Shown here one piece after another: positions 1 to 64,000 of a DNA stretch of 64,000 nt. Each line of letters begins with the position of its first letter. Position 1 is the first letter of the stretch. Source of the DNA: Nitratidesulfovibrio sp. SRB-5 (GTDB taxonomy: Bacteria > Desulfobacterota > Desulfovibrionia > Desulfovibrionales > Desulfovibrionaceae). A program made the translations under genes and the position numbers. The stretch spans positions 124,001 through 188,000 of the forward strand of contig NZ_JAIOTY010000003.1 in assembly GCF_019931275.1 (NCBI RefSeq), written 5' to 3'. The notes beneath the pieces were generated by a model, which saw only the letters and a list, made by a program, of their open reading frames with translations, searched no databases and was not told where the DNA came from.

Positions 1-204
1 GGTGATGCGGCCACGCGTCAGGTCGTACGGCGAAAGCTCTACCTTCACACGGTCGCCGGGCAGGATGCGGATGTAGAACTTGCGCATCTTGCCGGAGATG
101 TGGGCCAGCACTTCGTGGCCGTTTTCGAGCTCCACACGGAACATCGCGTTGGGCAGGGCTTCCTGCACAACGCCGTCAACCTCGATGGCATCTTCCTTTG
201 CCAT
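1..204 (-). CDS. infA: Translation initiation factor IF-1 (3' end cut by window)
   Basis: IF-1 binds the ribosomal A site with IF-2 and IF-3 during initiation in the cytoplasm. The 68 visible codons read [20 protein letters not shown] and continue with the single OB-fold of the family, including the [14 protein letters not shown] and [21 protein letters not shown] stretches. The family is about 72 residues, so only four or so codons and the stop lie outside the window. The start at 204 is preceded by a GGAGG ribosome binding site, and no in-frame alternative fits the family length. No partner gene is visible on its 3' side. Confidence 0.97.
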
Positions 205-581
205 GGTTCCTCCGTCTCGTTCTCTCGCACCCCGTGCGGGCGGGGCAAAACAACTGCACCGCCATTCCACATAATGCCGGTTTTGTCAACAAAACCGCGC
301 CACGCAAGGGTTCGCGCCCGGCTGCAGGACTGCGGAACCGGACCATGCGTTGCCGCCGTGGCCCGGTTGTCCACCCGCGCGCGGCCTTGCCGTCGAGAAA
401 ACACCGGCGGGGGCCGGAAGAAGCCGGAAACCGCCCGCAGGGAAAGGAAGAATCACGGCAGCCATGGCCCTGCTGTCCATCGGATGCGGGGCGGCAACGG
501 GCCGAAAGCGAGGCCGGAAGCAGGCCGTCCGCGCCGGGCGGTCCTGCCCGCGCCGCAGTGGGCGCAGGCGGTCACCCCCCG
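205..581. other. Intergenic region between lgt and infA
   Basis: About 380 bases between two minus-strand genes. I see no credible coding frame, RNA gene or clear T-tailed terminator. It probably contains the infA promoter, which I cannot place. Confidence 0.5.
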
Positions 582-1379
582 CTATCCGGCGGCAGGCCCT
601 TCCGCCGCCCCACGGTTGCGCAGCAGCAGCCACATCCCCACGCCGAACAGCGGCAGGCACAGCACCTGGCCCATGGTCAGCCAGCCGAAGGCCAGGTAGC
701 CCAGTTGCGGATCGGGCTCGCGCACGAATTCCACGGCAAAGCGGAAGATCGCATACAGCACGCCGAACAGGCCGGACACCGCGCCCACCGGGCGCTTGCG
801 CCCGGAAAACCACCACACGGCGGCAAACAGCACCACGCCTTCCAGCACGGCCTCGTACAACTGCGAGGGATGACGGGGAAAGGGGCCGCCGTCGGGAAAC
901 ACCATGGCCCACGGCAGCGTGGTGGGTGCGCCCCACAGCTCGCCGTTGATGAAGTTGCCGATGCGGCCAAAGAACAGCCCCGGCGGAATCAGCGGCGCCA
1001 CGAAGTCCACCACGGACAGGAATTCGCGCTCGGCGCGCCGGGCGTACAACCACACCGCGAACAGCACCCCCAGCAACCCGCCGTGAAACGACATGCCCCC
1101 GTGCCAGATCTGGAAGATGGCCGCGGGCTGGCTGACGTAGTAGGCCAGATCGTAGAACAGGATGTAGCCCAGCCGCCCCCCCAGCACCACGCCGAAGATG
1201 GCCCAGGTGACCATGTCGTCCACCTGCTGCGGGTGCCAGCCACTGCCGGGCTGCGCCGCGCGGCGGCGGCCCAGCCACCAGCCGGAGATGAAGCCGAACA
1301 GGTACATCAGCCCGTACCAGCGGAACTGCAACGGGCCAATGGAAACGGCCACGGGATCTATGCGGGGATATGCGAGCAT
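582..1379 (-). CDS. lgt: Prolipoprotein diacylglyceryl transferase
   Basis: Lgt transfers diacylglycerol from phosphatidylglycerol to the lipobox cysteine of prolipoproteins in the inner membrane, the first step of lipoprotein maturation. The product is 265 residues, the usual length. It is strongly hydrophobic and carries HGGMSFHGG at about residues 93-101 and the family signature GRIGNFINGELWG at 138-150, with the conserved Arg, Asn and Glu. The ATG at 1379 (MLAYPRIDPVAV) matches typical Lgt N-termini, and the sequence CGGGAG lies just upstream. The frame stays open for 80 further codons upstream, but that part is low-complexity and unlike the family. A lipoprotein client lies in the window at 60776-61666. 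Confidence 0.97.
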   Translation of the reverse strand: MLAYPRIDPVAVSIGPLQFRWYGLMYLFGFISGWWLGRRRAAQPGSGWHPQQVDDMVTWAIFGVVLGGRLGYILFYDLAYYVSQPAAIFQIWHGGMSFHGGLLGVLFAVWLYARRAEREFLSVVDFVAPLIPPGLFFGRIGNFINGELWGAPTTLPWAMVFPDGGPFPRHPSQLYEAVLEGVVLFAAVWWFSGRKRPVGAVSGLFGVLYAIFRFAVEFVREPDPQLGYLAFGWLTMGQVLCLPLFGVGMWLLLRNRGAAEGPAAG

Positions 1380-2018
1380 CGGGACTCCCGGTGATGCTTG
1401 GGTTGCGGAAAAGGGACACGGGCCGGGCGCGGCAGGGGACCACGAGGCCGCGTAGGCTCGCGTGGCACAACAGCGCGCCAGAGTAGCGCCGGGGTAGCGC
1501 CAGGCGGCGCCAGACCATGCCCCCACCACGACACGATATGGCACGGCAGGGTACGGCGCAGGCCACGCGTGGGGCGCGATATCCGAGGCTGTGGTACGAC
1601 CAGTGCCCGCTTCCGTCAATGCCGAGCCGGGCCGAGCCGGGCCGAGCCGGGCCAGGCCGGGCCAGGCCGGGCCAGGCCGGATGCGGAACCGTCATCACAC
1701 GGGCGGCAAACCGCCACGACACCCGGCCCGGGGGAATGTATCCGGCCGACAGGCAGCCGCCTTCCCCCCTCCCCACGAGACCACCGGCAGGCGCCGCGCG
1801 TCTCCCCGCCCGGCCCGTACATCCCGCGGGGATGCGTCCCGCACGCCCGGCCTCCCTCGAACATGCCGCCCGTCCCGCCCCCCGGCCAGCCCGGCGCACT
1901 CCACCCACCGCACGAGCCCACGCGCCTCACGCGTTCCGGGAATCCGGCCAGTTCGCACGAAATGCGCACAACGCTGTTGACAACCCGAGGGGTTTCGGGC
2001 AAGAACCTACTTCCGCTT
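1380..2018. other. Non-coding region with decamer repeats
   Basis: Roughly 640 bases between lgt and tRNA-Ala. The only clear structure is the 10-bp tandem array at 1621-1680. The open frames that cross it are repetitive and have no family features, so I treat the region as non-coding. The promoters of lgt (minus) and the tRNA (plus) must lie here. Confidence 0.5.
1621..1680. repeat. 10-bp tandem repeat, six units
   Basis: Three perfect copies of GCCGAGCCGG are followed by three perfect copies of GCCAGGCCGG, all in 10-bp register. The period is one DNA helical turn. The two unit types form homogeneous blocks, which points to local slippage or expansion. Confidence 0.97.
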
Positions 2019-2094
<76 letters not shown>

Positions 2095-2100
2095 GAATTT

Positions 2101-2140
2101 CGCAGGGGTTATCCGAAAGGGTAACCCCTGCGCCTTTTTG
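2101..2140 (+). terminator. Rho-independent terminator after tRNA-Ala
   Basis: A ten-pair stem, GCAGGGGTTA paired with TAACCCCTGC around a short loop, is followed by GCCTTTTTG. It starts six bases after the tRNA CCA end, so it most likely ends the tRNA transcript before the exporter gene at 2171. Confidence 0.9.
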
Positions 2141-2170
2141 CGTTCCACACGCCACACGGGGGAGGGCAAC

Positions 2171-2788
2171 ATGGCATTCGGCACCTGGTTCACCTATTTC
2201 CTGCTCATGACGGCCATCGCGTACACGCCGGGGCCCATGACCATGTTCTCCATGTCCACCAGCGTGCGCAACGGCTTTGCCCGCACCGTGCCCGCCATTG
2301 TGGGCGGCTCGTGCGCCTACTGCGTGCAGATGGTGGTGGTGTATTTCGGACTGGGGGCCATCGTGCAGGGTTCGGTGGTGGTGTTCAACTGCATTAAGTG
2401 GGTGGGGGTGGCCTATCTGGTGGTGCTGGCCCTGAAGAACTGGCGCGCCGTGCCCATGGCCGGGGACCAGGGCGATGCACACCCCGCCCCGACCCCGCGC
2501 AGGCAGTTCTGCCTGGGCTTTGCCACGGGCATGTCCAACCCCAAGTCCATTCTGGTGTTCACCGTGCTCTTTCCGCAGTTCATCGAACCCGCCCACTACA
2601 CCGCGCATTTCTGCATTCTGGCGGGCAGCTTCTTCGTCATTCAGGGCAGCAGCGCGGTGTCGTACGCCCTGTTCGGGGCGCGGGTGTTCCGCTGGCTGCG
2701 GCGCCGGTCGCTGGAGCACCTCCAGCACAAGGCCACGGCGACCATCCTGTTCGGCGCGGCGGGCATGCTGGCGGTCAGCAGACGGTAG
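2171..2788 (+). CDS. LysE/RhtB-family amino-acid exporter
   Basis: Predicted inner-membrane exporter of the LysE superfamily, which expels amino acids or related small metabolites. The 205-residue product opens with MAFGTWFTYFLLMTAIAYTP followed by GPMTMFSMSTSVRNG, the Pro-Gly-Pro entry motif of the family. It has about six hydrophobic segments, and SNPKSILVFTVLFPQF at mid-protein is also typical. Length matches the family (about 205). The ATG at 2171 follows GGAGGGCAAC. It lies just downstream of the tRNA-Ala terminator and is probably transcribed alone. The substrate cannot be told from sequence. A second, more ArgO-like member lies at 13875. Confidence 0.9.
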   Translation: MAFGTWFTYFLLMTAIAYTPGPMTMFSMSTSVRNGFARTVPAIVGGSCAYCVQMVVVYFGLGAIVQGSVVVFNCIKWVGVAYLVVLALKNWRAVPMAGDQGDAHPAPTPRRQFCLGFATGMSNPKSILVFTVLFPQFIEPAHYTAHFCILAGSFFVIQGSSAVSYALFGARVFRWLRRRSLEHLQHKATATILFGAAGMLAVSRR

Positions 2789-2892
2789 GACGGCGACAGG
2801 AAACGACAGGGCGGGGGCAGGCCGGCCCGTGCCGCAGCAGTGCCCCCCAACCCGACGCGGGGCGGCGCATCCTGCAGGCCCGGCATACCGGG

Positions 2893-2955
2893 CCTGGCGA
2901 AATAGCACCCTGACGAAATACAAGGGCTGACGACGTATCGTCCCTGACGAAATAC
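2893..2955 (+). repeat. Three 13-bp direct repeats, possible operator
   Basis: CCTGGCGAAATAG at 2893-2905, and CCTGACGAAATAC at 2909-2921 and 2943-2955. Spacing between copies is 16 and 34 bases. They lie between the LysE-type exporter and the chemoreceptor, so they could be a regulator-binding array. No regulator is assigned. Confidence 0.55.
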
Positions 2956-3082
2956 CGCCCCTCGCCCCGCCCGGTGCTTCGGCCACACGCCATCCCACCT
3001 ACGGCATGGCTGCATCCGGCCCCGCTCCGAAACCATCCCCCGCACATCACTCGGGCACCATGGACACGCCCGCCCCAAAAAA

Positions 3083-3124
3083 GGCCGCCGTGGCCGCCTC
3101 GTGCGCCGTCTGGCGGCCTTTTCC
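3083..3124 (+). terminator. Hairpin with T tract, possible terminator
   Basis: GGCCGCC pairs with GGCGGCC across a 22-base loop, followed by TTTT and preceded by a run of A. It could act in both directions. The long loop makes it weaker than other terminators in the window. Confidence 0.45.
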
Positions 3125-3453
3125 GCCATCCCCCCTCGCCGTCTTGACTGTGCGTTCAATTCATGAAATGGGGCGCTTCGCGCACCGTTGCCCTCACGCT
3201 CCCGCTCCCGGCAATCTTCCCCATCCCCCTCCCCACGCGCGTTCACCCGACCGTCTGCCGGCGGTCGGGAATCCGTTACGCATTCCCGGCATGGCGCGGG
3301 TTATACTTCCCGCGCATCCGGCGCCCCCATACAATGATTGCCGTTCGCTCCCAACTCCGGGCCATCGGTTCGCATCCCGCGCGGCGGCGCCGCCCCGCCC
3401 CCTGTGCGGGCACGCCATGGCCCGTCGCGTGCGGCACACCACAGGAGACCCCC

Positions 3454-5541
3454 ATGCGCTCCATCAAGCTTACCTTGCTCGTGGGCCTTTGCCTTGCCGT
3501 CATCGTTCCCTTCGTGGTCATCTATTCCATCATCCACGCCCGGGTCAGCGACCAGGCCGTGGCCGCCTTTTCCACCGCCACCCGCAACGAGATCACGCAG
3601 GTGGACCGGGCCATGGGCTTTCTGCTGGACGACGCCCGGCGCAACGCGGCCATGCTTGCCGCCAGCCCCCTGAACGAACTGATCGACGAACGGGTGACCA
3701 GCTACCTCGGCCCCGAGGAAAAGCCCCGCACCCCCGCCCCGGACGATGCCTACGGCCAGCAGATGAGCCCGCTGTTGCAGTGGATCAAGGCCTCTCATCC
3801 CAGCTACGACAGCGTGTACATGGGCACCCGCTGGGGCGGCAACGTGCTCAGCAACGTGCAGGGCACCCGCAAGAGCTACGACCCGCGCACCCGGGTGTGG
3901 TGGCAGGTGGCGCTGAAGGACACCTCGCAACCGCAGGTCACCGCCGCCTACAAGGGCACCACCGGCGATGCCATGATCAGCGTGGCCAAGGCGTACGTGC
4001 GCGGCGGCGAGGCCGTGGCCGTGGCCGCCATAGACCTGACCCTGAACGAACTCTCCGACGCCATGTCCACCATCCGCCTGGGCAAAAGCGGCTACGTGCT
4101 GCTGGTGCAGGGCGACGGCACCGTCGTCGCCAACCCGCGCGACAAGGCCATGAACTTCAAGAACATCGCCGACGCGGGCGACCCGGCCTTCAAGACCCTG
4201 TTCGATCTCGGCTCCGGCTCGGCGCAGGTCTCCATCGGCGGCACCCGGTGCCTGGCCGAGGTGTTCACCTCGCCCAGACTGGGCTGGCGGTTCATCGGCA
4301 TCATCGACAGGGCCGAGGTGCTGGCGGGGGCCAACGACCTGCTGTTCCAGATCGGCATGGTCATGGCCGTGTCCGTGGTGGTGATACTGGCGGCGCTGGG
4401 GCTGTTCATGGACCGCCTGGTGGTGCGCGGGCTGCTGCGGGTCACCGCGTTCCTGCGGGGCATCTCGCAGGGGGACTACGCGACGCGCATCGGCCTTGCC
4501 CGACGCGACGAGATCGGCCAGATCTACACCGCGCTGGACGAGATGGCCGCCACGCTGGAAGGCAACATCGCCGAAATCACCCACAAGACCGAAGAGGCCG
4601 AACGCCGCGCCCGCGATGCCCAGGAGGCGTCGGGCCGGGCTGAGGCCGCCTGCGCCATGGCCGAGGTGGCCCAGCGCGAGGGCATGCAGGCCGCCGCGCT
4701 GCGGCTGGAGGACGTGGTGGCCCACGTTACCGCCGCCTCCGCCGAAATCGCCCGCCAGACCGAGGAAATCCGCCACGGAGCAGGGGTGCAGGGCCAGCGC
4801 ATTGCCGAAACGGCCACCGCCATGGAAGAAATGAACGCCACCGTGCTCGAGGTGGCGCGCAACGCGGGCAAGGCCGCCACCGAAAGCTCCGCCGCCAGGG
4901 ACAAGGCCGTGGACGGCGAACGCACCGTGCAGCACTCCATGGAGGCCATGCGTGCCACCCGCGACCGCACCATGGGGCTGAAGGCCAACATGGACAACCT
5001 GGGCCGCCAGGCCGAGTCCATCGGCACCATCATGACCGTCATCGAGGACATCGCGGACCAGACCAACCTGCTGGCGCTGAACGCGGCCATCGAGGCGGCG
5101 CGCGCGGGCGATGCCGGGCGCGGGTTCGCCGTGGTGGCTGACGAGGTGCGCAAGCTGGCCGAAAAGACCATGGGCGCCACCAAGCAGGTGGGCGATTCCA
5201 TCCGGGCCATCCAGGCCGAGGCGCGCCAGAACATGCAGGCCGTGGAAGGCGCTGTGCAGGACATGGAACGGGCGGTGGAACTGACCGGAACCTCCGGCCA
5301 GGCGCTTGAGGAAATCGTGCGCGGGGTGGAAACCTCTGCCGACCAGATTCAGGGCATCGCCACCGCCGCCGAGCAGCAATCCGCCACCAGCGACGAAATC
5401 AACCGGTCCATCGACGAGATAAACCGCATCACCGCAGATACCGCCCACGGCGTGGCCCGCACCTCCGATGCGGTGCGCGAACTGTCGGAACAGATGGCCC
5501 TGATCGGGGGCATCATTCGAGAGCTCAAGGGCGCGAACTGA
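3454..5541 (+). CDS. Methyl-accepting chemotaxis protein with Cache-type sensor
   Basis: Transmembrane chemoreceptor that signals to a CheA/CheW array. The 695-residue product has a membrane segment at about residues 6-27, a periplasmic region of about 265 residues with Cache-like features (ending in [17 protein letters not shown] and [13 protein letters not shown]), a second membrane segment at about 297-320, a HAMP domain ([20 protein letters not shown]), and a cytoplasmic coiled-coil signalling domain. The hairpin tip [20 protein letters not shown], near residue 535, is the conserved CheA-contact motif. No C-terminal CheR-tethering pentapeptide is present. The ATG at 3454 follows ACAGGAGACC. 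No che genes are nearby. The ligand is unknown. Confidence 0.95.
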
Positions 5542-5601
5542 AAAGCGCGAGGGCAAGGGCGGCACACAGGCAGCCCAGCCCGAACCCCGCCGCAACGACA
5601 A

Positions 5602-5636
5602 CGGGCCGGTCCACCAGGATCGGCCCGCTTGCTTTT
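5602..5636 (+). terminator. Terminator of the chemoreceptor gene
   Basis: CGGGCCG pairs with CGGCCCG around a 12-base loop, followed by CTTGCTTTT. It lies 61 bases after the chemoreceptor stop codon. Confidence 0.75.
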
Positions 5637-5822
5637 GCCCGCTGGCGCTCGAGCCGCGGAGCTCGATCCATGATGCCCGTTGCAGCCACCACAGCCAGCC
5701 CCGCATGTGCAACCACGCGGCGGCCATGCCACGGCCACGCCAGTTGCCGGGCACACCCTGCCGGGGCGCGGCCGAGAGCCGTGGTCAGGGGCATCCGGCT
5801 TCGTCCCTCAACGGGCTGTGCC

Positions 5823-5866
5823 AAAAAAAGGACACCCCCCGGACCAGGTCCAGGGGGTGCTTGTTT
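5823..5866 (-). terminator. Terminator of the lactate permease gene
   Basis: Read on the minus strand, GCACCCCCTGGACCTGGTCC is followed by GGGGGGTGTCC and then a run of seven T. The stem CACCCCC/GGGGGTG is strong. It lies about 85 bases past the permease stop codon and may work in both directions. Confidence 0.85.
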
Positions 5867-5949
5867 TCGCCCGGCGGGTGCACGCGGGGCGCGGGGCAGG
5901 CGGGAGCATTCATGCCCGCCCCGCGCTTTCGGACGAAAGTCCTGTCACG

Positions 5950-7605
5950 CTACGGCAGCATCCACTTCAGCGGGTAGGCCTGGAGCATGGTCAGCACGCA
6001 GATGAACGCGGTCATCGCGACGGAGTGCCACAGGGTGAAGCGGAACAGCTGGCCTTCCTGGCCGACCATCTTGGTGGCCGCGGTGGCGACCGAGATGGAC
6101 TGGGGCGAGATCATCTTGCCGGTAACGCCACCCGAAGAGTTGGCGGCAACGGCCAGGTGCGGGTCCATGCCCACGCTGGTGGCGGTGGTGCGCTGCAGAC
6201 CGCTGAACAGCGCGTTGGACGAGGTGTCCGAACCGGTCAGGAACACGCCCAGCCAGCCCAGCAGCGGCGAGAAGAACGGGAACAGCCAGCCGGTCTTGGT
6301 GAAGGCGAGGCCCATGGTCGAGCTCATGCCGGAGTAGTTCATGATCTGGGCAAGGCCAAGGATCATGGCGATGGTCAGGATGGGGAAGCGCAGCTGATGC
6401 ATGGTGCGGAACAGGCAGGGAATGGCCTGGCCGTAACCGTACTTGGGCATCATGGGCACCGCGGCAAGGCCGGTGAACAGGATCGCGGTACCGGCGGCGG
6501 AGATGATGTTCAGCTTGAACATGGCGCCGTACGGGGCATTGGCGGCCACGATGGGCGCGGTCTTTTCGATGGCGTTGTGCAGGCCCGGCCAGGCAAAGCC
6601 CTTGGCGGCCAGCGGGGTGAAGCCAGCGCCCAGGGCGCCGTCGAGGTAGGGCTTGATTTCGGGCAGGCCCCAGAAGAACACCATGATGGCCAGGATGATG
6701 TAGGGCATCCAGGCGCGGATGATTTCACCGAAGGAGTAAGGCGAGGGGCCGGTCAGGGCCGAGGGGGTTTCGTCGGGGAAGTGCCAGGTGGAGGCGGGCT
6801 TCCACACGCGCAGCAGCAGCACGAGGCCGATGATGGTGATGATGGCCGACATGATGTCGGGCAGGGTCGGGCCGTGGAAGTTCGAGAAGGCGTACTGCGA
6901 ACCGGCGAAGCACACGCCAGCCACGATGACGGCGGGCAGCACTTCGAGCGAGCGCTTGAAGCCGCACATGGTCACGCACAGCCACATGGGCACGATGATC
7001 GACAGGAAGGGCAGCTGACGGCCCACGATCTGGCTGATGTGCATGGTGTCGAGGCCCGACACCTGGCCGGCGACGATGACCGGAATACCGATGGCGCCGA
7101 AGGCCACCGGAGCGGTGTTGGCGATAAGGCAGATACCCGCGGCGTACAGCGGGTTGAAGCCCAGGCCCACCAGCATGGCCGCGGTGATGGCCACGGGGGT
7201 GCCGAAACCGGCGGTGCCTTCGATGAACGAACCGAACGCGAAGGCGATGAAGATGGCCTGCAGGCGACGGTCATCGGTAAGGCGTGCCAGCGAATCCTTG
7301 ATGATCTCGAATTCGCCGGATTCGACGGTCATGTTGTAGATCCACACCGCCGTGATGACGATCCAGACGATGGGGAACAACCCGTACGCTGCACCGTACA
7401 GGGTCGCATTGACGGCCAGGTTCACGGGCATGCCCCACACCAGGATGGCGAGCAGCACGGCCGCGGTGGTGCCGAGGGCGGCAGCGAAGTGACCCTTCGC
7501 GCGGCGCACGGCCAGCATGTAGAAAAGAACATACAGCGGCACGGCGGCGACCAGTGCCGACAAAAGGATGTTCGAGAGCGGATCGTAGTTCTGCACCCAG
7601 TTCAT
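5950..7605 (-). CDS. lctP: L-lactate permease
   Basis: Polytopic lactate:proton symporter of the LctP family in the inner membrane. Lactate is the usual electron donor of Desulfovibrio. The 551-residue product has about 13 hydrophobic segments and family hallmarks such as GSFIEGTAGFGTPVAITAAM (about residues 124-143), NTAPVAFGAIGIP and, near the C-terminus, GSDTSSNALFSGLQ and NSSGGVTGKMISPQSI. The start at 7605 (MNWVQNYDPLSN) has the strong ribosome binding site GGGAGGAG. It stands alone, with a terminator at 5823-5866. The 5' side is an unusually AT-rich region with a palindrome and repeats that probably hold its control sites. Confidence 0.96.
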   Translation of the reverse strand: MNWVQNYDPLSNILLSALVAAVPLYVLFYMLAVRRAKGHFAAALGTTAAVLLAILVWGMPVNLAVNATLYGAAYGLFPIVWIVITAVWIYNMTVESGEFEIIKDSLARLTDDRRLQAIFIAFAFGSFIEGTAGFGTPVAITAAMLVGLGFNPLYAAGICLIANTAPVAFGAIGIPVIVAGQVSGLDTMHISQIVGRQLPFLSIIVPMWLCVTMCGFKRSLEVLPAVIVAGVCFAGSQYAFSNFHGPTLPDIMSAIITIIGLVLLLRVWKPASTWHFPDETPSALTGPSPYSFGEIIRAWMPYIILAIMVFFWGLPEIKPYLDGALGAGFTPLAAKGFAWPGLHNAIEKTAPIVAANAPYGAMFKLNIISAAGTAILFTGLAAVPMMPKYGYGQAIPCLFRTMHQLRFPILTIAMILGLAQIMNYSGMSSTMGLAFTKTGWLFPFFSPLLGWLGVFLTGSDTSSNALFSGLQRTTATSVGMDPHLAVAANSSGGVTGKMISPQSISVATAATKMVGQEGQLFRFTLWHSVAMTAFICVLTMLQAYPLKWMLP

Positions 7606-7689
7606 GAAACTCCTCCCTTACGGATTATGATGAGGGCCTGCACCGGCCCCAGCCCATGGGCTTGCTCTTGATGGTCGCATTAGCCCATG

Positions 7690-8065
7690 GAAAACACGAC
7701 TTCAAGAAGGGAAGGCAAATCTTTTTTTTCGGACATGGTGTATATTTTCAAGGAAAAATCATACCCATTCCGCAATATGGGACGCGCACCAATTCACTGA
7801 TTATACAATCAATATGCTTGTTGCATTAATGTAATGCAGATTACACCACAAACAGACTCATATAATCAATATGCAACCAAAAAATATGAGGCCAATACAA
7901 TGCCATAACCATTCATATCGACAAATTAAATCTCTTTTGTAGGAACTTACAAACTCTTTCGAAAGGGATACATGCTATTCACATATAACAATATGCATTG
8001 GAAATATTATTCAAATTCTGACAAATTTTTCCTATTCCTACTTATTCAAGCATATTTTGCATGGT
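7690..8065 (-). promoter_or_regulatory. AT-rich regulatory region upstream of lctP
   Basis: About 375 bases of strongly AT-rich DNA in a GC-rich genome. It contains the perfect palindrome TGCATTA-ATG-TAATGCA at 7822-7838. The direct repeat AATCAATATGC occurs at 7807-7817 and 7864-7874, with a further CAATATGC at 7989-7996. No gene is credible here. The location directly upstream of lctP suggests a promoter and operator region, but I could not place a -35/-10 or -24/-12 pair with confidence. Confidence 0.55.
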
Positions 8066-8469
8066 TATGAACACTGCGCATTGCGCGATCATCCACACTG
8101 CATGCTTCAGGCACGCCCAACCTCACAACGGGCTGCCAGGCGGCGCGGCGGCTTCCGGCGGCAAAACGGCTTTCCGCCCATTTGCCTTGTACGGTGGTGG
8201 GTTGCGGGTGCGGCGCCATGCGGAGGCGTACGACGCGCCGCGTCATGCAGTGTGCCTGCTCGCTATTTTACAGCGATGCGTCACACTAATATGGGGATGT
8301 GTCCGGTCATTCGCGTCCGGAAAAACGGATAAAAAAAAATCGCCACGAGGCATTATTTTTTTGCAGAACCGGGTCAGAAATGGGGCCGAAGGGGCCAAGG
8401 GGGGAAAGCGCGGGGCAAAACGCGGGGCCCGGGCGGGCGGCGGGTGCCGCCGAAAACGGCAGCGCACGC

Positions 8470-8506
8470 AAAAGGGGCGCTTCCGCCGTGCTGCGAAAGC
8501 GCCCCC
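8470..8506 (-). terminator. Terminator of tRNA-Arg
   Basis: On the minus strand GGGGCGCTTTC pairs, with one bulge, with GAAGCGCCCC, followed by TTTTG. It begins about ten bases after the tRNA CCA end. Confidence 0.85.
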
Positions 8507-8516
8507 AAGGGTCGCG

Positions 8517-8593
<77 letters not shown>

Positions 8594-9092
8594 GCGAAAC
8601 GGGACAACTATCGCTTGCCTACCGGCACTGTCAAGACATATGTGGACCGGACGCGCACCGGGCGCACCGCATGCCCCAGACGCATGCCCAGACGTATGCC
8701 CAGACGTATGCCCCAGACGCATGCCCTTTCCCCGCCACCACGGCACGAACACGACCGGCAGACTCCGAATTGCCGCGTCCGCCCCTGCCGACACGTGCGA
8801 ATGGCCGCCAATGTGTGACGGGCTTGAAAAAAATCGTGTCGGACGGCCTTGCAGGCATGGCGCGTCGTGCACATTTTCGATAAAACAGCCCCACCCCCAC
8901 CTCCATCGCGCTGCCCCTCCCGCCCCGACCGCCGTCCGTCCGATTCTTGCACCCCGGCTGGCACGGCATCGGCCCGATCCGCATCACAGGATGTCTGCGG
9001 ACGTCAGCGGGCACGGTCATGCGCCGGTTGTCCGCGCGCCGCGCGGCAGCATCGCGCAGCGCCAGGGAGGCGGGCATGATTCCGGAGATTTC
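8594..9092. other. Intergenic region between tRNA-Arg and ubiX
   Basis: About 500 bases with no credible coding frame. It contains the 12-13-bp tandem repeat at 8671-8726 and a weak sigma-54-like sequence at 8959-8973 that I did not accept. Confidence 0.5.
8671..8726. repeat. 12-13-bp tandem repeat, 4.5 units
   Basis: Units are ATGCCCCAGACGC, ATGCCCAGACGT, ATGCCCAGACGT, ATGCCCCAGACGC and a partial ATGCCC. There are no spacers, so this is a minisatellite and not a CRISPR array. Confidence 0.95.
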
Positions 9093-9683
9093 ATGAAACG
9101 TTTCGTGGTCGGCATATCCGGCGCCAGCGGCATGCCCCTGGCCGTCACCCTGCTGCGCGGGCTGCGCAACGCCGCGCCCGCCCTGCCCGGCGGCGTGCAG
9201 GTGCATCTTGTGGTGTCCGACGCCGCCCGGCAGGTGCTGGCGCTGGAATCGGACCTGCGCGCCGAAGACCTGCTGGCCCTGGCCGACGTGGTCCACGACG
9301 CGCGCGACTTCGGCGCGCCGCCGTCCAGCGGTTCGTGGCCGCACGACGGCATGGTGGTCTGCCCCTGCTCCATGAGCACGCTGGCCGCCATCGCCCACGG
9401 CACCGGCAGCAACCTGCTGCACCGCGCCGCCGACGTCACCCTGAAGGAGCGCCGCCCGCTGGTGCTGGTGGTGCGCGAAACGCCGGTGAGCCGGGTGCAC
9501 CTGCGCAACATGCTGGCCGCCGCCGAGGCGGGCGCCGTAATCATGCCGCCCTGCCCCGGCTTTTACGCCCGGCCCGCCAGCGTGCAGGACATCCTGGACC
9601 ACCTTGCCGGGCGCATTCTGGACCAGATCGGCGTGCCCAACACCCTTGCCGCCCGCTGGGGCGAGGCCGCCGACACGGAATAG
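9093..9683 (+). CDS. ubiX: Flavin prenyltransferase UbiX
   Basis: UbiX attaches a dimethylallyl group to FMN to make the prenylated flavin used by UbiD-type decarboxylases. The 196-residue product begins MKRFVVGISGASGMPLAVTL, with the GxSGAxG nucleotide-binding motif. Family features follow: VVCPCSMSTLAAIAHGTGSN at about residues 89-108, LVLVVRETPVSRVHLRNM and IMPPCPGFYARP. Length is normal for the family. The ATG at 9093 follows TCCGGAGATTTC. The ATG at 9076 leads to a stop after six codons and is excluded. No ubiD lies next to it, so its partner decarboxylase must be elsewhere. Confidence 0.95.
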   Translation: MKRFVVGISGASGMPLAVTLLRGLRNAAPALPGGVQVHLVVSDAARQVLALESDLRAEDLLALADVVHDARDFGAPPSSGSWPHDGMVVCPCSMSTLAAIAHGTGSNLLHRAADVTLKERRPLVLVVRETPVSRVHLRNMLAAAEAGAVIMPPCPGFYARPASVQDILDHLAGRILDQIGVPNTLAARWGEAADTE

Positions 9684-10016
9684 CCGCGCCTGCGGCGCAC
9701 GGCACGGATGACCGCCCGACACGAACGGCACGGACTGACACTTGCGGGCACTTGCGGGCACTTGCGGGCACGAACAGCCACCAGCCGGGCGCGGGGCCGC
9801 GCCCAACCGTGTGCCGCAACGTATACGGGCATGCGCGGCGATGAACCGCCCGCGCGGCACGAAACGGGAACGCCGGTTCCCCCGGTATTGCGTCGATACC
9901 GCAAGGAACCGGAACAGCGCTCCCCCTGCCGCATCGCCACCGGCCCCCGTGCGCGGATTGCACCGGGACAGGCCACGCGGCGCGGAAACCTTTTTGCGGA
10001 AAGGCAGGATCAGACC
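9684..10016. other. Intergenic region with a 10-bp tandem repeat
   Basis: About 330 bases between ubiX and the metal hydrolase. It holds three perfect CTTGCGGGCA units at 9741-9770. I see no gene, and no clear terminator for ubiX. Confidence 0.55.
9741..9770. repeat. 10-bp tandem repeat, three units
   Basis: CTTGCGGGCA three times in exact register, the same period as the array at 1621-1680 but with an unrelated unit. Confidence 0.95.
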
Positions 10017-10745
10017 ATGCAGTACAGCCTCACATGGCACGGCCACGCCAATTTCCAGATTTCCTGCGCTGGGGCCAACGTTCTCGTGGACCCGTTCTTC
10101 GAGGGCAACCCCTCGGCGTCCACCCCATGGAGCGACATCGCCCCGCCCGACCTCGTCCTGGTCACCCACGACCACGGCGACCACGTGGGCCAGGCGGTGC
10201 AGATCTGCAACGCCACCGGCGCGCTGCTGGGGTGCATCGTGGGCACCGCCCAGCGCCTGCTGGATGAAGGGCTGCGCCCCGGCCTGCTGCTGAACTCCAT
10301 CGGCTTCAACATCGGCGGCACGGTGACGCACAAGGGTGTCAGCGTCACCATGACCCAGGCCTTCCACTCGTCCGAATCCGGCGCACCCGTGGGGTACATC
10401 GTGACCATGCCGGGCGGCTTCACCTTCTACCACGCCGGTGACACGGGCATCTTCGCGTCGATGGAGCTGTGGGGACGGCTGCATTCCATCGACCTTGCCA
10501 TGCTGCCCATCGGCGGCACCTTCACCATGGACGCACGGCAGGCGGCCATGGCCAGCGCCATGCTGCGCACCCGCTCGGTGGTGCCCATGCACTGGGGCAC
10601 CTTTCCGGTGCTGGAACAGAATACCGAGCGCTTTCGCGAGCAGCTGCGCAACCATGCCCCGGACTGTCGGCTGTTCGACATGAAGCCCGGCGACACCATC
10701 ACCCTGGACATGGGTGAGGATGGCCGGGGCTGCGCCTACTGCTGA
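10017..10745 (+). CDS. UPF0173-type metal-dependent hydrolase
   Basis: Metallo-beta-lactamase-fold hydrolase of the UPF0173 type (YtkL-like). The substrate is unknown. The 242-residue product begins [20 protein letters not shown]. It has the metal-binding THDHGDHVG motif (His51, His53, Asp55, His56), a further AFHSSES histidine, the YHAGDTG aspartate at about residue 143, and the C-terminal [10 protein letters not shown] histidine. These match the full dinuclear metal site of the fold. Length matches UPF0173 (about 225-240). The start at 10017 gives the classical family N-terminus, and AGGCAGGAT lies upstream. It probably forms its own transcription unit in the cytoplasm. Confidence 0.92.
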
Positions 10746-11025
10746 TCGCGCGCGATCTTTTTTGCCGCCGGGCAAGCCCCGCAGCGACAAAGAATCCTCG
10801 CAAGCCGACGCCTGCGGCGAGTATTTCGGGAAAGACCGGGCACCAGCCGCGCGCTCGCGGCAACGGACCCGCATCATCAACACTGCAACACGCCTTGCGC
10901 GCCACGCGCCGGAATGCGGATTCCGGCCCACGGGCACAGGGCATCGCCTCCGGTTTCGCGTGCGGCTGGCATCGTGCGCGGGAGGTCCGGAGCGAACGGG
11001 GCGTGTGCCCCGATTCGGTACCTCC

Positions 11026-11343
11026 ATGGAACACGCGGCGGTAACATACAAATGGGTTGTCTATCTTGTGCGCTGTGCCGACGGGACGCTGTACTGCGGC
11101 GTCACCACGGACATGGAACGGCGCCTTGGCGAACACAACCGGGGCAGGGGCGCGCGCTACACGCGCTCGCGCCGCCCGGTCACGCTGATCGCCACCGCCC
11201 CGTTCCCTGACCGCAGCACCGCACAGAAGGCCGAGCATCACGTCAAACGGCTGCCCCCCGACAGGAAGCAGGAAGCACTGGCACGATACGCCAACGCACT
11301 TCCCGTCGCGGCGCCGCCGAGCGCCCCGCGCACGAAGGAATGA
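11026..11343 (+). CDS. GIY-YIG domain protein, YhbQ-like
   Basis: Small GIY-YIG nuclease-fold protein resembling YhbQ, a family with weak or uncertain endonuclease activity linked to DNA repair. In the 105-residue product, WVVYLVRCADGTLYCGVTTD (about residues 10-29) supplies the GIY-like VVY and YIG-like YCG motifs. It is followed by the conserved arginine in ERRLGEHNRG and the later KAEHHVKRLPPDRKQE. The ATG at 11026 lies just after GTACCTCC, which is a poor ribosome binding site, so the start is probable only. The stop codon overlaps the ATGA at 11340, suggesting coupling to the downstream helicase gene. Confidence 0.85.
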   Translation: MEHAAVTYKWVVYLVRCADGTLYCGVTTDMERRLGEHNRGRGARYTRSRRPVTLIATAPFPDRSTAQKAEHHVKRLPPDRKQEALARYANALPVAAPPSAPRTKE

Positions 11344-11345
11344 GA

Positions 11346-12941
11346 ATGGAAACCTTACGCTTTGAAGAATTGTCCCTTTCCAAGGAAATCCTGAAGGCCA
11401 TCGAAGAGATGGGCTTCGAAGAAGCCTCGCCCATCCAGGCATTGGCCATCCCCCACATCCTCGAAGGCCGCGACGTCATCGGCCAGGCCCAGACCGGCAC
11501 CGGCAAGACCGCCGCCTTCGGCATTCCCCTGCTGGAACGCATCGACCCGCGCGAAAAGGACATCCAGGGCATCATCCTGTGCCCCACGCGCGAACTGGCC
11601 ATCCAGGTGGCGGAAGAACTTACCCAACTGGCCTCGCGCAAGCGCGGCCTGTACGTGCTGCCCGTGTACGGCGGCCAGCCCATCGACCGCCAGTTCAAGG
11701 CCCTGCGCCGCGGCGCGCAGGTGGTGGTGGGCACGCCGGGCCGCGTCATGGACCACATGGAGCGCGGCACCATCAACCTTTCCACGGTGCGCATGGCCGT
11801 GCTGGATGAAGCCGACGAAATGCTCGACATGGGCTTTCGCGATGACATCGAGCACATCCTGGGCCAAGTGCCGGGCGAGGCGCAGACCGTCTTCTTCTCG
11901 GCCACCATGCCCCCGGCCATCCTGGACATGGCCCAGCGCTTCCTGAAGACGCCCGAATTCCTCAAGGTGACCCAGAAGCAGGTCACCGTGCCCAGCATCG
12001 AACAGATCTACTACGAGGTGCGGCCCTTCCAGAAGCTGGAGGCCCTGTGCCGCGTGCTGGACCTGTACAACCCCAAGCGCGCCATCGTGTTCTGCTCGAC
12101 CAAGCGCGGGGTGGACGAACTGACCCAGCACCTGCAGGGGCGCGGCTACCAGGCCGACGGCCTGCACGGCAACCTCAACCAGTCGCAGCGCGACCGGGTG
12201 ATGGCGCGCTTCCGCAGCAACGGCATCGAAATCCTGGTGGCCACCGACGTGGCCGCGCGCGGCATCGACGTGGACGACGTGGAAGCCGTGGTCAACTACG
12301 ACATCCCCAACGCCGTCGAACACTACGTGCACCGCATCGGCCGCACGGGCCGCGCCGGGCGTTCGGGCCGGGCGTTCACCTTTGTCTCCGGGCGCGACTT
12401 CTACAAGCTGCGCGACATCAAGAAGTTCACCAAGGCGCACATCGTGCAGCACCAGGTGCCCACGTCCAGCGACGTGGCCACGGTGAAGACCAACCAGCTG
12501 CTGGCCGAAGTGCGCCGCCACATCGAGGCGGGCGAACTGGAAAAGTACACCGACATCGTGGAATCGTTCCTGGACGAGGACGTGACCACCGTGGACATGG
12601 CCGCAGCGCTGCTGAAGCTGCTGATGCGCCGTGAACTGGGCGACGCCGTGCCCGGCGGTGAAAAGACCCCCGCAGGCACCGGCGCCGAACCCGGCATGGT
12701 GCGCCTGTTCCTGAACGTGGGCCGCAAGATGCGCGTCACCGCGCGCGACATCGTGGGCGCCATCGCGGGCGAAACCGGCATCCCCGGCCGCATGATCGGG
12801 GCCATCGACATCCGCGACCGCGTGTCGTTCGTGGAAGTGCCCGCCGACTACGCGCAGGAAGTCATCTCGGTGATGAACGGCAACCAGATCCGGGGCTTCC
12901 GCCTTGGGGTGGAGCCGGCTACGCCGCGCGACCGGGAATAG
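11346..12941 (+). CDS. DEAD-box RNA helicase, DeaD/CsdA type
   Basis: ATP-dependent RNA helicase likely to remodel structured RNA in ribosome assembly or cold response. Of 531 residues, the helicase core shows motif I AQTGTGKT (48-55), Ia PTRELA (80-85), Ib TPGR, DEAD box VLDEADE (152-158), SAT (185-187), ATDVAARGIDVD, and motif VI HRIGRTGRAGRSG. The C-terminal part (about 440-525) contains a DbpA-like RNA-binding domain (VRLFLNVGRKMRVTARDIVG). Two starts are possible. The ATG at 11340 overlaps the upstream stop codon. The ATG at 11346 has GAAGGA at a proper six-base spacing and is preferred. A strong terminator follows at 13003. Confidence 0.95.
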   Translation: METLRFEELSLSKEILKAIEEMGFEEASPIQALAIPHILEGRDVIGQAQTGTGKTAAFGIPLLERIDPREKDIQGIILCPTRELAIQVAEELTQLASRKRGLYVLPVYGGQPIDRQFKALRRGAQVVVGTPGRVMDHMERGTINLSTVRMAVLDEADEMLDMGFRDDIEHILGQVPGEAQTVFFSATMPPAILDMAQRFLKTPEFLKVTQKQVTVPSIEQIYYEVRPFQKLEALCRVLDLYNPKRAIVFCSTKRGVDELTQHLQGRGYQADGLHGNLNQSQRDRVMARFRSNGIEILVATDVAARGIDVDDVEAVVNYDIPNAVEHYVHRIGRTGRAGRSGRAFTFVSGRDFYKLRDIKKFTKAHIVQHQVPTSSDVATVKTNQLLAEVRRHIEAGELEKYTDIVESFLDEDVTTVDMAAALLKLLMRRELGDAVPGGEKTPAGTGAEPGMVRLFLNVGRKMRVTARDIVGAIAGETGIPGRMIGAIDIRDRVSFVEVPADYAQEVISVMNGNQIRGFRLGVEPATPRDRE

Positions 12942-13002
12942 GTGGCGATCGGTAAGCAACGATTGGCTTTCAAGCCACAAAAACGACACTCTCGGTAATC
13001 AT

Positions 13003-13038
13003 AGGTGGGTGCATCCTCGACATGCACCCACCTTTTTC
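13003..13038 (+). terminator. Terminator of the DEAD-box helicase gene
   Basis: A perfect 12-pair stem, AGGTGGGTGCAT with ATGCACCCACCT, encloses a 7-base loop and is followed by TTTTCTG. It marks the boundary between the GC-rich helicase gene and the AT-rich island. Confidence 0.95.
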
Positions 13039-13092
13039 TGTACGATCACACAAAACTAACGCGCAAATGACCATATAACGCCGGGGCACCAA

Positions 13093-13821
13093 ATGGACGA
13101 ATACGCAACTAAATGTATACAAAAAATCAATATGGACACCCGTGAGGTGGTCGCCGTCACCAAAATGGCCCACACTCCACTATTCGAGAAGGACTACATA
13201 TCTAGATACGACAACACGTTCTCTGCCCATGGGCTAGAAGTAATAAAATATTCCCTTCACAACTATGGAATAATTATCATAACGAGGCTTTGGGATAACG
13301 ACAAAGACAGCCTATCGATTATAAATGCAAACAAATTTTACAGAGAAAATGCTCATAAAATTATTCTCCGCAGAAAGTCAGAACTTTTCAGAATTGGGCA
13401 TATTGATCTTACAGAACCAGATGAGCCTTCCCGCAATTTAATTAATCAATCTTTACATAAACGCGCAGAGCGGGATTCCATGCTTATAGATGGATATGTG
13501 CAAGCAGAACTTGAAGAGCTTTCCTCCCTCATCGACGACGTCTATTTCAAAGACATGCTACACAGCATTACTAATTTCAGAGACAAGCTAGCGCACCCTG
13601 TAGATATTAGTCGGAAAGAAAAAAACGCCTTATCAAAATGTAAAAGGATAGACACCACAAAATGGGGAGACTTAGGAAAACTTGTCTCACATACTACAGA
13701 AGTCGTAAGACGCCTCAATTTACTTCACAGCGACCTAGCAACTAACTTTGAAGAATTTGGTGAAATTTGGGCGCGTTATTCAATCGCGTTTTGGGATTCA
13801 GCGTCGGCAAATCCAAGATAG
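13093..13821 (+). CDS. HEPN-like protein in an AT-rich island
   Basis: I do not recognise this 242-residue soluble protein by overall sequence. It is mostly helical by eye, with no membrane segments. Near the C-terminus FRDKLAHPVD provides R163-D164-x3-H168. This matches the R(N/H/D)x3H catalytic motif of HEPN ribonucleases, and the setting in FxxxLxxIxxFRDKxAH recalls AbiU2-type HEPN proteins. Base composition is strikingly AT-rich and codon use differs from all neighbours (many AAA, ATA, TTA codons), which indicates recent transfer. The ribosome binding site is weak (CCGGGGCACCAA before ATG 13093), and the in-frame ATG at 13132 is an alternative. No MNT antitoxin or integrase is adjacent. 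A defence or toxin role is inferred. Confidence 0.7.
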   Translation: MDEYATKCIQKINMDTREVVAVTKMAHTPLFEKDYISRYDNTFSAHGLEVIKYSLHNYGIIIITRLWDNDKDSLSIINANKFYRENAHKIILRRKSELFRIGHIDLTEPDEPSRNLINQSLHKRAERDSMLIDGYVQAELEELSSLIDDVYFKDMLHSITNFRDKLAHPVDISRKEKNALSKCKRIDTTKWGDLGKLVSHTTEVVRRLNLLHSDLATNFEEFGEIWARYSIAFWDSASANPR

Positions 13822-13874
13822 CAAGGCACGCTTCTCAGTACCTCGCGTACAACTCCGGCAAGTAGTCCTGTCTC

Positions 13875-14504
13875 CTACCCCGCCCAGGCTTGCCGGGCCA
13901 GGGACAGGGCCACGCCCCACACCACCAGGCACACGCTGCCGTCCAGCACGCGCCAGGCCACGGGCTTGCGGAACAGCGGGGCCAGCACCCTGCCGCAGCC
14001 GCCAAGGGCAAGGAACCACAGGCACGAGGCCGTGGCCGCGCCCGCGCCGAAGGAAAAGCGTTCCGGGGCCGGGTAGTGTCCGCTGATGCCGCCCAGCATG
14101 ACCACGGTATCGAGGTACACGTGCGGGTTCAGCAGGGACACGGCCAGCGTGGCCCCCAGCGCCCGGCGCAGGCTGGTGCGCCCGCCGTCGCCCACTGCCC
14201 TGTCGGCTTCAAGGATGCCGGGCCGCAGGGCCGAGCGCAGCGCCCCGAACCCGAACCACGCCAGAAACACCGCCCCGCCCACGGCGGCGCCCTGCCGCAG
14301 CAGCGGGCTGGCGGCAACCGCCGTGCCCACCCCGGCCACCCCGGCGGTGATCAGCACCACGTCGATAAGCGCGCACAGCGCGGCCACGGCCATGTGGTGG
14401 TTGCGGCGCAGGCTCTGGGTCAGCACGAAGGCGTTCTGCGCGCCGATGGCGATGATCAGGCTGGCCCCGATGCCGAGGCCCTGAAGGTAGGGTGCAAGGT
14501 GCAT
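13875..14504 (-). CDS. argO: Arginine exporter, ArgO/LysE family
   Basis: Inner-membrane exporter of basic amino acids. The 209-residue product has six predicted membrane segments and begins MHLAPYLQGLGIGASLIIAI. The GAQNAFVLTQSLRRNHH that follows is the ArgO/LysE signature, and SLLNPHVYLDTVVMLGGIS is also characteristic. It is divergent from the argP-like regulator at 14782, the canonical LysG-LysE / ArgP-ArgO arrangement, so export is probably induced by intracellular arginine or lysine. The ATG at 14504 gives the normal family N-terminus. Between the two genes lies a 13-bp tandem repeat. Confidence 0.93.
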   Translation of the reverse strand: MHLAPYLQGLGIGASLIIAIGAQNAFVLTQSLRRNHHMAVAALCALIDVVLITAGVAGVGTAVAASPLLRQGAAVGGAVFLAWFGFGALRSALRPGILEADRAVGDGGRTSLRRALGATLAVSLLNPHVYLDTVVMLGGISGHYPAPERFSFGAGAATASCLWFLALGGCGRVLAPLFRKPVAWRVLDGSVCLVVWGVALSLARQAWAG

Positions 14505-14595
14505 GGCGCAACTCCAAAAGCAGGAATGGATGCCCGGCGAGCGCCGCCCGTCGGCACACGGCACACGTCATCCGAAAGCACGTTTCCGGCGAACC

Positions 14596-14642
14596 TGTCC
14601 GGCGATCATGTCCGGTGATCGTGTCCGGTGATCGTGTCCGGG
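14596..14642. repeat. 13-bp tandem repeat in the argO-argP region
   Basis: Three units of TGTCCGGYGATCR at 14596-14608, 14609-14621 and 14622-14634, then a partial TGTCCGGG. The last two units are identical. It sits between the divergent genes and could affect regulator binding, but it resembles the other minisatellites in this window. Confidence 0.92.
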
Positions 14643-14781
14643 AGAGACAGCTCCGGGGGGATGCCCCGGAGTACATGCCGCACGGGCGGCGATCCGCCGT
14701 GACGCCCCTGCTCTATCCTGTTCCGCGACATGCGTGAAATTACTTGTTGTGCTGTTGCATAAGCAAACGTAATGATCGGCC

Positions 14782-15744
14782 ATGCTCGACTATCGACTTG
14801 TGGAGGCCGTGGCCGCCGTCATCCGTGAAGGGGGCTTCGAGCGGGCCGCGCGGGTGCTGCACCTGACGCAGTCCGCCGTGTCGCAGCGGGTCAAGGCGCT
14901 GGAGGACCAGCTGGGCACCGTGCTGGTGGTGCGCGCCACCCCGGCCCGCGCCACCGACGAGGGCCGCCGCCTGCTGGCCCATTGCGACAAGGTGGGCCTG
15001 CTGGAAACCGACCTTGCCGTCGCGCTGCGGCCCGAGGGCGGGGCTGGCGGCGCGTCCGATTCTCCAGACGCGGAAACCTCCGATATTCCACACATCCCAT
15101 GGACCACCCTGCCCGTGGCCGTGAACGCCGACAGCCTGGCCACGTGGTTTCCCGACGCCGTGGCCCCGTTCCTGCGCGCGGAACGCGCCCTGCTCGATCT
15201 TTCCGTGGACGATCAGGAGCGCACCCACCTTCTGCTGCGCGACGGCCACGTGGCCGCCGCCGTGTCCACCCGCGCCGCCGCCGTACAGGGCTGTCGCTGC
15301 CTTCCGCTGGGCCGGGTGGACTACCTGTGCCTGGCCGCGCCCCACTTCGCCGCGCAATGGTTCCCCGCCGGGCTCACCGAAGCCGCCCTGTGCCGCGCGC
15401 CCGCCGTGATCTTCAACCGTGCGGACGAGGTGCATCATCAGTTCCTGCGCAGCCTGCTGCCTAGCGCCGCCTCCTTCGACCGCATCGCCCGCAGCCTGCC
15501 GCTGCACTACATCCCCTCGTCCGAACGCTTCGTGGACGTGGTGGCCCAGGGCCTTGCCTACGGCATGATCCCCCTGCCCCAGGCCCGCCAACACCTTGCC
15601 GATGGACGCCTGATCGACCTTGCCCCCGGACACGCCGTGCCCATCCGCCTCTACTGGCACTGCTGGGGTCTGCGCACCCGCCTGCTCGATGCCCTCACCC
15701 ACCACGTGGTCAGTCATGCCCAACAGGTGTTGGCGCAGGAATAG
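14782..15744 (+). CDS. argP: LysR-type regulator ArgP/LysG
   Basis: Transcription regulator that senses lysine or arginine and activates the divergent exporter. The 320-residue product begins MLDYRLVEAVAAVIREGGFE and has the LysR winged helix-turn-helix ERAARVLHLTQSAVSQRVKA at residues 20-39. The C-terminal effector domain keeps ArgP/LysG features such as PVAVNADSLATWFPDA, the RDGHVAAAVSTRAAAVQGCR segment and FNRADEVHHQFL. Length is slightly above the usual 297-300 because of a short insert near residue 90. The ATG at 14782 is 277 bases from the argO start, across an AT-rich promoter stretch (14740-14780). Confidence 0.92.
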   Translation: MLDYRLVEAVAAVIREGGFERAARVLHLTQSAVSQRVKALEDQLGTVLVVRATPARATDEGRRLLAHCDKVGLLETDLAVALRPEGGAGGASDSPDAETSDIPHIPWTTLPVAVNADSLATWFPDAVAPFLRAERALLDLSVDDQERTHLLLRDGHVAAAVSTRAAAVQGCRCLPLGRVDYLCLAAPHFAAQWFPAGLTEAALCRAPAVIFNRADEVHHQFLRSLLPSAASFDRIARSLPLHYIPSSERFVDVVAQGLAYGMIPLPQARQHLADGRLIDLAPGHAVPIRLYWHCWGLRTRLLDALTHHVVSHAQQVLAQE

Positions 15745-15763
15745 CGGAAAAGATGAAAACGAA

Positions 15764-15833
15764 CCGGGGGAAGGGAACTTTTAAAAAAGTTCCCTTCCCC
15801 CGGACCCCCATCCCTCCAAATTTTTCATTTGGT
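15764..15833 (+). terminator. Hairpin repeat (copy 1) after argP
   Basis: A 40-base perfect hairpin at 15764-15803 (CCGGGGGAAGGGAACTTTT and its complement) lies 20 bases after the argP stop. A tail with CCCATCCCTCCAAATTTTTC and ATTTGG follows to about 15833. The same hairpin-plus-tail structure recurs at 15906, 25501, 61547 and 61691. It is likely a terminator as well as a repeat. Confidence 0.85.
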
Positions 15834-15905
15834 CTGATGGGCAAAGGACATGAAGGCCTCGGCCTCCACCGCTGCACGCTGTTGTGTACGACCCTGTAAA
15901 GCGCA

Positions 15906-15980
15906 CCTGAAAAGCGGCGAACGCCAACCCCCCATACAAAAAGCTTTGGTGGAGGAGGGAGGTGGTTCCTCCCTCCCCCG
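15906..15980 (-). terminator. Hairpin repeat (copy 2) after cobT
   Basis: In minus orientation, GGGGGAGGGAGG pairs with CCTCCCTCCTCC (one mismatch) around a 5-base loop, 32 bases after the cobT stop. The tail CCAAAGCTTTTTGTATGGGG resembles the tail of the other copies. It probably terminates cobT. Confidence 0.7.
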
Positions 15981-16012
15981 ATACGCTTTCCTGCTTTCCT
16001 TCTGCCGTGCCC

Positions 16013-17092
16013 CTACTTCCCGGCATCCACCCCGGCATCGCCGAAGGTGGCCATCTTCTCGAAGATGTCGGCGGCGCTGCGCAGCAGGAAGATGGACAGC
16101 GCGCCGCCGGTGCCTTCGCCGAGGCGCAGGCCGAGGTCGAGCAGGGGGCGGATGTCCAGCTTGTGCAGGATGGCCTTGTGGCCCAGTTCGGCGGAGGCGT
16201 GGCTGAACACGCAGTACCCGGCCACGGCGGGGGCGATCTTCCACGCGGCGGTGTACGCGGCGGTGGAGATGAACCCGTCGATGACGGCCACCATGCGGTG
16301 GCGGGCCGCGCCAAGGATGAGCCCGGCCAACGCGGCGATTTCGAGGCCCCCAACGGCGGCCAGGATGTCCACGGGGTCGCCGGATTCGACGGTGCGGCGG
16401 TTGGCGGTAAGGGCGGCGCGGATGACCCGGGCCTTGCGGGCCACGCCGTGGGCGTCCAGGCCCGTGCCGGGGCCGGTGACGGCTTCGGGGTCCAGGCCAA
16501 GGTACGCGCAGTACAGGGCGGTGGAGGGCGTGGTGTTGGCGATGCCCATGTCGCCGGTGCCCACGCAACGGCAGCCGTCGGCGGCGGCCTGCGCGGCAAG
16601 GTCGGCGCCCAGCAGCAGGGCGGCCTCGCACTGTTCGCGGGTCATGGCCGGGCCGTGCGTCATGTTGGCGGTGCCGGGGGCCACCTTGCGGCGGATGAGT
16701 TGCGGATGCGGGTCGAAGTCGTCGCCCAGGCACCCGGCATCCACCACGCGCAGGTCGATGCCCGCGGTGGCGCACAGCACGTTGATGCCCGCGCCGCCGT
16801 TCAGGAAGTTGAGCACCATCTGGCGGGTCACTTCCTGCGGAAACAGCGAGACGCCCTCGGCGGCCACGCCGTGGTCGCCCGCGATGGTGAAGATGCGCGC
16901 GGGGTCGGCGGCCAGGGGGCGCGCGCCGCCCTGAATGCGGTGCAGTTGCAGGGCCAGGTCTTCCAGACGGCCCAGGCTGCCGCGCGGCTTGGTCAGGTTG
17001 TCCAGATGGGCCTGCCCGGCGGGGTCGTGGCCGTGGTCCACGGGGTCGATGGCGGCGATGAGATCGAGAAGCTGCGGAGACAAGGACGGCAT
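16013..17092 (-). CDS. cobT: Nicotinate-nucleotide-dimethylbenzimidazole phosphoribosyltransferase
   Basis: CobT transfers phosphoribose from nicotinate mononucleotide to the lower-ligand base in the nucleotide-loop assembly of cobalamin. The 359-residue product matches the family length. It contains TKPRGSLGRLEDLALQL (about residues 34-50), FTIAGDHGVAAEGVSLFPQE, NGGAGINVLC, GTGDMGIANTTPSTA, PGTGLDAHGVARKARVI and the late GLRLGEGTGGALS, which carries the catalytic glutamate. The ATG at 17092 (MPSLSPQLLDLI) fits family N-termini, and the frame continues upstream only as low-complexity sequence. No other cob gene is adjacent. A hairpin repeat follows its stop codon. Confidence 0.96.
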   Translation of the reverse strand: MPSLSPQLLDLIAAIDPVDHGHDPAGQAHLDNLTKPRGSLGRLEDLALQLHRIQGGARPLAADPARIFTIAGDHGVAAEGVSLFPQEVTRQMVLNFLNGGAGINVLCATAGIDLRVVDAGCLGDDFDPHPQLIRRKVAPGTANMTHGPAMTREQCEAALLLGADLAAQAAADGCRCVGTGDMGIANTTPSTALYCAYLGLDPEAVTGPGTGLDAHGVARKARVIRAALTANRRTVESGDPVDILAAVGGLEIAALAGLILGAARHRMVAVIDGFISTAAYTAAWKIAPAVAGYCVFSHASAELGHKAILHKLDIRPLLDLGLRLGEGTGGALSIFLLRSAADIFEKMATFGDAGVDAGK

Positions 17093-17474
17093 GGGAACCC
17101 CCGGGGTGTCGGTGTGGATCGCGAACCGGCGCACGGTAGCCCCACGGGCCGGGCAAGGCAAGCCGGGGCGCGGCGTGCGCCTGCGAACGCGGGGCGGGGC
17201 CAACTGCCGCCGCGCTGGCGGTTCTGCCTCACCCCCGCGCCCCGCAGGCGGGATGCGGCAGCGAACGTGAGGCCTCCGGCGCCACGGCCCCACGGCAGCG
17301 CGGGCTGCTCCGGCGCGCACGGCCCCACGGCAGCGCGGGCTGCCCCTGCGCCACCCGGCCTCGCCGCTCCTTGCCGCCGCACGCCCCTGCTTCCTCGCCC
17401 CTGCCCCCTTGCCGACGCCCGCCGCAGGTCGCATAGTGATGCGTGCGAAAATCGCCCACCTCAGGGGAGCACCC

Positions 17475-19052
17475 ATGATGTTCATCCATAGACAGTTGCC
17501 CGGCCATGACATGTCGCCCCGGCGCACGGGTTGCGTCAGCCGTGCCGTCAGGGGCGCGGCCCGTGCCGCCCGTATCGTTTTGCCCCTTCTGGCCATCGCC
17601 TTCGTGGCGCTGCCCGCCGCGCAGCATCCGCTTTCGCCCCGTACCGCGCTGGCGGCGGAATCTCCGCCCGCGCCGTTGCAGGCGGACCAGCCGGTGTCCT
17701 CGCAGCCGGGCCGTGCGGCCATCACCGTGCCCACGCCGCGCTCCCCCGCCCTGCCCCCCGGCATCCCGGACAACAGCCCGCGCCTTACCCCGGTGGTGCG
17801 CGCGGTCAACGCCGTGGCCCCCGCCGTGGTCAACATCACCACCGCGCGGGTGGTGGAGCGCAATTTCAACCCCTTCCCCGGCCTGATGGACGACGAGGCC
17901 GCGCGCGAAATGTTCCCCAGCCTGCCCACCCAGCGCCAGACCCGGCGCAGCCTGGGTTCCGGGGTCATCATCAACCCCGATGGCGGGCACCCCGGCATCG
18001 TGCTCACCAACGCCCACGTCATCGCCGGGGCCACGGGCATCGCCGTGCACCTGCTGGATGGCCGGTCGCTGGACGCCGAACTGCTGGGCTCGGACACCGA
18101 CTTCGACATCGCCGTGCTGCGCGTGCCCGGCGCGCAGAACCTGCCCGCCATCAAGATGGCCACCTCGTCCGACCTGATGCCCGGCGAGACGGTCATCGCC
18201 ATCGGCAACCCCTTCGGCTTCGCGCACACCGTGACCACCGGCGTGGTCTCGGCCCTTGGCCGGTCCATCAAGGTGGAGCAGGGCATGATCACCGACCTCA
18301 TCCAGACCGACACGGCCATCAACCCCGGCAACAGCGGCGGCCCGCTGCTGAACATCATGGGCGAGCTCATCGGCATCAACACGGCGGTCTACGCCAAGGG
18401 CGAGGGCATCGGCTTCGCCATTCCCGTGGACAAGGCCCGCCGCGTGGTCGAGGAACTGCTGGGCCAGGGCCGGGTGGACCCGGTGTGGCTGGGCGTGCTG
18501 GGGCAGGACATCGACCAGCGCACGGCGGCGTGGCTGGGGCTGAAGCGCGCCTCGGGCATGCTGGTGACCGAGGTGCAGCAGGACACCCCGGCGGCCAAGG
18601 CCGGGCTGCGCCCCGGCGACGTGCTGGTGTCCATCAACGGCAACCCCGTGGAAGACAAGGACGGCTACATCATGCTGCTGCGCAACTACACCCACCGCGA
18701 CACGCTGGAGGTGGGCCTGCTGCGCGAAGGCAAGACGGCCACCCTGCGCATGACCCCCGCCGTGTTCACGCAGGAAATGGCGGAACGGCTGGCCGAGCGG
18801 CGCTGGGGGCTGCGCGTGCAGGATGCGCAGGACCAGCGCGCCGGGGGGGTGCGCATCAATGCCGTGCTGCCCAACAGCCCCGCCGCCCGGCTGGGGCTGG
18901 CCCCCGGCGACGTGGTGCGCCAGGTGGGCAGCGTGCGCGTGGGCAACCCCCGCGACTTTGCCCAGGCGTTTGCCCGGTACCGGCTGGCGGGCAAGGTGAC
19001 CCTGCTCATCCTGCGCGGCGGCAAGGGGTACTATGTTTCGCTGGCGGTGTAG
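17475..19052 (+). CDS. Periplasmic serine protease, DegP/HtrA (Do) family
   Basis: Trypsin-fold protease and chaperone of the envelope stress response. The 525-residue product has an N-terminal signal or anchor around residues 30-50 (VLPLLAIAFVALPAA) and the catalytic triad His181 (TNAHVIAG), Asp211 (DTDFDIAVL) and Ser287 (NPGNSGGPL). Two PDZ domains follow at about 320-410 and 430-520, both with a GLRPGDV / GLAPGDV core. Two adjacent ATG codons, 17475 and 17478, follow TCAGGGGAGC, and either could start translation. The extended, positively charged N-terminus is longer than in E. coli DegP. No clear terminator follows. Confidence 0.95.
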   Translation: MMFIHRQLPGHDMSPRRTGCVSRAVRGAARAARIVLPLLAIAFVALPAAQHPLSPRTALAAESPPAPLQADQPVSSQPGRAAITVPTPRSPALPPGIPDNSPRLTPVVRAVNAVAPAVVNITTARVVERNFNPFPGLMDDEAAREMFPSLPTQRQTRRSLGSGVIINPDGGHPGIVLTNAHVIAGATGIAVHLLDGRSLDAELLGSDTDFDIAVLRVPGAQNLPAIKMATSSDLMPGETVIAIGNPFGFAHTVTTGVVSALGRSIKVEQGMITDLIQTDTAINPGNSGGPLLNIMGELIGINTAVYAKGEGIGFAIPVDKARRVVEELLGQGRVDPVWLGVLGQDIDQRTAAWLGLKRASGMLVTEVQQDTPAAKAGLRPGDVLVSINGNPVEDKDGYIMLLRNYTHRDTLEVGLLREGKTATLRMTPAVFTQEMAERLAERRWGLRVQDAQDQRAGGVRINAVLPNSPAARLGLAPGDVVRQVGSVRVGNPRDFAQAFARYRLAGKVTLLILRGGKGYYVSLAV

Positions 19053-19142
19053 GCGCGGCGGCAAGGGGCTTGCGCCCGGCAGGCTGTGCCTGCCATCCCG
19101 CCAAACAAAAAACCCGGTGGAAAAACAGCCTTGAAGGGTCAC

Positions 19143-19324
19143 GGATTTCCGGCTGCCGGAAATCCCGCGTCTCGCAACGATGAGAATTTGCGTCAAAGCT
19201 TGACACCCCGGTTGCCGACAGCTATCTGCAATTTCGATGGTAAGCCGTCAAACCCTGTCGTGACGCGGTTTTTTCGCAATCACGACAGGGAATTGTTCCC
19301 AAAAAGCCGACTACGTCGTCGGCT
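19143..19324 (+). promoter_or_regulatory. Leader with three inverted repeats upstream of ferredoxin
   Basis: GGATTTCCGGC/GCCGGAAATCC at 19143-19165, CCCTGTCGTGA/TCACGACAGGG with arms at 19253-19263 and 19280-19290, and AGCCGAC/GTCGGCT at 19305-19324, ending 23 bases before the ferredoxin ATG. The middle loop contains a T run and could act as a weak terminator or attenuator. The last hairpin lies just ahead of the ribosome binding site CTGGAGG. Confidence 0.5.
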
Positions 19325-19347
19325 GAAAAACACGCCTGGAGGATGAC

Positions 19348-19536
19348 ATGGGTTGGACTGTTACTGTTGACACCGATAAGTGTACCGGCGACGGCGAATG
19401 CGTGGACGTGTGCCCCGTCGAAGTTTACGAGCTGCAGGACGGCAAGGCTGTTCCCGTGAACGAAGAAGAATGCCTGGGCTGTGAATCCTGCGTGGAAGTC
19501 TGCGAAGCCGGCGCGATCACCGTCGAAGAGAACTAG
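19348..19536 (+). CDS. Ferredoxin with two Fe-S cluster motifs
   Basis: Small low-potential electron carrier of 62 residues. The first motif is C12-x2-D15-x2-C18-x3-C22-P, with aspartate where a cysteine is usual. The second is the standard C-x2-C-x2-C-x3-C at about residues 43-53. In Desulfovibrio ferredoxins, an aspartate at this position goes with a [3Fe-4S] cluster that can take up a fourth iron or another metal. The sequence looks like Desulfovibrio ferredoxin I. The ATG at 19348 follows CTGGAGGATGAC. It is expressed alone behind a hairpin-rich leader. Partners likely include pyruvate:ferredoxin oxidoreductase and hydrogenases elsewhere. Confidence 0.96.
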   Translation: MGWTVTVDTDKCTGDGECVDVCPVEVYELQDGKAVPVNEEECLGCESCVEVCEAGAITVEEN

Positions 19537-19564
19537 TCGCCGCCTTTCCGGATTTGCTGCACGT

Positions 19565-19604
19565 CATGCCGCCGGACGACGTTTGCGCCGTCCGGCGGCA
19601 TTTG
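19565..19604 (+). terminator. Terminator of the ferredoxin gene
   Basis: A 13-pair stem, ATGCCGCCGGACG with CGTCCGGCGGCAT, lies 28 bases after the stop codon. The T run is short (TTT within CATTTGCC), so termination may be partial. Confidence 0.7.
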
Positions 19605-19991
19605 CCGCATCAGGACCACGCATAGGGCCCGCACAGGGGCCAGGCTTCGCGGCCAGACTTCGGGGCCAGCCTTTCACGCGGTCCCGCGGGCCGCGAGGGG
19701 GACAGGGGCATGGCATGCCCCGCGCCACAGCGGAAACGGGGGTTGCCTTCCCGTGGCGTGTCGCCCGCCCGCACCGCGTATTCCCGCACATCCGCACGCC
19801 CGCGCGGGAGCCGCGCGAACCTCCGTCCGCACGCCTTTCCGGCAGACCGTGCCGCAGGGCGGCAGACGGCGGCAACCTTGGGGTGTGCATTCCGGCCACA
19901 GAACGACCGAGACCGCCCAGCGCCCGATACGCCAACCTGTCGGGCCATCGCATGACGGTCGCGCACGCGCGGCCCCCAAGGAGCAGAATGG
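19605..19991. other. Intergenic region upstream of the YkgJ-type gene
   Basis: About 390 GC-rich bases with no coding frame I can support and no repeat I recognise. The promoter of the three-gene cluster that follows should be here. Confidence 0.5.
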
Positions 19992-20660
19992 ATGACCGTG
20001 GACCTGACGGAAATCTTCGCCAAATATGAACGACTGGTGGCAGAGGCCGATGCGCTGTTCGAGCGCGTGCGTTCGCAGCACGCCGACTGCGTGACCTGCG
20101 GCCTTGGTTGCAGCGACTGCTGCCACGCCCTGTTCGACCTCGGCCTGGTGGAGGCCATGTACCTGAACCAGCGCTTTGCCGAGGCCTTCGGCTTCGGCGC
20201 GGAGCGTTCCGCCATCCTCGAACGGGCCGACGCGGCAGACCGCCACGCCGTGCGCCTGAAGCGCCGCCTGTACAAGGAATCGCTGACCGGGCGCGATTCC
20301 GCAGAGCTGCTGGCGGAAGTGGCGCGCGAGCGCATCCGTTGCCCCCTGCTGGGCGACGACGACACCTGCGCCATGTACGCCCACCGGCCCATCACCTGCC
20401 GCCTGTACGGCATTCCCACCGCCATCGGCGGCGTGGCCCACACCTGTGGCCGCACCGGCTTCGCCCCCGGCGGACGCTATCCCACCGTGGCGCTGGACAA
20501 GATCCACGAGCGCCTGGCGGGCCTCAGCCACGAAATACTGGTGGCCGTGCAGTCGCGCTACCGCGAACTGGACCAGGTGTACGTGCCGGTGTCCATGGCG
20601 CTGATCACTAGGTACGACAATGCCTATCTTGGCATCGGCCCGGTGAAGAAGGAGAGCTGA
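19992..20660 (+). CDS. YkgJ-family cysteine cluster protein
   Basis: Predicted metal- or Fe-S-binding protein of the CxxCxxxCxxCC type (UPF0153/YkgJ). The biochemical role of the family is not established. The 222-residue product has the first cluster at about residues 34-45 (CVTCGLGCSDCC) and a second group CPLLGDDDTCAMYAHRPITC followed by RLYG, about residues 117-136, as in the family, plus a later HTCGRTGF cysteine. ATG 19992 follows AAGGAG. The nearby ATG at 19988 is out of frame. The stop is two bases before the next gene, so it begins a tight three-gene operon. Confidence 0.88.
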   Translation: MTVDLTEIFAKYERLVAEADALFERVRSQHADCVTCGLGCSDCCHALFDLGLVEAMYLNQRFAEAFGFGAERSAILERADAADRHAVRLKRRLYKESLTGRDSAELLAEVARERIRCPLLGDDDTCAMYAHRPITCRLYGIPTAIGGVAHTCGRTGFAPGGRYPTVALDKIHERLAGLSHEILVAVQSRYRELDQVYVPVSMALITRYDNAYLGIGPVKKES

Positions 20661-20662
20661 GC

Positions 20663-21055
20663 ATGGTCAACATATCGGGCTCCATGTTCCGCGACAGCAC
20701 CACGCGCGAACTGACACCGGACGAGGAAGTCCAGAAACGCGCCATATGGGACGCCATGTCCCCCCGGCGGCGCAAGTATGTGGAGCGCATCGGCTACGAG
20801 AACTGGGACCCCTTCCAGAAGCCCAACGATCCGCTGGACACGCGCCAGGACATCACCAAGCGCACCACCCAGCAGCTTGTGCGCGAATTTCTGCAGACGG
20901 CCAACAAGAAGGACTACACCAACGAATACGGTCGAGGCGCGCTTGAAACGGCCCTCGGCATCGTCAACAAGGACGAAAAGTACCGCGGCGTGTTCGATTT
21001 CTGCGTGTGGTACTACAATATTCTGATCAAGGAGGGTCACGTCGATGAAGGATAA
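20663..21055 (+). CDS. Conserved-looking protein of unknown function
   Basis: I do not recognise this 130-residue acidic protein. It begins MVNISGSMFRDSTTRELTPD and has no membrane segments or cysteine motif (one cysteine near the C-terminus). The C-terminal half is helical (GALETALGIVNKDEKYRGVF then DFCVWYYNILIKEG). The ATG at 20663 follows AAGGAGAGCTGAGC, directly after the YkgJ-type stop. Its 3' end overlaps the TPR gene by 11 bases, which implies translational coupling. The three products probably act together, but the task is unknown. Confidence 0.85.
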   Translation: MVNISGSMFRDSTTRELTPDEEVQKRAIWDAMSPRRRKYVERIGYENWDPFQKPNDPLDTRQDITKRTTQQLVREFLQTANKKDYTNEYGRGALETALGIVNKDEKYRGVFDFCVWYYNILIKEGHVDEG

Positions 21056-21668
21056 GTACGATGACATTGACGAGTACATCGCCGACCTGCGGGCCGAAAT
21101 AGAAAAAAGCGAGAACTGCGCCAACCATCACTACAACCTTGGCGTGGCCCTGCTGCACAAGCGCGACTTCGTGGCGGCTGAAGAGTCGTTCCTGAGCGCC
21201 GTGCGCAACTCGCCCCGCCTGGGCGAAGCCTATGTGCAGCTTGGCGGCATCTGCCTGCAACGCGGCGACCTGGACGGCTGCCTGCGCTACAACGAGGAAG
21301 CGGCCCAGTGCCGTGCCAAGTTCCCGGTGCCGTGGAGCAACATCGGCTTCGTGCACCTGCAACGCGGCGAGCCGGAAGAAGCCATCAAGGCCCTGAAAAA
21401 GGCCCTGAAGTGGGACCCGGACTTCATCCAGGCCATGGCCACCATGGGCGCCGCCTACTACATGCAGGGCGACTACGAGGCCTCCATCCAGATCAGCCGC
21501 GAGGCCATCAAGCGCGAACCCGGCTTTGGCCCGGCCTACAACAACCTGGCGCTGGCCCACTTCGAGCGGGGCGAATTCGCCCAGGCCATACAGTTCGCCG
21601 ACCAGGCCGCTGCCTGCGGCTTCGAGGTGCGTCCGGAGTTCCTGAAGGATCTGGAAGCCCACCGCTAG
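21045..21668 (+). CDS. Tetratricopeptide-repeat protein
   Basis: Soluble TPR scaffold protein of 207 residues with about five repeats between residues 27 and 196. Typical repeat cores are HYNLGVALLHKRDFVAAEES, AYVQLGGICLQRGDLDGCLR, WSNIGFVHLQRGEPEEAIKA, MGAAYYMQGDYEASIQISRE and NLALAHFERGEFAQAIQFAD. It has no signal peptide. The start at 21045 follows AAGGAGGGTCACGTC and overlaps the preceding gene by 11 bases. Last gene of the YkgJ cluster, with a terminator at 21783. TPR proteins mediate protein contacts, and the upstream two products are plausible partners. Confidence 0.92.
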   Translation: MKDKYDDIDEYIADLRAEIEKSENCANHHYNLGVALLHKRDFVAAEESFLSAVRNSPRLGEAYVQLGGICLQRGDLDGCLRYNEEAAQCRAKFPVPWSNIGFVHLQRGEPEEAIKALKKALKWDPDFIQAMATMGAAYYMQGDYEASIQISREAIKREPGFGPAYNNLALAHFERGEFAQAIQFADQAAACGFEVRPEFLKDLEAHR

Positions 21669-21699
21669 CCCGAATCGGCCTTTTGCCCGCCGGATTGAT

Positions 21700-21735
21700 T
21701 GGCCTCGTTGGCGTCATTGGCGTCATTGGCGTCAT
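21700..21735. repeat. 9-bp tandem repeat, four units
   Basis: TTGGCCTCG followed by three exact copies of TTGGCGTCA. It lies between the TPR stop codon and its terminator. Confidence 0.93.
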
Positions 21736-21782
21736 TGAGCATGGGGCGGGCAGGGGTCGCGGATCACGCAAGCAATGACGAC

Positions 21783-21813
21783 GGGGGAGGGGCCTTGGCC
21801 CTTCCCCCTTTTT
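21783..21813 (+). terminator. Terminator of the YkgJ-TPR operon
   Basis: GGGGGAGGGGCC pairs with GGCCCTTCCCCC (one mismatch) around a TT turn, followed by TTTTT. Confidence 0.88.
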
Positions 21814-21934
21814 CGTGCATGCCGGATGGACATGATCGGGCACCACGAAACCCGGTGGCGGCCGGGCCGGCCCTGAGCGGAGAGGCGGGCCTTCTTTCGC
21901 GCGTTGCCGCCACGAACATATCCGGAGACACCGC

Positions 21935-22393
21935 ATGAGTTGGGAATTCGCCGTGGGGGTGGGGGTGGTCAAGGCCACCGTGCTCTGCGTGCTGTGGTAC
22001 AACAGGCGGCGCATTGCCGCGCGCCTGGCCGGGGTGGACATGCGCCGCGTGGCACGCACCGTGGCCCGCGAACTGGAGCTTGCGCCGGACGAGGCGCGGC
22101 AACTGGCCCGGCGCCTGGACGCCCACGAACGCACCATGGACGAACTGCGCCGCCACAACGCGGCCTTGCGCCAGCGCCTGCACACGGCCATCCGCGACGG
22201 GGCCATGGCCCCGGACGCGCTGGACCGGTTGTTCGCGGACAAGCGCCAGCTGGCCGAACAGGCCTACGCGCACGCGCGTGATGCCTTCGTGGAATTTCAC
22301 GCCGGGCTGTCTCCGGCCCAGCGGGACCGGCTGGCCGCGCTGCTGGACCGCCACGCCGCGCACCCGCTGTTCCGCCATCCCCTGCTGCCCTGA
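21935..22393 (+). CDS. Membrane-anchored helical protein resembling heavy-metal sensors
   Basis: A 152-residue protein with one N-terminal membrane segment (about residues 4-22, VGVGVVKATVLCVLWY) and an arginine-rich helical remainder. The layout and the late GLSPAQRDRLAALLDRHAAH segment resemble periplasmic heavy-metal sensor / CpxP-ZraP-like proteins, but the match is by pattern only. The 'RRR' after the hydrophobic stretch suggests the opposite topology (C-terminal part in the cytoplasm), which argues against that assignment. The ATG at 21935 follows TCCGGAGACACCGC. It stands alone. Confidence 0.65.
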   Translation: MSWEFAVGVGVVKATVLCVLWYNRRRIAARLAGVDMRRVARTVARELELAPDEARQLARRLDAHERTMDELRRHNAALRQRLHTAIRDGAMAPDALDRLFADKRQLAEQAYAHARDAFVEFHAGLSPAQRDRLAALLDRHAAHPLFRHPLLP

Positions 22394-22502
22394 GTACAGG
22401 CAGAAAGGACGCGGCGAACGGGCACGGGCCTTCCTTTTCCGCCATGGTCGCCCCTCGCGCAGGCGCGCGGCGTCGGCGCCCGGAACGGCGCGGCCTCGGG
22501 GG

Positions 22503-22745
22503 CTATTCCGCCCCTTCCGCCCGTCCGTCCAGGCTGGGGCGGGTCCACATGCAGGCCATGCGCACCTTCTTGAGCAGGGCGCGCCGGGGCAGATAGTCGT
22601 CCTCGCCCGCGCACACCGCCTCGAAGGCTCGGCGCACGGTGGCCTCGTCGTAGCGGCCGGGAAAGCGGGTTTCCAGGTCGGCGCGCACGGCCTGCCACAG
22701 GTCGTCGTCGGAAGGGTCGGGAAACACGGAAGCATCGGTGGTCAT
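22503..22745 (-). CDS. Small protein of unknown function
   Basis: An 80-residue soluble protein starting MTTDASVFPDPSDDDLWQAV. It has a helical segment RADLETRFPGRYDEATVRRA and a basic stretch PRRALLKKVRMACMWTRP. I do not recognise a family. The coding character (third-position GC bias, charged amphipathic helices) and its plausible start support a real gene, though the ribosome binding site before 22745 is weak. It lies downstream of the methyltransferase on the same strand, with a 223-base gap. Confidence 0.6.
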   Translation of the reverse strand: MTTDASVFPDPSDDDLWQAVRADLETRFPGRYDEATVRRAFEAVCAGEDDYLPRRALLKKVRMACMWTRPSLDGRAEGAE

Positions 22746-22968
22746 GGCAATCTGCTCGCGAGGTATGTTGGTGTCGCCGTGCGGCCCATGTTTCGGGTGA
22801 CCCCGGTGACCCGGGTGATCCGGGCGATCTGGACGGTCCGGGCGGTCCGGGCGGCCACGTGGCCCGAAAGGCCGATAGCCGTGGACAGAAAGGCCGGTGG
22901 CCCCCCGGCAGCCTCAAGCTGCGGCCAGCATGGACGGCGCGGCGCGCGGGTTTCTGGATGACGAAAGG

Positions 22969-23736
22969 CTACGCCGGGCCGGGCAGCCGCAGCACCAGCA
23001 GCAACCGTTCCGGGTTGCGGGGCTTGTTGGCGAACTCGTGGCGGGCCACCCGCCACCGGCTCCAATCCAGCGCGGCAAGGCGACGGTCCAGCGCGGCGGC
23101 CTCGTCCTCGCCGCCGGGGTGCCCGGCATAGACGTGCAGTGAAATCAGCCCGCCCGGCGCCATCATCGGCAGCAGCGCTTCCAGCGCCGTCAGGGTGGTC
23201 TCGGGTCGGGTGGTCACGCTGCGGTCACTGCCGGGCAGAAAGCCCAGGTTGAACATGGCCGCCAAGATGCGGGGCGGCCAGACCCCATGCGACGCCAGCG
23301 CCGCCGCCAGTTCCTCGTGCCCCCGGCCATGCAGCGCCACGCGTTCCTCCAGCCCCTCTGACGCCAGCCGCTCTGCCGTGCGAGCCAGCGCCCTGGGCTG
23401 CACGTCGAAGGCGTGCACCAGTCCGCGCGCCCCCACCAGCCGGGCCAGAAACAACGTATCATGGCCGTTGCCCGCCGTGCCGTCCACGGCCACGGGCCAA
23501 GGGGCATCGCCGGGCACGGCGCAGTTCGAAGCGTGGGCCAAAACATGAGTCGGAACATGGATCGGAACATGGCCCGGTGCATGAGTCGGAGCGTAAGCCA
23601 GCGCACGAGCCAGCGCACGTGCCACCGCCTGCTGCGACAGGTCGCGCAGGGCAGGCAATCCATCACCGCCGCAGCCGCCGGACAACTCCACGAACAAAGC
23701 AGGCCGGGCGGCAGCATCGGAACCGGAACGGGTCAT
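22969..23736 (-). CDS. SAM-dependent methyltransferase, YtqB/rRNA-methylase-like
   Basis: Class I methyltransferase of the family often labelled putative rRNA methylase. The 255-residue product has the SAM motif VDGTAGNGHDTLFLARLVG (about residues 85-103), HAFDVQPRALARTAERL, the family motif FNLGFLPGSDRSVTTRPETT and GGLISLHVYAGHPGGEDEAA, and ends with NPERLLLVLRLPG. Bacterial homologues are nearer 190 residues. The extra length is an N-terminal extension with a four-residue repeat (PTHA-PGHV-PIHV-PTHV) encoded by 12-bp repeats around 23544-23600. The ATG at 23736 follows GGAGGTGCAC. The start is supported by that site, although the conserved domain begins later. Confidence 0.85.
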   Translation of the reverse strand: MTRSGSDAAARPALFVELSGGCGGDGLPALRDLSQQAVARALARALAYAPTHAPGHVPIHVPTHVLAHASNCAVPGDAPWPVAVDGTAGNGHDTLFLARLVGARGLVHAFDVQPRALARTAERLASEGLEERVALHGRGHEELAAALASHGVWPPRILAAMFNLGFLPGSDRSVTTRPETTLTALEALLPMMAPGGLISLHVYAGHPGGEDEAAALDRRLAALDWSRWRVARHEFANKPRNPERLLLVLRLPGPA

Positions 23737-23933
23737 GTGCACCTCCGGCACCGTGGTACGCCACCCGCCCCCCAAACGACAAGCACCCAACCACACCCCA
23801 CGCCCATGCGGGGTCGCACTTGTGCAGATGTGCAACATACTGCACCCGCCCTGTGCCGCCGTTTGCACCTGCGCCGCCGCGCCCCCATCAACAAAACATC
23901 CATAACACACCGTACATGCACACTAAAAATGTT

Positions 23934-23950
23934 TGGCACGGTCCCTGCTT
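23934..23950 (+). promoter_or_regulatory. Sigma-54 promoter
   Basis: TGGCACGGTCCCTGCTT matches the -24/-12 consensus TGGCACG-N4-TTGCW at all but one position, with GG (23935-23936) and GC (23947-23948) exactly ten bases apart. Predicted transcription start is about 23960. A 61-codon ORF begins at 23988. Confidence 0.8.
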
Positions 23951-23987
23951 TACTTGTGGCGTAATGGAACAAGGAGCCACAACAGAC

Positions 23988-24173
23988 ATGCACACTCCGG
24001 AAATTTGCCGCAACGCAGCGGCAACCCCTCCTCCCCTGGATGCCCTTATCGATGCCCTTCCCGAAGAAGACAGGGAAGCCGTCGTGGCCCTGGCGGCCCT
24101 CTGGCGGGAAGCGCAGCGCATATCCCCGGCATCCCCGTCCATCCTGGACATCCCCACCGTCAGCTTCAGCTAG
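23988..24173 (+). CDS. Small ORF behind a sigma-54 promoter
   Basis: A 61-residue acidic protein, MHTPEICRNAAATPPPLDAL, then IDALPEEDREAVVALAALWR and a short hydrophobic tail. I recognise no family. An in-frame ATG at 23964 would add eight residues, but the ATG at 23988 follows AAGGAG by 11 bases. The frame is short, so the best support is context: a near-consensus sigma-54 promoter 28 bases upstream and a perfect 12-pair GAAA-loop hairpin 49 bases downstream. Expression would require an enhancer-binding regulator; two are encoded in this window. Confidence 0.65.
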   Translation: MHTPEICRNAAATPPPLDALIDALPEEDREAVVALAALWREAQRISPASPSILDIPTVSFS

Positions 24174-24221
24174 CTGACCTCCTCTGCCCCCGCCGGCAAA
24201 CCGGGCGAGCGGTTTCCGGCA

Positions 24222-24249
24222 CCGGGGAGGCCCGAAAGGGCCTCCCCGG
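24222..24249 (+). terminator. Hairpin with GAAA tetraloop after the small ORF
   Basis: CCGGGGAGGCCC and GGGCCTCCCCGG form a perfect 12-pair stem closed by GAAA. The following bases CCCCTCCTTA have only a weak T content. Probable transcript end of the 61-codon ORF. Confidence 0.7.
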
Positions 24250-24575
24250 CCCCTCCTTACCCCACGCACGCTTCGGCCCGCCATCCCGCGCGGGCCAATG
24301 AACGCACGGTGCCCCCCGTGCGTTTCGTGTTTTGCGCCGCCCCCTGCGCGGGGCAACGGCCGTTGCCGCGCCGCTGCCGCCCACCGCCGCCACGGACGCG
24401 TCCACCGGCAGCGACTATCGACAGCGACTACCGACAGCGCCCACAGGCAACATCTAGCGGCAGCGTCCACGCCTGCCTGCCGCTGCCTCTGGCCCCGACG
24501 CGCATCGTGTCGTATAGTTGGGAAAGGTGTCGCTCACCGGCCCGCCGCCGCGGGCCGCAACCCCCGAGGTGGAAC
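24250..24575. other. Intergenic region upstream of the ADP-ribosylglycohydrolase gene
   Basis: About 325 GC-rich bases with irregular repeats of CGACAGCGACTA type near 24415-24440. No coding frame has recognisable features. Confidence 0.45.
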
Positions 24576-25493
24576 ATGAGCAGGATACGCAGCGCCATTC
24601 TGGCGTCGCTGGCGGCGGATGCACTGTCGCTGGGGGCGCACTGGGAATACGATCAGGGGCGCATCGTGCGCCAGCTGGGCCGGGTGACCGACCTGCTGCC
24701 GCCCACCCTCAACGACTACCATTCCGGCAAGGGCGCGGGCGCCCAGTCGCACTACGGCGATCAGACCCTGCTGCTGCTCCGCTCGGTGGTGGCCAGGGGC
24801 GGCTTCGATCTGGCCGATTTCGCCACGCGGTGGCGCGGCCTGATGGAAGGCGGCTACACCGGCTACATGGACAAGGCCAGCCGCGAGGCCCTGGCCAACT
24901 TCGCCGCCGGGCGCGCGCCCGAACAGACCGGCGCCGCCACTAACGACTTTGCCGGGGCGGCCCGCATGGCCCCGCTGCTGGCGGTTCTGGGCCCAGATCC
25001 CAAAGACGAAGAAGGGCTGGTCAACGCCGCGCGCGCCCAGACCCTGATGACCCACGGCAGCCCGGTCATTGCCGACGGCGCGGAATTCATGGCCCGCGCC
25101 GCCGCGGCGCTGCTGCGCGGGGCGGACATGCGCGGCGCCTTCGAACATGCCGCCACGGCCCGCTACGCGGCCCTGCCCGCCGAAGACTGGCTGGCCTTTG
25201 CCGACATGTCGCTGGCCGAGGAAACCCCCGCCGCCATCGCCCGCTTCGGGCAGTCGTGCGGCATGCAGGGGGCCTTTCTGGGGGTGGCGCACGTGGCCCT
25301 CAAGCACGAGGCCGACCCGGAAACCGGACTCATCGACAACGTCATGGCCGGGGGCGATTCGTGCGCGCGCGGCCTTGCCATCGGCATGCTGTTCGGCGCG
25401 CGGCACGGCCTTGGCTGGATGCCCGAACGCTGGCTGGCCCCGTTGGCGGCCCGAACCGAGATTGAAACCGCGCTGGACACGCTGGGCGTGTAA
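24576..25493 (+). CDS. ADP-ribosylglycohydrolase-family protein
   Basis: All-helical family that removes ADP-ribose from proteins or small molecules using two magnesium ions. The 305-residue product keeps the family frame: LAADALSLGAHWEYD at the N-terminus, HYGDQTLLLL at about residues 64-73, TNDFAGAARMAPLLAVL, ALLRGADMRGAF and a C-terminal GGDSCARGLAIGMLFGARHG. The metal-ligand motifs are altered: the first reads GDQT where SDDT is usual, and the last reads GGDSC where GGDTDT is usual. Activity could be changed or lost. The ATG at 24576 follows CGAGGTGGAAC. A hairpin repeat follows immediately. Confidence 0.85.
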   Translation: MSRIRSAILASLAADALSLGAHWEYDQGRIVRQLGRVTDLLPPTLNDYHSGKGAGAQSHYGDQTLLLLRSVVARGGFDLADFATRWRGLMEGGYTGYMDKASREALANFAAGRAPEQTGAATNDFAGAARMAPLLAVLGPDPKDEEGLVNAARAQTLMTHGSPVIADGAEFMARAAAALLRGADMRGAFEHAATARYAALPAEDWLAFADMSLAEETPAAIARFGQSCGMQGAFLGVAHVALKHEADPETGLIDNVMAGGDSCARGLAIGMLFGARHGLGWMPERWLAPLAARTEIETALDTLGV

Positions 25494-25500
25494 AACGAAC

Positions 25501-25567
25501 GGGGGGAAGGGGGCTTTAAAAAGCCCCCTTCCCCCCGACCCCCATCCCGCAAACTTTTCGGTTGGGG
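25501..25567 (+). terminator. Hairpin repeat (copy 3) after the ADP-ribosylglycohydrolase gene
   Basis: GGGGGGAAGGGGGCTTT and its exact complement form a hairpin at 25501-25536, eight bases after the stop codon. The tail CCCATCCCGCAAACTTTTCG and GTTGGGGG follows. Confidence 0.85.
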
Positions 25568-25623
25568 GTATCGTGATCTTCAGCGGGAGAGCATGGGTGC
25601 CGAAAAACGGCCCGCTCCGTTAC

Positions 25624-26118
25624 CTACTGCACCGAATCGCAGTCGGGCGCGGTGCGGGTGGAGGCGTCCTTCAGCTCGTTCATGTATTCCTTGACCTTGT
25701 CCGAGCGCTTCCATTCCGCGTACAGTTCCTGCCACTTGCGCAGGTCCAGGAAATTCTTGTCCAGCTGTTCCTCGTGCGACTGCACCCAGATGTTGAACAG
25801 CTGCATCTCGAACTGGAACAGGCTGCTGTCGAAGACCTTCTCGGAGCTGCCCGCCTTCATGCGCGAACCGTCCACGTCGGACGCCACGAAGCTGCACACC
25901 GCGTCGCGCGAGGTTTCGTAGGTGATCTCCTTGTTGTTCAGCAGCTCCAGCAGCCCGAACAGGTGGGGATATTCCTCGCGAATGCGCTTTTCCGCCGCTT
26001 CCGGCACGCGGATGAACAGCTTTTCGCCTTCTTCGGTGATGAAATAGAAGCGCAGCCAGTTTTCAAACATCAGCACTTCGCTGACGGCATGGATGGCGTT
26101 GACGAATTCCGCGGACAT
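25624..26118 (-). CDS. Protein of unknown function
   Basis: A 164-residue soluble protein starting MSAEFVNAIHAVSEVLMFEN, then WLRFYFITEEGEKLFIRVPE, with an aromatic and acidic helical C-terminal half (LFQFEMQLFNIWVQSHEEQL, LRKWQELYAEWKRSDK). I recognise no family. The ATG at 26118 has AAGGAG five bases upstream. A GTG six bases earlier overlaps that site and is rejected. It is monocistronic by position and lies tail-to-tail with the ADP-ribosylglycohydrolase gene. Confidence 0.82.
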   Translation of the reverse strand: MSAEFVNAIHAVSEVLMFENWLRFYFITEEGEKLFIRVPEAAEKRIREEYPHLFGLLELLNNKEITYETSRDAVCSFVASDVDGSRMKAGSSEKVFDSSLFQFEMQLFNIWVQSHEEQLDKNFLDLRKWQELYAEWKRSDKVKEYMNELKDASTRTAPDCDSVQ

Positions 26119-26350
26119 GGACACTCCTTGGCGTGTTCACCCCTGCTCCGGGTTGCCGGGGCGGGGTTCGTGGTCTTCGATGGCCCCCAATCGCGCGGGG
26201 CCGCACGAAATCGGATCGTGGCGCGGCGCGCGGCGGGGCACCCGCACTATGGTGACGGCAAGGCCGCTCGTCAAGTCCGTTTTTTCACAAGCAGTGGGGA
26301 AGGGGCGTCACCGGACAGGATGCAGCCCGACGCAACGCGTGTCGTCGCCG

Positions 26351-27406
26351 CTACACGGTCGCCCGTGACGGCAGTTCCGGCGCGTGCAGGTGGCAGCGCG
26401 CATGCTGCCCCTCGGCCACAACATGCCAGCCGGGCACCTGACGGCGGCACACGTCCATGACCTGCGGGCAGCGCGGGTGAAAGGGACAGCCGGGCGGCGG
26501 GGCGATGGGGCTGGGCAGGTCGCCGGACAGGGCCGGATGTTCGGCGCGGCGGGACGGGTCGCGCACGGGCACCGAGGCCAGCAGGGCGCGGGTGTACGGA
26601 TGGGCGGGCGCGGCGAACAGCACGTCGCGCGGGGCTTGCTCCACCACCTTGCCAAGGTACATCACGGCCACGTGGTCGCTCATGTGGCCCACCACGCCAA
26701 GGTCGTGCGAAATGAACAGGTAGGCAAGGCCCATGTGTTCCTGCAACTCGCGCAGCAGGTTCAGCACCTGCGCCTGCACGGATGCATCCAGCGAGGATAC
26801 CGGCTCGTCGCACACCACCAGCGCCGGGTGGGTGATCAGGGCGCGGGCCACGGCCACGCGCTGGCGCTGGCCGCCGGAAAACTCGTGCGGGTAGCGGTCG
26901 GCGTGTTCCGCCCGCAGGCCCACCAGTTGCAGCATGTCCGCCACCTTGGCCCGCCGTTCCGGCCCGGGCACACCGGCCACGGCCAGCGCCTCTCCTATGG
27001 AGGCCCCCACGGTGCGGCGCGGGTTCAGCGACGAGAAGGGATCCTGAAAGACCATCTGCACCAGTTGCGCGGCCTCGGCGCGTGAAATGGCCGGGCTGGC
27101 AGGGCCAGCGGCAGTGGCGGTCGCGCCGTCGTTCCCCGTGCCCCCGTCCGTCGCAGCATTCGTGCCCGCGAACAGGCGGCCATCCAGCAGCACCTGCCCC
27201 GCGCTGGGGGGCAGCAGCCCCACCACCATGCGGGCCAGGGTGGACTTGCCGCAGCCGCTTTCGCCCACCAGCCCCAGGGTGCGCCCCCGGTCCAGGGTCA
27301 GCGATACGCCGTCCACGGCGCGCAGCACGGCGGGCGTGGGGTCGAACATGCCCCGGCGCACGGTGAAGTGGCGGCTGATGCCGCGCAGTTCCAGAAGCGG
27401 TGCTAT
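26351..27406 (-). CDS. Oligopeptide/dipeptide ABC transporter ATPase, OppF/DppF type
   Basis: Cytoplasmic ATPase of a peptide-type importer. The domain has GESGCGKSTLARM (Walker A), QMVFQDPFSSLNPR (Q loop), EFSGGQRQRVAVARAL (signature), LVVCDEPVSSLD (Walker B), FISHDLGVV (switch His) and the C-terminal oligopeptide-transporter region with CPFHPRCPQ. A low-complexity insert (about residues 65-92 of the longest form) lies between Walker A and the Q loop. The expected N-terminus LLELRGISRHFTVRRGMFDP begins upstream of any ATG or GTG. The best-placed start is an ATA at 27406, seven bases after AGGAG. The first GTG (27361) would delete the first beta strand. No permease or OppD partner is adjacent. 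Confidence 0.8.
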   Translation of the reverse strand: MAPLLELRGISRHFTVRRGMFDPTPAVLRAVDGVSLTLDRGRTLGLVGESGCGKSTLARMVVGLLPPSAGQVLLDGRLFAGTNAATDGGTGNDGATATAAGPASPAISRAEAAQLVQMVFQDPFSSLNPRRTVGASIGEALAVAGVPGPERRAKVADMLQLVGLRAEHADRYPHEFSGGQRQRVAVARALITHPALVVCDEPVSSLDASVQAQVLNLLRELQEHMGLAYLFISHDLGVVGHMSDHVAVMYLGKVVEQAPRDVLFAAPAHPYTRALLASVPVRDPSRRAEHPALSGDLPSPIAPPPGCPFHPRCPQVMDVCRRQVPGWHVVAEGQHARCHLHAPELPSRATV

Positions 27407-27705
27407 GGCGAATCTCCTGTGCTCACGAAAGATGTCTGGCCGCCCATGGGTGGCGGGCGGGACCGAACCGTCCGGCCCCGTCGGGGCTCATGGGGAACTC
27501 ATGGGGGTCCACCGGGGCCCACCGGGGCCCACCGGGTCGCATCCGGCCCCATCTGGCCCCATCCGGGCAGTAACGTCGTGGGCAGAATGGCACGGCGGGC
27601 GGTGGTGCGTCCAGACGGTTCCCACTCCGTCGCCTCCCGTTCCCGCCTGTTCCCGCCTGTTCCCGCCCGTTCCCGCCTGTTCCTGCCGACAGGCCGTGCA
27701 CCCCG
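27407..27705. other. Repeat-rich gap between oppF-like gene and sigma-54 regulator
   Basis: About 300 bases with two tandem arrays: CCACCGGGGCC-like units around 27516-27540 and 10-bp units at 27641-27680. I see no gene and no clear terminator for the regulator operon, so read-through into the ATPase gene is possible. Confidence 0.55.
27641..27680. repeat. 10-bp tandem repeat, four units
   Basis: TCCCGCCTGT, TCCCGCCTGT, TCCCGCCCGT, TCCCGCCTGT in exact register, with degenerate units on both sides. Confidence 0.95.
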
Positions 27706-29253
27706 CTACAGCCCGTAGCGCTTCAGTTTGCGCCACAGCGAGGCGCGGTCGATGTCCAGCACCTTGGCCGCCTGCGTCCGGTTGCCGCCCGCCAGTTCCA
27801 GCACCCATTCGATGTGCGCCCGCTCGTTCTCGTCCAGGGTCATGGGGCGGCCATCGGGCGTCATGCCTTCTCCGGCCCCGCCGGGCATGCGGGCTGCCTC
27901 GTCGGCGCGCAGCACCAGCGCGGGGCCTGCCGCGCCCCCCTTGCCCCCATTCCCGCCAGCACCCCCCGCAATCCCGGCCAGCGCCCGCAGGTCGGGCGGC
28001 AGGTCCGCCGGGGTGATGACGTCACCCGCGCAGAGCACGGCGGCCCGTTCGATGATGTTGTGCAGCTCGCGCACGTTGCCCGGAAAGGGATAGCGGGCCA
28101 GCACGCCCAGCGTTTCCGGGGCGATGTGCGGGGCGGGCCTGCCCGTGTCGCGCGCGGCCTTTTCCGCGAAGTACTGGGCCAGCAGGGGCACGTCCTCCAT
28201 GCGCTCGGCCAGCGGGGGCATGCGCAGCACCACCACGTTCAGGCGGTAGTACAGGTCGTACCGGAAGCGCCCCGCCGCCGCCTCCGCCGCCAGATCCTTG
28301 TTGGTGGCGGCCAGCAGGCGCACGTCCACGGGAATGTCCGCCGTGCCGCCCACCCGGCGGATGGTGCGTTCCTGCACCGCGCGCAGCAGCTTGACCTGCA
28401 TGGGCAGCGACATCTCGCCCACCTCGTCGAGGAACAGGGTGCCCCCCTCCGCCGCCTCGAACAGCCCCTTGCGCTGGCGCACCGCGCCGGAAAAGGCCCC
28501 CTGCTCGTGGCCGAACAGTTCGCTTTCCAGCAGTTCCTCGTTGAAGGCCCCGCAGTTGATGGCCAGAAAGCGCGCCTCGGACCGGCGGCTGAACAGGTGC
28601 ACCATGCGCGCGGCCAGTTCCTTGCCGGTGCCCGTCTCGCCCAGGATCAGCACGGTGACGTCCGACGGGGCCACCTGCGCGATGGTGCGCTTCAGCGCCT
28701 GCATGCACGGCGCGGACCCCAGCAGGGGCACGGGCAGCGACCGTTCGCGCAGCTGTTCGCGCAGGCGGGCCACCTCCTGCCTCAGGCGGCGCTTTTCCAG
28801 CGCCTTCTGCACCAGCGCCCGCGCCTCGTCCAGGTCGTAGGGCTTGGGCAGGTAGTGGTAGGCCCCGGCGTGCATGGCCTCCACCGCCGTCTTCACCGTG
28901 GGGTAGCCGGTGACCACCACCACCTCGGTGTCCGGATGGCGCATCCGCACCGCGCGCAGCAGGTCCAGCCCGTCCATGCCCTGCATCATCAGGTCGGTGA
29001 GCACCAGGTCGAAATCCGCCCCGGCCAGCAGTTCCAGCGCCTCTGCCCCGTTGGCGGCGGTGAACGTCTCGTGCCCCTGCCGCCCCAGCGCCAGGGCCAG
29101 GTTGTCGCGCGCGATGGCCTCGTCGTCCACCACCAGAATGCGCGCCGGGCCGGGAGTGGCCGGAGCGTGCGGGGTGGTCAGGGACGAGAAGGGCGAAGGG
29201 GCGCCCGCCGTCTTCGCGGCAGCCCCCGTTGTCCGTCCGGGCGTGTCGTTCAT
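27706..29253 (-). CDS. Sigma-54-dependent response regulator, NtrC type (A)
   Basis: Phosphorylation-controlled activator of sigma-54 promoters, 515 residues. The receiver domain is at about 37-155, with phosphoacceptor Asp87 (VLTDLMMQG), acidic pair Asp43/Asp44 and Lys137 (LPKPYD). The AAA+ domain has LGETGTGKELAAR, the sigma-54 contact loop reading GAFSGA in place of GAFTGA, and LFLDEVGEMS. The C-terminal Fis-type helix-turn-helix reads GGNRTQAAKVLDIDRASLWR. A Gly-rich linker (AGGAGGNGGKGGAAG) precedes it. The start at 29253 follows GGGAGAC and overlaps the kinase stop as ATGA. It is the last gene of the receiver-Lon / kinase / regulator operon and presumably acts on the divergent promoter at 33516. 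Confidence 0.94.
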   Translation of the reverse strand: MNDTPGRTTGAAAKTAGAPSPFSSLTTPHAPATPGPARILVVDDEAIARDNLALALGRQGHETFTAANGAEALELLAGADFDLVLTDLMMQGMDGLDLLRAVRMRHPDTEVVVVTGYPTVKTAVEAMHAGAYHYLPKPYDLDEARALVQKALEKRRLRQEVARLREQLRERSLPVPLLGSAPCMQALKRTIAQVAPSDVTVLILGETGTGKELAARMVHLFSRRSEARFLAINCGAFNEELLESELFGHEQGAFSGAVRQRKGLFEAAEGGTLFLDEVGEMSLPMQVKLLRAVQERTIRRVGGTADIPVDVRLLAATNKDLAAEAAAGRFRYDLYYRLNVVVLRMPPLAERMEDVPLLAQYFAEKAARDTGRPAPHIAPETLGVLARYPFPGNVRELHNIIERAAVLCAGDVITPADLPPDLRALAGIAGGAGGNGGKGGAAGPALVLRADEAARMPGGAGEGMTPDGRPMTLDENERAHIEWVLELAGGNRTQAAKVLDIDRASLWRKLKRYGL

Positions 29254-30938
29254 GCCGCGTCTCCCGTGGGTTCCGGCGCGCCCAGCGGCAGCCGGATGGT
29301 GAAGCACGTGCCCGCGCCGGGGGTGCTTTCCACCCCTATGGAGCCGCCATGCTTGCGGATGATGCCGAAGGCCACGGACAGCCCGAGGCCGGTGCCCTTG
29401 CCCACCTCCTTCAGCGTGAAGAAGGGGTCGAAGATGCGGCCAAGGTGCTCCGGCCCGATGCCGATGCCCGTGTCGGCCACGCGCAGCACCACCTGCCGCG
29501 CCGCCACGTCGCGCGTGGCGGTGACCGTGATGGCCCCGGCGCGGGGGCAGGCCCCGTCCGGCATTACGCCGTCCGGCCTCTTCTCGTCCGGCCCCTTCCC
29601 GTCCGGCATGCCACCTTCCGGCGCGCTTCCGTCCGCCATGCTTCCTTCCGGCGCGTTGCCGTCCCGCTCCTGCGCGGCCTGCACCGCCTGGATGGCGTTT
29701 ATGAGCAGGTTCAGCAGCACTTCCTGAAACCGCTGCACGTCCAGCGGCAGCACGATGTCTCCGGGCACCTCGGCGTCGATGGCGATGCACGCGGGCACCT
29801 CGCTGGCCACCAGCGCCACGCTGCGGCCCACCACGTCGCGCAGGGCCACGGGTTTGAGCGAGAATTCCGTCTCGCGCGAAAATTCCAGCAGCCCCTTCAC
29901 GATGTCGCGCGAGCGGTGCACTTCCTGATGGATGTTTTCCAGCATGCGCCCGGCCAGGGCCGGATCAAGAGCGCCAGTCCCGCCTGCGCCGCCGGAGCCG
30001 CCAGTCTGGCCGGGCCCGCCATCCGCTCCGTTGCCGCCCGTGGCGTAGCGCAACTCCTCGCGCAGTATCTGGCACGAGGTGGAGATGTTGTTCAGCGGGT
30101 TGTTCAGCTGGTGCGCGATGCCCGATGTCAGCACCCCCAGCGAGGCCAGCTTCTTTTCCTGCACCAGCTGGTTCTGGCGGTGCTCCAGTTCCACAAGCAT
30201 GTGGTTGAAGGCCTCCACCACGCCGCGCGTCTCGTCGCTGGTGGCGGGCAGGGGCAGCTGTTCCAGGCTGCCCTGCACGATCTGCCGGGCCGAACGCTCA
30301 ATGACCGACAGCGCCCCCAGAATGCGCCGCCCGATGAGCCACGAAAAGAACGTCGCCAGCCCCACCATGGCCCCGATGGACAGCAGCAGCTGGTGCTTCA
30401 GCGACCCCACGATGCCCAGGATGCGCTCGCGCTGGTAGGTGACGATCTGGCGGGCCTGCGCCACCAGCGCCTTGCCCTGTTCGCGCAGGTCTTCGCGCAG
30501 CGCACCCCGCTCGCGTTCGCGCAGTTGCCCGGCAAGCTGCACCTCGCCCAGGCGGCTGAAGGTGTCGCGGTAGCCGTGCAGGTCGCGGCGCAGGGCGCGC
30601 AGCCCGTCGCTGCCCCGCAGGTCGGTGCCCTGCACGCCGCCGCCACCCGGCTCGATGCGCTCGATGACATCCAGCGCCCGACCGATGAACACCAGGTTCT
30701 CGGCGTGGTCCTCTTCCATGGCGTAGAGCAGGTAGTTCTTTTCGTAGCGGCGGATTTCCAGGATGTCGCTGCTCAGGTCGTCCACCACCTCGGCCAGGGC
30801 CAGTGCGTCCTCGATCTGCAGCAGGTAGTTGTACGACAGCCCGCCCAGCAGCGAGAACCCCAGAATGGACACCGAGATGCCGAACAGCACCAGTTGCCGG
30901 ATGTTGCCCGCGGCCAGGCGGCGGATCAGGAACTGCAT
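29250..30938 (-). CDS. Membrane histidine kinase (A) of the receiver-Lon operon
   Basis: Sensor kinase of 562 residues. Membrane segments at about 16-36 and 184-203 flank a periplasmic helical domain whose EIRRYEKNYLLYAMEEDHAE stretch resembles helical bimodular (HBM) sensors. A HAMP-like region follows, then the H-box SGIAHQLNNPLNN with His276, N-box LLNLLINAIQAV, and G boxes VADTGIGIG and GKGTGLGLSVAFG. Gly/Asp/Pro-rich inserts of about 25 and 50 residues lie in the dimerisation hairpin and after the N-box. The start at 30938 overlaps the end of the receiver-Lon gene by 13 bases, and its stop overlaps the regulator start (ATGA). The signal is unknown. Confidence 0.93.
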   Translation of the reverse strand: MQFLIRRLAAGNIRQLVLFGISVSILGFSLLGGLSYNYLLQIEDALALAEVVDDLSSDILEIRRYEKNYLLYAMEEDHAENLVFIGRALDVIERIEPGGGGVQGTDLRGSDGLRALRRDLHGYRDTFSRLGEVQLAGQLRERERGALREDLREQGKALVAQARQIVTYQRERILGIVGSLKHQLLLSIGAMVGLATFFSWLIGRRILGALSVIERSARQIVQGSLEQLPLPATSDETRGVVEAFNHMLVELEHRQNQLVQEKKLASLGVLTSGIAHQLNNPLNNISTSCQILREELRYATGGNGADGGPGQTGGSGGAGGTGALDPALAGRMLENIHQEVHRSRDIVKGLLEFSRETEFSLKPVALRDVVGRSVALVASEVPACIAIDAEVPGDIVLPLDVQRFQEVLLNLLINAIQAVQAAQERDGNAPEGSMADGSAPEGGMPDGKGPDEKRPDGVMPDGACPRAGAITVTATRDVAARQVVLRVADTGIGIGPEHLGRIFDPFFTLKEVGKGTGLGLSVAFGIIRKHGGSIGVESTPGAGTCFTIRLPLGAPEPTGDAA

Positions 30939-33283
30939 GCGCCCCCCCGGTCATCTGCTGCCCCGGCGGGCAGCAGGGCCACGGCCAGCGCATCCTGCAC
31001 CCGCGCGGCAAAGGCCACCTGCGGCAGGCCGCCGGACCCGCGCGCTGCAAATTCCGCCAGCAGGCCGCGCGCCTCCGCCTCGTTGGCGGCGGGCAGCACC
31101 ACGGTGCGCGCCCCGGCCCGCGCTGCGGCCAGCAGCTTTTCACGCACCCCGCTGACCGGCAGCACCCGGCCCGACAGCGACAGTTCGCCCGAAAGGGCCA
31201 CGTCGGCCCGCGCCGGACGGCCCGACAGCAGCGAGACAAGGGCCACGCAGATGGTCAGCCCGGCGGAGGGGCCATCCTTGGCGATGCCCCCGGCGGGGAT
31301 GTGGATGTGGATGTCCTGCGCGGAGGTGTCGCCCTGGCCGGAGTGCCCGGACAGGCCGGACGGGCCAGACGGATCCTCTTGGCCCCCCCGGACGGGGTCC
31401 GCCTGCCCGAAGAGACCCGGCACGCCCAGGTGTGCCGCCTCGGCCCGGATGTGGCTGAGCGCGATGCGCGCCGATTCCTTCAGCACCTCGCCCAGCGAGC
31501 CGGTAAGGATGAGCTGGCCGGAACCGGCCATGCGGGCCGCCTCCACGAACACGATCTCGCCCCCCGCCTCGGACCACACCAGCCCGGTGGCCGTGCCCAC
31601 GCGGGGCACGCCGTGGGCCGCGTCGTGCCGGTAGCGCGGCGGCCCCAGCAGGGCGGCGGCCACGTCATCGTCCACCAGCAGCGTGTTCGAGGGCACGGCG
31701 TCCGGCGAAGGAGTACCGGAGGCGATGCCGCCCGCCCGTTCAGCCCTTTCAACTCGTTCAGCTCGTTCAGCTCGTTCATTCGGTCCAGTCGCGCCCGTCG
31801 CTCCCGCAGGCCCTCCCGCAGGTTCTCCCGCATGCCCGCCAGCCTCCAGCCGCAACCGGGCCAGCTTGCGGCACAGCCGGGCCAGTTCCCGCTCCAGCCC
31901 GCGCACGCCCGCCTCGCTGGTGTAGTCGTTGATGATCCGCGACAGGGCTCCCGGCGTCACCTGCGGATAGGGCGCGGTCAGGCCGTGTTCGCGCAGCTGG
32001 CGGGGCAGCAGGAAGCGGGTGGCGATGTCCAGCTTGTCCGCCTCTGCGTAGCCGTGGAATTCCACCACCTCCATGCGGTCCAGCAGGGGGCCGCGCAGCC
32101 GCTCCACCCCGTTGGCCGTGGCGATGAACAGCACCTGCGAAAGGTCGAAGGGTATCTCCAGGTAGCGGTCCACGAAGCGGGCGTTCTGCTCCGGGTCCAG
32201 CACCTCCAGCAGGGCCATGGCCGGGTCGCCCTTGGCGTCCTGTCCCACCTTGTCGATCTCGTCCAGCATGAACACCGGGTTGCGCACCCCCGTGGCGCGC
32301 AGGGCCTGGATGATCCGCCCCGGCATGGCTCCCACGTAGGTGCGCCGGTGGCCGCGCAGTTCCGCCTCGTCGCGCAGGTCGGCCAGCGACATGCGGTAGA
32401 AGCGCCGCCCCAGCGCCTCGGCCAGCGCCCGCCCCACGGAGGTCTTGCCCACGCCGGGCGGCCCGGTGAAGCACAGCACCGGCGCGCGCGACGAAAGGCC
32501 CTGCGTGCGGTCGGCCAGGGCCTCGCGCACGGTGGCGCGCAGTTCCGCGATGTCGATGGGCTTGGAAAGGTACTGCACCGCGCCGGTCTTCAGGGCCTGC
32601 ACGGCGGTGTCCACCGTGGCGTAGCCGGTCACCACCACGATGCGCGTGTCCGGGGCCACCCGCCGGGCCGCCTCCATGAGCTGCATGCCGTCCATGCGGT
32701 CCATCTTCAGGTCGGTGACGATGCAGTCGTAGCGGCGCCGGGCCAGCCGGGCCAGGGCTTCTTCGCCGTTGGCCGCCGTATCCACCGTGTAGCCTTCGCG
32801 GGCCAGCACGTGGGCCACGTTGTCGCGGGCGATGGGTTCATCGTCCACCACCAGCACGGCGGCGGGCTGGGTGGCGCACAACACGCGCGCCGCCAGATGC
32901 TCCAGCACCCGTTCGCGCACCTGGCCAAGGCCCGCGTGGCTGGCGTCGAACACCGCCGCCGCGCGCGCAAGGTCCAGGCTGTCGCGGGTCAGCCCGTTCC
33001 ACGGCAGGTCCAGCAGGCATTCCACGTAGTTGAGGACGATGGCGTTTTCCGGCGCGGCTGCGTCGGTCTTTTCCATGCGGCCTGTTTCCGCCTCCACCAC
33101 CCCGCGCACCGCATCGGGCAGGTCTGCCGCCGCGCATCGGGCGCGCAGGCCGGTGGGGTCTGCCTGAACGGGCTGGCCCGCCTGGCCAGTCTGGCCAGTC
33201 TGGCCGGACTGGCCGTCTCCCGGCCCCGCCGCGCCGGACGCGTCTGGCGGGGTATCCCCGCCCTGCCGCCGAAAGAAGATCAT
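30926..33283 (-). CDS. Lon-type protease with an embedded response-regulator receiver domain
   Basis: A 785-residue fusion. Residues about 80-135 match the helical region just before the Lon ATPase (LNYVECLLDLPWN, DLARAAAVFDASHAGLGQVR). Residues 142-262 are a complete receiver domain (Asp147/Asp148, phosphoacceptor Asp191 in VTDLKMD, Thr219, Lys241 in LSKPID). The Lon AAA+ domain follows with GPPGVGKT (274-281), VFMLDEIDK and GHRRTYVGAMPGRIIQAL, then the protease domain with catalytic Ser673 (KDGPSAG) and Lys716 (VREKLL). The large N-terminal Lon substrate domain is missing and replaced by a Gln/Gly-rich repeat. The start at 33283 has GGAGG. It is the first gene of the operon with kinase A and regulator A. 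I infer phosphorylation-controlled proteolysis. Confidence 0.93.
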   Translation of the reverse strand: MIFFRRQGGDTPPDASGAAGPGDGQSGQTGQTGQAGQPVQADPTGLRARCAAADLPDAVRGVVEAETGRMEKTDAAAPENAIVLNYVECLLDLPWNGLTRDSLDLARAAAVFDASHAGLGQVRERVLEHLAARVLCATQPAAVLVVDDEPIARDNVAHVLAREGYTVDTAANGEEALARLARRRYDCIVTDLKMDRMDGMQLMEAARRVAPDTRIVVVTGYATVDTAVQALKTGAVQYLSKPIDIAELRATVREALADRTQGLSSRAPVLCFTGPPGVGKTSVGRALAEALGRRFYRMSLADLRDEAELRGHRRTYVGAMPGRIIQALRATGVRNPVFMLDEIDKVGQDAKGDPAMALLEVLDPEQNARFVDRYLEIPFDLSQVLFIATANGVERLRGPLLDRMEVVEFHGYAEADKLDIATRFLLPRQLREHGLTAPYPQVTPGALSRIINDYTSEAGVRGLERELARLCRKLARLRLEAGGHAGEPAGGPAGATGATGPNERAERAERVERAERAGGIASGTPSPDAVPSNTLLVDDDVAAALLGPPRYRHDAAHGVPRVGTATGLVWSEAGGEIVFVEAARMAGSGQLILTGSLGEVLKESARIALSHIRAEAAHLGVPGLFGQADPVRGGQEDPSGPSGLSGHSGQGDTSAQDIHIHIPAGGIAKDGPSAGLTICVALVSLLSGRPARADVALSGELSLSGRVLPVSGVREKLLAAARAGARTVVLPAANEAEARGLLAEFAARGSGGLPQVAFAARVQDALAVALLPAGAADDRGGACSS

Positions 33284-33325
33284 GCGCGCCTCCTCGCAGT
33301 CCCTCTGGGCCTGACCGGCATCACC

Positions 33326-33459
33326 GTTGCGGAGTGAAGCACCGTTGCATTTCGCAACGCTGTGCTTTTTTTCACGAACCCGCGCGAAACCGGCCTGTTA
33401 CGCGGATTGGTAGCAGTTGGCGTTGCACTTTGCAACACCATGAGCTCGCCATCCGCAAC
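33326..33459. promoter_or_regulatory. Palindromic upstream activator sites
   Basis: Two palindromes, GTTGCATTTCGCAAC at 33344-33358 and GTTGCACTTTGCAAC at 33422-33436, share the form GTTGC-N5-GCAAC. Half-sites GTTGCGGA (33326-33333) and TCCGCAAC (33452-33459) flank them. They lie about 80-200 bases upstream of the sigma-54-like promoter at 33516, the usual distance for enhancer sites, and between two divergent operons. Regulator A is the natural candidate to bind. Confidence 0.7.
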
Positions 33460-33515
33460 ATCTCACCTCACAATATACACAATAAAATCAGTGTCATGCC
33501 TGAAGCAGCGCGCTC

Positions 33516-33531
33516 TGGCACGGCGCTTGTT
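33516..33531 (+). promoter_or_regulatory. Sigma-54-like promoter of the Usp/TSUP operon
   Basis: TGGCACGGCGCTTGTT has a perfect TGGCACG -24 box and correct spacing to TTGT at -12, where the consensus has TTGC. Predicted start near 33541 gives a 26-base leader to the ATG at 33567. The -12 deviation lowers confidence, but upstream palindromes and a sigma-54 regulator next door support it. Confidence 0.6.
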
Positions 33532-33566
33532 TATGCATGCGCACACACAAACCGCGAGGAAGCAAA

Positions 33567-33809
33567 ATGGGAACCATCCGCGAATCGATCGAGTCGGCAT
33601 TTGTCGCAGTGGCCTTTGCGGAACGGAACAGGCCGGACGAGGCCGTGTGGCAGCTGCGCGGAAGCGACGACGCCACCCGCCAGGACAACCAGGCCCGCCG
33701 CACGGAGGCGGCCCAGCCTTCCGCATCTCCCGCGTCCCCCGCACCTGGTGCGCAGTCCCGCACCGCAACCGCCGGGCAACGCCAGCGCCCGGTGCTGAGA
33801 GCCGAGTAA
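33567..33809 (+). CDS. Small protein, first gene of the Usp/TSUP operon
   Basis: An 80-residue protein. The N-terminal 31 residues (MGTIRESIESAFVAVAFAER and NRPDEAVWQLR) look structured and conserved in character. The rest is Ala/Pro/Ser/Gln-rich and probably disordered. No signal peptide. The ATG at 33567 follows GAGGAAGC. I do not recognise a family. It is transcribed away from the receiver-Lon operon, next to the sigma-54-like promoter, and could be an adaptor or substrate for that system, which is inference only. Confidence 0.8.
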   Translation: MGTIRESIESAFVAVAFAERNRPDEAVWQLRGSDDATRQDNQARRTEAAQPSASPASPAPGAQSRTATAGQRQRPVLRAE

Positions 33810-33899
33810 CCATGCCTTTGTTCCATTGTTCTCGGGCGGCCCGCCTCCTTCGCGCAGCCGACCACTCACCCGCCCGCATTCTTTTCGCGGAGGCCGCCC

Positions 33900-34457
33900 A
33901 TGCCCGGTAGATGGTTTCGCCGTACCGCCACCGGCGGTGACGCCGGGCAGGGCGACATCCGCATGCGTTCCACCACCGCCGTGCGCGTGGAGGAACGCCT
34001 GGCCGACTACGCCGAGGCCCTGGCCCTGGCCGAAGCGGGCGAACAGTTGCTGGCCGGGGCGGTGATCCGCCGGGGCGAGGCCCAGGTTCGCCGCATCCTG
34101 GTGCTGGGGCACGGCTGCGGCCTGTCCTCTCGCCTTGCGGGCTACGCCCTGAGCCTTGCCGGGCGCATGGGCAGCGGCCTGCTGTTCCTGCACGTGGGCG
34201 ATGCATCGCACGACGCCTACCGCCGCGCGGCCTTTGAACGGCAGGCGCGGGCGGGGGCCCTTGAATGGGTGGAAGCGGCGCGCGCGCGGGGCATGGCGGC
34301 CCTGCACGAGGTGCGCTTTGCCCCGTCCGGAAGGCCGGACCAAGCAGTGGAAGAAGCGGCGCGGGCCCATGGCCGCGTCGAGTTGATCCTGAGCGAACCG
34401 GAAGAGAGCGAACTGATGCGGGGCCGCACCGGCCTTGCACTGTTCACGGTGGAATGA
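33900..34457 (+). CDS. Usp-like protein of unknown function
   Basis: A 185-residue cytoplasmic protein. The central part RRILVLGHGCGLSSRLAGYA, LSLAGRMGSGLLFLHVGDAS and the late VELILSEPEESELM follow the strand-helix order of universal stress proteins, but the GxxGxxxS/T nucleotide motif is not evident. I call it Usp-like with caution. The ATG at 33900 follows CGGAGGCCGCC. Second gene in the divergent operon, 90 bases after the small protein, and followed by a membrane protein gene. Confidence 0.75.
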   Translation: MPGRWFRRTATGGDAGQGDIRMRSTTAVRVEERLADYAEALALAEAGEQLLAGAVIRRGEAQVRRILVLGHGCGLSSRLAGYALSLAGRMGSGLLFLHVGDASHDAYRRAAFERQARAGALEWVEAARARGMAALHEVRFAPSGRPDQAVEEAARAHGRVELILSEPEESELMRGRTGLALFTVE

Positions 34458-34534
34458 GGGCGACCGCCCTCGACAACCCCCGCCAACGGGGACAACGGGC
34501 CGTCACGCAGGCGGCGCCACCACGGGAGTCAGCA

Positions 34535-34855
34535 ATGGCAACGCAATCAGCACGCAAGCCCTGGGGCAAGACCATCATCTTCGGCATTCTGTCCGCCGCC
34601 CTGTACGCAGGGGTATTCGCCTTCGCGGACACCATAGCCGCCCATTTCGCCCAGGGCTCGTACTGGGCCGCCGGGCCCATCGCCACGGTGTTCCTGTTCT
34701 CGTACGTGCACGGTGAATTCACCGGCAACCTGTGGAGCGTGCTGGGCATAGAGGCCACCCGCAAGACAGCCCGCAAGACGGAAACGACCACGGCCACTGT
34801 CGGCCAGCCCGCCACCGTCCGCCCGGCCGCGCGCCGCGCCACGCTGAACGCCTAG
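34535..34855 (+). CDS. Small membrane protein in the TSUP operon
   Basis: A 106-residue protein with one or two hydrophobic segments between residues 11 and 57 (TIIFGILSAALYAGVFAFAD, WAAGPIATVFLFSYVHG) and a Thr/Ala/Arg-rich tail. The ATG at 34535 follows GGGAGTCAGCA. The gene ends 23 bases before the TSUP permease, so it may be a subunit or partner of that transporter. No family recognised. Confidence 0.8.
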   Translation: MATQSARKPWGKTIIFGILSAALYAGVFAFADTIAAHFAQGSYWAAGPIATVFLFSYVHGEFTGNLWSVLGIEATRKTARKTETTTATVGQPATVRPAARRATLNA

Positions 34856-34878
34856 CGGCGCCCCTCAGGAGACGCATC

Positions 34879-35937
34879 ATGGATATCCTTGCACTGGACC
34901 CCACAAAGTTCATCGACCTTACCGCATCGGGCATCTGTTTCCTGTTCCTCGTCGGCTTCATCGGCGGGCTGGTCAGCGGGTTCATCGGCTCTGGCGGAGC
35001 CTTCGTGCTGACCCCCGGCATGATGAGCCTTGGCGTGCCCGGCACCGTGGCCGTGGCCAGCAACATGTGCCACAAGTTTCCCAAGGCTCTGGTGGGGGCC
35101 ATCAAGCGCTTCCGCTACGGACAGGTGGACGTGAAGCTGGGGCTGGTCATGGCCGCGTCCGCCGCCGTGGGCGTGCAGCTGGGCATCCGCATCCAGCAGG
35201 TCATTCTGGAAAAGTGGGGGCAGGTCGGGTCGGACCTGTACGTCAGCCTGTCCTTCGTGGCGGTGCTGGTGCTGGTGGGTGGCTACGTCATGCGCGACGC
35301 CCTGCGCTGCGCCCGGTGCGGCGGCGTGGAAACCACCGCGCCCCTGGCCCTGCGCCTGCAATCCATCGAACTGCCTCCCATGATCACCTTCCGCCGCTCG
35401 GGCATCCGCATTTCGCTGTGGTTCACCCTGCCCGTGGGCTTCGCCACCGGCATGCTGGCCGCCACCATCGCCGTGGGCGGGTTCATCGGCGTGCCCGGCA
35501 TGATCTACGTCATGGGCGTGCCGGGGCTGATGGCATCGGCCACCGAACTGGTCATCGCCTTCGTCATGGGCCTTGGCGGGTCCATCAACTGGGCCATGCA
35601 CGGCATGGTGGACATCCGCCTGGTGCTGATCATCCTCGGCGGATCGCTGCTGGGCGTGCAGCTGGGGGCCATCGGCACCACCTACGTGCGCGAGCACATG
35701 ATCAAGATGGTCATGGCCGTGATCATGCTCATCGTGGCCGTGAGCCGTGGCATTGCCCTGCCGCGCTACCTGGTGAAGCTGGGATTTATGGACATGTCGC
35801 CCGAAATGCTCGACGTGCTGGGCAAGATCAGCTTCGCGTCCATGTGCCTGGCCCTGCTGACGGGCGCGGTGATCATTCTCGGCAGCATGTGGAAGGGCCG
35901 CGCGGCCGCGCGGGAGGAGGCGCATGGGCAGGCTTGA
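34879..35937 (+). CDS. TSUP (TauE/SafE) family permease
   Basis: Inner-membrane carrier of the TSUP family, members of which move sulfite, sulfoacetate or other organosulfur anions. The 352-residue product has about eight membrane segments and the family's two inverted repeats: LVGFIGGLVSGFIGSGGAFV (about 24-43) and FATGMLAATIAVGGFIGVPG (about 195-214). A cytoplasmic loop at about 145-180 contains CARCGG, a possible metal site. It is about 80-100 residues longer than minimal TauE. The ATG at 34879 follows CAGGAGACGC. The stop lies inside the following tandem Usp gene (14-base overlap), so the two are coupled. Confidence 0.92.
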   Translation: MDILALDPTKFIDLTASGICFLFLVGFIGGLVSGFIGSGGAFVLTPGMMSLGVPGTVAVASNMCHKFPKALVGAIKRFRYGQVDVKLGLVMAASAAVGVQLGIRIQQVILEKWGQVGSDLYVSLSFVAVLVLVGGYVMRDALRCARCGGVETTAPLALRLQSIELPPMITFRRSGIRISLWFTLPVGFATGMLAATIAVGGFIGVPGMIYVMGVPGLMASATELVIAFVMGLGGSINWAMHGMVDIRLVLIILGGSLLGVQLGAIGTTYVREHMIKMVMAVIMLIVAVSRGIALPRYLVKLGFMDMSPEMLDVLGKISFASMCLALLTGAVIILGSMWKGRAAAREEAHGQA

Positions 35938-36793
35938 GCGTCTGCTGGTGCCCGTCACCGGCGATGAACATTCCCTGTACGCGCTGGACCAGATCCTGGA
36001 GTTCGCCGCCACCCGCAAGTGCCGGGTGGCGGTACTCTCGGTGGTGCCGCCCTACACCGGCGACCTTGGCTCCAGCGCCCTGGCGGACCTGAAGCGCCTG
36101 CTGCGCCAGCCCAGCGAACTGGCCCTGGCCCGCGCGCTGGAAATGGCCAACGCGCGCGGCATGGACATCGACTGCCTGTGCGAGGAAGGCGAGCCCTTCG
36201 AGGTCATCGTGGACACGGCCCGCAGGCTGAAGGCCGACCTTGTCGCCATGGGCGTGGCCGACCGTTCGGCCCTGGGGCGGCTGGTGCGCGGCAACGTGCC
36301 GCTGCGCACCATCGGCCACAGCGACCGCGACGTGCTGCTGGTGCCGCAGGGCGCGGTGCTGGGCTTCCGGTCCATCCTGCTGGCCACGGACGGTTCGCGC
36401 TACTGCACCTATGCCGCCGTCACCGCGCTGCAACTGGCGCGCGAGCACGACGCCGACCTGCACGTGCTGTACGTGGCCGACCTGGCCTTTCCCGATTCCG
36501 CGGAAGGGCAACTGGCGGCGGACATGGAAGTGGAGCACGGCAGGGCCGTGGTGGAGGCCATTGCGGCGCGGGCCGCGCAGGAAGGGGTGCGGGCGCGCGG
36601 CCACGTGGCGCAGGGAGAGGCGGCGGAGCGCATTCTGGCCACGGCAAGGCGGCTGGGCGCGGAGTGCCTGTTCATCGCCTCGCACGGCAAGGGGGGGCTG
36701 GCCCGACTGCTGCTGGGCAGCGTGGCCGAAGAGGTGGTGGCCAGCGCGCACATCCCGGTCTATGTGGCCGTGCGGGACAGGTTGCGACGGTAA
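35924..36793 (+). CDS. Tandem universal stress protein
   Basis: A 289-residue cytoplasmic protein with two Usp domains. Domain 1 (about 1-142) starts RLERLLVPVTGDEHSLYALD and keeps LVAMGVADRSALGRLVRGNV. Domain 2 (about 148-285) starts FRSILLATDGSRYCTYAAV and keeps IASHGKGGLARLLLGSVAEE, close to the ATP-binding G-x2-G-x9-G-S/T motif. Tandem Usp proteins often bind ATP and regulate transporters or kinases. Start 35924 lies within the end of the TSUP gene behind GGGAGGAGG, so co-translation is likely. Last gene of the divergent operon. Confidence 0.92.
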   Translation: MGRLERLLVPVTGDEHSLYALDQILEFAATRKCRVAVLSVVPPYTGDLGSSALADLKRLLRQPSELALARALEMANARGMDIDCLCEEGEPFEVIVDTARRLKADLVAMGVADRSALGRLVRGNVPLRTIGHSDRDVLLVPQGAVLGFRSILLATDGSRYCTYAAVTALQLAREHDADLHVLYVADLAFPDSAEGQLAADMEVEHGRAVVEAIAARAAQEGVRARGHVAQGEAAERILATARRLGAECLFIASHGKGGLARLLLGSVAEEVVASAHIPVYVAVRDRLRR

Positions 36794-36859
36794 CAACCGC
36801 ACGGCATGTTGCGATAATCTGGACCAGTCCACGCCCTGCCAACTGCAAAAGGCAGGGTA

Positions 36860-36905
36860 AAAGGGCCGCGCAGCCGGGCATGACACGTCCGGCTACGCGG
36901 CCCTT
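36860..36905 (-). terminator. Bidirectional-looking terminator between usp and MFS genes
   Basis: AAGGGCCGCGCAGCCGG pairs with CCGGCTACGCGGCCCTT around an 11-base loop. On the minus strand it is followed by TTTT, so it best terminates the MFS gene. It may also stop the Usp operon from the other side. Confidence 0.8.
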
Positions 36906-36948
36906 GTGCGTGCGGAAAGGAAGAACGAAGGGAAGGGAGACGGTGCGG

Positions 36949-38418
36949 CTAGCCGGACGCCCGCGCCGTTTCCGGCTGGGCGTCCGCAACCGGCGCGTCC
37001 TGCTCGCATGAAGCAGCCGGTGCGTATGACGCGGAGTCTGGCGCGGCGTCTGGCGCCTGCGCCGAACCTTGCTCCGAACCCTGTTCCGGGCTTTCGGCGG
37101 GCATGCCCACCAACTGGTCACGGCGCAGCAGGGCCGGGAACAGGCGCATCCACAACAGGGCCACCACGATGGTGCCCACCCCGCCCAGCACCACCGAACC
37201 CGTGGCGCCGAACCACGCGGCGGTGACCCCGGATTCGAATTCGCCAAGCTGATTGGAGGTGCCGATGAACACGGAGTTCACCGCGCCGACCCGGCCGCGC
37301 ATCTCGTCCGGCGTTTCCAGCTGCACCAGCGTCTGGCGCACCACCACGCTGATCATGTCGCACGCCCCCAGCGCGGCCAGCGCGGCCATGGACAGGGGGA
37401 AGCTGCGCGACAGCCCGAAGGTGATGGTGGCCACGCCAAAGCCCACCACCCCGGCAAACAGCCGTCGTCCCACCCGCCGCCGCATGGGCACGCGGGCCAG
37501 GTACACCGACATGCACAGCGCGCCCACCGCCGGGGACGCGCGCAGCAGGCCAAGGCCCCACGGCCCGGTGTGCAGGATGTCGCTGGCGTAGATGGGCAGA
37601 AGGGCCGTGGCCCCGCCCAGCAGCACGGAAAAGAGATCCAGGCTGATGGCCCCCAGGATGACCGGGTTGCGCCGCACGTAGTCGACGCCCCCGAACAGCG
37701 AACGCAGGGTCATGGGTTCGCGCCTGGCCGCCGTGTCCGGGCGGCGCACCAGCAGAATGGCCACGCAGGCAATCAGGAACGCCGCGCCGCACACCCCGTA
37801 GCCCACCTGCGCCCCGGCGGCGCACAGAAAGCCCCCCAGCGCGGGCCCGGCGATGATGGACGCCTGGCGCAGCCCCGCGCCAAAGGCCAGCACGCGCGGC
37901 AGCACCACCACCGGCACCAGGCCGGGCAGCAGGGCGTTCATGGCGGGCTGTTCGAAGGCGCGGGCCGCGCCGGTCAGAAAGGCCCCGGCGAACACCCCGG
38001 CGGGGGTCAGATTGCCCGTGGCGCTGCCCACGGCCAGTGCCACGGCCATCAGCCCTTCGGCCAGTTGGCAGCAGAAGGCGATGCGCCGCCGGTCGAAGCG
38101 GTCGGCCACGCCGCCCACCACCAGGGTGAGCAGCAATTGCGGGGTGAACTGGGCCAGCCCCACCAGGCCGAGGTGCATGGCGCTGCCGGTCATGGCGTAG
38201 ATCTGCCAGCCGATGACCACGGCCAGCATGTTGTAGGCCAGGTACGAGCCACACTGGCTGATCCAGAAGCGCGGCAGCGAGGGGATATGCGTTATCTCGC
38301 GGAACGAATTGCCGCCCTGCGGGCCGGACGATGAAGACGGGCCGGGCGATGAAGACGGGGCGGACGATGACGTGGCGGAGGGAGTCTGGGACGGCGATGC
38401 GGAGGTGGGTGTGGGCAT
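36949..38418 (-). CDS. MFS transporter, EntS-like (MFS_3)
   Basis: Inner-membrane drug or siderophore exporter of the major facilitator superfamily, 489 residues with 12 predicted membrane segments. Typical motifs are GGVADRFDRRRIAFCC between segments 2 and 3, GPALGGFLCAAG in segment 5 and the LETPDEMRGRVGAVNSVFIG loop seen in EntS-type exporters. The N-terminal 35 residues are a Ser/Pro repeat tract (SSSAPSSSPGPSSSSGP) and the C-terminus is a Gln/Ala-rich tail, both probably disordered. The start at 38418 is preceded by only a weak ribosome binding site, and a later start cannot be excluded. Confidence 0.88.
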   Translation of the reverse strand: MPTPTSASPSQTPSATSSSAPSSSPGPSSSSGPQGGNSFREITHIPSLPRFWISQCGSYLAYNMLAVVIGWQIYAMTGSAMHLGLVGLAQFTPQLLLTLVVGGVADRFDRRRIAFCCQLAEGLMAVALAVGSATGNLTPAGVFAGAFLTGAARAFEQPAMNALLPGLVPVVVLPRVLAFGAGLRQASIIAGPALGGFLCAAGAQVGYGVCGAAFLIACVAILLVRRPDTAARREPMTLRSLFGGVDYVRRNPVILGAISLDLFSVLLGGATALLPIYASDILHTGPWGLGLLRASPAVGALCMSVYLARVPMRRRVGRRLFAGVVGFGVATITFGLSRSFPLSMAALAALGACDMISVVVRQTLVQLETPDEMRGRVGAVNSVFIGTSNQLGEFESGVTAAWFGATGSVVLGGVGTIVVALLWMRLFPALLRRDQLVGMPAESPEQGSEQGSAQAPDAAPDSASYAPAASCEQDAPVADAQPETARASG

Positions 38419-38761
38419 GGGAAAACCCGGAAGTGGCGGAGTGTGTCGAAGCCGGGCATGAAGGCCATGCCGTGGGAAAGGGCCACCGAGGAGAAGGGCT
38501 GTCATGGCCTGTCATGGCCTGTCATGGCCTGTTCGGCCTGTCCGGCCTGTCCGATTTGACGCGAGCAGACGGGGCACCGGTCACCGCCGTTTCATTGAGC
38601 GGGCGGTGAGTTCGGTATACGCCTCTGCCCGGTCATGGCAAGCGGGTCTGGGGGCCCTTGGGCGGCAGGGCTTCCGAAACGGAAACACCGGGCAATGCCC
38701 GGTGAGGATGTGCGGTCGACCAACACAGGCGGGCGACCACTGGCGCAGGAGCGGGGAACGG
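38419..38761. other. Intergenic region with tandem repeats
   Basis: About 340 bases between two minus-strand genes. It contains the 10-bp/9-bp array at 38501-38548. I see no gene. Confidence 0.5.
38501..38548. repeat. 10-bp tandem repeat grading into 9-bp units
   Basis: GTCATGGCCT three times, then GTTCGGCCT and GTCCGGCCT. The change from 10 to 9 bases suggests slippage with loss of one base. Confidence 0.92.
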
Positions 38762-39715
38762 CTAGACGCTGGCGTGCAGCAGCAGGCCGGGGGCGAGGGG
38801 ACTTGCGGATTCCGCCGCCGCGCCGGTGGGACCATACCCGGCGGCAAGCCCGCCCGTGCGGCTTCCGGCCTGACCGGTAAAGCCCGAGAGCCCGGAGAGA
38901 GAGGACAGCGCGCCGGACAGCAGGCTGGTCATGGAGTCTGCGGTGGTGCCTGATGCGGTACCCGAAGCGCCACCGGGGGCGACACCGTTTTCCGTGGCGT
39001 CCTCCACGCCCATCTTGCGCAGCATGTCCAGCAGCGACTTCATGGCATCGGCCCCGCCGTCGCCATCTCCATCCGCCGCCTGCTGCACCAGCGTGGCCTT
39101 GGCGGTCTCGGCCCCCTGCACCGCGTCGTCGGCAAGGTTGCCCGCGCCCGCCACCATGAACCGCTCGGAAAGGCCGTTGTCGAAGTAGTCGTTGAGCGCG
39201 TTGTTGAGCCCGCCGCCATTGAGCTGGGCCATGAACGCATCGCCCGATGCCGTGCCGAACTGGCGGTCCACGAAGCGCAGGGCGTTCAGCAGCCCCTCGC
39301 CCAAGGAGTCCTCGGTCACCGGGCCATCGCCGACGCTCTTGTACACGATGCCCATGACGGCGGTGGCCGCAGCATCGCCGAACTTGTCGGCCACCCAGCG
39401 CACGCTGCCGGACAGCGCGCCGGAAAGGGCATCGCGCTCGGCGTCGGTCGGTGCCGTGGACGCGGCGCCCGTGGTGACGTCGGTGTTCGTGTCTGCGGTG
39501 TCCGCAGTGGCGGCAGCGGCGGGCACCACCGATGTCCGGCGCACGATGTCCGCGCCGAACACGTCGGCGGTCTTGTCCGGCGAAAGGCCCGAAGCCCGCG
39601 CACCCGCTCCGGTGCCCGACCCGACAGACGTGCCCAGCAGCGCGCCCAGCCCTTCCCCGTACGGAGAAAGGCCGTTCTGCGCGCGCAGCGCACCAAGGGT
39701 CATATTCAGGCTCAT
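38762..39715 (-). CDS. Acidic, Gly/Ala-rich protein of unknown function
   Basis: A 317-residue protein starting MSLNMTLGALRAQNGLSPYG. It has no cysteines, no signal peptide and no membrane segment. The middle (about residues 95-200: SGSVRWVADKFGDAAATAVM, LLNALRFVDRQFGTASGDAF, LNNALNDYFDNGLSERFMVA) looks like a folded helical domain. Both ends are low-complexity Ser/Gly/Ala/Thr. I do not recognise a family. The lack of cysteine and the small-residue-rich termini would suit an exported or surface protein, but this is only a suggestion. The ATG at 39715 follows GGGAGCACCGC. Confidence 0.78.
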   Translation of the reverse strand: MSLNMTLGALRAQNGLSPYGEGLGALLGTSVGSGTGAGARASGLSPDKTADVFGADIVRRTSVVPAAAATADTADTNTDVTTGAASTAPTDAERDALSGALSGSVRWVADKFGDAAATAVMGIVYKSVGDGPVTEDSLGEGLLNALRFVDRQFGTASGDAFMAQLNGGGLNNALNDYFDNGLSERFMVAGAGNLADDAVQGAETAKATLVQQAADGDGDGGADAMKSLLDMLRKMGVEDATENGVAPGGASGTASGTTADSMTSLLSGALSSLSGLSGFTGQAGSRTGGLAAGYGPTGAAAESASPLAPGLLLHASV

Positions 39716-40218
39716 GCGGTGCTCCCGGGGGCGTGGCATACCCCGCTGGCAGTCTTTTCGGCAGCACCGGGCAGGGTATTAGGGGGTGGCCGGAAAATTT
39801 CCGGCGGGCGACGCAGGAATCAATGCATGTCTTTTTTCCGCGACACGCGTGGTGATATCCATCTTCTTCGCCATGCGAACTCCGAAGGCGCATGCACCTG
39901 CCCGCCATGCCGTCTCCTGTCCGTGCGGGTCCGCACCTCCGGCACCGCCCTCGGCAGGCAGCCCAGCACCCGAAAAGCCCCGCAACACCGCGCCCCGCCT
40001 GCATCCCCATGCTGTTTTACAATGATGTCAAGCAGGGGGCTTTTCATTGACCCCCCTTGCGTATCTGCTATGGCTAGCATTGCCCCGACCTGTTTCCTGC
40101 CGGAACTTCGTCCGGCTTCACACGCGCCACCCGACGCGGCACTTACAGACACACCACGGCCTTGCGGGGCCGGCCGGGCCGCGACCCGGGCGCGAAGCAC
40201 CAATTGCAGGAGGTGCAC
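39716..40218. other. Intergenic region upstream of glnA
   Basis: About 500 bases. The sequence TTGACC at 40047-40052 with TATGGC at 40069-40074 (16-base spacing) is a possible but weak sigma-70 promoter. GGGGG/CCCCC inverted arms at 40034-40056 overlap it. No sigma-54 site was found. No gene seen. Confidence 0.4.
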
Positions 40219-41562
40219 ATGGACTTTCCCGTATTCAATTGCAAGAACGGCGATGATGTCATCAGGGCGGTCAAGGAATACAACGTCAGCTTCATCCAGT
40301 TCTGGTTCGTGGACATCCTGGGCAACCTGAAAAGCTTCCAGGTGACCCCCAGCGAGCTCGAATCCGCCTTCGAGGAAGGCATGGGCTTCGACGGCTCGTC
40401 CATCCTGGGCTTCACCCGCATCGAGGAAAGCGACATGGTGGCCTTCCCCGACGCCACCACCTTCCAGATCTGCGCCTGGCGGCCCATGGAGCGCCCGGTG
40501 GCGCGCATGTTCTGCGACGTGCGCAACCCCGACGGCACCCCCTACGAGGGCGACCCCCGCTACATCCTGCGCAAGCTGACCGAAAAGGCCGCGCAAAAGG
40601 GCTATACCTACTACGTGGGCCCGGAACTGGAGTTCTTCCTGTTCGCCAGTTCGCAGTGCCCGCAGCCCATCGACGCGGGCGGCTACTTCGACGCACCCCC
40701 GCTGGACCTGGGCAACGACGTGCGGCGCGACATCATCTTCGCGTTGCAGCGCATGGGCATTCCCGTGGAGTATTCGCACCACGAGGTGGCCCCCTCGCAG
40801 CACGAGATCGACCTGCGCTACAACGAGGCCATGAAGATGGCCGACGTGGTCATGACCTACAAGGTCGTGGTCAAGGAAATGGCCCGCAAGCACGGGGTGT
40901 ACGCCACCTTCATGCCCAAGCCCATCTTCGGCCAGAACGGCAGCGGCATGCACGTGCACCAGTCGCTGTTCCGCAACGGGCGCAACGCCTTCTTCGACCC
41001 CAACGACCCGCACCACCTTTCGGGCGAATGCCGCTCGTACATCGCGGGCCTGCTGAAGCACGCGCGCGAGTTCTGCTGCGTCACCAACCAGTGGATCAAC
41101 TCGTACAAGCGCCTGGTGCCCGGCTACGAGGCCCCGGTGTACCTGGCCTGGGCGCAGCGCAACCGTTCGGCCCTCATCCGCGTGCCCATGTACAAGCCCG
41201 GCAAGGAAGCGGCCACCCGCATCGAACTGCGCAGCCCCGACCCGGCCTGCAACCCCTACCTGGCCTTCTCGGTGATGCTGGCCGCCGGGCTGGAAGGCAT
41301 CGAAAAGAGCTACGAACTGCCCAAGGCCGTGGAAGCCAACATCTTCCACATGGGCGAGGAAGACCTGACCAAGCACGGCATCGGATCCCTGCCCGGCTCG
41401 CTGTACGAGGCGGCCATGGAACTGAAGGGCAGCGCCCTGATGCAGGAAGTGCTGGGCGAACACACCCACGCCAACCTGGTGGGCAACAAGCTCATCGAGT
41501 GGGACGCCTACCGCACCCACGTCTCCGAGTTCGAATTGCAGCGCTACCTGCCCGTGCTGTAG
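40219..41562 (+). CDS. glnA: Glutamine synthetase, type I
   Basis: Catalyses ATP-dependent amidation of glutamate, the main ammonium-assimilation step. The 447-residue length and sequence fit the GSI-alpha subtype. Motifs include EEGMGFDGSSILGF (about residues 56-69), GPELEFFLF with metal-binding Glu, EVAPSQHEIDLRYNEAMKMA, MPKPIFGQNGSGMHVHQSLF, NPYLAF and RIELRSPDP. At the site where adenylylated enzymes have NLYDLPPEE, this protein reads NIFHMGEED, with Phe in place of the target Tyr. Adenylylation control is therefore unlikely. The ATG at 40219 follows GCAGGAGGTGCAC. A perfect terminator follows. No ntrB/ntrC or glnB is adjacent. Confidence 0.96.
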   Translation: MDFPVFNCKNGDDVIRAVKEYNVSFIQFWFVDILGNLKSFQVTPSELESAFEEGMGFDGSSILGFTRIEESDMVAFPDATTFQICAWRPMERPVARMFCDVRNPDGTPYEGDPRYILRKLTEKAAQKGYTYYVGPELEFFLFASSQCPQPIDAGGYFDAPPLDLGNDVRRDIIFALQRMGIPVEYSHHEVAPSQHEIDLRYNEAMKMADVVMTYKVVVKEMARKHGVYATFMPKPIFGQNGSGMHVHQSLFRNGRNAFFDPNDPHHLSGECRSYIAGLLKHAREFCCVTNQWINSYKRLVPGYEAPVYLAWAQRNRSALIRVPMYKPGKEAATRIELRSPDPACNPYLAFSVMLAAGLEGIEKSYELPKAVEANIFHMGEEDLTKHGIGSLPGSLYEAAMELKGSALMQEVLGEHTHANLVGNKLIEWDAYRTHVSEFELQRYLPVL

Positions 41563-41589
41563 GCACGCTCCAGATACGCACCGAAACGC

Positions 41590-41625
41590 AAGGCGTCGCA
41601 ACCAGCTGGTTGCGACGCCTTTTTA
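41590..41625 (+). terminator. Terminator of glnA
   Basis: AAGGCGTCGCAACC and GGTTGCGACGCCTT form a perfect 14-pair stem with a four-base loop, followed by a T run. Confidence 0.96.
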
Positions 41626-41692
41626 CTTGTAACACCCGAATCAAAACGTTTCGGGGAAGGAGGGAGGGGGGCCGGGGGATTCAGACGTTCCG

Positions 41693-43093
41693 TCAATCCC
41701 GTTTGCGCCCGCGCCCCACGGAAACCAGCACGCCCAGACACGAGAACACGGCGGCCACGGCAAGGCCGGTGCGGGTGGCGGACAGGAATTCGGGCAGCAC
41801 GGCGGGGGTGATGGCGGCCTCGCCCAGATGCAGGGCGAAGATGAGCGACACGGTGGTCATGCTGCACGCCATGCCCAGGGTGCGCATGGCCCCCACCATG
41901 CCGGAGGCCACGCCGAAGTGGGCCTTGTCCACGCTGCTCATGATGGCCACCGAGTTAGCCGTGACGAAGATGCCGAACCCGATGCCGATGCACACCAGTT
42001 CCGCCGCCAGCAGCCACACGGGCATGCCCGGCGACAGGGTGGCCATGGCCAGCAGCAGCCCTGCGGCGCTGAACAGCATGCCCGCCGTGGCCACGCGGCC
42101 GGGGTCGGCCCGGTCGGACAGTCGTCCCGACAGCGGCGCGGTAAGCACCTGCATCACCGGCTGGATGAGCAGGATCAGCCCGGCCTCGCGCGGGGGCAGG
42201 CCCTTGGCGTATTGCAGGAACAGGCTGAACAGGAAGGTGACGCCGAACACGGCGGCATAGTTGCCGAAGGCGGCAAGGCAGCTCAACGAGAAGAACCGGT
42301 TGCGCAGCAGCAGGTCCACGTCCAGCAGGGGGCTTTTGCTGCGCCCCTCCACCTTCAGGAACAGCACAAGGCCCGCCAGGCCCGCCGCCATCAGCACCGG
42401 CCCCAGCGGCACGGAGGTGGCGCGGGCGGCCCCGGTCATGACCATGCACACCGACGCCGCGTAGACCAGGCTGCCGGGCCAGTCCATGTGCGCGCCCTTG
42501 TCCGCGCCGGGCTGGGGGCGCATGCGCCACAGGCACATGGCCGTGGCCCCGAGGCCGGGGGGCACCACCATCAGGAACACGCTGCGCCAACCGAAGTGGT
42601 CCGTGGTGTAGCCGCCCAGCACCGGGCCGATGGACAGCCCGGCATAGGTGAACGCGGAGACGATGCCTATGACCCGGCCCCGCAGTTCCGGCGGGTAGGC
42701 CACCGCCACCAGCGCCAGGCTGCCGGACAGCATCATGGCCGCGCCGATGCCCTGCCCGAAGCGCAGGGCCATGACCAGTTCCACGGAAGGGGCCAGGCCC
42801 ACCAGCAGGGTAATGCCGGTGAACACGGCAAGGCCGGGCAGCAGCACCCGGCGCTGCCCCACGATGTCGCCAAGGCGTCCGCAGGCCAGCATGCTCATGG
42901 CCAGTGCCAACGCGTACAACTGCTCCACAAGGCCCAGCTGCACGGCGGACGCGCCCAGGTCGCGCCCCAGCGAAGGCAGGGCCACGCCCACGGCGGTGAG
43001 CATGAACGGCACCATGAACTGGGCGATGCACACGGTGGCCAGCACCATGCGCGGCGATCCGGCATCTCCCAGCCGTACCGGCGTGAACTGCAT
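41693..43093 (-). CDS. MFS drug-efflux transporter, DHA2/EmrB-like
   Basis: Inner-membrane proton-driven exporter, 466 residues with about 14 predicted membrane segments. Motifs of the DHA2 group include LACGRLGDIVGQRRVLLPGL (segment 2-3 loop), ALRFGQGIGAAMMLSGSLAL, ELRGRVIGIVSAFTYAGLSI followed by GPVLGGY (segment 5, motif C), and HFGWRSVFLMVVPPG. The ATG at 43093 (MQFTPVRLGD) follows CGCGAGGTATCGCA. The substrate is unknown. It converges with glnA, and no regulator or membrane-fusion partner is adjacent. Confidence 0.92.
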   Translation of the reverse strand: MQFTPVRLGDAGSPRMVLATVCIAQFMVPFMLTAVGVALPSLGRDLGASAVQLGLVEQLYALALAMSMLACGRLGDIVGQRRVLLPGLAVFTGITLLVGLAPSVELVMALRFGQGIGAAMMLSGSLALVAVAYPPELRGRVIGIVSAFTYAGLSIGPVLGGYTTDHFGWRSVFLMVVPPGLGATAMCLWRMRPQPGADKGAHMDWPGSLVYAASVCMVMTGAARATSVPLGPVLMAAGLAGLVLFLKVEGRSKSPLLDVDLLLRNRFFSLSCLAAFGNYAAVFGVTFLFSLFLQYAKGLPPREAGLILLIQPVMQVLTAPLSGRLSDRADPGRVATAGMLFSAAGLLLAMATLSPGMPVWLLAAELVCIGIGFGIFVTANSVAIMSSVDKAHFGVASGMVGAMRTLGMACSMTTVSLIFALHLGEAAITPAVLPEFLSATRTGLAVAAVFSCLGVLVSVGRGRKRD

Positions 43094-43364
43094 TGCGATA
43101 CCTCGCGGAAAAAACGATGGCCCGCGCCGCCCGTCCCCGCACGTCCTCGTGCCGTGCCAGGGTGGACGGCGCAAGAACCGTGCAGGGACGGGTTGCGTTG
43201 CGCATCCGCGTTGCGGAGTGCGACGAAACAAAACGATGCGGGGTGGAGGCTAGTATCTACGACCGGGCCGCTCCGGTGTCCACCCCGGCGGCAGCACCAC
43301 TGTCACCGGCGGCCATGGCCCGCTCGGCCTGTCTGATCCGTTCGGTCCGCATGGCCCATACAGC

Positions 43365-44075
43365 CTAATCGGCCTGTTCCGCCTGTCCCACCTGTCCCAC
43401 CTGCCCGGCCTGGGCCTGATCCACCAGCAGCGCGCCCAACTCGCGCGCGCGGGCACAGTCCTGCGGAAAGACCTCTTCGCGCCGCTTGGCCTTGGCCACC
43501 GGGTCCCAGCTGGTGGAGACGTACTTGGAATAGTCGTCGAACTGGAAGGTGTCGGAGCACAGGAACAGCTCGCAACTGCCGAAGATCCTGCGGGTGACCG
43601 CCCAGGTGGCCTTTACCGCGCGGTCCATCTGGTAGTCGGCCATTTTTTCTTCGGGGATGTTCATGGTGTACACCAGCCCCGTGGGCAGCGGACGCGGAAA
43701 CAGCGGCTGGTAGCCCGGCGTGTAGGACAGGTACGGAAACAGCAGCCGTTCAAGGAACGAGCGCATCTCGCCGGTTTCGGTGTAGAAATAGATGGGCGAG
43801 CCCAGCAGCAGCACGTCGGCCTCGGCCACGCGCTCCAGAATGGGGGTCAGGCCGTCCTTCACCGCACAATGGCCGTAGCTCTTGCCGCCGATCTTCTTGC
43901 AGGCAAAGCAGCTGATGCAGCCCTTGTAGTCGTGCTCGTACAGGTGCACCAGCTCGGTGCTGGCGGTGCGGCCCGCCTGCGTGGCCCGTTCCGCAGCGCC
44001 CTCCAGCGCGTTCCGGAGCAGGGTGGCGGTGTTCCATTTCTTGCGCGGGCTGCCGTTGATGGCGATGATGTTCAT
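43365..44075 (-). CDS. Flavodoxin-fold NAD(P)H-dependent reductase
   Basis: FMN-binding reductase of the flavodoxin-like NADPH-dependent FMN reductase family, 236 residues. It begins MNIIAINGSPRKKWNTATLL, the phosphate-binding loop, then CISCFACKKIGGKSYGHCAV (about residues 55-74), a cysteine pattern found in iron-sulfur flavoprotein-like members, and LLLGSPIYFYTETGEMRSFL. The set of cysteines could hold a cluster or take part in thiol chemistry. The last 15 residues (QAGQVGQVGQAEQAD) are encoded by a 9-bp repeat. The ATG at 44075 follows GCAGGAGCGCC. Confidence 0.9.
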   Translation of the reverse strand: MNIIAINGSPRKKWNTATLLRNALEGAAERATQAGRTASTELVHLYEHDYKGCISCFACKKIGGKSYGHCAVKDGLTPILERVAEADVLLLGSPIYFYTETGEMRSFLERLLFPYLSYTPGYQPLFPRPLPTGLVYTMNIPEEKMADYQMDRAVKATWAVTRRIFGSCELFLCSDTFQFDDYSKYVSTSWDPVAKAKRREEVFPQDCARARELGALLVDQAQAGQVGQVGQAEQAD

Positions 44076-44596
44076 GGCGCTCCTGCCCGATGGCCGGTTG
44101 CGGGTTGCGAAAGGGCCATGATGCCCGCTGGTGGGGAAAAGGCAAGAACTGTCCGCGAGGGTAGATAGTACCCCTTTGGGAACCATGTCGAAGGAATGGC
44201 CGACGGACGAGACGAGCAGCGTGGGCAGACGAAAAACGCGGCGCCCCCCCGGCAAGGGCCGGTACATGCGCGCCGCGCGGGTGCAGCATCCCGACGGGCA
44301 ATGTTGCCACGAGTGATTGATCCGAATGAGGATTTTCGTTCGTTGGCGAGGAAAACAAGCCCGCCATGAGGGAGTGCGGCAGCCGTTATGCGAGTCTTCG
44401 AGCATTACGGATGGCGTCCGCAAAGCGCCTCAGCCGTTAGGCGAGCTTGCGAGCCGTACGGATGGGGACAGCAGCGCTTTGGCGGGCGAAGTTTGACCGC
44501 GTTGCGCACGATGCCCGTAAGGTTCGCAAGCCCACCTAACGGGCACGCTTCGCGCCCTTCGGGCCGGACGCCAACGGGCGAAAAGACCATTCGGAG
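44076..44596. other. Intergenic region with REP-like elements
   Basis: About 520 bases between two minus-strand genes. The main content is the repeat cluster at 44381-44543. I see no gene. Confidence 0.5.
44381..44543. repeat. Cluster of three REP-like palindromic elements
   Basis: Copy 1 at 44381-44430 (AGCCGTTATGCGAGTCTTCG start) and copy 2 at 44432-44478 (AGCCGTTAGGCGAGCTTGCG start) are imperfect direct repeats of about 48 bases. Copy 3 at 44514-44543 is inverted and matches the core CCGTTAGG...CTTGCGA...TACGG. Each core is itself palindromic (CCGTtaGGC / GCCgtACGG). Confidence 0.75.
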
Positions 44597-44950
44597 TTAC
44601 TTCAGCGCCTTCTGAAGGTCATACGCCAACTCCACGATGTCCTCGCCCACGCGCAGGGTTTCGGCGATGCCGCGCGAATACATGAACTGCGGGCCGTGCA
44701 CGTGCACCAGAATGTCCAGGTCCTGCACGAAGCGCAGTTGCCGGGCAGCGTCGTCGGCCTCGCCGCGCGCCTCTGCGGCCACTGCGGCCTCGATGCGGGC
44801 GCGCAGGCGGTCGCGTTCGCCGTCGCGCAGCATGGCCAGCAGGCCTTGCAGCACGCGCTCCAGTTCCGGGTCCCGGGGGGTAGGGACGGTGTCGCGGTTG
44901 GTCATGGCGGCCCCGGAGGTGGTTGCGGTTTCCATGTCGTGTTCTCCCAT
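44597..44950 (-). CDS. Small helical protein, last gene of the heme-sensor operon
   Basis: A 117-residue soluble, charged protein. The central part (ELERVLQGLLAMLRDGERDR, ARIEAAVAAEARGEADDAAR) is helical, and the end reads VHVHGPQFMYSRGIAETLRV. No family recognised. Two starts are possible, at 44950 and 44935; the first is preceded by GGGGTAGCGCC. It starts four bases after the stop codon of response regulator B, so it is almost certainly cotranscribed and may take part in the same signalling. Confidence 0.8.
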   Translation of the reverse strand: MGEHDMETATTSGAAMTNRDTVPTPRDPELERVLQGLLAMLRDGERDRLRARIEAAVAAEARGEADDAARQLRFVQDLDILVHVHGPQFMYSRGIAETLRVGEDIVELAYDLQKALK

Positions 44951-44954
44951 GGCG

Positions 44955-46370
44955 CTACCCCCTGCGGTAGTCCGCCGTGTCGATGTGCATGCGTTTCAGG
45001 ATCTTCTGCAGGGTGAACCGTTCCACCCCGCTGAGGCGCGCGGCCTCGGAAATGTTGCCGTGGGTATGCTCCAGCAGCCGGTGCACGTAGCTGCGGGTAA
45101 ATTCGTCCACGGCCACCTGCTTGGCGTCCTTGTAGGGCGAAAAGCCCGCCCCGCATTCCGGTTCCGTGTCGGCGCCGTGTTCCATGCGGTGGATGAAGGC
45201 CCCCTCGATGCGCTCGCCGGGGCAGAACACGGCCATGCGCCGCACCAGGTTCAGCAGTTCGCGCACGTTGCCCGGCCACGGGCGGCACGAAAGGTAGGAC
45301 AGCGCCTCGTTGGAGAATTCCTTTTCCGGCACGCCCAGTTCGTTGCACACCCGGAACAGGAAGTGGGAGGCGATGTGGGGAATGTCCTCGATGCGCTCGC
45401 GCAGCGGGGGCACGTTGATGGTCAGCACGTTGAGCCGGAAGTACAGGTCCTCGCGAAAGCTGCCGTCGGCGATCTTGGCTTCCAGGTTGCGGTTGGTGGA
45501 GGCCACGATGCGCACGTTGACCCGCTGGGCCTCGTTGGTGCCCACGGGGCGCACCTCGCCCTCCTGGATCACCCGCAAGAGCTTGCTCTGCACAGAGGCC
45601 GGAATGTCCCCTATTTCGTCCAGCAGGATGGTGCCCTTGTCCGCCGCCATGAACAGGCCCTTGCGGTTCCTGTCCGCGCCGGTGAAGGCCCCCTTCACGT
45701 GGCCGAACAGCTCGCTTTCCAGCAGCGCATCCGGAATGGCCGGACAGTTGACCATGATGAACGGCCCGTCGGCCCGCTGGCTGAGCGACTGCACGGCCCG
45801 GGCCACCAGTTCCTTGCCGGTGCCCGATTCGCCCCGGATGAGCACCGTGTAGTCCGACGCGGCCACCGCCGCGATGGACTTGCGCAGCCGCTGCATGGCC
45901 GGGCTCTTGCCGATGAGCATGGGGCCGAGGTCGCCGTCGGCGGCCTTCTGGCGCAGGCGGCCGTTTTCGCGCAGCAGCACGCCGCGCTCCATGGCCTTGC
46001 CCACCACCCGGAACAGGTGTTCCTGGTCGATGGGCTTGGTCAGAAAGTCGTAGGCCCCCTGCTTCAGCGCGGCCACCGCCGTTTCCACGGAGCCGAAGGC
46101 GGTGAGCATGATCACCGTCAGCGCGGGGTCCTGGGCCAGGGCTTCCCGCATCAGGGTCTGGCCGGACAGGCCGGGCATGCGCAGGTCGGTGATCAGCACG
46201 GCATAGTCGCCGTGGACCAGCGCGGAAAGGGCTTCCTCTCCGCTGCATCGCACGTCGAAGGTCCAGTCCGGAAACTGGGTGGACAGCAGGCGCGCCAGGC
46301 CCACGGCGAACACGCGTTCGTCGTCCACCACCAGCACGCTGCCGCAGCACGGGATTGATGCGGGGCTCAT
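44955..46370 (-). CDS. Sigma-54-dependent response regulator, NtrC type (B)
   Basis: Activator of sigma-54 promoters, 471 residues. The receiver domain is at about 10-130 with phosphoacceptor Asp62 (LITDLRMPG) and Lys (LTKPID). The AAA+ domain has RGESGTGKELVARAV, the intact GAFTGA loop (HVKGAFTGADRN) and ILLDEIGDIP. The C-terminal helix-turn-helix reads HGNISEAARLSGVERFTLQK. The ATG at 46370 follows GAAGGAGATTCC and overlaps the kinase B stop (ATGA). The probable target is the sigma-54 promoter upstream of the YeiH-family gene at 50812. Confidence 0.95.
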   Translation of the reverse strand: MSPASIPCCGSVLVVDDERVFAVGLARLLSTQFPDWTFDVRCSGEEALSALVHGDYAVLITDLRMPGLSGQTLMREALAQDPALTVIMLTAFGSVETAVAALKQGAYDFLTKPIDQEHLFRVVGKAMERGVLLRENGRLRQKAADGDLGPMLIGKSPAMQRLRKSIAAVAASDYTVLIRGESGTGKELVARAVQSLSQRADGPFIMVNCPAIPDALLESELFGHVKGAFTGADRNRKGLFMAADKGTILLDEIGDIPASVQSKLLRVIQEGEVRPVGTNEAQRVNVRIVASTNRNLEAKIADGSFREDLYFRLNVLTINVPPLRERIEDIPHIASHFLFRVCNELGVPEKEFSNEALSYLSCRPWPGNVRELLNLVRRMAVFCPGERIEGAFIHRMEHGADTEPECGAGFSPYKDAKQVAVDEFTRSYVHRLLEHTHGNISEAARLSGVERFTLQKILKRMHIDTADYRRG

Positions 46371-49003
46371 GCGGAATCTCCTTCATGGTCGGCCCTGCCT
46401 GCCTGGCCGATCTGGTCTGTCCGGCCAGTCCGGTCGGCCTTGTCTGTCTGACCGGTCCGGTCGGCGCAGGCGGCGGCGTCATCGCCATCGGCGTCCCGGT
46501 TTTCGGAAGTCCCGGGCAGTTCGGGCGCCACGGGCAGGGTTATCACAAACGTGGCACCGCCCTCGCCCGTCACCTCCACCATGCCGCCCAGGTCGCGCAG
46601 CAGTTCGTGCACCACGGTCAGGCCAAGGCCGGTGCCCTTGCCGATTTCCTTGGTGGTGAAGAACGGGTCGAAAATCTGGGTCATGTTCTCGGGCGGAATG
46701 CCGGGGCCGTTGTCGGACACGGTCAGGCGCACGTAGCCCCCTGCCTTGCCACTTCCGCCATTTCCGCCAGTCCCGCCTTCACCTGGTCCACCGTCGCCGC
46801 CATCCGGCCCCGAGTCCGTGGCCTCCAGCGGTTCGGTGCGCACCCGGATGCGCCCCTTGCCCTGGGGCATGGCGTCGATGGCGTTGACCAGCAGGTTGGT
46901 CAGTATCTGCTCCAGCGAGGTGGTGTCCGCCGCCACGCGGGGCAGCCCGCGCGCCAGGTCCAGTTCGATGTCCGCGCCCGCGCTTTCCAGTTGCACGCGG
47001 AATATCTGGGCCATGTCGCGCAGCACGGCGTTGAGGTCCGACGGCCCGGTCAGCGTGCGGTTGGCGCGGGCCAGCCCCAGCAGGTCCTGCAACACCAGCC
47101 GGGCCTTCTGGGTGTGCTGCACGATGACCTCCAGGTCTTCCTGCGCCTGCGGATCCTTCTGGGTCTTCTGCAACAGCTGGGCGTAACAGTTGATGACCCC
47201 GAGGGGGTTGTTGATCTCGTGGGCAAGGCCCGCGGCCAGCTGGCCCAGCGCGGCCAGCTTTTCGCTCTGCTGCATCTGGGCGCGCACGCGCCGCTCCAGC
47301 GTGGTGTCGCGCAGGTAGACCACGGCGCGGCCCATGTCACCGCCGTCGCGCAGGGGGTACACGCTCACGGCCATGACGCACGGCCCCGGCAGCTCCAGTT
47401 CCAGGTTCGACGGGTCGCGCCCGGCAATGGCCGCCGCAAGGTGGCCGTCGGCCAGCGCCTTTGCGGAAATGGAGCCCAGCCACGTGCCGATGCGCGCGCC
47501 GGGGCGCACCCCGTCGGCCAGTGCACGGGCCGAGGTGTTGGCCAGCACCACCGTGCCGCCTTCCTCCACCAGCAGCACCGGGTCGGAAATGCCCTCGAAA
47601 ATGAGTTCCAGCAGGCGGTTCTGGCGCAGCAGCGCGTCAATGGCGTCCAGATTCTCGATGGCGATGCCCAACTGCTGCCCAAGGGCCAGCAGCACTTCCG
47701 GCGTCAGGTCCGGCGTGCCGCCGTTCTCCCAGTACAGGGCCATGAGCCCCCGGCTGAAATCCGACGTGCTTACCGGCACCAGCACCCGGTCCGGTTCCAC
47801 CCGCACCTGGCGGGCGTTGACCACGCTCAGCCAGTCTTCGGGCATGCGGGTGGCGTCGTCGGCGTCGGGCGGTGTGGGCCAGGCGTACTGTTCGCGGCCC
47901 ATGGGCGCGCACAGGTAGGTGGCCCGGCTGGCCCCGAAGCGGGCGGCAATGCGCGGCAGCGCGCCCTTCAGCAGTTCGGCGTGGCTCTGACTGCTGTTCA
48001 GGTCGCCCAAAAGATCCACGAACAGCTCCACGTCGGTGCGGTGCTCCGAAGCTTCCAGGCTGAGGTCCTCGGTACGCTCGCGCACCTTGTCCTCGAGGTT
48101 GGCGGCGTAGTCCTCCAGCTTCACGCGGGCCTCGCGCAGGTGCGCGGCAAACGCGCCAAAGGCCTCCATGAGCGAGTTGATTTCGTCGCCCTCGTCCAGC
48201 CGGTTCAGGATGCTCCTGTCGCCGGGGCTCTGGAAGTTCTGGCGGAAGATGCCCGTCAGGCGGCGCAGGTTGGCCACCACCAGCCGGTTGAAAAAGATGA
48301 TGATCAGCAGGAACACCCCGGCGGCTGCGGCGTAGAACGAACTGCCGAACAGGGTGATGGCCTCGCGCACCTGCTGCACGCTTCTGTCCACGGGCATGCC
48401 CACGAAGTCCATGCCCGCAAGGTCACCGGTCTTGTGGCCGAAGCCGCGCACGGCGCCGTAGCGGTCCAGGAGCACGCGCGGGGCGTTCGCCGGGTCGCCG
48501 TGGCAGTACATGCAGTCGGCCTCGAAATACACGGGCCGGGCCAGGATGTAGTGCTCCACCCCGTCGATGACCCGGTAGCCGCGCAGCGTCCGGAGGTCGC
48601 CGTCGTTGCGGAAGCCGGTGATGAGTTCGCGCTCCAGCTCGTTGGCCTGCGAGGCGGGGTTGCGCGGCGACATGGACACCCGGCGGTACAGGTACTGGTC
48701 GCGCTGGCCGTTCAGTTCCACGAACACCTTGCGGGTGACGAAGGAGGTGCTCATGGCCTCCAGCAGAAAGTCCTCGTCCGGGATGTGCCCGCGCACCGAG
48801 GGGCGCAGGGTGTCGCGCACATACTGCTGCAGGGACGAGACGTGCGAGAACACCAGTTCCGCCTTGGCCTCGGCCTCGATGTGCAGCATCTCGCGCAGGT
48901 GCAGGTTGAGCGAAAAGAGAAACACACCCCCCAGCAGCAGGAAGATGCACGCAAGGCCCAGAAGGAACTTGTGCTGGATCTTGCCGTGGAGAGGGTGCGA
49001 CAT
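46367..49003 (-). CDS. Histidine kinase (B) with periplasmic c-heme sensor domain
   Basis: Redox-type sensor kinase of 878 residues. A membrane segment at about 12-33 is followed by a periplasmic domain of about 185 residues containing CMYCH (Cys164, Cys167, His168), a covalent c-heme site as in Tll0287/DUF3365 domains. A second membrane segment is at about 219-240. Then come HAMP and coiled coil (to about 330), a GAF-like domain (about 330-450), a PAS domain (about 465-570), and the kinase core with His595 (GLAHEINNPLG), LLVNAIDAM, DNGPGIP and GKGTGLGLTVVH. A Gly/Asp-rich insert and a repetitive C-terminal tail are present. The ATG at 49003 is preferred over a GTG 36 bases upstream. Confidence 0.93.
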   Translation of the reverse strand: MSHPLHGKIQHKFLLGLACIFLLLGGVFLFSLNLHLREMLHIEAEAKAELVFSHVSSLQQYVRDTLRPSVRGHIPDEDFLLEAMSTSFVTRKVFVELNGQRDQYLYRRVSMSPRNPASQANELERELITGFRNDGDLRTLRGYRVIDGVEHYILARPVYFEADCMYCHGDPANAPRVLLDRYGAVRGFGHKTGDLAGMDFVGMPVDRSVQQVREAITLFGSSFYAAAAGVFLLIIIFFNRLVVANLRRLTGIFRQNFQSPGDRSILNRLDEGDEINSLMEAFGAFAAHLREARVKLEDYAANLEDKVRERTEDLSLEASEHRTDVELFVDLLGDLNSSQSHAELLKGALPRIAARFGASRATYLCAPMGREQYAWPTPPDADDATRMPEDWLSVVNARQVRVEPDRVLVPVSTSDFSRGLMALYWENGGTPDLTPEVLLALGQQLGIAIENLDAIDALLRQNRLLELIFEGISDPVLLVEEGGTVVLANTSARALADGVRPGARIGTWLGSISAKALADGHLAAAIAGRDPSNLELELPGPCVMAVSVYPLRDGGDMGRAVVYLRDTTLERRVRAQMQQSEKLAALGQLAAGLAHEINNPLGVINCYAQLLQKTQKDPQAQEDLEVIVQHTQKARLVLQDLLGLARANRTLTGPSDLNAVLRDMAQIFRVQLESAGADIELDLARGLPRVAADTTSLEQILTNLLVNAIDAMPQGKGRIRVRTEPLEATDSGPDGGDGGPGEGGTGGNGGSGKAGGYVRLTVSDNGPGIPPENMTQIFDPFFTTKEIGKGTGLGLTVVHELLRDLGGMVEVTGEGGATFVITLPVAPELPGTSENRDADGDDAAACADRTGQTDKADRTGRTDQIGQAGRADHEGDSA

Positions 49004-49102
49004 GCGGAGTTCCGATGCCCCCGCCGCGCTCCGGTCCACCTGCCTGATTGCCGGACTGGCGGGCAGGCGGACGCGGGACGCGGCGGGAGGGGGGGATGGC
49101 GG

Positions 49103-49276
49103 TTAGGCTGCGCCGTGGGCGGCGGGGAAGAAGACGGCGCTCACCCAGTAGAGCACCACCAGGGACACGACCCCGATGGCCAGACTCCAGGCGATGAGCT
49201 TCTTTTCCACGGGCAGAAGCGGCTCGTATTCCATCTTCTGGATTTCTTCGGCGATCTTGTTTTCTTCAAGCTGCAT
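49103..49276 (-). CDS. Small single-span membrane protein
   Basis: A 57-residue protein, MQLEENKIAEEIQKMEYEPL first, with a charged cytoplasmic N-terminus and one membrane segment at about residues 30-50 (WSLAIGVVSLVVLYWVSAVF). The ATG at 49276 has AAGGAG. It lies 96 bases after the YeiH-family gene and 100 bases before kinase B, on the same strand, so it probably works with the exporter or links it to the sensor. Confidence 0.85.
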   Translation of the reverse strand: MQLEENKIAEEIQKMEYEPLLPVEKKLIAWSLAIGVVSLVVLYWVSAVFFPAAHGAA

Positions 49277-49372
49277 GGTCAAGCTCCTTGTGCGTATGCC
49301 GCGCGGGGTGCGGCCCAACGGTTCGGAATCGTTCGTTCAGGCTGTCTTGCCTGGGGTGTCCGGGGTCTGCCG

Positions 49373-50812
49373 TTAGGAAACGACAGGCGGCATCACGCCA
49401 TGGAAGAACAGCCACGAGATGAACAGGCCGATCCAGATGATGAACCCGAACAGGCACACCACGTACACGGCGGCCAGACGGCCGATGCCTTCCGCCCACA
49501 GCTTCTTGAAGTTGGACACGAGGCCGATGGTGAAGAAGGTCATCAGGAAGAACAGGCCGCGGAAGGTGTTGGTGCCCGCGATGGTGGCCTTGCCGAACTT
49601 CAGCAGTTCCGGCCCGCTGGCGCACAGGGCCAGCATGACCAGGAAGGTGATGACGTAGCCCAGCACGAAGCGGGGGAAACGGTCGAGCACTTCGCTGAAC
49701 TTCATGCGTTCGCCCGGCTTGCGGTCGATGAACGCGCTCCACACCATGGCCAGGATGAACGACCAGATGCCGATGAACACGTCGATGAAGATCTTGATGG
49801 TGGTGGCGGCCATGGTGATCCAGCCTTCCTGGTACTGCACGCCGGTGTCGGCAAGCAGCTTGGCGCGGATCAGGGCGTCGGTGATGGCGCCGGAAGCGAT
49901 GGCGCCGCCGTCGCTCTTGACGGCAAGGCCCATCCAGGCACCGGCCACCATGGGTTCGGACGAAAGGCCCCACTGCGCCACGAAGGGCAGGATGAGCATT
50001 TCGATGCAGGTGAACACGACCACCAGCGACGACACCATGATGGGCACCACGGGGCGGGCGCGGGTGGCGCCGCCGGTGGCGATGGCCGCGGACACGCCGC
50101 AGATGGAGATGCCCGAAGCCAGCGGGGCCGACCATTCACGGCTGAACTTGAAGTGCTTTCTGGCCACGTAGTACACGAGCGCCCAGTAGATCAGGTAGGC
50201 TTCGACGATGGCGCACAGCCCTCGGAAAATGACCGAAGAGGCAAGGCCAAGGGCGTCCACGGCCTTCACGCCCAGTTCCGCGCCCAGGATGACGATGGCG
50301 ATCTTGATGTACATTTCCGGGCGCAGGGCTTCCTTCAGTTCGGCGGCAAGGCCGGGGGTGAAGTTGCCGATGACGATGCCCAGCACCAGCGCGATGATGA
50401 AGCCCGCCTCGCCGGTCAGGCCCATGGCCCACGGAATGCCCAGCTTGGCCACCTGGTTGGGGGTGGCGGCGATGACCGCGTAGTGCCCGGCGGCGTAGCA
50501 GCCCGCGCTGACGAAGAAGACCACGGTGAACGACTTGACGAACTTCGGCACGTCGCCGCCCAGGAACCTGACCCCCACGGACAGGAACACCGTGACGAAG
50601 AGATAGGTCAGCAGCAGGCAGACATAGCCCGGCATGCTTTTGAAGGTACCGGTGGCGGAACTGAAAATCTGGTCCGCGCTCACCCATACGTTGGTCTTCA
50701 CGCTCCAGCCCAGGGCGTCCACCCCGGCGAAGTTGAGCGTGCCCAGCAGGAAGAGGAACAGCCCCATGATCAGGGCCAGCTTGTCCTCGGTCAGCCAGCG
50801 CTTTTGTGCCAT
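49373..50812 (-). CDS. YeiH-family putative sulfate/sulfur-anion exporter
   Basis: Inner-membrane protein of the YeiH / UPF0324 family (PF03601), annotated in general as putative sulfate exporter, with little direct biochemical proof. The 479-residue product has about 12 membrane segments and family landmarks such as GIVIGNF, MYIKIAIVILGAELGVKAVD, SGISICGVSAAIATGGATRA, AWMGLAVKSDGGAIASGAIT and FFTIGLVSNFKKLWAEG. It is longer than the roughly 340-residue minimal members. The ATG at 50812 follows CAAGGAGATTCAC. A sigma-54 promoter lies 141 bases upstream, and regulator B downstream has an intact GAFTGA. Confidence 0.92.
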   Translation of the reverse strand: MAQKRWLTEDKLALIMGLFLFLLGTLNFAGVDALGWSVKTNVWVSADQIFSSATGTFKSMPGYVCLLLTYLFVTVFLSVGVRFLGGDVPKFVKSFTVVFFVSAGCYAAGHYAVIAATPNQVAKLGIPWAMGLTGEAGFIIALVLGIVIGNFTPGLAAELKEALRPEMYIKIAIVILGAELGVKAVDALGLASSVIFRGLCAIVEAYLIYWALVYYVARKHFKFSREWSAPLASGISICGVSAAIATGGATRARPVVPIMVSSLVVVFTCIEMLILPFVAQWGLSSEPMVAGAWMGLAVKSDGGAIASGAITDALIRAKLLADTGVQYQEGWITMAATTIKIFIDVFIGIWSFILAMVWSAFIDRKPGERMKFSEVLDRFPRFVLGYVITFLVMLALCASGPELLKFGKATIAGTNTFRGLFFLMTFFTIGLVSNFKKLWAEGIGRLAAVYVVCLFGFIIWIGLFISWLFFHGVMPPVVS

Positions 50813-50952
50813 GTGAATCTCCTTGCGCAGTGTGGGTACGGTGTCCATCCGGCGACCGGCATGTGGCAGGGCCGCCGGCGTGTTTCCGGTGCGGGGGAGC
50901 CCGCCCCCGCAGCGGGCCGCGCGCCATGCGCGGCCTGAGTACTCACGGCATG

Positions 50953-50968
50953 AGCAAGATCGGGACCA
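50953..50968 (-). promoter_or_regulatory. Sigma-54 promoter of the YeiH-family operon
   Basis: On the minus strand TGGTCCCGATCTTGCT has GG and GC ten bases apart and a perfect TTGCT -12 box. The -24 box is TGGTCCC against consensus TGGCACG. Predicted start about 50942. Confidence 0.7.
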
Positions 50969-50983
50969 TGCGTATTTGATTGA

Positions 50984-50993
50984 CAACATGTTG
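50984..50993. promoter_or_regulatory. Palindrome upstream of the YeiH sigma-54 promoter
   Basis: CAACATGTTG is a perfect 10-base palindrome in an AT-rich patch, 16 bases upstream of the -24 box. It may be a regulator site, although sigma-54 enhancers are often farther away. Confidence 0.45.
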
Positions 50994-51299
50994 AATTCAC
51001 AGGGCGCAGCCAGACAACCCCGCCTGCATGACCGCCAACTCGAAAAGGCACCGCGCCTTGCGGAAAAGGCACGAAAAGGCGGGGCCGGGCAACGCATGGC
51101 GCGCTGCCCGGCCCCGGTCGTCTGCAAATACTCCGTCCTGTCCGTCTCCGGCCCGGCCCCGCTCCGGCTCGGGTCCGGCCCATGTCTGGCCCAAGTCTGG
51201 CTCAGGTCCGACTCAGACCTGGCCCAAGTCCGGCCCAGGTATGGCCTGTCCCCTCTTCCCCTGTCCGGACCCGACGCCGGGGCCATGCCGGCAAGCCGG
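50994..51299. other. Intergenic region with terminator and irregular repeats
   Basis: About 300 bases between the glycosidase gene end and the YeiH promoter. It contains the hairpin at 51075-51115 and irregular TGGCCCAAGTC / CGGCCCAGGT repeats from about 51180 to 51245. No gene is supported. Confidence 0.5.
51075..51115 (-). terminator. Terminator downstream of the glycosidase gene
   Basis: GGGGCCGGGCA pairs with TGCCCGGCCCC across a 13-base loop, and on the minus strand GCCTTTTCG follows. It lies about 190 bases past the glycosidase stop codon. Confidence 0.75.
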
Positions 51300-54053
51300 T
51301 CACGTCCCGGCCCTGAACCCTTTCTGCTTGCCCCCCTTCAGCAGGGCCTGTGGCTCGAACAGGCCGAACAGCTCGATAAGCTTGGCCACCAGGCCGGTCC
51401 ACCCTGTCTGGTGGCTGGCGCCGATGCCCGCGCCGTTGTCGCCGTGGAAGTATTCGTAGAACAGTACGCAGTCGCGCCAGTGGGGGTCGGAACGAAACTT
51501 CTGCTCCCCGCCGAACACCGGCCGCGCGCCGTCCGGCCCACGCAGGAAGATGCGCGTCAGCCGCTCCGTCAGTTCCTCCGCCACCTCGTACAGGTTCATC
51601 AGCACGCCCGAACCGGTGGGGCATTCGATGCGGAAGTTGTCGCCATAATACGCGTAGTACGACAGAAGGGCCCGCACGATCAGCCCGTTCACCGGCATCC
51701 ACACCGGACCGCGCCAGTTGGAGTTGCCGCCGAACATGCCGCTGTCCGATTCAGCGGGCAGGTAGCCCACCCGGTATTCCTGCCCGCCCGCGCGAAGCAC
51801 GTAGGGATGGTCCAGATGATGGCGCGACAGGGCGCGGATGCCGTAGGGGCCAAGGAACTCGTTCTCGTCCAGCACGCGGGTCAGGATGCGCCGCAGCCGT
51901 TCCTCGTTGACCAGGGCGATGATGCCCCGGTTGGCGCAGCCCAGGTGGCCGGGGCCGGTGGCGTGGATGTAGCCCAGCAGTTCCGGCATGCGGGCCAGGC
52001 GGGCAAGCAGGGCCGCCGTGGCTCTGGGCATGCGGGCGCGCTGCTCTTCTTCCACCACGGTGACGGCGCACAGCGGCAGCAGGCCCACCAGCGAGCGCAC
52101 CTTGAGCCGCTGCGAGGTGCCGTCAGGCAGGCGCAGCAGGTCGTAGTAGAAGCCATCCTCCTCGTCCCACAGGCCGCCGTCGCCCGGCCGGTTGATGGCC
52201 ATGGCGATCCACAGGAAATGCTCCGCGAACTTGACGCAGAAGTCTTCGTACACCGGGTCGTGCACGGTGAGTTCCGCGGCGATCTCCATCATGTTCTGGC
52301 AGAAGAAGGCCATCCACGCCGTACCGTCGGCCTGTTCCAGATGACCACCCGTGGGCAGCGGCGCGCTGCGGTCGAACACGCCGATGTTGTCCAGCCCCAG
52401 AAAGCCCCCCTCGAAGATGTTGTTGCCGTCGCGGTCCTTGCGGTTGACCCACCAGGTAAAGTTGAGGGCCAGCCGGGTGAAGGCGCGCTTCAGGAATTCC
52501 ACGTCCTGCCGCCCGTGCAGGACCTTTTCCGTAAGGTACAGGAACAGGGTGGCCCAGGCGTGCACCGGGGGGTTCACGTCGCTGAAGTTCCATTCGTAGG
52601 CGGGCAACTGGCCGCTGGGGTGCATGTAGATTTCGCGCAGCATCAGGTCCAGCTGCTCCTTGGCGAATTCCGGGTCGGCCGTGGACAGGGCCACCGCGTG
52701 GAAGGCCAGGTCCCACGCCGCGTACCACGGGTATTCCCACTTGTCGGGCATGGAGATGATGTGGTCGTTGACCATGTGAAACCATTCGCGGTTGCGCTGC
52801 TGGCGCTGCTGGCCCAGCAGGGGGTGCGCGTGGTGCTCTTCCAGCCACTTGTCCGCATCGAAATAGTAGTACTGCTTGGACCACAGCATGCCCGCCAGCG
52901 CCTGGCGCAGCACCAGGGCCCGGTCTTCGTCCGCCGAGGGTGGGGTGACGGCGCGGTAGAACTCGTCCGCCTCGCGTCTGCGCGCGGCGAAAACCTCGTC
53001 GTGGTCCGAACCGAAGGGGTCCGCCGGAAGGGCCGCGCCGTCAGCGGAGAGCCGCAAGCGAATGGTGGCGCTGCCCCCGGCCGGAACATGCAGGCGGTAC
53101 CACGCCGAGGCCTTGGTGCCCTCCAGGTCCGGGTTCACCGTGTCCGGCGCGCCCGACACCACGCGGGCATTGATGCCGTCCTTGACCCAGGGCCGCTCGT
53201 TGGGGGTGCCGTACAGACGCCAGGTGTTGGTGTCGTTTTCGGTGAACAGCAGTTCCGGCGCGCCTTCGCAGCGCAGGGTGCAGTGGGGCAGACTTTCCAG
53301 GAACAGCGGGTCGGTGTGGCGGGCGGTTATCACCGCGTGCCCACCCTTCGCTTCACCGCGCAGTTCCGGCCTGCTGCCGCCGTCCGGCCACGACCAGGTA
53401 TTGCGGAACCACAGGGTGGGCAGCACGTGCAGGGGGGCTGGGTCCGGCCCCCGGTTGTGCGCGGTGATGCGCACCAGCATGTCGTCGGGGGCTGCCTTGG
53501 CGTATTCCACGAACACGTCGAAGTAGCGGTCGTCCGCGAAGCAGCCGGTGTCCAGAAGCTCGTACTCCGGATCGTGCCTGGTGCGCCCGGCGTTGGTGCG
53601 CACCAGATCGTCGTACGGAAAGGCCGCCTGCGGGTATTTGTACAGGTATTTCATGTACGAATGGGTGGGAGTGCTGTCGAGGTAGAAGTAGTATTCCTTC
53701 ACGTCCTCGCCGTGGTTGCCCTCGCTGTTGGTAAGGCCGAACAGCCGCTCCTTCAGGATGGGGTCGCGCCCGTTCCACAGGGCCAGGGCCAGGCACAGCA
53801 CCTGCCGGTCGTTGCTGATGCCGCCAAGCCCGTCCTCGCCCCAGCGGTAGGCCCGCGAGCGGGCCTGGTCGTGGCTGAAGTGGTTCCAGGCGTCGCCGTC
53901 GTCGCTGTAGTCTTCGCGCACGGTGCCCCATTGCCGCTCGCTGAGATAGGGACCCCATTTCTTCCACGGGTGGTGGTTGGTGGTGCGCTCTTCCGTGCCC
54001 TGGCCGCAGGAATTCAGGCGGACGTGTTCCGCCGTTTCACTGGTACGTGCCAT
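51300..54053 (-). CDS. GH63/MGH1-like glycoside hydrolase
   Basis: Large cytoplasmic (alpha/alpha)6-barrel glycosidase of 917 residues related to GH63-type enzymes and mannosylglycerate-hydrolase-like proteins. It starts MARTSETAEHVRLNSCGQGT. The N-terminal half includes WKKWGPYLSERQWGTVREDY and the barrel half WEYPWYAAWDLAFHAVALST, EWNFSDVNPPVHAWATLFLY, GGFLGLDNIGVFDRS, QADGTAWMAFFCQNMM and SDSGMFGGNSNWRGPVWMPV, rich in the Trp/Asp/Glu positions of such active sites. The ATG at 54053 follows CAAGGGGAATAGGC. No glycogen or trehalose gene is adjacent, so the substrate is open. Confidence 0.9.
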   Translation of the reverse strand: MARTSETAEHVRLNSCGQGTEERTTNHHPWKKWGPYLSERQWGTVREDYSDDGDAWNHFSHDQARSRAYRWGEDGLGGISNDRQVLCLALALWNGRDPILKERLFGLTNSEGNHGEDVKEYYFYLDSTPTHSYMKYLYKYPQAAFPYDDLVRTNAGRTRHDPEYELLDTGCFADDRYFDVFVEYAKAAPDDMLVRITAHNRGPDPAPLHVLPTLWFRNTWSWPDGGSRPELRGEAKGGHAVITARHTDPLFLESLPHCTLRCEGAPELLFTENDTNTWRLYGTPNERPWVKDGINARVVSGAPDTVNPDLEGTKASAWYRLHVPAGGSATIRLRLSADGAALPADPFGSDHDEVFAARRREADEFYRAVTPPSADEDRALVLRQALAGMLWSKQYYYFDADKWLEEHHAHPLLGQQRQQRNREWFHMVNDHIISMPDKWEYPWYAAWDLAFHAVALSTADPEFAKEQLDLMLREIYMHPSGQLPAYEWNFSDVNPPVHAWATLFLYLTEKVLHGRQDVEFLKRAFTRLALNFTWWVNRKDRDGNNIFEGGFLGLDNIGVFDRSAPLPTGGHLEQADGTAWMAFFCQNMMEIAAELTVHDPVYEDFCVKFAEHFLWIAMAINRPGDGGLWDEEDGFYYDLLRLPDGTSQRLKVRSLVGLLPLCAVTVVEEEQRARMPRATAALLARLARMPELLGYIHATGPGHLGCANRGIIALVNEERLRRILTRVLDENEFLGPYGIRALSRHHLDHPYVLRAGGQEYRVGYLPAESDSGMFGGNSNWRGPVWMPVNGLIVRALLSYYAYYGDNFRIECPTGSGVLMNLYEVAEELTERLTRIFLRGPDGARPVFGGEQKFRSDPHWRDCVLFYEYFHGDNGAGIGASHQTGWTGLVAKLIELFGLFEPQALLKGGKQKGFRAGT

Positions 54054-54549
54054 GCCTATTCCCCTTGCGTGACGGGTTGCGGGTCTGCGGGGCGGATACG
54101 ACCAGCCCATGAAGCCCGGCGGCGGCGGGGAAACGTGCGGGGAAGACGCGCGGGAGAGGAAGGGAACGGAAGGAGAAGGAAGCCGGGGACGAGGGGGACG
54201 GCGTCGCCATGCGCCGAACGGACCGGAGTACCTTTCAGACTACGCCGCTGGCTGCAAATCGCCATTATTTCGGCAGGCGATACCTACACAGACGGGTGGG
54301 TGACCGGCGGAAGCAGCGGCGACCGGCGTGAAGGCCGCCCACAGGTTCCGGTTCAGCGCGGCAGGCCATGCGGCGTGCGTTGCTTCGGGTGCGCAGCACG
54401 CCCTATCCGCATGTTTTATACTGAAATATCAGATGTTAATTCGCAACAATTGCCGCGCGCACGCTGAAGAAGCCCTGACGCGGGGTGCCGCGCCCTGCCG
54501 GGACAGGGCACCTGCGGGCAGACCCGTGAAGGACAGCTGACCGGTGCGT
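54054..54549. other. Intergenic region between two minus-strand genes
   Basis: About 500 bases. An AT-rich patch at 54410-54445 contains CTGAAATATCAG, an imperfect palindrome. The rest is GC-rich without a gene. The glycosidase promoter is probably here. Confidence 0.45.
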
Positions 54550-55704
54550 TCAGTCCGCCGGGCGGCAGCGCAATTCCGGCGCCTGATATCCCCACACCAG
54601 CACGGCTTCGCCGCCGTGGGCGGCAACGTTGCCCGGCACTCCGGTTCCTTCGGTTCCCCCCGTTGCCCCCGTTGCCCCATGCTCGCCAGACGCGCCAGAC
54701 GCGCCGGATACGCCGGATACGCCGGACGCGCCCGATACGCCAGACACCCCAGACAGACAGGACAGACCGGACAGGCCAGATAAACCGGACAGGCCGGACA
54801 GGCACAACCCGCCGGAATCCCCCGCACCGGCTGTCAGGCGCAGCCATTCGTTGCGGCCCCGGTAGGTGGCGGACGCGGCAGCTTGGGCACGATCCGCCGG
54901 TGCCGGGCCGTCGTCCTGCCGGTACATCAGCGAGACCCGGTCGCCGCGCTCGGCCACGAGGGTGGGCGGGGTGGTGGCGAAACAGGTGACCACCACCTCG
55001 TCGGCGGGGCTGGCGCCGCACACGTACCGGTGCGGACCATCCTGCGCCACCAGCCGGTAGCGGGCCTGCAATTCCGCGATGCGCAACACGTATGCGTCAC
55101 GCACGCAGGCCCGGCGGTCCGCGCTTTTCCAGCATTCGTCGCGCCCCTTGACCCAGCCGCGCTGTTCGGCCCTGAGAAACGGAGGGTGCTCGTTGGCGGA
55201 CCTGTCCTGGGCGGCGGCGTAGACATCGGCCAGGGCACGGTCCAGCCCGGCCAGTTCCGCATCGGCGCAGACCATGGCTTCGGCGCTGCCGGGCCGCACT
55301 TCCGTGCACGGGAACGAGGGCCCCTCCGTGGGCGCGGCATTGCCCCCGCGCGGTGTGGCGGGCGCGGCGGGCGCGCCGCGCACCAGCCTGTCGATCAGAA
55401 CGCACCACGCCGGATCGTCCCGCTCGGGGACATCCGCGCGACCACGCAAACCCAGCCGGAATTCCACCACGGACTTCCATTCGTCGGAACCGAGGTCCGG
55501 CCCGTGGCCCTGTCCGTCACTGGTGGGGATACTGCCGTCAATCAACGCCACCCATTCCGGCGAGCATGGGGTGACGGGCGTGGCAGGCGCGACCCCGTCC
55601 GCCCGCTGCCCACCGGCGGCCAGCGCCGCACCAGCCGAGAAGGCCAGCTGGCAGGCCACCATCCATGCGGTCATCCAAGCGGTCATCCATTGCCTGAACG
55701 GCAT
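54550..55704 (-). CDS. Secreted LprI-like / MliC-like protein with collagen-like insert
   Basis: A 384-residue exported protein. A signal peptide (residues about 1-30) contains the repeated MTAWMTAWM and ends AALAAGG. An LprI/DUF1311-like domain follows at about 130-220 (PCTEVRPGSAEAMVCADAEL, RAEQRGWVKGRDECW, with paired cysteines). A C-terminal domain from about 225 resembles MliC (YVCGASPADEVVVTCFATTP, then WLRLTAG, and finally AVLVWGYQAPELRC). Both families contain lysozyme inhibitors. Between WLRLTAG and AVLVWG lies a Gly-X-Ser collagen-like tract of about 18 triplets. The ATG at 55704 follows GGAG at five bases; a GTG six bases earlier is rejected. Function as a lysozyme inhibitor is inferred. 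Confidence 0.8.
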   Translation of the reverse strand: MPFRQWMTAWMTAWMVACQLAFSAGAALAAGGQRADGVAPATPVTPCSPEWVALIDGSIPTSDGQGHGPDLGSDEWKSVVEFRLGLRGRADVPERDDPAWCVLIDRLVRGAPAAPATPRGGNAAPTEGPSFPCTEVRPGSAEAMVCADAELAGLDRALADVYAAAQDRSANEHPPFLRAEQRGWVKGRDECWKSADRRACVRDAYVLRIAELQARYRLVAQDGPHRYVCGASPADEVVVTCFATTPPTLVAERGDRVSLMYRQDDGPAPADRAQAAASATYRGRNEWLRLTAGAGDSGGLCLSGLSGLSGLSGLSCLSGVSGVSGASGVSGVSGASGASGEHGATGATGGTEGTGVPGNVAAHGGEAVLVWGYQAPELRCRPAD

Positions 55705-56027
55705 GCTCACTCCATCATGCGCCGGTTGGCCCGACAGTCATCAACCGTTCCGGCCCGAAAGCGTGGCCGGAACCCCACGCCCTGCTCCCCCGGCACATGG
55801 TGCGACCACGTACGACTGGGCGGATCAGGTGCGACTGGCCGCCCCCATGCGTCCCGGGCGGGGGCGCGGCCATGGCCGTGCACGCAGGCTGGGCCCCCAA
55901 CTTGACGCATACTACGATTGGGAGCAGAAATTGTCATGATCGGTATTGGTTCGGGGTTGTGCAGATTCACTGCACCTTCCCGGCTGGGTACAGCCACTCG
56001 CCAGCAAACGGAAAGGAGCATGCATCC
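55705..56027. other. Divergent intergenic region upstream of nigerythrin
   Basis: About 320 bases between the divergent lysozyme-inhibitor-like and nigerythrin genes. The part from 55900 to 56010 is less GC-rich and should hold the nigerythrin promoter. I could not identify a clear operator. Confidence 0.45.
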
Positions 56028-56636
56028 ATGAAAGTTCGCGCGCAGATACCAACCGTCAAGAACGCAACCAACTTCAATACAGTGGCGGACAGCAAGACCG
56101 CCGTGGGCAGCACCCTCGACAACCTCAAGGCCGCCATTGCGGGCGAAACCGGGGCGCACGCCAAGTACACGGCCTTTGCCCAGGCCGCCCGCGAGCAGGG
56201 CTACACGCAGATCGCCCGCCTGTTCGAGGCCACGGCGGCTGCCGAGCTGATCCACATCGATCTGGAATATGCCCTGGTGGCCGAAATGGAACCCGGCTAC
56301 GTCAAGCCCACGGTGGCCGCGCCCGCCGCCAAGGCGTGCGACCTGAACCTTATTTCCGGGGCCAACGGCGAAATTTACGAAACGTCGGACATGTACCCGG
56401 CCTTCATCAGGAAGGCGCAGGAAGAAGGGCAGAACAAGGCCGTCCACGTGTTCACGCGGGCGAAGCTGGCCGAATCCGTCCACGCCGAACGCTACCTGGC
56501 CGCCTACAACGACCTTGATGCGCCGGACGACGACAAGTTCCACCTGTGTCCCATCTGCGGGTACATCCACAAGGGCGAGGACTTCGAGAAGTGTCCCATC
56601 TGTTTCCGCCCCAAGAACACCTTTACGGCGTACTGA
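56028..56636 (+). CDS. ngr: Nigerythrin (rubrerythrin family)
   Basis: Non-heme di-iron peroxidase of the oxidative stress defence of anaerobes, reducing hydrogen peroxide to water. The 202-residue product begins MKVRAQIPTVKNATNFNTVA. The ferritin-like domain carries the ligands AAIAGETGAHAKYTAFAQAA, ATAAAELIHIDLEYALVAEM and, later, KLAESVHAERYLAAYNDL. The C-terminal rubredoxin-like domain has CPICGYIHKGEDFEKCPIC. Length and the N-terminal extension match Desulfovibrio nigerythrin more closely than rubrerythrin (about 191 residues), from memory. The ATG at 56028 follows GGAAAGGAG at ten bases. It appears monocistronic. Confidence 0.95.
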   Translation: MKVRAQIPTVKNATNFNTVADSKTAVGSTLDNLKAAIAGETGAHAKYTAFAQAAREQGYTQIARLFEATAAAELIHIDLEYALVAEMEPGYVKPTVAAPAAKACDLNLISGANGEIYETSDMYPAFIRKAQEEGQNKAVHVFTRAKLAESVHAERYLAAYNDLDAPDDDKFHLCPICGYIHKGEDFEKCPICFRPKNTFTAY

Positions 56637-56738
56637 GCGAAGGCCGGAACAGTTGATGGGGCACGCGGGCCGCGCCATCGCCGTAGGTAAATCCGCCCAC
56701 GGCAGGTGCGGCAAGGAAAGGACGCGGGGCCCGGAATG

Positions 56739-56770
56739 GAAAAAGGGTTCCACAGTGATGTGGAACCCTT
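56739..56770 (-). terminator. Terminator of the second tRNA-Ala
   Basis: AAGGGTTCCAC and GTGGAACCCTT form an 11-pair stem. On the minus strand it is followed by TTTTT and lies about ten bases after the tRNA. Confidence 0.92.
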
Positions 56771-56778
56771 ATCCTTTC

Positions 56779-56854
<76 letters not shown>

Positions 56855-57308
56855 AGGCGTGTTGGGACGCACCGGCTTGGCCGGGCGCGGAGCAGACATT
56901 GCCCCAGCGCACCGGGTTTGTCAACAATCAGGGTGGAAAATCGCGCGGCGGAGCGCATTCTGGTTGCTGCGCACCGCGCAGCACGCGCATTCCCCGGTGA
57001 CACGGGCCTGCTGCCCTAGCCTCTCGGGACGCGAGGCAAGGGGGAGCAGCGGCTCAACGGGCCACAGGGCCAGGGGGTCAAAGGGTCAACCTATCCCGGA
57101 TTCAAGGGTCTACAGGTCAACGGGCAGCCGCAGGTTTGATGCATCCGCCGGTTTGGTGTGTTCACCGGTTTGGCACGTTCACCGGTTTGGTGCGTTCACC
57201 GGGCCGGAGGACCCCCCAGAAGATTCCGTGCCCTCCCTGCCGCACCTCCCGCCACGTCAGCGGACGTGGCACGTGCCCATCCCTCCGGCACCAGGCCCGG
57301 ACGCAAGG
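56855..57308. other. Intergenic region with a 17-bp tandem repeat
   Basis: About 450 bases between tRNA-Ala and the winged-helix gene. The 17-bp array at 57131-57198 and GGGTCAA-type repeats around 57070-57110 are the only structure I see. Confidence 0.5.
57131..57198. repeat. 17-bp tandem repeat, three units plus one degenerate
   Basis: CCGGTTTGGTGTGTTCA, CCGGTTTGGCACGTTCA and CCGGTTTGGTGCGTTCA at 57148-57198, preceded by a degenerate unit from 57131. Confidence 0.93.
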
Positions 57309-57349
57309 AAAAACCCCCGCCTGTCCTTGCGGACTCGACGGGGGTTTTG
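57309..57349 (-). terminator. Terminator of the winged-helix gene
   Basis: On the minus strand AAAACCCCCG and CGGGGGTTTTT flank a 20-base loop (with further partial pairing inside). It lies about 90 bases after the stop codon and may act in both directions. Confidence 0.75.
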
Positions 57350-57440
57350 AAACGGGTGGGTCAGATGGCCCGGACGCTGTCCGGGCTGCCGCATCGTCTC
57401 GGTGCGATTACCATCCGTTCATGGTGCCCTCCCCTGGGCG

Positions 57441-57614
57441 TTACGCCACCGGCTCGTAGAAGCAGCGCTTGGGCGAATGAATCTTGCCGGCCTTCTTCAG
57501 GGCGTCGATGGCCTTGGAAACGTCCTTGGAATCCACGGCAAGGGCCTTGGCGATGTCGCCGGGACGCACGGGCTTGCCCGCTTCCTTCATGGCTTTGAGA
57601 ACCTGATCTTCCAT
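57441..57614 (-). CDS. Small winged-helix DNA-binding-like protein
   Basis: A 57-residue protein, MEDQVLKAMKEAGKPVRPGD first, followed by IAKALAVDSKDVSKAIDALK and ending KAGKIHSPKRCFYEPVA. The helix-turn-helix (GDIAKALAVDSKDVSKAIDA) and short wing are those of a minimal winged-helix fold, so a DNA- or RNA-binding role is likely. It is too short to contain a sensing domain. The ATG at 57614 follows AAAGGAGCACACCA. Codon use is typical of a well-expressed gene. Confidence 0.88.
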   Translation of the reverse strand: MEDQVLKAMKEAGKPVRPGDIAKALAVDSKDVSKAIDALKKAGKIHSPKRCFYEPVA

Positions 57615-58401
57615 TGGTGTGCTCCTTTGTGATTTAATCAGTAATAATTCCTGATAACGAAAGGGCCGCCACTCGTCAACCATTTCACGCCGTACCACTC
57701 CACTTTTCTGCCGCCGCAAACCTTGCCGCCATCCTAGCACGCGCACGCCGCGCGTTCCAAGCCATTGCCTCGCGTGCAAGCCCCGGTGCCCGTTCCTCTG
57801 CTCTTTGGGATGCCTTTCCCAAAATCTCGTTCGCCCCTGGATCCTTGCCGCACTGCCCAACGACAACGCTTCGTGCGTAGAAGCGTGTGAGGCCGGGCCT
57901 TGACGGCGGCACATGCGTCGCAACGGGCGGCAGGGTAAAGGCACCTTCCCTCCGCCACGCCACCGGGAGCACCGCGCACATGCGCATTCCGCCGGGCAGA
58001 TCACCCGAAGGAGCTTTGGCCGAGGGAAGCTGCACGGCAGGGAATGCGGTGCAGGATACGCCGGGGGTCCAGGGGAGGCGAAGCCCCCCTGGAGCGCGGG
58101 GATGCAAGGGGCCATCGCTCAATGGCCCCTTGCCCGCCGGAGGCATAACGAAATCGAGCGTAATCAGCGGGGCAGAACTGTCTTCGTAGAAACCCTGCCC
58201 AACAATGCACACCGTCTTTTCCTCTTTTCCCTTCCCCATCTCCCGCACTCACCCCCCGTTGACCGCCCCACCATTGCGCCGTACACCCTTTCCACATGCG
58301 CCGCGCCCGCCGCGCGTTACCCCGCGCCCCCCGCGCGTTGCGCATACACCGCCCGCCGCACCACACGCCGGGCCGCCACACAGACCACAAGGAGACGCCG
58401 C
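57615..58401. other. Long intergenic region upstream of asnS
   Basis: Almost 790 bases with no gene I can support. It contains two adjacent hairpins at 58068-58133 that look like dispersed intergenic elements. The promoters of the winged-helix gene (minus) and asnS (plus) should be at its two ends. Confidence 0.5.
58068..58133. repeat. Pair of hairpins, possible intergenic element
   Basis: TCCAGGGG pairs with CCCCTGGA (58068-58093), and GCAAGGGGCCA pairs with TGGCCCCTTGC (58104-58133). No T run follows either, so they are unlikely to be simple terminators. Confidence 0.6.
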
Positions 58402-59817
<1,416 letters not shown>

Positions 59818-59842
59818 ACTTCGTCACAAAAATCTCACGCAT

Positions 59843-59879
59843 GCGCGGCGCCGGGGCAACCCCGCGCCGCGTTTTCCTT
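59843..59879 (+). terminator. Terminator of asnS
   Basis: GCGCGGCGCCGGGG pairs with CCCCGCGCCGCG (one bulge) around CAA, followed by TTTTCCTTTT. Confidence 0.9.
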
Positions 59880-60069
59880 TTCCGCGCCATCCTCACCACC
59901 CGCAAAGCCAGCAATAGCACCATTTTTTCGTTACCCCCATTGCCCAGTCCCCACCGAGGGGGTATGGTGAAGGCAAGTCCGTCCGGTCGGCCCTGTGCGC
60001 ACTGCGTTGCCGCGCGCCGTCACACAGCCGGATTCCCAGCAGGGAACAAGGGGCGGACAGGGAGAATAC

Positions 60070-60531
60070 ATGACCAAGCCATCGCGCATTCTGCTGGCCA
60101 TTGATGGAACCCAGGGTTCCTACCGTGCGGCTCGCCATGCCGCACTCATAGCCAACCTCACCGGAGCGGAGGTCATCCTTCTGCACTGCGCCGACCCGCA
60201 TCCCTCGCTGTCCCTGCCCTTTTCCACCGGCGGCACCCGTACAGCAGACGCAACCGGCGGCATGCCGCAGTCTTTCGGCTACGCGCCGCCCTCCCCCCAC
60301 GAACGGGTGGGGCCCGCGCGCGACATCCTTCAGGACCATCAGGTCCGGTACATGGAACACACCGTGGAAGGCCCGGCGGCGGAAACCATTCTGGGCATGG
60401 CCCAGCGCGAGCACTGCGACCTCATCGTCATGGGACGCCACGGCACCGGCACAGACGATGAACCGGACGTGGGACGCACCGCTGAACACGTGGTGCGGGC
60501 GGCGCCCTGCACGGTGATGGTGGCAGCCTAG
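60070..60531 (+). CDS. Universal stress protein, single domain
   Basis: A 153-residue Usp-fold protein. It starts MTKPSRILLAIDGTQGSYRA, with the N-terminal strand and the conserved Asp, followed by EVILLHCADP. A loop of about 30 Gly/Pro/Thr residues follows. The C-terminal part has LIVMGRHGTGTDDEPDVGRT and APCTVMVAA, where the ATP-binding motif G-x2-G-x9-G-S/T is only partly kept. The ATG at 60070 follows CAGGGAGAATAC. It stands alone, separate from the Usp genes at 33900-36793. Confidence 0.92.
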   Translation: MTKPSRILLAIDGTQGSYRAARHAALIANLTGAEVILLHCADPHPSLSLPFSTGGTRTADATGGMPQSFGYAPPSPHERVGPARDILQDHQVRYMEHTVEGPAAETILGMAQREHCDLIVMGRHGTGTDDEPDVGRTAEHVVRAAPCTVMVAA

Positions 60532-60775
60532 AGGCCAGATTGCCCCTTCGCCCATGGTTTCCTGCCCGAAGGACGCCAAGCGCGCCCTTCAGCCATGCTT
60601 GCGCGCCTTGCGGGCATGGTGCGCACCCCGGTCAGACAGCCCTTGGCATTCGGTCTGCACCACCCGTTGGCCCACATCTCTTTTCCGGCCCCTGAAACGA
60701 CGCGACCGCCGCTCCCCCCTGTGGGGAGCGGCGGTCGCGCCGCGTGGCGGCACCCATGTGCCCTTCCTTCTGCGC

Positions 60776-61666
60776 CTAGCGCCCCTTGCGCAACTGGCGG
60801 ATGCGCGTATCCACCACCATTTCATTGGGGTACGTCTCGCGCACCGATTCGAACACCCCCAGCGCCTCCGCGTTCCTGCCCTGCTGCTCCAGCGCATCGC
60901 CCAGCAGGAACCCGGCCAGCGCCTTCAACTCCTTGTCCGCGCCCGGCATGGCCAGTATCTGCCGCGCCAGGTCCGCCCCGCGCGCAAAATGCTCCATGGC
61001 CATCTGCACGTCGGCCAGGTCGTACAGGCATTCGGCGCGCCGGGCCTCCACGGCCTTCAGTTGCAGGCACTGCTGCAGCACGTCCTCCGCAATGCCGAAC
61101 TCGCGCCGCGAGGCATGAATGCGCGCCAGCCGCCGGTGCGCCCGGGCATTCTCGTCGCCCGGCAGGTCCGGCACCTCCATCAGCTTGCGCCACACGTCCG
61201 CCGCCCGGTCCCAACGCCGCGCCGTCTCCAGCAGGCCGCCCAGCCGCACCAGCACCTCGCGGGCCTTGTCACCGTCCATGCCGAACTCGAGGTACATAGC
61301 CTCCAGCAACTCCATGGCTGCCTTCTCATCACCCCGCACGTCCTGAGTGATCTGCACCAGCCGCTGCCACGCCTCCCAACGCTCCTCACCCTCCGGGTTC
61401 AAACGCAGGTACCGCTCCAGCAGCTTCTCCGCCTCGCCATAGCGCCGCTCGCCCGCCGCCTTGCGCGCATCCGCCATGTCGTCCGGCGGTGCCGCCTTCT
61501 CGCAACCAGCTAAAACAACTGTAAGTACCAAAATTAAAGACAAAAGCACGGAGAGGGAGAACCTTTTGAAAAAGGTTCTCCCTCTCCGTGCCTCTCCCTC
61601 TCCCAAACTTTTCATTTGGGTGGGTGCGGTTATGACAGAATATTCCCTGCGGTTAGCCTTGCCCAT
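60776..61666 (-). CDS. TPR-containing lipoprotein
   Basis: A 296-residue lipoprotein. The signal sequence ends in LTVVLAGC, a lipobox with Cys54, and the mature part contains TPR-like helices (GERRYGEAEKLLERYLRLNP, DENARAHRRLARIHASRREF, AGFLLGDALEQQGRNAEALG). The layout resembles BamD/YfgL-type assembly or Tol-associated TPR lipoproteins, but no specific match is claimed. Two starts are possible: ATG 61666, with GGGAAG upstream, and ATG 61615. Codons for residues 18-36 are supplied by hairpin repeat copy 4, and the hydrophobic segment has AT-rich codons unlike the rest. The stop codon is at 60776. Confidence 0.82.
   Translation of the reverse strand: MGKANRREYSVITAPTQMKSLGEGEARRGRTFFKRFSLSVLLSLILVLTVVLAGCEKAAPPDDMADARKAAGERRYGEAEKLLERYLRLNPEGEERWEAWQRLVQITQDVRGDEKAAMELLEAMYLEFGMDGDKAREVLVRLGGLLETARRWDRAADVWRKLMEVPDLPGDENARAHRRLARIHASRREFGIAEDVLQQCLQLKAVEARRAECLYDLADVQMAMEHFARGADLARQILAMPGADKELKALAGFLLGDALEQQGRNAEALGVFESVRETYPNEMVVDTRIRQLRKGR
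61547..61615 (+). repeat. Hairpin repeat (copy 4) inside the lipoprotein 5' end
   Basis: CACGGAGAGGGAGAACCTTT and its complement form a hairpin at 61547-61590 with the TTTTGAAAAA turn. The tail CCCTCTCCCAAACTTTTCAT (TTGGG follows) runs to about 61620. It is in plus orientation, opposite to the lipoprotein gene whose start it overlaps. Confidence 0.85.
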
Positions 61667-61690
61667 CGACTTCCCGTAATCCCGTCGCTC

Positions 61691-61786
61691 TTACCATTTC
61701 GTACCATTTGAAAAGTTTTGAAGGATGGAGAGGGGGTACGGGGGAGAGGAAGGAAACTTTTGAAAAAGTTTCCTTCCTCTCCCCCG
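61691..61786 (-). terminator. Hairpin repeat (copy 5) after gyrA
   Basis: CGGGGGAGAGGAAGGAAACT and its complement form a hairpin of about 23 pairs at 61739-61786 with a TTTTGAAAAA turn, 18 bases after the gyrA stop. On the minus strand the tail CAAAACTTTTCAAATGG (61696-61712) follows. Probable gyrA terminator. Confidence 0.85.
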
Positions 61787-61803
61787 GTTCATCTTTCCTT
61801 CTT

Positions 61804-64000
<2,197 letters not shown>

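Follow-up and report, generated by a model that had tools for sequence, protein, structure and literature searches.

The window analyzed in this study, a 64,000-nucleotide stretch of Nitratidesulfovibrio sp. SRB-5 DNA (contig NZ_JAIOTY010000003.1), carries two divergently oriented gene clusters. On the minus strand, the gene for a 785-residue Lon protease with an embedded receiver domain (REC-Lon; 30926..33283) is followed by genes for a sensor histidine kinase (29250..30938) and a response regulator (27706..29253). The coordinates bear out the overlaps claimed in a preliminary description of this DNA, namely 13 bases between the REC-Lon and kinase genes and 4 bases (ATGA) between the kinase and regulator genes. 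Pfam HAMP, HisKA and HATPase_c domains were identified in the kinase, and its N-terminal sensor region matched no Pfam family at E 0.01. The regulator consists of a receiver, a sigma-54 activator AAA+ domain with the GAFSGA loop and a Fis-type helix-turn-helix.

On the plus strand, the divergent operon contains a Usp-like protein (33900..34457; Usp score 18.5 bits, under the Pfam cut-off of 24 bits), a 106-amino-acid ORF (34535..34855), a TSUP (TauE/SafE) permease (34879..35937, start codon taken from the translation) and a tandem universal stress protein with two Usp stretches (35924..36793). The last two were assigned by Pfam, which supports the earlier view of an operon of Usp-like proteins and a TSUP permease, with the Usp-like ORF remaining below the cut-off. 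The 106-residue product looked membrane-like by eye and matched no Pfam family at E 0.01, and relatives of it occur in many REC-Lon loci. The operon is headed by an 80-amino-acid ORF (33567..33809) with an N-terminal AFAE hairpin motif, which was absent from the preliminary list.

The layout of REC-Lon was derived from Pfam, an alignment with a solved Lon structure (4ypl) and a table of active-site residues. It comprises a Lon helical region (residues ~42-136), a receiver (~139-262, approximately 32498..32869 on the minus strand), an AAA+ domain (270-409), a Lon lid (432-480) and an S16 protease domain in two stretches to ~740. Pfam matches were found for Response_reg (143-252, E 8.4e-32), AAA (270-409, E 1.1e-23), Lon_lid (432-480, E 7.6e-17) and Lon_C (two stretches, E 1.5e-57). 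In the structural alignment, REC-Lon residues 42-136 correspond to chain positions 7-101 and residues 260-482 to positions 101-324; the Lon part is interrupted only once, and the receiver is therefore a single-point insertion. None of the 13 Pfam families listed was LAN, the Lon substrate-binding domain, and in 21 REC-Lon sequences the stretch between the stop and the Lon helical region spans only 20-159 residues. With 594.5 bits, the protein also stayed below the cut-off of NCBIfam TIGR00763 (608.05).

The active sites of both the receiver and the protease are intact. The receiver has D147, D148, D191, T219 and K241, the ATPase has a Walker A motif (GPPGVGKT from 274) and a Walker B motif (FMLDEIDK from 338), and the protease dyad is formed by S673 in DGPSAGL (from 670) and K716 in VREKLLAA (from 713). 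All 21 tabulated sequences (the window and 20 loci) kept the Ser-Lys dyad as well as all five receiver residues, and in one of them (L047) the Walker B Glu is replaced by Asp. The Walker A GKT was invariant in the 18 sequences of an alignment. Among 62 Lon receivers, the phosphoacceptor Asp was always present, and the Thr position was occupied by Thr in 61 and by Ser in one. Thus the essentials of the preliminary description hold: a complete receiver within residues 142-262, placed cleanly between helical region and ATPase, an intact Ser673/Lys716 dyad, a missing N-terminal substrate domain, and Response_reg, AAA and Lon_C all recovered by the domain search that it had suggested.

Of 99 relatives searched, with the own genome counted among them, 36 had a full-length REC-Lon match, including each of the eight same-genus genomes searched. 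In the phylum, 51 of 395 genomes had a match beginning in the Lon helical part (three were cut short); five further genomes with a receiver-only match were left out of this count. Named full-length carriers among the best 80 matches include Desulfomicrobium, Desulfomonile, Desulfobacter, Desulfocapsa, Syntrophaceae and Nitrospirae bins, and 58 of 100 loci (L031-L130) passed our REC-Lon architecture filter. The family is present in many sulfate reducers. A quick, unrooted tree of the ATPase-protease region (84 rows after five near-copies were dropped from 89, one canonical Lon being included twice) split 52 REC-Lons cleanly from 32 canonical Lons (SH-aLRT 99). REC-Lons thus form a group separate from the sampled canonical Lons, which is new here, as are the phylum count and the results below on receiver kinship, the upstream palindrome and the transporters. 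In view of the full-length matches and of the position of REC-Lons on one side of a branch, a chance event or an artefact was rejected as the explanation of the fusion. A plasmid or viral origin found no support: no plasmid record covered 80% of REC-Lon in one place, and no relative appeared when viral contigs were scanned once with 237 residues as the query.

The preliminary description had called for a survey of gene order across genomes. Using 29 well-flanked loci (5 kb or more of upstream and 4 kb or more of downstream sequence; bit thresholds set by us; L051, a near-copy of L038, and L053, with the same REC-Lon as L040, dropped beforehand), we found the kinase-regulator pair in 26. It was missing at the set thresholds in L058, L085 and L070, the last having broken frames with fragments of both kinase and regulator present. 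The arrangement of these genes varied: in 59 loci, the nearest regulator was downstream on the same strand in 16, downstream on the opposite strand in 16, upstream on the opposite strand in 8 and upstream on the same strand in 3, and was below threshold in 16, many of these on short contigs. The pair also occurs without REC-Lon, since of 15 genomes of unstated completeness, picked for a pair without an adjoining REC-Lon, 4 had REC-Lon elsewhere and 11 had no match; the pair can therefore exist independently, and REC-Lon looks like an added layer on it.

The remaining neighbors were conserved to different degrees. Usp or Usp-like ORFs were present at 23 of the 29 well-flanked loci (the Usp-like ORF at 17, the double Usp at 9), and TSUP and the 106-amino-acid ORF family at 21 each. 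A DASS-like transporter was found in seven of the eight loci lacking TSUP, so that 28 of 29 had one or the other; the exception, L085, had neither within the available stretch. The transporter is thus replaced rather than lost. With a transporter of one type or the other at 28 of 29 loci, anion traffic is a likely object of control in these organisms. The two DASS-like proteins submitted to Pfam (L045 and L064) matched CitMHS, Na_sulph_symp and TrkA_C, and that of L045 scored 117.7 bits against NCBIfam DASS, below its cut-off of 198.6. L077 additionally carries NhaB.

Two palindromes, GTTGCATTTCGCAAC (33344..33358) and GTTGCACTTTGCAAC (33422..33436), lie between the divergent operons, and both are likely sites of the regulator. 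The own genome has 12 GTTGC-N5-GCAAC sites, and the only exact GTTGCRNNNYGCAAC sites listed genome-wide are these two. Upstream of REC-Lon, the exact GTTGC-N5-GCAAC palindrome occurred in 32 of 62 regions (mean of mononucleotide shuffles 0.02) and, with at most one mismatch, in 44 (shuffle mean 1.12), leaving 18 regions in which it was absent even at one mismatch; the 62 regions include near-copies, and two are shorter than 700 bases. The palindromes were also kept at loci whose kinase and regulator lie outside the REC-Lon operon (for example, L064, L072 and L077). The partner regulator is their likely binding protein. As a genome-wide predictor of the regulon, the one-mismatch palindrome was rejected (75 sites vs 32 for a reversed control), and exact GTTGCRNNNYGCAAC matches alone were retained.

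For the divergent operon, a promoter resembling the sigma-54 -24/-12 type, TGGCACGGCGCTTGT, is located at 33516..33530 on the plus strand. This call is based on its conservation in relatives and not on the window-wide scan, in which the sigma-54 pattern was not above chance (33 found vs 43 expected). No convincing sigma-54 promoter was seen on the Lon strand in the window. A sigma-70-like site at 33497-33470 represents one consensus match only.

The two receivers of the system are related to each other. When the own genome was searched with the Lon helical and receiver regions, the partner regulator ranked first among the other matches listed (121.6 bits, with 90.1 for the one after it). The two receivers share 64 of 114 residues (56%), compared with at most 46 of 114 (40%) between the Lon receiver and 40 other own receivers, drawn from approximately 107 other receiver hits in this genome. 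At eight positions of helix 1, chosen by us and taken to be kinase-contact positions, the partner matched the Lon receiver at five and the 40 others at no more than three. As the two receivers are 56% identical overall, conservation of this face does not clearly exceed that of the remainder. A helix-1 motif, [IVLM][ATS]xxN, was present in 61 of 62 Lon receivers, in 45 of 51 response regulators of REC-Lon loci (the unrelated L097_RR_3 dropped), in 11 of 35 other response regulators, which came from the closest scan matches and are not a random sample, and, by eye, in none of the 40 other own-genome receivers. Regulators with a different helix-1 face lie near REC-Lon in L096, L097, L105 and L110. 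In a receiver tree (n = 167, 123 columns, after removal of 17 of 184 rows as near-copies or as the broken L070), the Lon receivers required 4 label changes, where shuffled labels needed 47.1 on average, and many forks were unresolved; one origin of the Lon receivers may be compatible with this tree. The kinship fits a duplication in which a shared kinase would have been retained, and the shared helix-1 residues may reflect common descent alone.

A three-part REC-Lon system has already been described, in 2011 and in a sulfate reducer, with nearly the same inference as in the preliminary description. In D. vulgaris Hildenborough, DVU3303-3305 were proposed to form a possible three-component system that includes a response regulator containing Lon, and DVU3305 was reported to control its own operon and the divergent one (PMC3333781). 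According to the same source, DVU3305 orthologs occur in some Desulfovibrio-related species, Thermodesulfovibrio, Thioalkalivibrio and Dechloromonas, and a Lon-RR accompanies them in most such species (PMC3333781). DVU3305 has the GAFSGA loop, and the Lon operon is marked as lacking a sigma-54 promoter (PMC4641369). The preliminary description had mentioned a related putative Lon annotation in D. vulgaris and had been unable to say whether the fusion had been studied; given the 2011 account, it is not unreported (PMC3333781). In the literature within reach, which mostly did not extend to subscription papers, we found no study that assayed the fusion for phosphotransfer or for protease activity.

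Fitness data for the D. vulgaris genes bear on how the parts may work together. Pairwise cofitness of DVU3303, DVU3304 and DVU3305 exceeds 0.9. In 6.25 mM chlorate, all three are detrimental and the target transporter DVU3299 is important (average fitness -2.3); that is, loss of the three genes helps and loss of DVU3299 hurts (PMC10102598). With opposite signs where plain activation would give equal ones, the system cannot be a mere activator of its transporter under that condition. A serious alternative explanation of the high cofitness is polarity of insertions within one operon, from the Lon gene onto kinase and regulator; no word starting with 'polar' occurs in the main text of the report (PMC10102598).

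Based on these observations, we consider it moderately probable that the locus encodes a three-component system in which one kinase serves two receivers and so couples transcription of the transporter to Lon proteolysis. The membrane kinase would phosphorylate both related receivers. The sigma-54 activator would then bind the paired GTTGC-N5-GCAAC sites and induce the divergent operon, with its Usp-like proteins and anion transporter, and the paired palindromes also adjoin REC-Lon upstream. The second receiver is carried by a Lon without LAN, where it lies at the junction of helical collar and ATPase ring. Because of this position, the receiver is predicted to gate the enzyme: its phosphorylation would alter the entrance of the ring and turn the degradation of a limited set of substrates on or off. 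The same coupling had been proposed in the preliminary description, and it is partly sustained: receiver kinship, the association at 26 of 29 loci and the cofitness all fit it, whereas the chlorate signs and possible polarity weaken its simple form. Further points against it are the different helix-1 face of the nearby regulator at four loci, the 18 upstream regions without the palindrome, the 11 genomes with the pair and no REC-Lon match, and the three well-flanked loci in which the pair was missing at the set thresholds. Where kinase and regulator form an operon of their own, or REC-Lon is absent, the coupling could be tested free of polarity.

Lon is known to degrade regulators, and REC-Lon might instead act as a feedback arm, its phosphorylated form degrading either of its two signalling partners, kinase or regulator, or proteins encoded by the divergent operon, and so ending the response. 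We regard this as unlikely. The presence of REC-Lon near the same module at most well-flanked loci would suit such a role, as would the opposite chlorate signs of the three genes and DVU3299 (PMC10102598). On the other hand, loss of Lon should then oppose loss of the regulator, yet their cofitness is high, unless polarity accounts for it (PMC10102598).

It is still less probable that the receiver is not driven by the kinase at all, either serving as a structural stand-in for LAN or being charged only by small phosphodonors, with Lon activity set by expression. The insert does adjoin the ATPase in a Lon without LAN, and the upstream palindromes suggest transcriptional control. However, a pure scaffold would let the receiver residues drift, and their conservation in 21 of 21 sequences, together with that of the phosphoacceptor Asp in 62 of 62, therefore counts against it.

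A sequence motif shared among neighboring genes was also considered in relation to substrate choice. A hairpin resembling AxAFAEAGExExA is common to the 80-amino-acid ORF, the Usp-like ORF and some membrane-like ORFs. After six near-copies among the 100 loci had been dropped, 65 frame hits (E up to 1e-3) were found in 37 of 95 sequences, mostly within approximately 10 residues of a Met. The tagged proteins tried gave no significant Pfam match for the motif, which resembles half a TPR (TPR_4, E 0.06). It was detected in 52 of 395 genomes, including 29 of the 51 with REC-Lon (Fisher p 1.7e-16, shared ancestry ignored); 22 REC-Lon genomes lacked it at the set threshold. The idea of a hairpin exclusive to REC-Lon found no support, as 23 of the 52 carrier genomes had no REC-Lon match. 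In three hairpin loci without REC-Lon (L219, L221 and L223; five of ten fetched stretches were looked at), its neighbors were receiver, kinase or, by eye, transporter genes. The motif may serve interaction or degradation.

An extended form of the coupled reading would have the ring gated directly by kinase phosphorylation, with a ring of receivers replacing LAN, and would name as substrates what the sister regulator causes to be made, namely the small and Usp-like proteins that bear the hairpin and the anion transporter; one phosphosignal would then both build and remove the same proteins; we hold this to be very doubtful. That the AFAEAGE hairpin is the recognition tag of REC-Lon, in place of LAN-based selection, appears highly improbable: its frequent position near a Met and its association with REC-Lon genomes favor a tag, but that association ignores shared ancestry, 23 of 52 carriers have no REC-Lon match, 22 of 51 REC-Lon genomes lack the motif at the set threshold, the three loci without REC-Lon place it among receiver, kinase or, by eye, transporter genes, and the motif looks like half a TPR.

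Returning to the coupled reading, its closest known counterpart is DVU3303-DVU3304-DVU3305, which shares with the window a Lon-RR, a kinase and a sigma-54 regulator with the GAFSGA loop (PMC3333781, PMC10102598, PMC4641369). Also shared are a divergent operon of five genes, among them UspA-type genes and, in fourth place in both, a putative anion transporter, as well as probable self-regulation and the lack of a reported sigma-54 promoter for the Lon operon. On the published descriptions, as far as available, no difference was found, and gene order, the GAFSGA loop and the transporter position indicate that the window system is very probably the ortholog. Compared with canonical LonA (TIGR00763; 4ypl), REC-Lon aligns throughout the helical region, AAA+ domain, lid and S16 dyad, but it lacks LAN, has the receiver inserted, falls below the TIGR00763 cut-off and lies on a separate side of the branch. 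RssB and CpdR are receiver-controlled adaptors of the AAA+ protease ClpXP, and REC-Lon resembles them if a phospho-receiver governs an ATP-dependent protease in both cases. In RssB and CpdR, the receiver is a separate adaptor protein, whereas in REC-Lon it is part of the protease chain. If phosphorylation does gate REC-Lon, an ATP-dependent protease would itself be a response regulator, and a membrane sensor would be linked directly to proteolysis with no adaptor in between.

Some REC-Lon loci of other genomes (L049, L064, L066, L070, L073, L075 and L077) lacked the TSUP permease encoded in the divergent operon of the window and had in its place a DASS-like transporter, roughly 600 aa long; NhaB was present in addition at L077. 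Judged by eye, L045, L050 and L072 likewise had a DASS-like transporter where TSUP was absent. Pfam analysis of the transporters of L045 and L064 identified CitMHS, Na_sulph_symp and TrkA_C.

A short motif, the AFAEAGE hairpin, was repeatedly present in small unrelated proteins of REC-Lon operons, including the 80-aa product of the first divergent gene (window 33567-33809, + strand) and proteins of L064, L086, L102 and other loci. Among the hairpin proteins tried, none had a significant Pfam match. The genome of strain SRB-5 contained three more matches to the hairpin (G000:C2:225501-226322), which adjoined receiver genes. At L048, a separate receiver-only frame (6175-6735; 187 aa, stop to stop) was located directly upstream of the REC-Lon gene, and its helix-1 was of the same type.

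Short tandem repeats were found within the REC-Lon gene (window 31734-31778 and 33173-33218), within the kinase gene (29569-29664) and directly downstream of the operon (27639-27687); those in the REC-Lon and kinase proteins were translated as low-complexity inserts. L070 and L110 each showed several fragments instead of one intact REC-Lon reading frame, which reflects either true decay or an assembly error.

By eye, an RR(Y/F)EKN(Y/F) motif occurred repeatedly in the sensor regions of the kinases, both in the window (29250-30938, − strand) and at L064, L072 and L223. This motif may be reminiscent of HBM-type sensor domains.
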